From positions 1-32,634 of the forward strand of contig SVGE01000011.1 in NCBI GenBank assembly GCA_015056545.1: a stretch of 32,634 bases of DNA, given 5' to 3'. The position numbers were made by a program, and so were the translations under genes. Shown here in pieces: positions 1 through 32,634 of this stretch. The notes under the pieces are model-generated. The model was not told the DNA's origin and did not search any database. It saw nothing but the letters and a program-made list of their open reading frames with translations. This stretch comes from Clostridiales bacterium. Its GTDB lineage: Bacteria; Bacillota; Clostridia; TANB77; SIG350. Each line of letters begins with the position of its first letter. Within the stretch, counting starts at the first letter, position 1.

Positions 1-229
1 ATATAATTGGGCAAAACAAAAGAACCTAAGACTACATTACGTTTTCTCGTAATATATTCTTAAGTTCTCTATATTTTTTGGCATGTCAATTAAAGATGTT
101 TTTATACTATAAACATCCCCCCCCCTAGTATTTAGCACTTTATGGCACTTTTGTTTAGGTTTATTTGACATTTTTTGACACCTTCTTTCTTGTTTGTAAT
201 ATATCATAGGTGTTTTAACTTTTCAATAG
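1..229. repeat. 230-bp dispersed repeat, copy A
   Basis: Direct repeat of 17397-17626. The first ~119 bases are identical except at position 80, up to a C run of 9 here versus 10 in copy B; similarity then falls but continues to the shared TTTTCAATAG. Visible structure on the minus strand: an 11-bp stem (AGAACTTAAGA with TCTTAGGTTCT, one wobble) enclosing a 6-bp stem (ATTACG/CGTAAT), and a GATGTTT/AAACATC hairpin beside the G run. Copy B lies upstream of the pilin-like gene, which is read leftward. By analogy copy A should lie upstream of a similar gene beyond base 1. No ORF fits inside it. Confidence 0.9.
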
Positions 230-292
230 TTTTTTCATATGTTTTTTTAATATAATTTTTTTTGTTTTTTTTGAATATTTAACTTGTTTTTT

Positions 293-322
293 TGGACAAT
301 AAATGTTATGTTATATTATGAT
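293..322 (+). promoter_or_regulatory. Candidate promoter of the DUF4912-GH57 operon
   Basis: TGGACA (293-298), 18-base spacer, TATGAT (317-322), about 40 bases before the AAGGAGG of the first gene. A second candidate, TTGACA (175-180), 16 bases, TAATAT (197-202), lies inside the repeat and would give a longer leader. Sequence alone does not decide between them. Confidence 0.35.
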
Positions 323-368
323 ATATTATTATCATTATATACAAAAGAAAATAAGGAGGCATTTATTA

Positions 369-959
369 ATGGCTTTTGAATATTTTGATATTCCTTATAG
401 ATATAACGAAACTGTAATTAAATTGTTATTCCAAAATCCTACTACATTATATATTTTTTGGGATGTAGCAGATGATGATGAAAAACAATTTATAGATAAA
501 TATGGTATTGATGCATATAACAATTCAAGACTATATTTAAAATTATATAATTTATCTAAAGGATATGATTTTGAATTAAATATAGATTCTTTTGCTAAAA
601 GTTGGTATATAAATAATGTTGAACCAAATTGCAAATACAAAGTTGAATTATTTAGAAAAATTAATAATGAAAACTTATTTATAACTGGTTCTAATACTTT
701 AAAAATACCTACTGATACACCATGTTACAATAATGATTATGGATTTGAATTCATAAATAGAGATACTAATCAAGTTGAATTTGTAGAAAACATTAATGTA
801 GCAATTAATTCAATTAACAATATTGACACATATAAAGAATTAGTTGAAATAGAATTAGAAGATAGCTCAATTAAAGGCAAAAAGAATATTAAATATAACA
901 TTTTAAGAAATCCTAGTTCTTTTAGTAATATTAGTTCTGGTGAAAGATACACAAAATAA
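369..959 (+). CDS. DUF4912 domain protein
   Basis: A 196-residue protein whose N-terminal part (PTTLYIFWDV, then a conserved-looking acidic stretch) matches the DUF4912 pattern, a small domain often found beside GH57 glucan enzymes in clostridia. Its biochemical function is not established; a glycan-related or accessory role is inferred from context. I chose ATG 369 because GGAGG (355-359) lies 9 bases upstream; the frame stays open to an ATG at 303, but that start has no ribosome site. The C-terminus is polar and low in complexity. No signal peptide or membrane segment is seen. The gene ends 15 bases before the branching enzyme, so the two almost certainly share one transcript. Confidence 0.75.
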   Translation: MAFEYFDIPYRYNETVIKLLFQNPTTLYIFWDVADDDEKQFIDKYGIDAYNNSRLYLKLYNLSKGYDFELNIDSFAKSWYINNVEPNCKYKVELFRKINNENLFITGSNTLKIPTDTPCYNNDYGFEFINRDTNQVEFVENINVAINSINNIDTYKELVEIELEDSSIKGKKNIKYNILRNPSSFSNISSGERYTK

Positions 960-974
960 TTAAGGAGGTAAATT

Positions 975-2564
975 ATGGCTAATCCAAAAGGTTATGTTTC
1001 ATTTGTTTTACATGCACATCTTCCTTTTGTTCATCATCCAGAAAGTGAAGATTACTTAGAAGAAAAATGGCTATTTGAAGCTATGTCAGAAGTATATATT
1101 CCGTTATTAGAAAATTTTGAAAAATTAGTGGAGGAAAAAGTAGATTTTAGATTAACAATGTCACTTACACCTTCACTTATTTCTATGTTAACAAATAAAT
1201 TATTACAAAAAAGATATATAAAATACTTAAAACAGCATATTGAGCTTAGTAAAAAAGAAATTACGAGAATGAAAGATGAACCTCATTTTCTAGATTTAGC
1301 AAAAATGTATTATGAAAGATATTCTAATGACTTATATGTTTTTAAAGAAAAATATGAATGTAATTTAGTTAATGGATTTAAAAAATTTCAAGACTTAGGA
1401 TATTTAGAAATAATTACATGTGGTGCAACACATGGTTATTTCCCTATGCTTGTATTAAACGAAAAAACTATACGTGCACAAATACAAGTTGGAGTTGAAA
1501 CATATGAAAAACATTTAGGCAGAAAACCTAAAGGTATTTGGCTTCCTGAATGTGGATATGTAAAAGAAAGCGAAAAATATCTTAAAGAATTTGGTATTGA
1601 ATATTTTATAACTGAATCACATGGAATTTTATATGCAAATCCTATTCCGATATACGGAACATATGCACCAATAATTTCAGATAATGGTTTATGTGCTTTT
1701 GGTAGAGATTTAGATACTTCTCGTCAAGTATGGAGTAGTGAAATAGGATATCCTGGTGATGTTAATTACAGAGAATATTATAGAGATATTGGATATGACT
1801 GTCCAGATTATGAATATATTAAACCATATATTGCAAATAATGGTCATAGAGTACATACTGGTATAAAATATTATAGAATTACTGGAAAAACAGAAGATAA
1901 GAAACCTTATGTTCCTCAATGGGCACGAGATTCTGCTGAAAAACAAGCTGGACATTTTTTAGATGAACGTATGAAACAAATCGAGCATTTATCTTCATTT
2001 ATGAAAATACCACCTGTTATTTTAAGTCCATATGATGCTGAACTATTTGGTCACTGGTGGTATGAAGGTCCATATTGGTTATATGTATTATTTAAAAAAA
2101 TACATTTTGACCAAAATACATTTAAATTAATAACACCTTCTGAATATATCAGAAAACATCCAGTAATTCAAAAATCTAACCCAGCTCTTTCTAGTTGGGG
2201 TGCTAATGGATATAGTGAAGTTTGGATAAACAATAAAAATGACTGGGCTATTAGACATGTTACTAAATGTGGAGAAAAAATGGTTAAATTAGCTCAAAAA
2301 TATCCTAATGCAAAAGGTTTAATGAAACAAGCTTTAAATCAATGTGCTCGTGAACTTTTACTACTTCAAAGTAGTGACTGGGCTTTTATCATAACTAATG
2401 ATACTATGGTAGATTATGCGATTAAAAGAATTAAAGACCATACTGGTAGATTTAATACTTTATATAATATAAAAGAAAAAAATGATATTGATAAAGAATT
2501 TTTAAATGATACCAAAAAAAGAGATAATATTTTTCCAGATATAGATTATACAATGTATTGTTAA
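975..2564 (+). CDS. GH57 1,4-alpha-glucan branching enzyme (DUF1957 type)
   Basis: A 529-residue GH57 protein. Members of this type cleave an alpha-1,4 glucan chain and rejoin it as an alpha-1,6 branch during glycogen synthesis in the cytoplasm. The N-terminal motif HAHLPFVHHPE, the catalytic nucleophile in GIWLPECGY (Glu192) and the acid/base in SPYDAELFGHWW (Asp354) are all intact. Length fits the GH57/DUF1957 branching-enzyme family. The start is supported by AAGGAGG six bases upstream. It follows the DUF4912 gene by 15 bases and ends at a strong bidirectional terminator. Alpha-glucan phosphorylase is encoded 7 kb away on the same strand, consistent with a storage-glucan pathway. An alpha-amylase activity is the alternative for GH57, but the C-terminal half resembles branching enzymes. 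Confidence 0.88.
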   Translation: MANPKGYVSFVLHAHLPFVHHPESEDYLEEKWLFEAMSEVYIPLLENFEKLVEEKVDFRLTMSLTPSLISMLTNKLLQKRYIKYLKQHIELSKKEITRMKDEPHFLDLAKMYYERYSNDLYVFKEKYECNLVNGFKKFQDLGYLEIITCGATHGYFPMLVLNEKTIRAQIQVGVETYEKHLGRKPKGIWLPECGYVKESEKYLKEFGIEYFITESHGILYANPIPIYGTYAPIISDNGLCAFGRDLDTSRQVWSSEIGYPGDVNYREYYRDIGYDCPDYEYIKPYIANNGHRVHTGIKYYRITGKTEDKKPYVPQWARDSAEKQAGHFLDERMKQIEHLSSFMKIPPVILSPYDAELFGHWWYEGPYWLYVLFKKIHFDQNTFKLITPSEYIRKHPVIQKSNPALSSWGANGYSEVWINNKNDWAIRHVTKCGEKMVKLAQKYPNAKGLMKQALNQCARELLLLQSSDWAFIITNDTMVDYAIKRIKDHTGRFNTLYNIKEKNDIDKEFLNDTKKRDNIFPDIDYTMYC

Positions 2565-2570
2565 AATATG

Positions 2571-2603
2571 AAGTGCTACACTTATATAAAATGTGTAGCA
2601 CTT
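2571..2603. terminator. Bidirectional terminator between GH57 gene and punA
   Basis: Perfect 11-bp stem AAGTGCTACAC/GTGTAGCACTT with an 11-base loop; a T-rich run follows on the plus strand and an A-rich approach serves the minus strand. It separates two convergent operons. Confidence 0.9.
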
Positions 2604-2608
2604 TTCTT

Positions 2609-3421
2609 TTATATTTCTTTTATGAAATCTAAAATTATTTTTGTTAATTTATCTTTTGCTTTTTCAGATGCTTGCAAAACTTCTTCATGAGATAAATTAT
2701 CTGCATCAGATACTGCATTTGTAACGCATCCTAATGAACAAACTTCCATATTTGCATGCTTAGCAACAATTATCTCTGGCACTGTTGACATGCCAACAAC
2801 ATCTGCACCTAACATTCTAAGCATATTAACTTCTGCTTTTGTTTCATATTGTGGTCCCGCCATAAACGCATATACCGCTTCGATAGGCTTAACAAAATTA
2901 TTATTAAAAATATTTTTCATTATTGGAATTAAACTAGTATTACCATTCATATTTGGAAATCTTTCACCAAACTCTTCCATATTAGTTCCTAATAACGGAG
3001 ATAGAGAAGTTAATTTTATATAGTCGTTTATAATAACTATATCTCCTGAATGATAATTCGTATTTATTGCCCCTACTGCGCTTACTGTTAATAATTTTTC
3101 TGCTCCTAATAATTTAAAAACTCTAATTGGGAAAGTTGTTTCTTGCATACTATACCCTTCATAAAAATGTATTCTTCCTTTCATTGCAATTACATTTTTT
3201 CCATTTAGTTTTCCTATAACTAATTTTCCACCATGTCCTTTTACAGTTGATATTGGAAAATTTGGTATTTCTTCATATGGTATTTCTATTCTATCTGTTA
3301 TATTATCGGTAAAACTCCCTAACCCAGACCCTAATATTAATGCTATATCTGGTTTTAGATTTATTTTACTTTTTATATAATCTGCAGTTTCTAATATTTT
3401 TTCATAAGTAATAACTTTCAT
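2609..3421 (-). CDS. punA: Purine-nucleoside phosphorylase, trimeric type
   Basis: A 270-residue phosphorylase that splits purine (deoxy)nucleosides with phosphate in the salvage pathway. Visible family features are the phosphate loop GSGLGSF near residue 32, GHGGKL, the MKGRIHFYEGYS segment, GPQYETKAEVNMLR, GADVVGMSTVPE, and CVTNAVSD with the base-binding Asn. Where trimeric PNPs usually read TNAAGG, this one has SAVGAI, which may alter the phosphate/ribose side of the pocket; specificity is therefore less certain. The ATG lies one base after the recX stop and its GGAGG overlaps the recX end, so translation is probably coupled. It is the last gene of murD-recX-punA and ends at the shared terminator. 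Confidence 0.88.
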   Translation of the reverse strand: MKVITYEKILETADYIKSKINLKPDIALILGSGLGSFTDNITDRIEIPYEEIPNFPISTVKGHGGKLVIGKLNGKNVIAMKGRIHFYEGYSMQETTFPIRVFKLLGAEKLLTVSAVGAINTNYHSGDIVIINDYIKLTSLSPLLGTNMEEFGERFPNMNGNTSLIPIMKNIFNNNFVKPIEAVYAFMAGPQYETKAEVNMLRMLGADVVGMSTVPEIIVAKHANMEVCSLGCVTNAVSDADNLSHEEVLQASEKAKDKLTKIILDFIKEI

Positions 3422-3422
3422 A

Positions 3423-3866
3423 CTATTCCTCCGTTTTAATTATTTTTTGAATATTTCCATATTCAAATCCTTTTTTCTTTAATACTGTAATAAACTCATT
3501 TAAATTCTCTTGTGTGTGATCAGGATATTTAAAAATATATTTATTATATAAATTAGTTATTGATTGTATTTCATAGTCATTTAATTCTTCAGCATCAATT
3601 TCTGCTTTGCAACCTCTTTTATATAAATCATTTTTTATTTGAACTTTAGACCAATTTTTTAATTTCTTAATTTCATTAAAATATTTTTCTGCATATCTTT
3701 CATCATTAATATATCCCGCTTCTTTTAAATAATTCACTATTTTTTCTACAATTGCTGGACTATAATTTAAAAATTCTAATTTTTTAGTAACTTCTGCTTC
3801 TGTTCTTTTCTTAAACATAACATATTTAATTGCTACTTCTTTTCCTATTTCAAATTTATTATTCAT
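3423..3866 (-). CDS. recX: RecX family regulator of RecA
   Basis: A 147-residue, mostly helical, charged protein. RecX binds RecA filaments and limits recombinase activity. Visible signatures are the N-terminal AIKYVMFKKRTEAEVTKKL repeat and the GYINDERYAEKYF motif (about residues 51-63), then a second three-helix repeat with VQIKNDLYKRG, the usual RecX arrangement. Length is normal. It sits 12 bases after murD and one base before punA in a tight operon. It is not next to recA here, which is common in clostridia. Confidence 0.85.
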   Translation of the reverse strand: MNNKFEIGKEVAIKYVMFKKRTEAEVTKKLEFLNYSPAIVEKIVNYLKEAGYINDERYAEKYFNEIKKLKNWSKVQIKNDLYKRGCKAEIDAEELNDYEIQSITNLYNKYIFKYPDHTQENLNEFITVLKKKGFEYGNIQKIIKTEE

Positions 3867-3878
3867 CTTAAATCTCCT

Positions 3879-5276
3879 CTATATTTCATCTATTAGTTTT
3901 TTAAATAAATTTCCTCTTTCTTTGTAATTGGCAAAATAATCAAAACTTGCACAACCTGGTGCTAATACGACATAGTCTCCTATTTTTGCATTTTCTGTTG
4001 CTGTTTTCACAACATCTTCAAATTTCATGCATTCAATTATTTTTAAATCTACTGGTATTTCAATATTATCCAATTCTTCCTTAATAGCTTGTTTTATTTT
4101 ATCTTTTGTTGCTCCACATAAAATTACTACTTTTGCATTTTCAATTATACATTTTGCAAAATCATTAAATTCTGTTCCCTTATCTGAACCTCCTACAATA
4201 GCTATTACTTTATCTTCAAAACTTTCTAAACAAGCCATTGCTTTAATTGGTGATGATGCAATAGAATTATTAACATATGTAATTCCATTTTTCTCACAAA
4301 TTATTTCCATTCTATGTTCAACACCTGGGAATTCCATTGCAACTTTTTGCATTGTTTCAAAACTAACTATACCTTCTAATGCTATCATTGCTGCACATAA
4401 ATTCATATAATTAAATTTACCTAACATTTTTATATCTTGAACATTAACAATATGTTTTCTTATTCTGTTTTGTGCTATTTTTATTTTATTATCATCTAAA
4501 ATAATTCCTTCAGTTAATTTTTCTTTACCACTAAAGAATTTAACTTTTCCTTTAGCTTCAGTCCTCATGTTTCTAATTACTGGATCATCATAATTTAAGA
4601 CTAATATATCATTTTCATTTTGATGTTTAAAAATATTCTTTTTCGCATCATAATATTCTTCAATAGATTTATGAACATCTAAATGATCTGGTGCTAAGCT
4701 TGTTATTACAGAAATATGTGGACTTACTTCCATAGTCATTAATTGGAAACTACTTAATTCTAGTACAACTATACTTTCTTCTGTCATATCTTGCACTTTA
4801 TCAAATAATTGATAACCTATATTCCCGCCTAAAAAAACTTCTTTTCCTTCTGCTTTTAGCATTTCATATATTAATGTAGTAGTTGTTGTTTTACCACCAC
4901 TACCAGTTATTCCTATTATTTTTCCTGGACACATATCCATTACTAATTCAATTTCTGATGTTAATATTGCTCCTCTTTCAACTTCATCAAGAATTTCCTT
5001 TTGGTCAGGTCTTGCACTTGGTGATCTAAATATTAAATCAAATCCTACCAAATTATCTAAATAATTTCTTCCAAGTGACATATTCATTCCTAGTGACTCT
5101 ATTTCAATACAAATGTCATCTAGTTCAAGAGCTTCTCTTTTGTCAAAAGCAGTAACAATTCCACCTAATTTATTTACATATTTCATAGCAGGTAAATTAC
5201 TTGCCCCAATACCTATAAACGCAACTTTTTTATTACGTATATATTTTTTGAATTCTTCTAATTTACTGTTATACAT
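3879..5276 (-). CDS. murD: UDP-N-acetylmuramoylalanine--D-glutamate ligase
   Basis: MurD adds D-glutamate to UDP-MurNAc-L-Ala in the cytoplasmic stage of peptidoglycan synthesis, using ATP. Domain 1 has a Rossmann-like KVAFIGIGASN near residue 16. The ATP loop is GITGSGGKTTTTT. The central domain has VLELSSFQL and LAPDHLDVHKSIEEYYDAK (the carbamylated Lys region), and the C-terminal domain has VEHRMEII and IVGGSDKGTEF. I moved the start to ATG 5276 because GGAGG lies six bases upstream; an 18-codon upstream extension would cover the promoter. The protein is then 465 residues, normal for MurD. It is first in the operon with recX and punA. Confidence 0.93.
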   Translation of the reverse strand: MYNSKLEEFKKYIRNKKVAFIGIGASNLPAMKYVNKLGGIVTAFDKREALELDDICIEIESLGMNMSLGRNYLDNLVGFDLIFRSPSARPDQKEILDEVERGAILTSEIELVMDMCPGKIIGITGSGGKTTTTTLIYEMLKAEGKEVFLGGNIGYQLFDKVQDMTEESIVVLELSSFQLMTMEVSPHISVITSLAPDHLDVHKSIEEYYDAKKNIFKHQNENDILVLNYDDPVIRNMRTEAKGKVKFFSGKEKLTEGIILDDNKIKIAQNRIRKHIVNVQDIKMLGKFNYMNLCAAMIALEGIVSFETMQKVAMEFPGVEHRMEIICEKNGITYVNNSIASSPIKAMACLESFEDKVIAIVGGSDKGTEFNDFAKCIIENAKVVILCGATKDKIKQAIKEELDNIEIPVDLKIIECMKFEDVVKTATENAKIGDYVVLAPGCASFDYFANYKERGNLFKKLIDEI

Positions 5277-5301
5277 AATACACCTCCTACTTACATAATA
5301 T

Positions 5302-5330
5302 GTTATATCACAAAAATAATTATAAATCAA
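5302..5330 (-). promoter_or_regulatory. murD operon promoter
   Basis: On the minus strand TTGATT (5325-5330), 17 bases, TATAAC (5302-5307). It lies 25 bases before the murD ATG and just upstream of its GGAGG, giving a very short leader. Confidence 0.65.
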
Positions 5331-5353
5331 TTGTTGTTTTGTATATAAAGAAA

Positions 5354-5389
5354 AAAACTATACAATTTTTTTACAAACTATATAGTTTT
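5354..5389 (-). terminator. uvrA terminator
   Basis: Stem AAAACTATA/TATAGTTTT, nine pairs, followed on the minus strand by a run of T. It lies 10 bases after the uvrA stop and before the murD promoter. Confidence 0.75.
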
Positions 5390-5398
5390 CTCTTTATA

Positions 5399-8218
5399 TT
5401 ATTTCAAATATTTTTTCACAAATTGTCCTGTATATGACTCTTTTACTTTTGCAACTTGTTCAGGAGTTCCTGTAGCAACAATCGTTCCACCATTTATCCC
5501 TCCATCTGGTCCTAAATCTATTATATTATCTGCTACTTTAATTATATCTAAATTATGCTCTATGACAATAACTGTATTTCCTGAATCAACTAGTCTTTGA
5601 AGTATATCTACTAATTTGTGGACATCAGCTATATGAAGGCCTGTTGATGGTTCATCTAATATATATACTGTTTTTCCTGTTGCTTTTTTACTTAATTCTG
5701 TTGCAAGCTTTACTCTTTGAGCCTCTCCACCTGAAAGTGTTGTAGATGATTGTCCTAGTTTTATATATCCAAGTCCTACATCAGATAAAGTTTGAATTTT
5801 ATTACGTATTTTAGGAATATTTTCAAAAAATACTAATGCTTCATCTACTGTCATATCTAAAACTTGCGCAATATTTTTCCCTTTATATTTAACTTCTAAT
5901 GTTTCTTTGTTATATCTTTTTCCATGACAAACTTCACATGGAACATATACATCTGGAAGGAAATGCATTTCTATTTTTAAAATACCATCACCACGACATG
6001 CTTCACATCTTCCACCACTAACATTAAAACTAAATCTACCTTTTTCATATCCTCTCATTTTAGCTTCATTTGTTGTTGCAAATATTTCACGTATACTATC
6101 AAAAACACCTGTATATGTCGCTGGATTAGAACGTGGAGATTTTCCTATTGGTGACTGATCTATATTTATAACCTTATCTAAATATTCTAAACCTTTTATT
6201 GATTTATATTTTCCAGGTTTCTCATTAGCTCTATTTAATTCTTTTGCTAATATTTTATATATTATCTCATTAACTAATGATGATTTACCTGATCCTGAAA
6301 CACCAGTTACACATGTTAATAATCCAACTGGGATTTTTACATTTATATTTTTTAAGTTGTTTTGTTTTGCACCAGTAAGTTCAATATATTTTCCATCACA
6401 TTTTCTTCTTTTTTTAGGAACTTCTATTTTCTTCTTACCACTTAAATATTGTCCTGTAATTGAATTAGGTTCTGCTTTAATTTCTTCTACAGTTCCTTGT
6501 GCAACAATATGCCCTCCATTTACACCAGCACCTGGTCCAATATCTATAATATTATCTGCTGCATACATTGTATCTTCATCATGTTCTACAACAATTAATG
6601 TATTATTCAAATCTCTAAGATGTTTTAATGTTCCTATCAATTTTTCATTATCTTTTTGATGAAGCCCTATACTTGGTTCATCTAAGATATATAACACACC
6701 TGTAAGTCCTGAACCTATTTGTGTAGCAAGTCTTATTCTTTGAGCTTCTCCTCCAGATAAAGTTCCTGCTGTTCTAGATAGTGTTAAATATTCAAGTCCA
6801 ACATTACATAAAAAGCCTAACCTTGCATTTAGTTCTTTTATTATTTGCTCAGCAATAATAGTTTCTTTTTTATTTAATTTTAAATTAGCTATATAATCTC
6901 TTAATTCATTTATTGGCATTTGACAAAAATCATTTATATTTTTACTACCAATTTTTACACTTAAAACTTCTTTTTTTAATCTTGCACCATGACAATCTGG
7001 ACAAACAGATGCTGTCATATATTCTTCATAATATTGTCTTGAAGCTTCTGAAGTTGTTTCTTTATATCTTCTTTGAATAATATTTGCAATACCCTCAAAT
7101 TCAGATTCAAAATATTTATTTCCTCTTTTAGATTCATAGCCAAATTTTATTTTTTCATCTGTTCCATAAAGAACTATTTTTAAGAAATTCTTTGGCAATT
7201 TATTTATTGGAGTATTAATATCTATACCATAATGCTCACATAATCCCTTTATATACATTTTAGGTATTCCATTAATATTAACTGGACTCCAACCTATTAC
7301 ATTTATTCCTTTATCTAATGGAAGTGTTTTATCTGGCATAATTAAATCTGGATCTAATTCTAAAAATGTCCCTATACCACTACATGTAGGACAAGCACCA
7401 TATGGGTTATTAAATGAAAACATTCTTGCAGATAATTCTTCCATACTAATGTTGCAGTCTGGGCATGCATAGTTTTGACTAAATAACTTTTCTTCTTTAC
7501 CAACTATATCTATTAATACTAAGTTTTCTGCATATTTAAAAGATATTTCAATACTATCTGCTAATCTATTTCTAATATCTTGTTTTATAACTAATCTATC
7601 TACAATTACTTCAATGTTATGTTTTTTGTTTTTATCCATTTTGATTTCTTCAGCTAATTCATGAACTTCTCCATCAACTCTAACACGAACAAATCCATCT
7701 TTACGTATATTTTCAAGTAATTTTGTATATTCCCCTTTTCTACCTCTAATTATTGGTGATAATACTTGAATTTTAGTTCCTTCAGGCAATTCCATTACAC
7801 TGTCTACAATTTGGTCTACTGTTTGTTTTTCAATTTTTCTACCACAATTAGGACAATGTGGAACACCAATTCTTGCAAATAATAATCTTAAATAATCATA
7901 AATTTCAGTTACTGTTCCAACAGTTGAACGTGGATTTTTAGATGTTGTTTTTTGGTCAATTGAAATAGCTGGACTTAGTCCCTCTATATATTCAACATCC
8001 GGTTTTTCCATTAACCCTAAGAATTGTCTTGCATATGATGAAAGTGATTCAACATATCTTCTTTGTCCTTCTGCATATAAAGTATCAAAAGCTAATGATG
8101 ATTTACCAGAACCACTTAAACCTGTTATTACTACCAATTTATTTTTTGGTATTTCTATATCTATATTTTTTAAATTATGTTCTTTTGCACCTTTTACATA
8201 TATAACATTCTTTTCCAT
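5399..8218 (-). CDS. uvrA: Excinuclease ABC subunit A
   Basis: UvrA is the ATP-dependent damage-recognition protein of nucleotide excision repair; it loads UvrB at lesions. The 939-residue length is normal. The first Walker A is GLSGSGKS (33-40), with the strongly conserved [18 protein letters not shown] after it. Zinc-binding Cys groups are [12 protein letters not shown]...CPTC in the first half and CEACRGDG...CEVCHG in the second. Both ABC signature motifs are present ([12 protein letters not shown] and [12 protein letters not shown]), as is the second Walker [10 protein letters not shown] candidate LexA box lies upstream, consistent with SOS control known for uvrA in Firmicutes. uvrB is not adjacent, so this is a monocistronic copy. 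Confidence 0.97.
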
Positions 8219-8267
8219 ACAATTATTATCTCCCTAAATAAAATTTACTATGTAAGTATATCATATT

Positions 8268-8281
8268 AGAAAGTATGTTCG
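8268..8281 (-). promoter_or_regulatory. Candidate LexA (SOS) box before uvrA
   Basis: Minus strand CGAACATACTTTCT matches the Gram-positive LexA palindrome CGAACATATGTTCG at 11 of 14 positions. The first half-site is perfect and the second is degenerate. It sits directly upstream of a TATGAT -10-like box and about 50 bases before uvrA, where repression would be expected. Confidence 0.5.
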
Positions 8282-8323
8282 CAATAATTTTAAAAACATT
8301 TCACTTTAAAATTTGTTTTTATA

Positions 8324-8352
8324 TTGACATTTCTAAAATATGGTAATATAAT
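8324..8352 (+). promoter_or_regulatory. Promoter of the antitoxin-like small RNA
   Basis: TTGACA (8324-8329), 17 bases, TATAAT (8347-8352): a perfect sigma-A consensus on the plus strand. The last part of the spacer plus the -10, ATATGGTAATATAATATAT, closely resembles the opposing promoter at 8562-8590, suggesting an internal duplication. No protein gene follows it. Confidence 0.85.
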
Positions 8353-8358
8353 ATATGT

Positions 8359-8438
8359 AATGATGAAAATCAGAATATTAAATGCAAACTCATATTGAGC
8401 ACGTAAAAAGAGTGGAGGCTAGTCCACTCTTTTTTCAT
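8359..8438 (+). ncRNA. Candidate type I antitoxin RNA (about 80 nt)
   Basis: Inferred transcript from the perfect promoter at 8324-8352 to the hairpin terminator at 8404-8436. It contains no credible ORF. It runs convergently into the toxin-like transcript, and both use the same terminator, so their 3' ends are complementary. In addition 8380-8402 is a degenerate direct repeat of 8500-8523, which is the antisense of the toxin's translation start. The RNA could therefore pair with the toxin mRNA at two places: the terminator stem and the ribosome site/start codon. This two-site layout is known from the par/Fst module (RNA II with DRa/DRb). The exact transcription start and end are predictions. 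Confidence 0.7.
8404..8436. terminator. Shared bidirectional terminator
   Basis: AAAAAGAGTGGA - 6-base loop - TCCACTCTTTTTT. The stem plus A/T flanks work in both directions, ending the plus-strand RNA and the minus-strand peptide transcript. Confidence 0.85.
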
Positions 8439-8450
8439 TATGTATCCTAT

Positions 8451-8513
8451 CTATTTTTCTGCAACAACTAAAAGTAGTAATAGGACCATAAAAGCTAATA
8501 AATGCTCCCCCAT
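8451..8513 (-). CDS. 20-residue hydrophobic peptide, candidate type I toxin
   Basis: A 20-codon ORF, ATG 8513 to TAG 8451: MGEHLLAFMV, then LLLLLVVAEK. It is a single hydrophobic stretch long enough to enter a membrane, with polar ends, and resembles in style (not clearly in homology) the Ibs and Fst small toxins. The ribosome site GGGAGG lies nine bases upstream, and a perfect promoter lies 49 bases upstream of the ATG. The mRNA leader can fold with CCCTCATT pairing to AATGAAGGG, burying part of the Shine-Dalgarno, as seen in regulated type I toxins. Downstream the message meets the convergent small RNA. Killing activity is inferred only from architecture; a small membrane-protein regulator is the alternative. 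Confidence 0.7.
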   Translation of the reverse strand: MGEHLLAFMVLLLLLVVAEK

Positions 8514-8561
8514 TTTCGAGCACCTCCCTTCATTAAGAATTTCCCAATGAGGGATGTATAT

Positions 8562-8590
8562 ATTATATTACCAAATTATACCAGTGTCAA
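8562..8590 (-). promoter_or_regulatory. Promoter of the hydrophobic peptide
   Basis: Minus strand TTGACA (8585-8590), 17 bases, TATAAT (8562-8567): perfect consensus. Predicted start near 8555, giving a ~150-base mRNA with a structured leader. Confidence 0.85.
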
Positions 8591-8647
8591 ACATTTTTCA
8601 TCGTAAAATTATTTCATTTTTCGACTATTTTTGTATAAAATAAAAAA

Positions 8648-8668
8648 GGCAACTAGTTTTAGTTGACT
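8648..8668 (-). terminator. Terminator of the SSB-like gene
   Basis: On the minus strand, GTCAACTA/TAGTTGCC (one mismatch) followed by TTTTTT. It lies about 40 bases past the stop at 8709. Confidence 0.65.
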
Positions 8669-8708
8669 TCTTTATATAGATATATTTTAGGTATTTCTTT
8701 TTACTATT

Positions 8709-9335
8709 TTATTCAATAACTTCTAATTTATTCACTGAAACTTCATATGCATTTCTTATTTCAGAAGTTCCATCTGGATATTTTTTCTCATATTGTCTAG
8801 ATTGAATTCTTCCAGATATTTTAATATTTTTTCCCACCTCTAAGTTTTCACAATATTTAGCATTTCTTCCCCATGCTATTACTGGAATATAGTCAGATTT
8901 GTTATATGCTCTATTTACAGCAAGTAGCATATCTACTATTTCTCTTCCAAGTGGTGTCATTCTATATATAGGTTTTTTACATAAAAAACCATTTAATTCA
9001 ATTTCATTTGAAGGTGTTTCAGTATCTACTTCTTCAATAGTTTCAATTTCTTTAACAAAAACCATTAAAACTAATCTGCTTTTTTCATTTTCAGCACTAT
9101 TATATGATCTATATTGACCATTTATTTTTACCATACTTCCAACTTTAATATTATCTCCTTCAATTAATCTTTCAGATAATATTACAGGTATAATATCTAC
9201 CGCTTCACTTAATCTTGGAACTTCAAGATTAAAAGTATAAAATTTTTCACCATATATTTCATGGTTTAATACTTTTTCAGATATTACCTTTCCTTGCATT
9301 TTTACATTATTGTATTCTTCATACAAATTATTCAT
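8709..9335 (-). CDS. SSB-like protein with two OB folds
   Basis: A 208-residue protein with two single-strand-binding-like OB segments. The second (about residues 110-206) is the clearer SSB match: NGFLCKKPIYRMTPLGREI, then NKSDYIPVIAWGRNAKYCENL and GKNIKISGRIQSRQY. The first (10-98) has the order KVISEKVLNHEIYGEKFYTFNLEV and GSMVKINGQYRSY, also an OB pattern. It lacks the acidic DDDIPF-type tail by which replicative SSB recruits partners, so it is more likely an accessory or specialised SSB than the main replication protein. It is monocistronic, with GGGG-type ribosome site and a downstream hairpin terminator. Confidence 0.75.
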   Translation of the reverse strand: MNNLYEEYNNVKMQGKVISEKVLNHEIYGEKFYTFNLEVPRLSEAVDIIPVILSERLIEGDNIKVGSMVKINGQYRSYNSAENEKSRLVLMVFVKEIETIEEVDTETPSNEIELNGFLCKKPIYRMTPLGREIVDMLLAVNRAYNKSDYIPVIAWGRNAKYCENLEVGKNIKISGRIQSRQYEKKYPDGTSEIRNAYEVSVNKLEVIE

Positions 9336-9388
9336 ATATAACTTCCCCTTTCATTTGTTCATTACATTTTATTCACTTGTTGCTTATT

Positions 9389-9407
9389 TAGAATAAAGTT
9401 TATTCTA
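9389..9407. promoter_or_regulatory. 19-bp palindrome, possible operator
   Basis: TAGAATAAA-G-TTTATTCTA is a perfect palindrome with one central base, in the intergenic region between divergent genes (SSB-like and phosphorylase). It is nearer the SSB-like gene. The 9-1-9 form resembles repressor operators, but no specific regulator can be named. Confidence 0.4.
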
Positions 9408-9498
9408 TTTTATCGTTTACCTTTTTAGTAATTATGTAAAGTACTTTTATAGTATACTACATTTTTTTTCATTTGTCTATATTTTTTCATAAAAACAT

Positions 9499-9527
9499 TT
9501 GACTTTATGAATCATTTAATAGATAAT
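9499..9527 (+). promoter_or_regulatory. glgP promoter
   Basis: TTGACT (9499-9504), 17 bases, GATAAT (9522-9527), about 40 bases upstream of the GTG start. Confidence 0.65.
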
Positions 9528-9565
9528 ATATGTGTATATATATTAGTACAAAGGAGGAAATTATC

Positions 9566-12130
9566 GTGTATTTGTTCGGTAAAATAACTGTAAAACCACA
9601 ACTTCCAGATAGAATTAGTAAACTTCAAGATATTGCTAATAATATTTGGTGGACTTGGAATATTAATTCATTAAAATTATTTGAGGAATTAGATGCCGAG
9701 TTGTGGGAAAAAATCGGTAAAAATCCAATTAAATTCTTAAAACATGCTAATCAAGAAAAATTAAATCAAGCTTCTGTAGATACAGAATTCTTACATAAAT
9801 ATGATACAATAATAAATTATTTCAATGATTATATGAAATCTAAAGATACTTGGTATAGCAAAACATACCCACATTACAAAAATAACTTAATTGCATATTT
9901 TTCTGCTGAATATGGTTTAGATGAAACTTTGCCTATATATTCAGGAGGATTAGGTATTTTATCTGGTGACCATTGTAAATCTGCAAGTGATTTAGGTATA
10001 CCTTTTGTTGCAGTTGGTTTGTTATATAAACAAGGGTATTCAAATCAATATGTAAATTCAGATGGTATGCAATTATATACACCTGTAAAAATAGATATTG
10101 ATGATTTACCAATTCTACCAGTTAAAGATGAAAATGGTAATGATGTTATTTTTGATATAGAATATTTAGATAGAAAACTATATTTAAAAATATGGAAAAT
10201 AAATATTGGTAGAGTTACACTTTATCTATTAGATTCAGATATAGATAAAAATATTGAACAAGATAGATATTTAACACAAAGATTATATGGTGGTGACCAA
10301 GAAACTAGAATTTCACAAGAAATTATTTTAGGTATTGGCGGTGTTAATGCATTAAAAGTATTAGGTATAGAGCCTACTATTTATCATATGAATGAAGGAC
10401 ACTGTTCATTTGCTTCATTAGAGATAATAAGAAACTTAATGCATACTGAGCATGTATCTTTTAATGTAGCAAAAGAAATTGTTTTCTCAAAAATGATATT
10501 TACTACACATACTCCTGTTCCAGCTGGAAATGATATATTCAATTTTGATTTAATAGAAAAATATTTTAATCATTATTGGGGATATTTTGGTATAAGCAGA
10601 AAAGAATTTGTAGAATTAGCTCTAAAACCAGCTCCTGCATATAATCAAGGATATAATATGGGAGTATTAGGATTTAAATTGGCTGCAAAAAGAAATGGTG
10701 TTAGTAAACTTCATGAATCTGTTACAAAAGATTTATTTGGAGACATTTGGCCTACACTTTCACATGCAGAACTTCCTATAACACATGTTACAAATGGTAT
10801 TCATACTTGTACATGGTTACAACCTAAATTAAAAGAATTATATAATAAATATTTAGACCCATTCTGGCAAGAAAAAATTGAAAATCCAGATACCTGGCAA
10901 AAAATATATAATATACCAAACAAAGAATTATGGGATATACACAATGCTCAAAAACAAAAACTAATTAAATTGATAAAAGAAAATATGAAAGAGCAAATGG
11001 TTAGAAATAATTGTGAAAGTGATGAAATAAAAGAATTAGAAAAATCTATAAATCCTAATTCATTAGTAATTGGCTTTGCAAGAAGATTTGCTACATATAA
11101 AAGAGCTAATTTAATATTTAGAGATATTGAAAAAATATCTACATTATTAAATAATCCAGACAAACCTATATTATTAGTATTTGCAGGAAAAGCTCACCCA
11201 GCAGATAAACAAGGTCAAGAACTAATTGCTCAAATCGTTAATTTAGCTAAAAAACCACAATTTAAAGGTAAAATAGTATTCTTAGAAAACTATAATATGA
11301 AAATTGCTAGATATTTAATTAGTGGATGCGATATTTGGCTTAATAACCCAAGAAGACCATTAGAAGCTAGTGGTACAAGTGGTGAAAAAGCTGCTGTTAA
11401 TGGTGTTATAAATTGTAGTATATTAGATGGTTGGTGGTTTGAAGGATATAATGGCCAAAATGGTTGGGCTATTGGTAATACTTCAACATACAAAACATTT
11501 GATTTGCAAGATGATGCGGATAGTCAAAGTATATATGAAACACTTGAAGAGTCAATTATTCCAACATTCTTTGATAGAGATGAAGATGGCACACCAAATA
11601 ATTGGGTTAAAATAATGAAAAACTCTATTACATCTTGTGGTTGCACATATAGTACACAAAGAATGTTAATAGATTATACAAATAAATTATATATACCACA
11701 AATTCAGGCAACAACAAGTGAAGATTATAAAGATAGCGAAAAAGTTTTAAATTACTATGAATGGAAACAACATATTGCTCAAAACTGGGAAAGTGTTAAA
11801 ATATATCAATCTTCAGATATGCATAATATAAATGTTGATGCAGGAAATAATATTAAAGTTTCTTGCACAGTTGAATCACCTATTATTCCAATAGAAGATT
11901 TAGCAGTTGAAGTATACTTTGCAAGAATAAATGAAAATGGTACATTAGAAAATATTCAAATCACACCAATGAATATAATTGAAAGTAATAAAACTACATA
12001 TACATTTGGCTCACAAATCAATTTAATCAATGGTGGACAATATGGATATACTTATAGAGTTATTCCTAAACATGATATGATACTTAATAAATATGATTTA
12101 GGATTAATAAAATGGATAGATAATAACTAA
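9566..12130 (+). CDS. glgP: Alpha-glucan (glycogen) phosphorylase, GT35
   Basis: Releases glucose-1-phosphate from alpha-1,4 glucan with phosphate and pyridoxal phosphate. The N-terminal ~100 residues are the DUF3417 type (NNIWWTWN). Conserved GT35 blocks follow: AYFSAEYGL, YSGGLGILSGDH, HMNEGHCSF, THTPVPAGND, VTNGIHT, and the PLP-Lys region RRPLEASGTSGEKAAVNG, where GTSGMK is usual and the Lys is kept. This is the ~850-residue alpha-glucan phosphorylase family. I chose GTG 9566 (GGAGG eight bases upstream); an in-frame ATG at 9530 would fall at the predicted transcription start and lacks a ribosome site. With the GH57 branching enzyme it implies glycogen turnover. Confidence 0.93.
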   Translation: MYLFGKITVKPQLPDRISKLQDIANNIWWTWNINSLKLFEELDAELWEKIGKNPIKFLKHANQEKLNQASVDTEFLHKYDTIINYFNDYMKSKDTWYSKTYPHYKNNLIAYFSAEYGLDETLPIYSGGLGILSGDHCKSASDLGIPFVAVGLLYKQGYSNQYVNSDGMQLYTPVKIDIDDLPILPVKDENGNDVIFDIEYLDRKLYLKIWKINIGRVTLYLLDSDIDKNIEQDRYLTQRLYGGDQETRISQEIILGIGGVNALKVLGIEPTIYHMNEGHCSFASLEIIRNLMHTEHVSFNVAKEIVFSKMIFTTHTPVPAGNDIFNFDLIEKYFNHYWGYFGISRKEFVELALKPAPAYNQGYNMGVLGFKLAAKRNGVSKLHESVTKDLFGDIWPTLSHAELPITHVTNGIHTCTWLQPKLKELYNKYLDPFWQEKIENPDTWQKIYNIPNKELWDIHNAQKQKLIKLIKENMKEQMVRNNCESDEIKELEKSINPNSLVIGFARRFATYKRANLIFRDIEKISTLLNNPDKPILLVFAGKAHPADKQGQELIAQIVNLAKKPQFKGKIVFLENYNMKIARYLISGCDIWLNNPRRPLEASGTSGEKAAVNGVINCSILDGWWFEGYNGQNGWAIGNTSTYKTFDLQDDADSQSIYETLEESIIPTFFDRDEDGTPNNWVKIMKNSITSCGCTYSTQRMLIDYTNKLYIPQIQATTSEDYKDSEKVLNYYEWKQHIAQNWESVKIYQSSDMHNINVDAGNNIKVSCTVESPIIPIEDLAVEVYFARINENGTLENIQITPMNIIESNKTTYTFGSQINLINGGQYGYTYRVIPKHDMILNKYDLGLIKWIDNN

Positions 12131-12138
12131 TATAAACT

Positions 12139-12166
12139 ATCCCCCTTCAATTTAATGAAGGGGGAT
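12139..12166. terminator. glgP terminator hairpin
   Basis: Perfect 11-bp stem ATCCCCCTTCA/TGAAGGGGGAT. The T-run after it is poor on both strands, but it lies between two convergent genes. Confidence 0.6.
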
Positions 12167-12208
12167 TACTTATATATATTTATATATTTTATCTTTTGTA
12201 TATTAGTA

Positions 12209-13777
12209 TTATTTACAAATATTATATAAAATATTCGCAACTTCTTCTCTTGTTATACTTTTATTAGGTCTAAATGTATTATCTTCATATCCATTTATTA
12301 TTCCTGCATTTGTCATATTAATTATTCCAGTATATGAATACATTTCTTTTGATACATCTTTAAATGTTGCATTTTTAGAAATACTGTTTAAATTTAAATT
12401 TAATCTATTAAGCATTGTAACAAATTCTTGTCTAGATATTTCATTATCTGGTTTAAATGTACTATCTTCATATCCATTTATTATTCCTAATTTGCTACAT
12501 TTTAGAATATTATTATATGCCCAGCTATTTTGAATGTCTATAAAATTGATATCATGTTTTTCAGCTAAGGTTATATTTTTCTCACTTATTAATCTAGTAA
12601 TTATTGTAGCAACTTCTGCTCTTGTTATATTTTCTTTTGGGCTAAATATATTATTTTCTTTTCCCTTCATTAATCCAATATTTTTAACAAAATATATTGC
12701 TTCTTTTGACCACATATCATTTGTAACATCTATATATTCACTACTATTATTACTATCTTGTTTCCATACATCTAAATCCCATATATCTGTCATTTCTTGA
12801 CCTAAAGCCCAGCTTCCTGTTCCTTTTAAACCATAACTATCAATTAATTCAATTTTTTGATTTAATGTATATGCATTTTCATACCAAAATGTATATGTAC
12901 CTGCTGAAAATATATATTTATCTTTTTGAGCTTGCTTATCTGTTACATATATAGTTGCTTTCATGCTTTTGGTATTTACATCATATATACCAGTTGAATT
13001 ATAGTCTTGCAAAATTTGATTTATTAATCTATCACTAGCACCTCTACCCCCTACACCATTTTCATTCCAATATCTTCCGAAAAATGCTAACCCAATTACT
13101 ACTTTTTCTTTTGGTACATATTTTAATGTATATTCAATAGAGTTTTTTATAAAATCATAACTTGCAACAGGACCTGGAGTTCCCCCCTCATAATGCTCAT
13201 CATAAGCCATTACCATAATATAGTCTGCATATTTTCCTAATTCTTTATAATCATAACTACCATGCCATCCTGTAGTCCATCCATTTGGATTAGCAGCTAC
13301 TGCAACAGATACTGTCTTTTCCGCTGGTAATTTTTCTCTTAAAGTTTTAACTAAATTAGTATAATTATCATTATCTACTTCTGTTACATTTTCTATATCC
13401 ACATTTACACCATCTAAATTATATTTATATATTGCTTCTACTATTTGATTTGATAAATTAATATAGTTATTAAGTCCTGCTCTTCCTATGTTTCTATCCC
13501 AATGATTACTTAAAAATGGGACAACTTTAACTCCCATATTATGCATTTCATTTATATATGTCGTATCAAGATATTCTGAAATTTTTAATGTTCCATCTGA
13601 ATTAATATCAAAATAACTTGGTGAAACTTCATCTATAACCCCATTAGTATTTTTCATATTAGTTATATTACTTTGCGTTGTTCCACCATAAACATAAGTC
13701 ATATTAAAATTACTAGCATATCCTAAACTTGATATATTTATTAAAATGCATATTAAAATTATACATATTTTTTTCAT
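12209..13777 (-). CDS. Secreted GH18 family protein with three SLH repeats
   Basis: A signal peptide (KKICIILICILINISSLGYA, then SN) precedes a GH18 TIM-barrel of about 320 residues. The catalytic motif reads LDGVNVDIENV (D122 to E129), with Asn replacing one Asp of DGxDxDxE, as in spore-cortex and peptidoglycan-active GH18 proteins; YIMVMAYDEHYEG and the late GTGSWALG are also family motifs. Three SLH repeats (about residues 345-520) would anchor it to the cell wall; each carries FxP(K/D/N)..ITR or a close variant. Likely role: exported cell-wall or GlcNAc-polymer hydrolase. GTG 13786 is an alternative start, but ATG 13777 has better spacing to GGGTGA. Confidence 0.85.
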   Translation of the reverse strand: MKKICIILICILINISSLGYASNFNMTYVYGGTTQSNITNMKNTNGVIDEVSPSYFDINSDGTLKISEYLDTTYINEMHNMGVKVVPFLSNHWDRNIGRAGLNNYINLSNQIVEAIYKYNLDGVNVDIENVTEVDNDNYTNLVKTLREKLPAEKTVSVAVAANPNGWTTGWHGSYDYKELGKYADYIMVMAYDEHYEGGTPGPVASYDFIKNSIEYTLKYVPKEKVVIGLAFFGRYWNENGVGGRGASDRLINQILQDYNSTGIYDVNTKSMKATIYVTDKQAQKDKYIFSAGTYTFWYENAYTLNQKIELIDSYGLKGTGSWALGQEMTDIWDLDVWKQDSNNSSEYIDVTNDMWSKEAIYFVKNIGLMKGKENNIFSPKENITRAEVATIITRLISEKNITLAEKHDINFIDIQNSWAYNNILKCSKLGIINGYEDSTFKPDNEISRQEFVTMLNRLNLNLNSISKNATFKDVSKEMYSYTGIINMTNAGIINGYEDNTFRPNKSITREEVANILYNICK

Positions 13778-13867
13778 TTTCATCACCCAATTATATGTTA
13801 CAATTTTTATACATCAAAAGCAATGGAAATAGTTTGCTCAACTGGTAGTTAAAGTATTTCAAACAAA

Positions 13868-13903
13868 AAGAATAACCCAATAAATTATTGGATTATTCTT
13901 TTT
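13868..13903 (-). terminator. Terminator of the AbrB pair
   Basis: A long stem AAAGAATAA(T/C)CCAATAA with its complement and a short loop, followed on the minus strand by T. It lies just after the last AbrB-like gene and upstream of the GH18 gene. Confidence 0.85.
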
Positions 13904-13906
13904 AAA

Positions 13907-14203
13907 TTATTTTTTACAAATAATAATTTTGTTTTCTCTTAAATAACATTCAACAAAATCATCTTCTTTTAATTTTAGTAATTTCATATATTCTTTTGGA
14001 ATTTGAATAATTAAATCACTATTGGGTTTGCGTATTATTCCAACATGTGCTTTTCGTTTTAAATTTTCATTATCAAATTTAGAAATACATAAATCTCCAT
14101 ATTTAACACTTATTTCTAAATTCTCAAACTTTTTAATACCCAACTTTGATGCAAATTTTCTTGGAATAACAAATCTTCCAGCTGATAATATTTTCCGCTT
14201 CAA
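13907..14203 (-). CDS. Tandem AbrB-type DNA-binding protein (paralog 1)
   Basis: A ~98-residue protein with two AbrB/SpoVT swapped-hairpin half-domains: KRKILSAGRFVIPRKFASKL, then HVGIIRKP and IQIPKEYMKLLKL. Members of this fold bind DNA as dimers and act as transition-state or plasmid-maintenance regulators. I chose TTG 14203, because GGAGG (14212-14216) lies eight bases upstream, exactly as for the TTG-started paralog 2 (GGAGGatatggtaTTG here, GGAGGatgtagtaTTG there). ATG 14218 has no ribosome site. It follows paralog 2 by 15 bases and shares its promoter. The linker between domains is SKFDNENLKRKA, the same position as RKFEREKL in paralog 2. Confidence 0.8.
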   Translation of the reverse strand: MKRKILSAGRFVIPRKFASKLGIKKFENLEISVKYGDLCISKFDNENLKRKAHVGIIRKPNSDLIIQIPKEYMKLLKLKEDDFVECYLRENKIIICKK

Positions 14204-14218
14204 TACCATATCCTCCAT

Positions 14219-14512
14219 TTATACTAAAATTAGCATTGTTTTGTCTTTTAAATATATGTCTACCTTACACACATCTGTTACGTTAAAGAGTAGCCAATAT
14301 TCTCTTGGAATACAAATTCTATCAAGTTTGTCAAGTTTTCTTACTATACCAATATGTGCATATAACCTTAACTTCTCGCGTTCAAATTTTCTTACACAAA
14401 TTCTACCATGTTCAATACTTATTTGAACCTCATCCCTTGTAGAAAGTCCCATTTCTTTAAAGAAATGAACCGGAATATGAACTCTTCCACCTTTGTCTTT
14501 TACTACTTTCAA
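14219..14512 (-). CDS. Tandem AbrB-type DNA-binding protein (paralog 2)
   Basis: A 97-residue protein with the same two half-domains as its neighbours: KDKGGRVHIPVHFFKEMGL and the second unit HIGIVRKLDKLDRICIPREY. The TTG start is supported by GGAGG eight bases before it. A perfect promoter lies upstream at 14575-14603, so this is the first gene of a two-gene unit with paralog 1. The second unit has a long run shared with paralog 5 (GIVRKLD..(N/D)R..IP(K/R)EY), the clearest sign that the set arose by duplication. Its target DNA is unknown. Confidence 0.85.
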   Translation of the reverse strand: MKVVKDKGGRVHIPVHFFKEMGLSTRDEVQISIEHGRICVRKFEREKLRLYAHIGIVRKLDKLDRICIPREYWLLFNVTDVCKVDIYLKDKTMLILV

Positions 14513-14574
14513 TACTACATCCTCCTTATAACAAAATGTTATATAAAATTTATTTTGTATAATAATACCTTAAT

Positions 14575-14603
14575 ATTATACCTTCTTCAACGAATTATGT
14601 CAA
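14575..14603 (-). promoter_or_regulatory. Consensus promoter for AbrB paralogs 2-1
   Basis: Minus strand TTGACA (14598-14603), 17 bases, TATAAT (14575-14580). The AATAAGTTGACATAAT around the -35 is repeated exactly at the promoter of paralog 4 (15345-15350), showing that promoters were duplicated with the genes. Confidence 0.9.
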
Positions 14604-14621
14604 CTTATTTGCAAATAAAAA

Positions 14622-14647
14622 ATCAACTTTAAATTTATAAAGCTGAT
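14622..14647 (-). terminator. Terminator after AbrB paralog 3
   Basis: Ten-bp stem ATCAGCTTTA/TAAAGTTGAT (one G-T), followed on the minus strand by TTTTTTATTT. It lies 12 bases past the stop of paralog 3 and just upstream of the next promoter. Confidence 0.85.
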
Positions 14648-14658
14648 CTTTTATTCAT

Positions 14659-14958
14659 TTATTTTATTATTTTAATGACTATTTTTGAATGTGCTTTTTC
14701 CAATTGTATATTGGTTCCTTCCTTAAGATTAAGTACATCAATATATTCTTTTGGAATAGATAACTCATTAGTAGACTTAACCTTTTTTATAACCCCTATA
14801 TATGGCCGTGTTATTACTGTTTTAGGATAAAACTTCTTTATAACAATATTTCCATATTCAAGATTAAGTTCAATATAATCATTGGTTTGAACACAAATAT
14901 GTTGCATAATACTTTTAGGAATACTTATTCTACCTGTTTTACTTATTCTTTTTTGCAT
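14659..14958 (-). CDS. Tandem AbrB-type DNA-binding protein (paralog 3)
   Basis: A 99-residue protein: first half-domain QKRISKTGRISIPKSIMQHI, second YIGVIKKVKS with LSIPKEYIDVLNL. GGAGG lies eight bases before the ATG. It starts 20 bases after paralog 4 ends, so the two form a second two-gene unit of the same kind, driven by the promoter at 15322-15350. The first half is closest to a classic AbrB/SpoVT N-terminus. Confidence 0.83.
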   Translation of the reverse strand: MQKRISKTGRISIPKSIMQHICVQTNDYIELNLEYGNIVIKKFYPKTVITRPYIGVIKKVKSTNELSIPKEYIDVLNLKEGTNIQLEKAHSKIVIKIIK

Positions 14959-14978
14959 TGATTACTCCTCCGCTTCTT

Positions 14979-15260
14979 TTAAGTCATAAGTTTAATTGCT
15001 CTGCCTTCACCAATAACTTTTACACTTTTAGGATTACCTAATAACTTTATATATTCTTCCGGTATACTTACTTTATTTGCTGTTCCCATTTCTCTAATAA
15101 TTCCTACATATTCACGTAGATTTATATTTTCCCGCTGAAGTTTTCTTATACAAATTTGGCCATATTCAAAAGTTATTTCAAGCTCATCATGTACATTTAT
15201 TCCTAATTTCTGGCTTAAGTCTTTTGGAATTTTTACAACTCTGTCTTCTCTCCAACTCAT
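14979..15260 (-). CDS. Tandem AbrB-type DNA-binding protein (paralog 4)
   Basis: A 93-residue protein with first half-domain REDRVVKIPKDLSQKLGI, then YVGIIREMGT with VSIPEEYIKLLGN. It is slightly shorter at both ends than its paralogs. GGAGGATGTAAAT precedes the ATG with eight-base spacing, like the other family members. It is first in the paralog 4-3 unit; the IS200-type element begins about 125 bases upstream of its start. Confidence 0.8.
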   Translation of the reverse strand: MSWREDRVVKIPKDLSQKLGINVHDELEITFEYGQICIRKLQRENINLREYVGIIREMGTANKVSIPEEYIKLLGNPKSVKVIGEGRAIKLMT

Positions 15261-15321
15261 ATTTACATCCTCCTAATATATATATATAATTAGATATATT
15301 TTATATATTTAACACGTAAAT

Positions 15322-15350
15322 ATTATACCAATTTTTATGTATTATGTCAA
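15322..15350 (-). promoter_or_regulatory. Consensus promoter for AbrB paralogs 4-3
   Basis: Minus strand TTGACA (15345-15350), 17 bases, TATAAT (15322-15327), with the same AATAAGTTGACATAAT context as the other AbrB unit. The IS200-type element lies just upstream and has not damaged it. Confidence 0.9.
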
Positions 15351-15419
15351 CTTATTTTAATCCTATTGAAACAAGATGATTTCATTATACCATAACCACG
15401 CCTAAAAGACGTGGTATGA

Positions 15420-15512
15420 TGAAGCACTATAAGGGCATATAGCAGGCAAAGTCCTTCGACTTCGAAGTCCTGACAGCTGCAATTACTCTGCTGGCTAGCC
15501 CTCAAAGGGCTT
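15420..15512 (+). ncRNA. Structured RNA-like segment inside the IS, with a terminator
   Basis: A GC-richer stretch between the IS end hairpin and the 3' end of tnpA. On the plus strand, AGCAG (15441) pairs with CTGCT (15488), a perfect palindrome GACTTCGAAGTC sits at 15458-15469, and AGCCCT (15497-15502) can pair either with AGGGC at 15432-15436 or with AGGGCT at 15506-15511. The last pairing is followed by TTTTTT and forms a terminator. Two exclusive pairings resemble an attenuator. It could also be only the IS's transcription-blocking end. No ORF or known family was recognised. Confidence 0.4.
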
Positions 15513-15522
15513 TTTTATTTGC

Positions 15523-15990
15523 CTATTTCACTGGCTCACTCGTGAACGGATCTATATATTCTTTCAAACTTATTTGTTCATATAATTTATCTTCTTGCAA
15601 CTGCTTTTGTATATATTCTCTTATTATTTTTTCGTTCTTTCCTACTGTATCTACAAAATATCCTTTTGCCCCAAAATGTCTATTTCCAAATTTATATTTT
15701 AAATTTGCATGTCTTTCAAATATCAGCAATGTTGATTTTGATTTCAAATATCCCATTATTAATGCTATTGAATATTTCGGTGGTATTTCTATTAACATAT
15801 GTATATGATCTCCATATGCTTCTCCCTCTATTAATCTTACATCTGATTTTCTACTTATTAATAATTTTAGTATTTCTATTATATCTTTCCTTAATCTATT
15901 ATATATTATTAATCTTCTATATTTCGTTATTCTCACTATATGATATTTACATCTATATGATGTATGTGATAAACTGTTTGTGTCTTTCAT
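15523..15990 (-). CDS. tnpA: IS200/IS605-family transposase TnpA (HUH Y1)
   Basis: A 155-residue single-strand DNA transposase. The HUH pair is H62-I-H64 in YGDHIHMLIEIPP, and the catalytic Tyr is Y126 in IIREYIQKQ. The N-terminal YHIVRITKYRR matches the family's YHIVFxPKYRR. Length is full, so it may be active. It excises and inserts single-stranded DNA at the hairpin-marked ends. The ribosome site GGAGGGATG lies eight bases before the ATG, and a promoter lies 44 bases upstream. Confidence 0.93.
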   Translation of the reverse strand: MKDTNSLSHTSYRCKYHIVRITKYRRLIIYNRLRKDIIEILKLLISRKSDVRLIEGEAYGDHIHMLIEIPPKYSIALIMGYLKSKSTLLIFERHANLKYKFGNRHFGAKGYFVDTVGKNEKIIREYIQKQLQEDKLYEQISLKEYIDPFTSEPVK

Positions 15991-16033
15991 TAGACATCCC
16001 TCCTTGTATTATATTTTGCTGCCAAGCAACTAT

Positions 16034-16062
16034 ATAATAACATAGGAGGGATTTTTTCACAA
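16034..16062 (-). promoter_or_regulatory. tnpA promoter
   Basis: Minus strand TTGTGA (16057-16062), 17 bases, TATTAT (16034-16039), within the element between its end hairpin and tnpA. Confidence 0.55.
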
Positions 16063-16119
16063 CGCTAAAGCTTTTTCCACGCGCATAGCACGTGGTATAT
16101 TGTTCCAATAAAAATACAC

Positions 16120-16153
16120 CTCCAAATGTTAGATTTTTTTCTAACATTTGGGG
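16120..16153. terminator. Strong hairpin between IS and pilin-like gene
   Basis: A 14-bp stem (CTCCAAATGTTAGA with its complement, one G-T) and a six-base T loop. It could end the transcript of the pilin-like gene or shield the IS from read-through. The T-run after it on the minus strand is interrupted. Confidence 0.5.
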
Positions 16154-16230
16154 TGCACTTCAATTTTGCTCAATTTTATTATAGTATTTACAGCAGGTAT
16201 CATTTCTTCCAGAAATTTGCACCTAGCCTA

Positions 16231-16246
16231 AGCTCCTTCCGGAGTT
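16231..16246 (-). other. GGAA-loop hairpin just after the stop codon
   Basis: On the coding strand ACTCC-GGAA-GGAGC forms a short hairpin starting directly after the TAA. DGR targets are known to need a stem with a GRNA tetraloop just downstream of the variable repeat; GGAA fits GRNA. The stem is short (4 bp on the coding strand, more with wobbles on the other), so this is suggestive, not proof. Confidence 0.55.
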
Positions 16247-17238
16247 TAATTAACTGCAGACTCTGAGATCGTTATAACTGGACGCACCCCATAGAGGCTA
16301 GCCTCATAATAATAACTCCAGGCAAAGATATACGTAGAGTAATCGAAAAACCATACACTGTCTCCCCCATCAGCACACGCCAGCCAATAAGATAAGGCTA
16401 CTCCTTCATCATCTTGATTTACCCACGTCGGGCAACCTATTGCTGAATAAGCTGTACTATCTCCCCCTAATTCTACAACTTCTTCTACTGTCATTAATCT
16501 TCCTGTTACTGCTACTCCTGTACCTTCTGCTATCTTATTGGCATATGCTTTCGCTATTCCTATTGCATCTGTTACTTGTATATTTTCTGTTGCATATTCA
16601 TTTAAATTTAATGGATATTCTGTTTCACTTGACCAGTAATTTATACTTGAAAATGCTACTGTTGGTGCACTACTACTTTGTACATATGTATCTGTTGTTA
16701 TATTCTTTTCTGTTAATAATGTTAATGTACTTCCATTATCTTTTAATACTCTAAATTTTTCTTCTCCTATTGTTACTTCATCTCCTACATTATATTCTAC
16801 ATCCGCTACTGGTGTTTCGCCTGTTCCTATTCCTAAGTCTATTAACCATTTTTCTTGTAATACTTCTTCATTTAATTCTTTTTTTGCTACTATTTCTCCA
16901 TCTACTACTTCTATTAATTCTCCATATTCTTCTTCTTTAAATTCTGGTAATATTTCTTTTATTGCTTCACCTGTTATTGTTTTGTCTATTAATTTTAACT
17001 CTTCTTCTTCTCCATTTCCTGTTGCTAACTTTATTTGTTCCTCTGCTCTTTTTACTGCTAATATTTCTTGATATGTTCGTATATCACTTTTAAATACACT
17101 TTCTTTTGCCCTGTCTATTATACCACCTTCCATAAAAGTTACAATAACTGCAGCAGTTAATATTATTAGTACAATTATTGTTACAATTAATGCAACTAAG
17201 CTTATACCTGATGTTCTACTATTCTTTAAATTTTTCAT
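16246..17238 (-). CDS. Pilin-like protein with DUF6273/C-type-lectin-like C-terminus; candidate DGR target
   Basis: A 330-residue protein. The N-terminus NSRTSGISLVALIVTIIVL is the class of prepilin-like leader common in clostridia (Gly then a hydrophobic helix; no Glu5), followed by IIDRAKES and a helical stalk. A spacer from about residue 105 leads to VGDEVTIGEEKFRVL, a DUF6273-like start, and the C-terminus ends GVRPVITI, typical of C-type-lectin-fold DGR targets. The last ~60 codons are richer in G+C and in Trp, Tyr, Ser and Phe codons ending in C/T. ATG 17238 is preferred over 17244 because AAAGGAGG is nine bases away rather than three. Predicted role: surface-displayed variable binding protein. 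An ordinary non-diversified pilin is the alternative. Confidence 0.8.
   Translation of the reverse strand: MKNLKNSRTSGISLVALIVTIIVLIILTAAVIVTFMEGGIIDRAKESVFKSDIRTYQEILAVKRAEEQIKLATGNGEEEELKLIDKTITGEAIKEILPEFKEEEYGELIEVVDGEIVAKKELNEEVLQEKWLIDLGIGTGETPVADVEYNVGDEVTIGEEKFRVLKDNGSTLTLLTEKNITTDTYVQSSSAPTVAFSSINYWSSETEYPLNLNEYATENIQVTDAIGIAKAYANKIAEGTGVAVTGRLMTVEEVVELGGDSTAYSAIGCPTWVNQDDEGVALSYWLACADGGDSVWFFDYSTYIFAWSYYYEASLYGVRPVITISESAVN
16250..16390 (-). other. Candidate variable region (VR) of a diversity-generating retroelement
   Basis: My manual counts give 27-28 G/C per 60 bases in each of the three rows covering 16261-16440, against 14-22 in some rows of the gene body (one row, 16501-16560, reaches 26). 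Many codons here (TGT, AGT, TTC, TAC, TAT, ATC, AGC) could arise from AAY template codons by adenine change. The end is the invariant-looking GGGGTGCGTCCAGT (GVRP), followed by the stop and a GRNA-type hairpin. No matching template repeat is present in this window. Confidence 0.55.
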
Positions 17239-17272
17239 AATCATTTTCCTCCTTTAAAATTTAATTTTGTTA

Positions 17273-17293
17273 TTATACAATTTTATTGTATAA
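17273..17293. promoter_or_regulatory. Inverted repeat over the -10 region (candidate operator)
   Basis: TTATACAAT-TTT-ATTGTATAA, nine-bp arms with a three-base centre, covers the -10 of the pilin-like gene. A repressor bound here would block transcription. AbrB-like proteins are encoded on both sides, but the binding protein is not shown by the sequence. Confidence 0.5.
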
Positions 17294-17313
17294 CACTTTT
17301 AGTTTTACTTCAA
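17285..17313 (-). promoter_or_regulatory. Promoter of the pilin-like gene
   Basis: Minus strand TTGAAG (17308-17313), 17 bases, TACAAT (17285-17290), about 47 bases before the chosen ATG. Confidence 0.6.
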
Positions 17314-17396
17314 CTGTTTTGTTGTAGTTTTTTTATTTTTCTTTTTACTACCTCCTTCCTCGGCTCTTTATTTTATTATTGCCAAAATATATTTTT

Positions 17397-17626
17397 ATAT
17401 AATTGGGCAAAACAAAAGAACCTAAGACTACATTACGTTTTCTCGTAATATATTCTTAAGTTCTCTATATTTTTTTGCATGTCAATTAAAGATGTTTTTA
17501 TACTATAAACATCCCCCCCCCCTAGTATTTAGCACTTTCTGGCACTTTACTTTGGTTTTATTTGACATTTTCTTACACCTTCTTTCTTGTTTGTATATTA
17601 TCATATGTAATTCATCTTTTCAATAG
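17397..17626. repeat. 230-bp dispersed repeat, copy B
   Basis: Same orientation as copy A (1-229). It lies about 85 bases upstream of the pilin-like gene's promoter and 60 bases past the terminator of AbrB paralog 5. The poly-C run is 10 (9 in copy A). The two-stem structure and the GATGTTT/AAACATC hairpin are unchanged. Downstream of the run the two copies have drifted, for example TTTCTGGCAC against TTTATGGCAC. Nothing else was recognised in 17314-17396. Confidence 0.9.
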
Positions 17627-17685
17627 AAAAATGTATTTTTTTCAATATTGAACTAATACAAGATTTTATTTTAGCTAAGAAAAAA

Positions 17686-17713
17686 GAATGAACTAGAAAA
17701 CTCTAATTCATTC
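17686..17713 (-). terminator. Terminator of AbrB paralog 5
   Basis: GAATGAATTAG/CTAGTTCATTC stem (one G-T) around a short loop, followed by TTTTTT on the minus strand. Confidence 0.85.
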
Positions 17714-17726
17714 CTTTGTTTTATTC

Positions 17727-18038
17727 TTATTCCTCTTTAGAAATATATATAACATTTCCTATAAGGTCAACATTTAATAGCTGCCTTTCACCTGATCTAA
17801 TTCCTAAAAAATAGAAATATTCTTTTGGAATTACAACCCGATTAACTACATCCAACTTTCTTACTATACCGAACTTTGGTAATCTTGCAACATTAACCTC
17901 ATTCTCTTCAAACTTTCTTATAGCAATCTTACCATACTCCATTATTATTTCTACTGGCTGGTATGGAGCATATGCCAAATCATCCATAAACTTTCTCGGC
18001 AATGTTAATCTCCCTAAGCTGTCCATTCTTCTATACAT
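17727..18038 (-). CDS. Tandem AbrB-type DNA-binding protein (paralog 5)
   Basis: A 103-residue protein: first half-domain YRRMDSLGRLTLPRKFMDDL, second FGIVRKLDVVNRVVIPKEYF. It is the longest and most conserved of the five paralogs and lies on the other side of the pilin-like gene and IS. It has its own promoter (18098-18126) and terminator, so it is a single-gene unit. GGAGG lies eight bases before the ATG, as in the family. A local regulator of the island is a reasonable inference. Confidence 0.85.
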   Translation of the reverse strand: MYRRMDSLGRLTLPRKFMDDLAYAPYQPVEIIMEYGKIAIRKFEENEVNVARLPKFGIVRKLDVVNRVVIPKEYFYFLGIRSGERQLLNVDLIGNVIYISKEE

Positions 18039-18097
18039 TCTTGCATCCTCCTATAATAAATAAAATAGAATAATAAAAATTATTATTTACCTTATTA

Positions 18098-18126
18098 ATT
18101 ATAGCATTTTATGTAAACCTTTTCAA
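18098..18126 (-). promoter_or_regulatory. Promoter of AbrB paralog 5
   Basis: Minus strand TTGAAA (18121-18126), 17 bases, TATAAT (18098-18103), directly after the end of the CNNM/CorC-type gene. Confidence 0.75.
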
Positions 18127-18131
18127 TAGTT

Positions 18132-19424
18132 TTATTTAGATAAATTTTTACATGCTTTTACCCATAATATTCTTTTATCTTCGTATTCTTCAACTTTAAA
18201 AGTAACAGTTGGTGTTTCTATTTCTGGATATTCATCATCTTGTGGTATTCTTCCTAATTCTTCTATAATATATCCAGATAATGTATCATAATCTCCTTCT
18301 GGAATATCTACATGTAAAATCTTTCTTACATCATATATTGGAAGTGAACCTTCAAGTATATAGGTATTATCATCTATTTTTGTATATTCAATTTCTTCTT
18401 CATCAAATTCATCATACATATCTCCAACTATTTCTTCTAATATATCTTTCATAGTAACAATACCCGCTGTTCCACCATATTCATCAAGTACAATACCTAC
18501 TTGTGTTTTATTTTGTTGCATATCTTTAAACAAATCATTTATTTTTTGATATTGTGGAACAAAAAAAGCTTCTCTCATTATTTCTTTAATTTGTTTATTA
18601 TCTTCTTTACTATTTTTCAATAAGTCTTTTATATGCAAAATACCAACAATATTGTCTATTGTCTCTTCAAATACTGGAATTCTACTATGTTTATAGTCTT
18701 CTATTACATCTTGAAGTACTTGTTTAATTGTGTATTCTTGATTAATAGCAAAAATATCTGTTCTATGACACATAATTTCAGATACTGTTTTATCATTAAA
18801 TTCAAAAATGTTGTTTATCATTTCTTTTTCTTCATCTTCAATTGTACCACTTTCTTGTCCAACATCTACCATCATACGAATTTCTTCTTCTGTTACAGTT
18901 TCTTCATCATTTTCACTAACACCAAATATTTTAGATATTATATTAGTTGAAAATGTTAAGAATTTAACAAATGGTGATGCAATAATTGCAATTGTTTTTA
19001 TTATACCAATTGAAAAATATGCAATTTTTTCAGAATTTTTCATAGCTAATCTTTTAGGAACTAACTCACCAAATACTAATGTAAAATATGACAGTAAAAT
19101 TGTAATTATTACAATAGATATTGTTTTAAATGTTTCAATTGTTATACTAGGTATTAAACTATTTAATAATGGAGCTAAATCATCAGCAAATGCTTCTGAT
19201 GCAAATGCACTTGATAAAAATCCTGCAAGTGTAATTCCTATTTGAATAGTTGCTAAAAATCCACTTGGATTTTTAAGCATCTTTTCAATTGCTTTTGCTT
19301 TTTTATCTCCTTCTTTTGCTTTAATTGTAATTTTTGCATCATTTAAAGATACAAATGCCATTTCTGTTGCTGCAAAAAATGCATTAACAAATATTAAAAT
19401 TATTAAAACTATAAACTGCGACAT
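18132..19424 (-). CDS. CNNM / CBS / CorC_HlyC membrane protein
   Basis: A 430-residue hemolysin-C/CorC-family membrane protein. Residues 1-180 form the CNNM membrane domain ([21 protein letters not shown] and [11 protein letters not shown] are visible). A CBS pair follows at about 195-325 ([49 protein letters not shown]), and the CorC_HlyC domain ends it ([25 protein letters not shown]). Relatives take part in Mg2+ or Na+ transport; the true substrate here is unknown. It follows the lipid kinase by 15 bases, so the two are probably co-transcribed. No clear terminator is seen after it. Confidence 0.9.
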
Positions 19425-19439
19425 ATACTCTTTCCTTTC

Positions 19440-20327
19440 TTATCTTGTAATTACTTTTAACCTTTTTTCTAACATTCTAATTTCTAATGGAAAATCTGGT
19501 CCATTTTCTCCATCTATATCTGTTATAACGTGTTTGTTGCAATTGATGTTAACTTTTTTACTTTTCATATATATTATATTTTTATTATTAGCATGTCTTC
19601 CTCCTAATATATCTAACCACACACTTGGATAATCTGTAAACATGCATTTTTTTAATATAATTATATCAAAAAGGCCATCATCATATTTAGACTGATTAGC
19701 TATTTTACTAAAACCACCTGCTGATGTTCCATTCATAATTAAAATAAAAAATATATCTTCATTTATTATCCCTTCATCTGTTTCAATTTCAACTTGAAGT
19801 GGATGCATTTGTACAAGTTCTTCTAATGCTTTCAAATAATATGCCCAAGGACCTAAAACAGCTTTTGCATTATTATCTACCTTTTGTGATGTTGAAACTA
19901 AACTACCAAAACTTGCAACATTTATAAAGACTTTATTATTAATTAAACCAATATCACTTAATGTATAATTATTTCCAAGCAATATTTCTGTTTGCTTTTT
20001 TACATCTTTTTCAATGTTAAATTGAACAGAAAAATCATTACAAGTTCCAACGGGATAAATTCCAATAGGAATATCTATTTCATATTTAATCATAAAATTA
20101 ACCACTTGATTAATCGTTCCATCTCCACCTGCAACAAGAATTTTGGCATATTCTTTTTCATTTTCTTTTATTGTCTTAAATAAGTTTTCAAATCTTTTAT
20201 TTTTTTCTATTCTATATAAATAAAGCTCAAAATATTTTTTTTGAAATTTGTCTATTATATAATCTAAATAATTAACAAAAGTTTTATCACCTGAATAAGG
20301 ATTATATATTAATACTACTTTTTTCAT
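19440..20327 (-). CDS. Diacylglycerol/lipid kinase (YegS/DgkB family)
   Basis: A 295-residue lipid kinase. The N-terminal IYNPYSGDK and the ATP motif VAGGDGTINQVVNF, then GTCNDFSVQF and FINVASFGSLV, identify the DAGK catalytic domain; SDIGLINNK and DIDGENG in the C-terminal half are also family blocks. In Gram-positives this family phosphorylates diacylglycerol released during lipoteichoic-acid synthesis; other lipid substrates are possible. An inverted repeat TATATCAC/GTGATATA covers its ribosome site (AAGGTGA). It heads a two-gene operon with the CNNM protein. Confidence 0.88.
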   Translation of the reverse strand: MKKVVLIYNPYSGDKTFVNYLDYIIDKFQKKYFELYLYRIEKNKRFENLFKTIKENEKEYAKILVAGGDGTINQVVNFMIKYEIDIPIGIYPVGTCNDFSVQFNIEKDVKKQTEILLGNNYTLSDIGLINNKVFINVASFGSLVSTSQKVDNNAKAVLGPWAYYLKALEELVQMHPLQVEIETDEGIINEDIFFILIMNGTSAGGFSKIANQSKYDDGLFDIIILKKCMFTDYPSVWLDILGGRHANNKNIIYMKSKKVNINCNKHVITDIDGENGPDFPLEIRMLEKRLKVITR

Positions 20328-20373
20328 TATATCACCTTAGTGATATATTATCATATTATCTGTATATTTTCAA
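20328..20373 (-). promoter_or_regulatory. Promoter and ribosome-site hairpin of the lipid kinase gene
   Basis: Minus strand TTGAAA (20368-20373), 17 bases, TAATAT (20345-20350). Next to it, TATATCAC-CTTA-GTGATATA (20328-20347, plus strand) is a perfect 8-bp inverted repeat that holds the Shine-Dalgarno in its loop and 3' arm. The predicted start falls inside this repeat, so it may act as DNA operator or, from an upstream start, as an RNA hairpin. Confidence 0.5.
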
Positions 20374-20436
20374 TTAGTTAATTAATAAATTAAATCAAAA
20401 TTAAACGATGTTAATAATTTTGTTGAAAAATGAAGA

Positions 20437-20464
20437 AAAGAGATAACTTTATAGTTACCTCTTT
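20437..20464 (-). terminator. ileS terminator
   Basis: Twelve-bp stem AAAGAGGTAACT/AGTTATCTCTTT (one G-T), four-base loop, then T-rich sequence on the minus strand. Confidence 0.85.
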
Positions 20465-20478
20465 AAAATAATTAAATT

Positions 20479-23241
20479 CTATTCAATTGTACTTGCACAT
20501 CTTTCACATAATGCAGGATGTTTTTCATTTTGCCCAACTGTTTCACTATATGCCCAACATCTTTCACATTTTTGTCCATCTGCAATTGATATATTTATTT
20601 TAATTTCATTATTTTCTTCTGTATCTTTTCTTAATTCAACTTGTGAAACAATAAATACATCTTTTAATAATGGTAATATACTTAAAACAAAATCATATTT
20701 CTTACTTGCTACTAAAGATACTTTTGCATTTAATGAATGTCCAATAATTTTATTAGCTCTTGCTACTTCTAATTCTTTAGCAACCGCTTCTTTTAATTCT
20801 AATATTTTACTCCATTTTTCTTCAATTTCTTTATTATCCCACTCATCATTTAATTCTGGATAATTTGTAAGCATTACACTTTCAACATTTTCACCATCAA
20901 CATGTTTCATATAGCTCCAAATTTCTTCTGCTGTGAAACATATAATTGGTGCTAATATTTTAACTAATGAATTTAAAATATTATACATAGTAGTTTGAGC
21001 TGCTCTTCTTTCTATACTATCTGGTTTTGAAGTATATAATCTGTCTTTTATTATATCTAAATAGAAATTACTCATATCTGATACACAGAAATTATTTATT
21101 TCATGATATGCAACATGGAAATCATATTTTTCAAAACTTTCACTGCATACTTTAACTAATCTATTTAAACGTAATAATGCCCATTTATCTATTTCTAATA
21201 ATTCATTATAATCTACCATATTATTAGGATCAAAATCTGCTGTATTACCTAATATATATCTAGCTGTATTTCTTATTTTTCTGTATACTTCACTTGTTTG
21301 TTTTAATATATCTTTAGAAACACCAACATCTGCTTTAAAATCTGAAGATAATACCCATAATCTTAAGATATCTGCACCATATTCATCAACGATTTCTTGT
21401 GGACTAATACCATTACCTAGTGATTTAGACATTTTTCTACCTTCACCATCTGTTATAAATCCATGTGTTAAAACTTCCTTATATGGTGATACTCCATTAG
21501 TAGCAACTGCTGTTAATATTGATGATTGGAACCATCCTCTATATTGGTCATTTCCTTCTAGATATAAATCTGCTGGATATGGAAGTCCTCTTTCTACTAA
21601 TACACCTTGGTGTGTAGTACCTGAATCAAACCATACATCCATTATGTCTGTTTCTTTTCTAAATTTATCATGTCCACATTCACATTTAGAATTTTCAGGC
21701 ATTAATTCTTCTGCAGTTAAATCAAACCAAGCATTAGAACCTTTTTCTCTAAATAATTCTTGAACTTTCTTTATACTTTCTTTTGAAATATATTCTTTTC
21801 CACATTCTTCGCAATAGAATATTGGAATTGGAACACCCCAAGTTCTTTGTCTTGAAATACACCAGTCATTTCTATCTCTTACCATGCTTGTAATTCTTTC
21901 TTCACCCCAAGCTGGTACCCAATTAACTTTTTTAATTTCTTCTAATGTTTTTTCTCTAAATCCATCAACAGATGCAAACCATTGAGCTGTTGCTCTAAAT
22001 ATTATTGGATTTTTACATCTCCAACAATGTGGATATGAGTGATTAATTTCTTGTTTATGTAGTAAATAATTATTATTTTCTAACCATTCAATTATTGCAT
22101 TATTAGATTTATCATAAAATAATCCTGCAAATGGTCCAGCCTCTTCTGTTTGATATCCTTTACCATCAACACAAACAACTATATCTAATCCATTTTTTAA
22201 TCCACATAAATAGTCTTCTTTACCATATCCAGGAGCTGTATGAACTGCACCTGTACCAGTTTCTAATTCAACAACTATTGTATCATCACTACCTAATACA
22301 ACTTTAGAATCTCTATCTATAAATGGATGTTTACAAAGCATTCCTTCTAATTCTGCACCCATAAATGTTTTTTCAACTGTATATTCAGAAATATTAGCAA
22401 GTCCCATTACATTTTCTACTAATGCTGATGCTATAATATATTTTTCTATTCCTACATTTACTAAACTGTATTCAAATTCACCACCTATTGTAATACCAAC
22501 ATTACCAGGTAAAGTCCATGGTGTAGTTGTCCAAATAACTACATATGTATCTTTTTCATCAAAATTACCTTTTGAATCTTTAACTGCAAATTTAACAAAT
22601 ATTGATGTAGTTCTATGATCTGCATATTCAATTTCAGCTTCTGCTAATGCTGTTTCACAGTCAGTACACCAATAAACTGGTTTTAATCCTTTATATATAT
22701 ATCCTTTTTCATACATTTCACCAAATACACCAATTTGTCTAGCTTCAAATTCTGGTAATAAAGTTATATATGGATTTTCCCAATCACCTAAACAACCTAA
22801 TCTTTTAAATCCTTCTGTTTGTTCATTTACAAATCCTAAAGCAAAATCTCTACATGTATCTCTAAATTTACCTACACCTATTTCATCTTTATTTAATCCT
22901 AATACACTAATAGCCCTTTTTTCTGTTGGAAGACCATGTGTATCATATCCTGGAATAAATGGTGTGTAATATCCTTTTAAGTTTTTGTATCTAACAATAG
23001 TATCTTTTAATACTTTATTAAAAGCATGTCCTAAATGTATAGGACCATTTGCATAAGGAGGACCATCATGCAATACAAAACTTTTCTTTCCTTCATTTTT
23101 CTTTAATATTTTTTGATATAACCCATTATCTAATACTTCTTTTTGAATATTAGGTTCATTTTGAGGCAAGCTTGCTCTCATAGGGAAATCTGTTTTTGGC
23201 AGATTTAATGTTTGTCCATAATCTTTCTTTTCTTCACTCAT
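20479..23241 (-). CDS. ileS: Isoleucine--tRNA ligase
   Basis: Charges tRNA-Ile. Of about 920 residues, the HIGH-type motif is HLGH in YANGPIHLGH, the catalytic loop is GRKMSKSLGN, and the C-terminal zinc finger is CERCWAY...CERC. An editing-domain region (VWTTTPWTLPGN) is present. ATG 23241 is chosen because AGGAG lies seven bases upstream; the frame runs 23 codons further into the T-box terminator, which is not coding. It is single-gene, controlled by the isoleucine T-box. Confidence 0.96.
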   Translation of the reverse strand: MSEEKKDYGQTLNLPKTDFPMRASLPQNEPNIQKEVLDNGLYQKILKKNEGKKSFVLHDGPPYANGPIHLGHAFNKVLKDTIVRYKNLKGYYTPFIPGYDTHGLPTEKRAISVLGLNKDEIGVGKFRDTCRDFALGFVNEQTEGFKRLGCLGDWENPYITLLPEFEARQIGVFGEMYEKGYIYKGLKPVYWCTDCETALAEAEIEYADHRTTSIFVKFAVKDSKGNFDEKDTYVVIWTTTPWTLPGNVGITIGGEFEYSLVNVGIEKYIIASALVENVMGLANISEYTVEKTFMGAELEGMLCKHPFIDRDSKVVLGSDDTIVVELETGTGAVHTAPGYGKEDYLCGLKNGLDIVVCVDGKGYQTEEAGPFAGLFYDKSNNAIIEWLENNNYLLHKQEINHSYPHCWRCKNPIIFRATAQWFASVDGFREKTLEEIKKVNWVPAWGEERITSMVRDRNDWCISRQRTWGVPIPIFYCEECGKEYISKESIKKVQELFREKGSNAWFDLTAEELMPENSKCECGHDKFRKETDIMDVWFDSGTTHQGVLVERGLPYPADLYLEGNDQYRGWFQSSILTAVATNGVSPYKEVLTHGFITDGEGRKMSKSLGNGISPQEIVDEYGADILRLWVLSSDFKADVGVSKDILKQTSEVYRKIRNTARYILGNTADFDPNNMVDYNELLEIDKWALLRLNRLVKVCSESFEKYDFHVAYHEINNFCVSDMSNFYLDIIKDRLYTSKPDSIERRAAQTTMYNILNSLVKILAPIICFTAEEIWSYMKHVDGENVESVMLTNYPELNDEWDNKEIEEKWSKILELKEAVAKELEVARANKIIGHSLNAKVSLVASKKYDFVLSILPLLKDVFIVSQVELRKDTEENNEIKINISIADGQKCERCWAYSETVGQNEKHPALCERCASTIE

Positions 23242-23260
23242 ATTAATTCTCCTTTCAAAT

Positions 23261-23506
23261 AAAAAAACACGATTATATCCCAAGGGACGAATAATCGTGG
23301 TACCACCCAAATTTATATATTTACACTAATTGTATAAACAAACTCATTTAGTTATAACGGGACAACCGGTTTTTCTTACTATTATTTCAGAAAACTGCTC
23401 AAAGGTGATATTCATTAAATCTAGTTTATCACAATTTCAGCATACATGTGACTCTCTAAAAACATTAATTCAACTACTTGTCCTTATCTTCGCAATATCT
23501 ACTATG
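23261..23506 (-). promoter_or_regulatory. T-box riboswitch, isoleucine-specific
   Basis: A 245-base leader senses uncharged tRNA-Ile. GATAAGGACAAGTA and AGAGAGTCAC mark Stem I, the specifier codon is ATC in GAATATCACC, and TGGTACCACG (23296-23305) is the antiterminator T-box that pairs with the tRNA acceptor end. The alternative terminator is CACGATTAT/ATAATCGTG with a seven-T run (23261-23299). Confidence 0.93.
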
Positions 23507-23512
23507 CGTAAT

Positions 23513-23541
23513 ATTTTATCATAATTTTATATATAAAGCAA
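23513..23541 (-). promoter_or_regulatory. Promoter of the T-box/ileS transcript
   Basis: Minus strand TTGCTT (23536-23541), 17 bases, TAAAAT (23513-23518). The predicted start precedes the T-box Stem I. Confidence 0.6.
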
Positions 23542-23560
23542 CTGTATTTTTGTAAAAAGT

Positions 23561-24066
23561 TTATTTTATCAGTTTATATTCTATACATTTTTCTTCTAAT
23601 AATTTAAAATCGCAAGAAATTCCCTTAAAAAATTCATTTTTCTTGTTTACTACTAAATCATGCATTTTATACGCTCTACTAAGAATTTCAGCTTTATTAG
23701 AATTAATATACTTATATTCATTTAATAGCAAATCTCTATACTTTTTATCTTGATTACTATACTATAATAATTTAATAATATCTTTTTCAATAATTATAGG
23801 AAGCATAACTGAAAATTTTATTATTGCTAATGGTCTGTTTTTTCTATTATATACAAAGAAGAATGTTGGATTATTTTTTTATTTTTCATAATGTTGTTTA
23901 TATGAATATAATGGTGCAAAATAACTAAAGTTTTTTATTTTAAGTACTATTCCTAAATATGGTCTACAATGCCCTTTAGTTTCCTTATTTAACTTATATG
24001 TTTTTCATATTTGCTTAAATAATTTATATATTTTTCATCTATATTATAAAAAAGTAATTTTTCCAA
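23561..24066 (-). pseudogene. toxN: Decayed ToxN/AbiQ-family toxin gene (type III toxin-antitoxin)
   Basis: Reading from TTG 24066 (Shine-Dalgarno AGGTGA close by), the translation starts YNIDEKYINYLSKYEKHIS. After one lost base near 23932 it continues NKETKGHCRPYLGIVLKIKN and FSYFAPLYSYKQHYEK, then one TAA, then NNPTFFFVYNRKNRPLAIIK and FSVMLPIIIEKDIIKLL, then a TAG, then NEYKYINSNKAEILSRAYKM, and finally CDFKLLEEKC before TAA at 23561. The RPYLGIVL...YFAPL...NNPTF...CDFKLLEEK order is that of ToxN/AbiQ endoribonucleases, and the rebuilt length (~169) equals theirs. One frameshift and two nonsense codons make it almost certainly inactive. Confidence 0.85.
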
Positions 24067-24097
24067 TTTCACCTCATTTCTTCCCCTAAAATAAAAT

Positions 24098-24125
24098 AGA
24101 GATACATTATTTATAATGTACCTCT
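24098..24125 (-). terminator. Terminator between ToxI-like RNA and toxN
   Basis: AGAGGTACATTA/TAATGTATCTCT, 12 bp with one G-T and a four-base loop, then ATTTTATTTT on the minus strand. A leaky terminator at this position is standard in type III modules. Confidence 0.85.
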
Positions 24126-24224
24126 AATTCTATTTGCTCATTTTTAAGGTTCTAGCTAACCTAATTTGAAAACGTCCTTTTTATTAAAGAACTATTATTA
24201 GTAATCAATGATTACTTTTTTAGT
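24126..24224 (-). ncRNA. ToxI-like antitoxin RNA
   Basis: Transcript from the perfect promoter at 24231-24259 to the terminator. Around 24126-24168 the minus strand reads AGGTT-AGCTAG-AACCT (five-bp hairpin), then a GAGC that can pair with GCU in the loop, an H-type pseudoknot like the ToxI repeat. The tail CAAATAGAATTAG resembles the next repeat start TCAAATTAGG, so about one full repeat plus a partial is visible. A perfect GTAATCA/TGATTAC hairpin (GTAATCAATGATTAC on the plus strand) lies further 5'. Confidence 0.65.
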
Positions 24225-24230
24225 ATATTT

Positions 24231-24259
24231 ATTATATATTTTTTTATTCATTTTGTCAA
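24231..24259 (-). promoter_or_regulatory. Promoter of the ToxI-like RNA
   Basis: Minus strand TTGACA (24254-24259), 17 bases, TATAAT (24231-24236), perfect consensus. Confidence 0.88.
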
Positions 24260-24315
24260 TTGTTTATTGGTAATTTTTGTATATTGTTTTTTTATTTTTG
24301 ATTATATAACCACTT

Positions 24316-26328
24316 TTATCTTTTAGAAAATTTAATAACAACAAAAGTAAGTATTATAGCACCTAAACAAACTGCATAAATAATTAAATTATTTATTGTA
24401 TTAGTATTATTCATACTCTTTTGATTATTCCTCATATCTGGCATATTACTTTTTCCTAATTCATTTAGATTTTCTCTTTGTGGAAGCTCTGTAGCTTCTT
24501 GAATGTTTTCTGCATTCTCTTCTCTTGACCATTTATTTCTTTTTATATTTTGTTCTTGAAAAGCTCCTCCACCCATATTCATAGTTCCCATATCAGATAA
24601 ATTAATATCCGATTTAATTAATAAATTTGAATTTTGATTTTGCCCATCAGTAGTTGAAGGAATATTTCCGTTTAATTGGCCTTCAACACTTTGAGCTCTT
24701 AGATTTACCACTTGTTTTAATATTTCTGCTGCTTTTTCATATTCATCATATGTATAAAATGCTGTATTATCTGTTTTAACTAATTCGTCAATTTGTCCTC
24801 TAATTCTGTTATATGTTTCTTCAAACTTACCAGCATATACATATTCCTCTACTAATTTATTAAGATATTCATGATATTTAGCTAAATATTCTTCATTATC
24901 TAATAATGTTGCAAAAAATTTTCTATCTTCATTAGATATTCCTTGTGAAAAAGGTGTATCAATTGCAAAATTTATTGTAGAAGTTGCACTTCCTTGACTT
25001 TCACTATTTTGACTTCTTCCACCCATACTAAATCCACCAAAAGCTAAATTATAGTCCCAAGGAACTAGGCTTAATTTTCCATCATCTTCATACAAATAAT
25101 AGTTATGTGTCATATTACCACTTAAACTATCTAAATTTACAACAAATGTATGTACTGCTAGATATTTTAATACAGCATCTACATCCATATATTGTTCAAT
25201 ATTATTATTTTCACTAATATTTTTTAAAGCAGTAACTACTCTTTTATGATCTGTATCTGAACTTTCAAATATTGAGCTTTCCCAAATAATTGAATAGCTA
25301 TCTAATTCATCATCAATATAATTTAGCGAAGCTGCACTTCCTCCACCAAATCCACCCATCATACCTTTACCGACCATATTCTCTGGCATCTCAAATTCTT
25401 CCATTCCTTCTGGTATATCTGGTATTTCTTGAATATTAAAATTTTCTTGTTGTATATTTTCATTCATATTATTAGGTGGTGTCATATTCTGTCCTCTACC
25501 CATTCCTTGTTGAAAATTAGTTTTTCCACTATCTTGAGTAGCATCTGCTTCATCTGGAAATGAATTAGGATTATTTATTTCCATGCCTTGTGGCATATTG
25601 TCTTTCATATTTTGAAACATTTCTTCTGGTATATTTTCTAGCATATCTTCGAAATTCTTATTATCGCCATTTTCTCTATTACCTCCACCCATTTCCATAC
25701 TATCTGGTTTATAAAGTTCGCCATAGCCTACACCATAATTACGTATAGCAAAACTTTCTTCAACAGCTTCTAATGCTAGATACACACCCCAATACTCACC
25801 ATTAACATATATTTTAGCATAATTATATAATGATGCTTCTGCATCTAAATATTCAAACATATCATAAACAATAGCTTCCTTCATATTTGTAGCATCTGCA
25901 TAATTATTATTTAATATTAACTTATCCAAACCATATAAACTTTGTCCATCAACATATTGATCAAATTCTATTTTAAGACTGTACCTATCTGTCTCAGTAT
26001 CATTGGCAATTGTGCTAAGACTTGTATTACCTTTTGCTCTAATTCCAACATTAGAATATGTCTCATTATTTATTACAACATTACATGAATAATATTCCTC
26101 ACTTATTGCATTATTTAATAAATCCTGCCAATCTGCTTCATCAATTATAATATTAATATCTATAATTTCCTCTGTATTAAATATTTTTTCTTCGTATTCC
26201 ATATTTACAGCAACACTAGTAAAACTCTCTAATATTTTATCTGCAAATATTACTCCTAAAATACACAATATAGTCCCAATTGCCACAATAACTAAAACTA
26301 TTTTATTAATATTTTTATTTGAAATCAT
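24316..26328 (-). CDS. CotH-family kinase-like membrane protein
   Basis: A 670-residue protein with an N-terminal membrane helix (KIVLVIVAIGTILCILGVIF) and a C-terminal one (NLIIYAVCLGAIILTFVVIK), so the middle is probably extracytoplasmic. It carries CotH blocks: GIRAKGNTSL, SLKIEFDQY, DKLILNNNYADATNMKEAI, WGVYLALEAVEE, then the kinase-like LVPWDYNLAFGG with the Asp. Spore CotH is a protein kinase of coat proteins, but this version is larger and membrane-tied; function is inferred only by family. Residues ~215-330 are an insert rich in Met, Gly, Asn and Glu (for example NMVGKGMMGGFGGG). Third gene after VTC and DUF4956. Confidence 0.85.
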   Translation of the reverse strand: MISNKNINKIVLVIVAIGTILCILGVIFADKILESFTSVAVNMEYEEKIFNTEEIIDINIIIDEADWQDLLNNAISEEYYSCNVVINNETYSNVGIRAKGNTSLSTIANDTETDRYSLKIEFDQYVDGQSLYGLDKLILNNNYADATNMKEAIVYDMFEYLDAEASLYNYAKIYVNGEYWGVYLALEAVEESFAIRNYGVGYGELYKPDSMEMGGGNRENGDNKNFEDMLENIPEEMFQNMKDNMPQGMEINNPNSFPDEADATQDSGKTNFQQGMGRGQNMTPPNNMNENIQQENFNIQEIPDIPEGMEEFEMPENMVGKGMMGGFGGGSAASLNYIDDELDSYSIIWESSIFESSDTDHKRVVTALKNISENNNIEQYMDVDAVLKYLAVHTFVVNLDSLSGNMTHNYYLYEDDGKLSLVPWDYNLAFGGFSMGGRSQNSESQGSATSTINFAIDTPFSQGISNEDRKFFATLLDNEEYLAKYHEYLNKLVEEYVYAGKFEETYNRIRGQIDELVKTDNTAFYTYDEYEKAAEILKQVVNLRAQSVEGQLNGNIPSTTDGQNQNSNLLIKSDINLSDMGTMNMGGGAFQEQNIKRNKWSREENAENIQEATELPQRENLNELGKSNMPDMRNNQKSMNNTNTINNLIIYAVCLGAIILTFVVIKFSKR

Positions 26329-26345
26329 TGTAACTATCCTTTCTA

Positions 26346-27017
26346 TTAAGACATATATTCTCCGTTATAACTAACCAAAACCGCATTGTCTATTCCCTCA
26401 ATTGCATATAATTGGTTTATAAAATCAGTTGTTGCATCTTTTAGTTTTAATTCAACAGTTAATTCAATACCATTTTTATTAACAGTTTTAGATTTAACAA
26501 TATATTTTTTAACTGTTTCATTAATTTTAGCTATTGCACTATTTTCACTTTTATTATCTAAACATTTAAGTACAAGTATATATGGTTTATCATTTACTTT
26601 TCTATTAGCAAATATAACTAATATTAAACCAATAATTATTGCTCCAATAACTGCAAGTGGTATCATTCCTGCACCAATTACAATTCCTTCTGCTAAAGAC
26701 CAAAATAGGAAAACAATCTCCATTGGATCTTTAATAGCTGCTCTAAATCTAACAATAGAAAGAGCACCAACCATACCAAGTGAAACAACAACATTTGACG
26801 AAACCGCTAAAATTACTAATGTTGTAACAAGTGAAAGACCTATTAAAGAAAGAGCAAAACTTGTTGAATACATTACTCCTGAAAAAGTCTTTTTATATAT
26901 GTAAAAAATATATAACCCAACTACGCATGCAAAAAACATAGCTAATACTGTATCAGTTATTGAATATTGTGATACATTTTCTAAAAAACTTGATTTAAAA
27001 ATATCATTAAATGTCAT
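26346..27017 (-). CDS. DUF4956 membrane protein
   Basis: A 223-residue protein. About four hydrophobic segments occupy residues 20-150 (for example VLAMFFACVVGLYIFYI and VIGAIIIGLILVIFA), with the conserved VGALSIVRFRAAIKDPMEI between them. The C-terminal ~75 residues are soluble (KSKTVNKNGIELTVELKLKD). DUF4956 proteins are often encoded between VTC-type polymerases and CotH proteins, as here; their role is unknown. ATG 27017 is preferred: AAAGGA sits nine bases away, whereas ATG 27026 touches it. It lies 15 bases after the VTC gene and 17 before CotH. Confidence 0.8.
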   Translation of the reverse strand: MTFNDIFKSSFLENVSQYSITDTVLAMFFACVVGLYIFYIYKKTFSGVMYSTSFALSLIGLSLVTTLVILAVSSNVVVSLGMVGALSIVRFRAAIKDPMEIVFLFWSLAEGIVIGAGMIPLAVIGAIIIGLILVIFANRKVNDKPYILVLKCLDNKSENSAIAKINETVKKYIVKSKTVNKNGIELTVELKLKDATTDFINQLYAIEGIDNAVLVSYNGEYMS

Positions 27018-27032
27018 AAAAATCATTCCTTT

Positions 27033-27719
27033 CTAATTATTAATTAATTTGCTTACACAATATTTTGAAAATGCTTCTTGTCTACAATTATTATTTTGAA
27101 TTATATCAAATATGATATCTGGTAAAAATTCATCATATTTTACTTCCATAATAACTATATTTGCTTCACTTACATCAATATCTATAATATCTTTATTTAA
27201 GAAATCTTGACTATACATGCTACTTCGTATATTAAAGTCAAATGTTACTCTAACATTTCCAGCACTATACACATAAGGTTCTCTTGTATATGATACTAAT
27301 ACACTAGGACGCAAAACTTCATTTTTCAATTTAATATAAAACTCTTTAATTAATTCATCTCCAGCTTTTAACATCCATTCATAATCTCCATCTAGAATTT
27401 TCTTACATTCTTCTTCTGTTAATTTAGCAGAAAACTTTTTACACAAATTATTTACTTTTGTTTTCTTCTCCAAAACTATATAATTTAAATTATTATTATA
27501 ATATCTTATTCGAAATTTTTCTCTTAACTTTTTTCCATCTATTTTTTCTTTTAAAGCTTTATTTTTGTAATTATCAAAATATATACTTCTTATTAAATAG
27601 TTTCCTTCACTATTTACATGCGAATCTTGTTTCATAATGTTTTTTAATCTGTTTCTTAAAACTATATATTCCGAATAATTTATCTCATATTTTAATTCAT
27701 GCCTATATTTTTTCTCCAT
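27033..27719 (-). CDS. VTC-domain polyphosphate polymerase-like protein
   Basis: A 228-residue VTC domain. The opening RHELKYEINYSEY, RSIYFDN, REKFRIRYYN, YIVLEKKTKVNNLCKK, LRPSVLVSYTREPY, VTFDFNIR and IVIMEVKYDEFLP are the basic and acidic strands of the tunnel fold that binds NTP and polyphosphate in yeast VTC4. Bacterial homologs may make polyphosphate or another phosphorylated polymer. It is first in the VTC - DUF4956 - CotH operon; GGAGG lies four bases before the ATG. Confidence 0.85.
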   Translation of the reverse strand: MEKKYRHELKYEINYSEYIVLRNRLKNIMKQDSHVNSEGNYLIRSIYFDNYKNKALKEKIDGKKLREKFRIRYYNNNLNYIVLEKKTKVNNLCKKFSAKLTEEECKKILDGDYEWMLKAGDELIKEFYIKLKNEVLRPSVLVSYTREPYVYSAGNVRVTFDFNIRSSMYSQDFLNKDIIDIDVSEANIVIMEVKYDEFLPDIIFDIIQNNNCRQEAFSKYCVSKLINN

Positions 27720-27788
27720 TTTTCCTCCTTTCCCTATAATACTGCTTTTATATTATGCCATAAAATTTTTTAATATAATATTTTTTTC

Positions 27789-27817
27789 ATTATATTTTCA
27801 CAAAGAAATTTTTGTAA
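27789..27817 (-). promoter_or_regulatory. Promoter of the VTC-DUF4956-CotH operon
   Basis: Minus strand TTACAA (27812-27817), 17 bases, TATAAT (27789-27794), about 70 bases upstream of the VTC start. Confidence 0.6.
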
Positions 27818-27856
27818 CAGTATTATCCGTAGATATTTTATATCGTATTATTATTC

Positions 27857-27885
27857 TTGCAAATTAAAATTCAATAGTATATAAT
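27857..27885 (+). promoter_or_regulatory. Promoter of the 93-residue protein
   Basis: TTGCAA (27857-27862), 17 bases, TATAAT (27880-27885), divergent from the VTC promoter. Confidence 0.65.
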
Positions 27886-27938
27886 ATATCAAAATATATA
27901 ATAATTTAAACTAAAATAATTTTTATGGAGGTAGTAGT

Positions 27939-28220
27939 ATGGCACATGGTCATGGTTTTGCTCTTGTAGTTTTAAAAACAGAAAAAGGTTATCTAACAAA
28001 AACAGGAACAACAGAAGACATCTATTCAAAAGAGCTTTTAAAATTACCAATTTATTTTATTGGTGGTAAATGGTCAAAAATGGAAGATAGGGTAAAAAAA
28101 TTCATGGAAGAATCAACAGCATCAAGAGAATTATTTAAAGATATTTCTAAACTTGAAACATATACTTATGTAATTTCTCAAAATGGGAAAGTTGACTTGT
28201 ATAAGCTATATAGTATATAA
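27939..28220 (+). CDS. Unrecognised 93-residue protein
   Basis: I do not recognise this family. It begins AHGHGFALVVLKTEKGYLTK and has an even mix of charged and hydrophobic residues with no signal peptide or membrane helix, so it is likely cytoplasmic. ATG is preceded by GGAGG at seven bases and a consensus-like promoter, so it is a genuine gene. It stands alone on the plus strand and ends at a bidirectional terminator. Confidence 0.7.
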   Translation: MAHGHGFALVVLKTEKGYLTKTGTTEDIYSKELLKLPIYFIGGKWSKMEDRVKKFMEESTASRELFKDISKLETYTYVISQNGKVDLYKLYSI

Positions 28221-28225
28221 CAACA

Positions 28226-28256
28226 AAAAATCAGGTTAAAAAATAACCTGATTTTT
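28226..28256. terminator. Bidirectional terminator
   Basis: AAAAATCAGGTTA/TAACCTGATTTTT, 13 bp with a short A loop, flanked by A and T runs, between convergent genes. Confidence 0.9.
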
Positions 28257-28262
28257 AGTTTT

Positions 28263-28649
28263 TTACCATATCTTTAAAGAAGATATATTAAGTTTTAATT
28301 CTTTAAAAGTTTTTACTGTAAATCTGTCTTGATATACATCAACCCATATATCACTATTAGTTCTTCCAATAGCCAATATATCTCCTTTTGTATTACATAT
28401 TAAAGCAACTGTATCCCCTTCATGTATATTTGCTTTTTCAAAGGCTTTCTTGAACTGAGCGCAAACCTTACTTGCTTCTTGTTTATCCAAAGATAAATAA
28501 ATAGATGGTAAATTTCTAAAAGCACATAAACTTGATGGATTTTCAAATCTAAGTGACCATGCCCAAAAACAATGATGATCAAAATAATATGGCCCTTTCT
28601 CCAATCCTTTAATCTCTGCTGTTGCAATAACTATCCGTCTAAATTGCAT
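28263..28649 (-). CDS. Unrecognised 128-residue protein
   Basis: I do not recognise it. It starts QFRRIVIATAEIKGLEKGPY and has YYFDHHCFWAWSLRFENP, then NLPSIYLSLDKQE, GDTVALICNTKGDILAIGR and VDVYQDRFTVKTF, a mixed alpha/beta sequence with no membrane segment. GGAGG lies seven bases before the ATG. It is last in a four-gene minus-strand operon ending at the 28226-28256 terminator. Confidence 0.65.
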   Translation of the reverse strand: MQFRRIVIATAEIKGLEKGPYYFDHHCFWAWSLRFENPSSLCAFRNLPSIYLSLDKQEASKVCAQFKKAFEKANIHEGDTVALICNTKGDILAIGRTNSDIWVDVYQDRFTVKTFKELKLNISSLKIW

Positions 28650-28675
28650 TTTTATTCCTCCTAAATTAAATACTA

Positions 28676-29167
28676 TTAATATGCCCAGTATATAAAATTG
28701 TCTTCCTCTTCTTCTTCTTTTTCTATTTTCTTTTGAATCTTTATTTTTTCTTCTTCTGACAAGCTAAATATTGTTCCATCTTTAATATCAATATCAGAAT
28801 TCTTCCCTTCTATTTTAGATGAATACTCTTTTTTAAATTGAAGCGTATATCTATCTAAGATTTGGAAAACATATATATACTTTTCATCATGAGTAGTAAG
28901 TACAAGCATTCCACCTTTTCTTTCGATATTTCCTTCAAGCAAATATTCTGAAGACATATCATAAGTATAAACAAAATTTAAACTTGACATATCTAACTGT
29001 AAAATAGGACTTTGCTCTCCTTCTTCATTTCCCTGCATTAAATATGTTCCACTATAATTGTTATATACAGGTGAATTAAAAAAAGCATTAAACCTTTCTT
29101 TACTTTCTTCTGAACATCCAGAAAAAATGAAACAACAAATAATCAATGATAAGATTACTTTTTTCAT
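28676..29167 (-). CDS. Small lipoprotein of unknown function
   Basis: A 163-residue protein with a lipoprotein signal (KKVILSLIICCFIFSGC), lipobox FSGC, so a membrane-anchored outer-face protein. The mature part (SPVYNNYSGTYLMQGNEEGE, then beta-rich YIYVFQILDRYTLQF) resembles small beta-barrel-like lipoproteins but no family is certain. The tail is acidic and Lys/Glu-rich (KIQKKIEKEEEEED). It lies 12 bases after the receiver gene. Confidence 0.75.
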   Translation of the reverse strand: MKKVILSLIICCFIFSGCSEESKERFNAFFNSPVYNNYSGTYLMQGNEEGEQSPILQLDMSSLNFVYTYDMSSEYLLEGNIERKGGMLVLTTHDEKYIYVFQILDRYTLQFKKEYSSKIEGKNSDIDIKDGTIFSLSEEEKIKIQKKIEKEEEEEDNFIYWAY

Positions 29168-29179
29168 ATTAGAGTCTCC

Positions 29180-29542
29180 TTATTTTTCATCAAATAAGTT
29201 TTTAAGAAATTCAATATTAGATTTAGAAATAATATCAACTTTATCTTCAATCCCACATGAATAGCGTATTTCTTCCATCCGTTTTGTATCATAACCACTT
29301 GATATAATAATTTTAATATTAGGAAACTCATCTGCCACTCTTTGAGCAAGTTCTAATCCATCTATTATTGGCATCTGATAGTCAGTTATTATAATATCAA
29401 CATGATTACCTTCTCTTAGATACCTAAGTGCCTCAAGAGGTTTATCAAAAGTTATGCATTCTGCATCATTAAAACTCTCTATAAATTCTTTTTCAACTTC
29501 AAGCCAATCCGGATAATCATCTACAAGTAAAATCTTTTTCAT
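29180..29542 (-). CDS. Stand-alone response-regulator receiver (CheY-like)
   Basis: A 120-residue receiver with no output domain. The acidic pair is D8/D9 (ILLVDDYPDW), the phosphorylation Asp is D54 (IIITDYQMPIIDG), the switch residue is S82 (IISSGY) and the Lys is K107 (IISKSN). ATG 29542 follows GGAGG at seven bases; a 30-codon upstream extension overlaps the previous gene and is not expected. No histidine kinase is nearby, so its partner is elsewhere or it relays within a phosphorelay. Confidence 0.9.
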   Translation of the reverse strand: MKKILLVDDYPDWLEVEKEFIESFNDAECITFDKPLEALRYLREGNHVDIIITDYQMPIIDGLELAQRVADEFPNIKIIISSGYDTKRMEEIRYSCGIEDKVDIISKSNIEFLKNLFDEK

Positions 29543-29567
29543 TTCTTTTCCTCCATCATTTGTAGTT

Positions 29568-30260
29568 TTAATTAATAACAACTCTGAAATAATCGATTTG
29601 TGAAAGTTGTCCATGATTATCTCTTGGTGCAATTTTTTCTATGAACTCTCTTGTCTGATATGAACCTGCTGTATCATAACCCTCGTTATATTCCCATTTA
29701 TATCTTTTTCTTAAATATCTAACACCTTCACTTTTTTTATCCTTTTTTCCTCTAGTTTTTATAGGATAAATCAAAGCAGGATTTAGATTATATATATACC
29801 ATTCTTCTTCAGGAGCAAAAGAATAAGTTATTTCATAGTCAAAAATGTTAAATTTAACTACACGCTTCGTTCCAGTAGGATTAATTTTTGCTAATGGTGC
29901 ATATCCAATTAAACTACCGCCTTCACTTCTAAGCCAATCAGCTGATTCAAGAAACATTCGATTATTAACCAAATTTTTTCCCAGTGTAGAACCACACATT
30001 CCGATTAACCATGCTGCCTCTACATTATGCAAATACCCATTTGTTTTCATCTGCCAATGTTTTGCGATAACAAAAATTGCATAACCATTATGGTTCCAAA
30101 CAACATCTTTTGATGCGCTCAAAAAGATATTTAGAAGTTGCGTAGATGGATATAATGAAGCAACAACTTTATTATTATCATTTAAAAAATTAATCTTCCC
30201 ATTAAACATTTCCTTTGTTTTATACTCTTGATAAAGCCGTTTTAGTATTTTGTTATACAT
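29568..30260 (-). CDS. Unrecognised 230-residue protein
   Basis: I do not recognise the family. It has ASKDVVWNHNGYAIFVIAKH, then LHNVEAAWLIGMCGSTLG, KRVVKFNIFDYEITYSFAP, and a basic C-terminal part (KTRGKKDKKSEGVRYLRKRY), with no clear signal or membrane helix. It begins a four-gene operon (this, receiver, lipoprotein, 128-residue protein). ATG has AGGAG at seven bases. Confidence 0.7.
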   Translation of the reverse strand: MYNKILKRLYQEYKTKEMFNGKINFLNDNNKVVASLYPSTQLLNIFLSASKDVVWNHNGYAIFVIAKHWQMKTNGYLHNVEAAWLIGMCGSTLGKNLVNNRMFLESADWLRSEGGSLIGYAPLAKINPTGTKRVVKFNIFDYEITYSFAPEEEWYIYNLNPALIYPIKTRGKKDKKSEGVRYLRKRYKWEYNEGYDTAGSYQTREFIEKIAPRDNHGQLSQIDYFRVVIN

Positions 30261-30392
30261 ATTTATTCTCCTTTTAATAAAAAATTTTGATTAAAATTTA
30301 TTTCTTGTTTAAATAGCCTATCCTCCTTTTTTCCTAAGATAACAAAAAGAGTTATCTCATATTCTTTCAATATTAACTAACAATACCTTTAA

Positions 30393-30421
30393 ATTATATC
30401 ATAAAACCATGTTATAATCAA
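30393..30421 (-). promoter_or_regulatory. Promoter of the four-gene operon
   Basis: Minus strand TTGATT (30416-30421), 17 bases, TATAAT (30393-30398). The ~125-base leader carries an AGATAAC/GTTATCT hairpin around 30341-30359. Confidence 0.75.
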
Positions 30422-30453
30422 TAATTATGTAAATCAAATTTACACAAAAAAAA

Positions 30454-30474
30454 GAGTAGGTAAATTACCTACTC
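30454..30474 (-). terminator. Terminator of the serine recombinase gene
   Basis: GAGTAGGTAA/TTACCTACTC around one A, followed on the minus strand by eight T. The stem includes the TAG stop codon itself. Confidence 0.9.
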
Positions 30475-31953
30475 TAGTGGCTCCCCGTTCCCAACTAAAA
30501 ACGAACCACTTATTTCTTCTATTGAAGGAATATTTATTTCTACTTTTGTTTTATCTTGTGCATTAAATAAAATTATAATATGGTCATCATATACATATAC
30601 TTTATTAACTAACACATTAATTAACATTTTTTTATATTTAATATCATTTACATTTCCATTTTTTAATTTATTCAAAAAGAATTTTACTTCTTGTTCTGTT
30701 ATGTTTATACATTTATTTTTTTCCACAATGATTTTTTCATTAATTGCTTCTAATTCATTTTCTATTCTGTCAAGTTCTTCAAAAATAGTTTTTCTAATAT
30801 TATCTTTTTCGCACTCTCTTAAATTAATAAGCATATTTCTTTTTTGTTTTTCTGTACTCTTTAATAGATTTTCTAATCTATTAATATCACTATTATTTTT
30901 TTCTTTTTCAATATTTTTCACAACTTGCTTTGCTATTTCAGTTATATTTTTTTCTGTTAGCATATTTCTAGTATTAAATATTACTATATCTTCTATATAT
31001 TCTTTTTTAATATTTTTTCTGTTACATTTTTTCTTTTTTATACCATTACATATATAATAATAATAAATAGTTCCATTTCTAGAAGTTCCACAAGTACCAG
31101 TCATTAATTCATTACAAGTTCCACAAAATAATTTTGTACTTAATAAATATTCTGTTTTTGCTTTTGCTCTTGCTGGTGCTTTTTTATTTGTTTCCATAAT
31201 TGCTTTTACTTTTTCAAATGTTTTATTATCAATTATTTGTGGAACACCATTTTCAATTCTTATATCATTATATTTATATATTCCTATATATTTTTCATTT
31301 TTTAGAATAACATTAATACTATTTTTATTAAATTCTTTTCCTTCTGCCGTTTTTATTAATCTTCTATTAAGCTCTCTAATAATATCTGCAATAGTACTAC
31401 CATTTGCATACATTTTATATATTAATCTTACAATTTCTGCTTCTTGTTCATTAATTTCATAATGCTTTGTTTCACTAATTTTATATCCAAGAGGTACTTT
31501 CCCTCCATTATATAAGCATTTTTCTGCATTTATTCTCATACCTCTTTTTACCTTTTGACTTAATTCAACTGAATAATATTCTGCCATACCTTCAAGAACA
31601 CTTTCCATAAGAATACCAGAAGCATCATCCGAAATATTTTCTTTTGCAGATAATACCCTTACTCCGTTTTTCTTTAATTTAGCTTTATATATTGCACTAT
31701 CATATCTATTTCTTGCAAATCTATCTAATTGATAAACAAGTATTCCTTCAAAAAATTTTTTGTTACTATCTTTTATCATTCTTGCAAATTCTGGTCTTTT
31801 GTCATTTGTTCCAGTCAATGCTCTATCAATATAAGTTCCTACAATAGTTAAATCGTTTCTTTTTGCATATTCTTCACAAACTTTAATTTGTCCTTCAATA
31901 GATTGTTCTGTTTGATTATGCGAACTATATCTTGCATATGTTACTACATTCAT
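30469..31953 (-). CDS. Large serine recombinase (integrase)
   Basis: A 494-residue site-specific recombinase. The catalytic N-domain has Y-A-R-Y-S with Ser10, then GILVYQLDRFARN. A recombinase domain follows (about 160-265, GYKISETKHYEINEQEAEIV), then a zinc-ribbon (CGTCNELMTG...CNGIKKKKCNRK) and a coiled coil (about 335-425, Lys/Glu-rich). This is the architecture of phage and ICE integrases. The repressor gene is on its upstream side, and the sequence below its stop is likely near the attachment site. GGGGAAGTTGT precedes the ATG. Confidence 0.93.
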   Translation of the reverse strand: MNVVTYARYSSHNQTEQSIEGQIKVCEEYAKRNDLTIVGTYIDRALTGTNDKRPEFARMIKDSNKKFFEGILVYQLDRFARNRYDSAIYKAKLKKNGVRVLSAKENISDDASGILMESVLEGMAEYYSVELSQKVKRGMRINAEKCLYNGGKVPLGYKISETKHYEINEQEAEIVRLIYKMYANGSTIADIIRELNRRLIKTAEGKEFNKNSINVILKNEKYIGIYKYNDIRIENGVPQIIDNKTFEKVKAIMETNKKAPARAKAKTEYLLSTKLFCGTCNELMTGTCGTSRNGTIYYYYICNGIKKKKCNRKNIKKEYIEDIVIFNTRNMLTEKNITEIAKQVVKNIEKEKNNSDINRLENLLKSTEKQKRNMLINLRECEKDNIRKTIFEELDRIENELEAINEKIIVEKNKCINITEQEVKFFLNKLKNGNVNDIKYKKMLINVLVNKVYVYDDHIIILFNAQDKTKVEINIPSIEEISGSFLVGNGEPLE

Positions 31954-31977
31954 ACAACTTCCCCTTTCATATATTCA

Positions 31978-32002
31978 TACTTAGCACTTTATGTGCTAAG
32001 TA
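31978..32002. promoter_or_regulatory. Palindrome before the recombinase gene
   Basis: TACTTAGCAC-TTTAT-GTGCTAAGTA, perfect ten-bp arms and a five-base centre, between repressor and recombinase genes. No T-run follows, so operator is more likely than terminator. The part TTAGCACTTTATG is also in repeat copy A (131-143). Confidence 0.6.
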
Positions 32003-32008
32003 TATGTT

Positions 32009-32634
32009 TTATATATTGCTTATTACTTTAACAGCTTTTCCTAATATTATAATATCTTCTAATTTGTACTCTAACTTTTCATATTCCTTATTTAATGCAG
32101 TTAGTATAATTTTATCATTATCCATATATGCATATCTTATTAAAAATTCATCACTCTTTTTTACTTTAATTGCTAATATGTCTCCTGTTTCATATTCCAT
32201 TTGAAATAATAGCATTACTTCCGAATTTTGTGGTATCAATGGAAACATTGAATTGTCTTTTACTGGAATACCTACTGGTTTATCAATTTTATAATTAAGG
32301 TTATACTCATTTCCTATCATTTCAAGTCCAAAGTTCTCTGTAATATTTATCATTGCTTCTTCATCTATCTCTGTAAATGAAAGTAAAAATTGAGAAAGAG
32401 GTTCTTTATTCAATTCTTTCTTTATTTCCTCATAAGCAATTTTTTCAATATTATTCTCAAAAGTATTTTCGAAAGTATTTTCAAAAATTCCTAATGAAGT
32501 AATTTTAGTTATATTCTGCAATGCACTTAGTACTTCTATTACTTCTTTTGGAGCTTTATCAATATACCCTTCTAATATTAATAATCTTTCATCTACATTA
32601 CATATCTCTGCTATTGTTTTTGATATTTCCTCTG
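32009..32634 (-). CDS. S24/LexA-like repressor, N-terminus outside the window
   Basis: The reading frame is open through base 32634, so the first part is missing; a TTG at 32521 is not the real start. Upstream residues (ISKTIAEICNVDERLLILEG, then IDKAPKEVIEVLSAL) look like the end of an XRE helix-turn-helix domain. A short Phe/Glu/Asn repeat links to an S24 peptidase-like C-terminus: GIPVKDNSMFPLIP with the Ser, then GDILAIKVKKSDEFLIRYAY. Where self-cleaving members have Lys, this one has Arg (LIRYAY). It sits upstream of the integrase and probably controls the element. Confidence 0.8.
   Translation of the reverse strand, partial: EEISKTIAEICNVDERLLILEGYIDKAPKEVIEVLSALQNITKITSLGIFENTFENTFENNIEKIAYEEIKKELNKEPLSQFLLSFTEIDEEAMINITENFGLEMIGNEYNLNYKIDKPVGIPVKDNSMFPLIPQNSEVMLLFQMEYETGDILAIKVKKSDEFLIRYAYMDNDKIILTALNKEYEKLEYKLEDIIILGKAVKVISNI

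Follow-up and report, generated by a model that had tools for sequence, protein, structure and literature searches.

The variable pilin-like gene studied here is best read as one member of a large pilin-like surface repertoire that is diversified on two levels, content and expression, an interpretation to which we give a probability of roughly two in three. The window, that is, the whole 32,634-nt stretch of DNA analysed, corresponds to contig C12 of a 1.45-Mb assembly that comprises 17 contigs and is 99% complete; the host is a gut-type Clostridia genome with about thirty near-identical pilin-like genes. On the level of content, a diversity-generating retroelement (DGR) on another contig acts on members of this gene set. 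On the level of expression, the genes share a leader with a poly-G tract whose anatomy suggests a phase-variable attenuator. One bacterium probably couples two diversity engines on ~30 pilin-like proteins, with a DGR that would rewrite their tips and a poly-G attenuator before every copy that would pick the tips shown, and the same pairing probably arose separately elsewhere, as at locus L162.

A pilin-like gene with a hypervariable 3′ end

The window gene (16246–17244, −) is an ORF for a 332-aa protein that begins with a prepilin-like N-terminus, SGISLVALIVTIIVLIILTAAVIVTFMEGGIIDRAKE. Its only NCBIfam match is a weak one to GspG (E 0.029), yet the N-terminus recurs in about 30 paralogs, and the prepilin-like segment itself (GISLVALIV...GGII; 17116–17208, −) is near-identical in 29 genes of the genome, which upholds the pilin-like start proposed in an earlier note made from the sequence alone. 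A search of the genome with this N-terminus returned 31 genes at E < 1e-8, 29 of them at 79–100% identity. Read by eye, the C-termini comprise about 16 that resemble the DGR template TR1 described below (TR1-type), nine of the window type (two with the N-terminus past a contig end) and six that are leucine-rich-repeat-like. Related pilin-like families were found in 45 of 143 genomes of the order, with up to 37 copies each.

Within the last 60 codons of the window gene lies a sharply bounded hypervariable segment of 30 codons (16291–16380, −), which has the character of a DGR-type variable region and is followed by a conserved 3′ segment, GGGGTGCGTCCAGTTATAACGATC...AAT (16249–16290, −), in the position of an IMH. 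This 3′ end is common to eight other loci, defining a nine-gene family whose members share the pilin-like N-terminus wherever that part of the gene was assembled and differ in the stretch between YWL and VRPVITISESAVN. In the hypervariable stretch, paralogs agree at 34, 31 and 37% of codon positions 1, 2 and 3, respectively; the corresponding values for the 50 codons just upstream are 90, 87 and 83%. Composition sets the segment apart as well. Over the 29 codons scored, between YWLA and GVRPV, third-position A amounts to 7% vs 70% in the rest of the gene (Fisher p = 2.5e-11), and G+C is 0.41 vs 0.32. The earlier note had described a G+C-richer final coding segment with codons derivable from AAY, and both features are borne out, the near-absence of third-position A being the bias expected from an AAY-rich template. 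The variable region that it had placed at 16250–16390 is also present, with its extent now revised to 16291–16380. Loss of third-position A extends to all eight intact members of the family (the window gene and seven others), the ninth, on C10, being frameshifted. A right-anchored codon-position test of the window-type regions gave the expected order, with the third position most alike; the effect was small because the lengths of the regions differ.

Recombination or gene conversion among paralogs could in principle vary the end of the gene with no DGR involved, and the near-identity of both the 3′ end and the N-terminus among paralogs is what conversion gives. However, we found no donor copies of the variable segments elsewhere in the genome, and the depletion of third-position A is the product expected of AAY-rich templates, so that we regard this explanation as very unlikely.

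A DUF6273 C-terminus had also been suggested. This assignment did not hold for the window protein, in which PF19789 was not detected by Pfam at E up to 0.1; matches were found in sister-species targets of the same kind, L134 and L158 (31.1 and 25.2 bits, above the cutoff of 23.5). Two structure predictions (pLDDT 52.6 and 43.3) were of too low quality to show a C-type-lectin fold or to serve in a fold search, and a profile search of solved structures in the PDB with the target gave no useful sequence match.

A hairpin, CTCC-GGAA-GGAG (16230–16246, −), overlaps the stop codon of the window gene. It has 4 contiguous pairs followed by an A·C mismatch and appears to be a degenerate form of the stem retained in the paralog L003, which keeps 9 pairs beneath a TGAA loop. 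In phage DGRs the pattern is a GC-rich stem of 7–10 bp with a GRNA loop, 4–34 bp past the variable repeat (PMC3240598). The GRNA-loop hairpin reported in the earlier note is present, here overlapping the stop codon, but its stem is short, and the loop sequence is not conserved in the family, because that of L003 is TGAA. In TR1-type genes of this AT-rich genome (loci L022–L027; contigs C1, C7 and C6), a conserved G+C-rich element, GGACGAAAGCGCGTGGGG, is located directly 3′ of the stop codon; it gave no Rfam match in L022, L023 or L025.

Several other features were noted in the window. An IS200-like Y1 transposase (15523–15990, −; Y1_Tnp, 1.5e-30) adjoins the variable gene on its downstream side. 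AbrB/MazE-fold DNA-binding proteins, some with matches below the cutoff, flank it, four in tandem and a fifth across the variable gene (13907–15260 and 17727–18038, −), and are possible local regulators. The window also encodes a GH18 protein with SLH domains, a CotH-domain protein and, near the right contig end, a large serine recombinase (12209–13786, 24316–26328 and 30469–31953, respectively; −). A T-box leader (Rfam, 122 bits; 23280–23499, −) stands directly 5′ of an isoleucyl-tRNA synthetase-like ORF.

A trans-acting DGR and the missing template of the window gene

As the earlier note had stated, neither a reverse transcriptase (RT) nor a template is present in the window. The search of the genome for a DGR RT that it had proposed found one, the single RVT_1 protein of the assembly, on contig C1, and so did not refute the DGR reading. 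This protein is part of a complete DGR cassette (C1:74274 to about 77700), which contains the RT, an Avd homolog, a MutS-like accessory protein, the template TR1 and a pilin-like target. The RT (C1:74274–75227) matches RVT_1 (E 2.4e-15) and the PHROG 1423 RT profile (2.7e-79) and carries the motifs IGNMTSQ and YQDD; its best PDB relative is 8ub7 (2.9e-32), which we take to be the RT of the BPP-1 DGR. On the same strand and 5′ of the RT are the Asn-rich TR1, the Avd homolog (PHROG 3206 "Avd protein of DGR", 1.6e-15; NCBIfam Avd, 1.8e-10; bAvd, 36.9 bits, just below the cutoff of 40), a MutS_I protein of 146 aa and the pilin-like target. MutS-like proteins (MSL) have been described as accessories of DGRs (PMC10053308). 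The cassette combines a DGR-type RT, an Avd accessory, and template and variable repeats that differ at template adenines.

Seven clear copies of TR1 were found in pilin-like genes, one in the cassette and six elsewhere. In two targets, one of which is on another contig, mismatches fall at template adenines only (26/26 and 27/27), and of the 226 mismatches counted over six ungapped copies, 170 are at A. Since adenine-only targets of TR1 exist, one of them on a different contig, DGR action in trans occurs in this genome, which carries a DGR acting in trans on pilin-like proteins. The complete system (RT, Avd, MutS-like protein and TR1) serves a sister set of targets, most of them in trans. Several TR1-type regions are decayed, with third-position A as high as about a third, up from 0, and C-ending codons down to a few percent from about a half, a gradient that looks like a record of the time since last rewriting.

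For the window gene itself, the earlier proposal that the locus is acted on in trans fares less well. TR1 acts in this way on other pilin-like genes, but no template repeat matching 16250–16390 except at adenines was found in the assembly. Searches at the DNA level, with a mismatch-tolerant 3′ boundary (up to 3 mismatches for the longer boundary and 1 for the shorter) and with an Asn-consensus protein returned only other variable regions. The assembly yielded no second RT, no second Avd and no template of the short class defined below; viral contigs scanned with the 3′-end pattern and a protein profile gave nothing, as did a first scan of genome contigs with the window protein.

TR1 was considered as the template of the window gene and rejected. 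It measures 146 nt vs about 107–113 nt over the same span, the 3′ ends (GGTTTGCGCCCTGTAG vs GGGGTGCGTCCAGTTATA) differ at non-adenine bases, and no match of TR1 to the window gene was obtained. Being longer and different at non-adenines, TR1 cannot be the window template. Direct writing of the window gene by TR1 and the C1 RT, which the trans action of TR1 on other genes of the same N-terminal family might have suggested, is contradicted by the sequence, and we consider its probability negligible. Nor did any single template write all window-type regions, since their lengths differ. With no matching template in the genome and TR1 excluded, the window gene is a "DGR-type orphan" rather than a proven target; on sequence grounds it is best called an orphan DGR-type target, either a relict or one whose cassette is unassembled.

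An RT-profile scan of species genomes identified 80 loci, most of which, to judge by the genome titles, are from uncultured gut Clostridia. Templates of sister species fall into a short class of 33–37 codons and longer classes of 47–49 and 51–52 codons, and at many sister loci of both kinds all differences between the template and a neighboring gene, which often has a pilin-like start, are confined to adenines. Some genomes (CANPAC01, CANRGU01) carry one cassette of each template class. One sister-species template (L186, near 2143, +) has the appearance of a short-class template fused to a portion of a long-class template, possibly a step in template switching. In cross-species scoring, with adenine as a wildcard and codon-shuffled controls, L003, L006, L007 and L008 matched short-class templates at z = 4.3–5.1, L004 and L005 at 3.8 and 3.3, and L010 at 2.8; the window's own region scored z = 0.8, which is not above shuffled codons. 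We propose that 16291–16380 may have been written by mutagenic retrohoming from a short-class template located outside this assembly; a template fitting the window gene would be AAY-rich and short, and would end like GGGGTGCGTCCAGT.

It is an even bet that the window gene is now a relict, the short-class cassette having been lost and the variable region being no longer changed by retrohoming. The assembly contains no template, RT or Avd for it, its variable region is in an intermediate state of decay and its C10 paralog is frameshifted. A precedent is Treponema denticola SP32, which has a leftover target that matches the template of another strain (PMC4891356). Three paralogs nonetheless look fresh (L003, L007 and L008, with 42–47% C-ending codons, as if recently rewritten), and the assembly may lack the cassette. 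These same observations favor a live target, served by a second cassette with a short-class template that is present in the cell or population and missing from the assembly. Such an arrangement would resemble that of the sister genomes with one cassette per template class; many contigs of the assembly break off at, or close to, a pilin-like gene or its leader, and the template of Thiohalocapsa DGR 7 was seen only in long reads (PMC10907252). On the other hand, a single-copy cassette should assemble at 99% completeness, codon composition suggests partial decay of the window region and of several paralogs, and the window hairpin has lost pairs. We therefore view a live target as possible, at clearly less than even odds.

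A shared poly-G leader upstream of the pilin-like genes

The unexpected result of this analysis, which we judge more interesting than the DGR question, is a shared phase-variable-type leader over a DGR-diversified pilin repertoire. In the window, the order on the minus strand is promoter, ribosome-binding site, short ORF, poly-G tract, stop, hairpin, about 160 nt and gene start. The promoter-like sequence, TTGAAA-17-TAATAT (17595–17623, −), scored 9 of 12 in a scan, has TG before the second hexamer and is conserved in other leaders by inspection. The short ORF, MSNKTKVKCQKVLNTRGGGCL* (17503–17568, −), shows neither indels nor stops in its first 15 codons across 27 leaders, and contains a G10 tract (17513–17522, −). 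Downstream is a hairpin with a U-rich tail (17409–17465, −), a candidate terminator that alignment shows to be kept in 27 leaders; the 86-nt stretch around it folds at −28.6 kcal/mol (z −7.3). A simple terminator scan did not call this hairpin, the U-tract of which is interrupted (TTCTTTTGTTTT), and the leader belongs to no Rfam family, the T-box being the only Rfam match in the window. A second copy of the leader occupies the left contig end (13–185, −), with a ribosome-binding site at 179–185, a short ORF at about 37–171, a G9 tract at 117–125 and a hairpin at 13–69; its gene lies beyond the contig end.

All 26 close pilin-like genes whose upstream DNA was assembled have the leader, and five further copies are cut at contig ends. 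Tracts of G7 or longer are concentrated in it: of the 36 in the genome, 31 belong to the leader, with 26 preceding pilin-like genes and the other five lying at contig ends, at breaks in the assembly. Between paralogs the tract ranges from G7 to G13 with near-constant flanks. Outside the leader, two near-identical elements (C14:977 and C14:8555; L200 and L201) each have a G9 tract facing a C4 run.

Consequences of tract length were read in 30 testable leaders, at the assembled length and with one residue removed or added. Every one of the 30 had exactly one G length among these three at which the short ORF extends beyond the hairpin's first base, by 26–53 nt; at either of the remaining lengths it ends 20–38 nt short of the hairpin. 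Four leaders, as assembled, have the long frame and would be ON: those at C5:120621 and C7:124645 (the latter itself frameshifted), that of the cassette target at C1:77493 and the left-end leader of the window. With its G10 tract, the leader of the window gene is in the short frame, and the gene would be OFF. For a single leader, an open frame across the spacer is seen in about half of shuffles; the weight of the case for a switch comes from the combination of tract, conserved short ORF and hairpin, not from one open frame.

These features suggest the following model. A ribosome would translate the leader short ORF containing the poly-G tract, and slippage of the tract would put it in a different frame. 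Just one of the three frames would take the ribosome into the hairpin terminator, which it would hold open, giving the ON state; in the other two it would stop 20–38 nt short, allowing the terminator to form and transcription to end, the OFF state. In anatomy the leader matches the phase-variable attenuator of Streptococcus gallolyticus pil1, from which its function can be predicted by analogy. At pil1 and pil3 of that species, gain or loss of GCAGA repeats places the leader stop either tens of nt before the terminator (low expression) or within or next to it (high expression), with genetic proof (PMC3894217). Both systems have a leader ORF with a slippable repeat, a stop whose position relative to the terminator matters, and pilus genes or their likeness downstream. 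S. gallolyticus uses GCAGA repeats at two loci and is proven, whereas the arrangement proposed here would use a G tract in 31 leaders joined to DGR-type targets.

Alternatively, the poly-G tract and hairpin could form a fixed leader or a plain terminator kept by descent. Paralogous leaders could share the tract through descent or gene conversion, and the interrupted U-tract, the lack of a call in the terminator scan and the roughly 160 nt between hairpin and window gene are all compatible with such a leader. Yet tract length varies while the flanks hardly change, as slippage gives; the G7+ tracts of the genome are nearly confined to the leader; the frame of the short ORF is intact through 15 codons in 27 leaders; and the distances between stop and hairpin agree with those on which the OFF and ON states depend in S. 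gallolyticus. A fixed leader is thus unlikely, though less so than the conversion-only explanation of the variable ends, and we favor a switch.

In 12 related genomes of the order, 20 regions upstream of pilin-like genes were sampled and none had the poly-G leader; because no poly-G tract was present in any of them, the leader looks specific to this lineage within the sample. Different layouts were found farther away. At L162, a DGR locus from Bacilli, a G8–G9 tract separates a −35-like TTGCAA from a −10 TATAAT before each of four tandem genes with a target-like C-terminus (2453, 3543, 7206 and 8298, +), and L164 has a similar promoter-spacer tract at 7533, before a gene with the canonical pilin start GFTLIELL. 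One target in each of L162 and L164 is adenine-only vs its template (mismatches at 17/32 and 17/38 A, none at non-A). Poly-G tracts thus appear to be paired with DGR targets more than once, by different layouts; a limited search of the open-access literature found no description of such a pairing. Similar tracts were also observed at L177 and L184, before other or unidentified genes.

Relation to known DGRs and implications

Like the archetypal DGR of Bordetella phage BPP-1, the system described here has an RT, Avd, a template, adenine-directed mismatches and a hairpin after the variable region, the latter apparently degenerate in the window gene. It differs in being cellular and trans-acting, with a MutS-like accessory in the cassette and pilin-like targets, while the target of BPP-1 is a tail fibre. 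Closer parallels exist among bacteria. In T. denticola, one RT and template serve two to seven scattered genes, and one strain keeps a target without a template (PMC4891356); remote targets across the genome and a target whose template is missing are shared with our case, in which, by contrast, the scaffold is pilin-like, the targets comprise about 16 of the TR1 type and nine of the orphan type, and a poly-G leader is present on each. Thiohalocapsa PB-PSB1 has 15 target proteins with 21 variable repeats, trans action and targets without a template in the assembly (PMC10907252). Its many targets, trans action and template-less members recur here, but those targets are putative antigen sensors in conflict systems and are served by several RTs, as opposed to one RT and pilin-like proteins.

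Control of the expression of DGR targets has rarely been addressed. Here, a 1.45-Mb genome holds about 25 genes with DGR-type ends on one pilin-like scaffold, and the set lies behind one shared leader that looks switchable. The question of what keeps a cell from displaying dozens of random binders simultaneously becomes directly testable in existing reads, since metagenomes allow both the lengths of the tracts and the alleles of the variable regions to be counted. The window-type family further suggests that template loss may leave targets behind as dated, orphan variable regions. If our interpretation is correct, a cell could vary both the content and the on/off state of its display, and this gut lineage would possess an antigen-like display system in which variants are generated and then chosen by stochastic expression.
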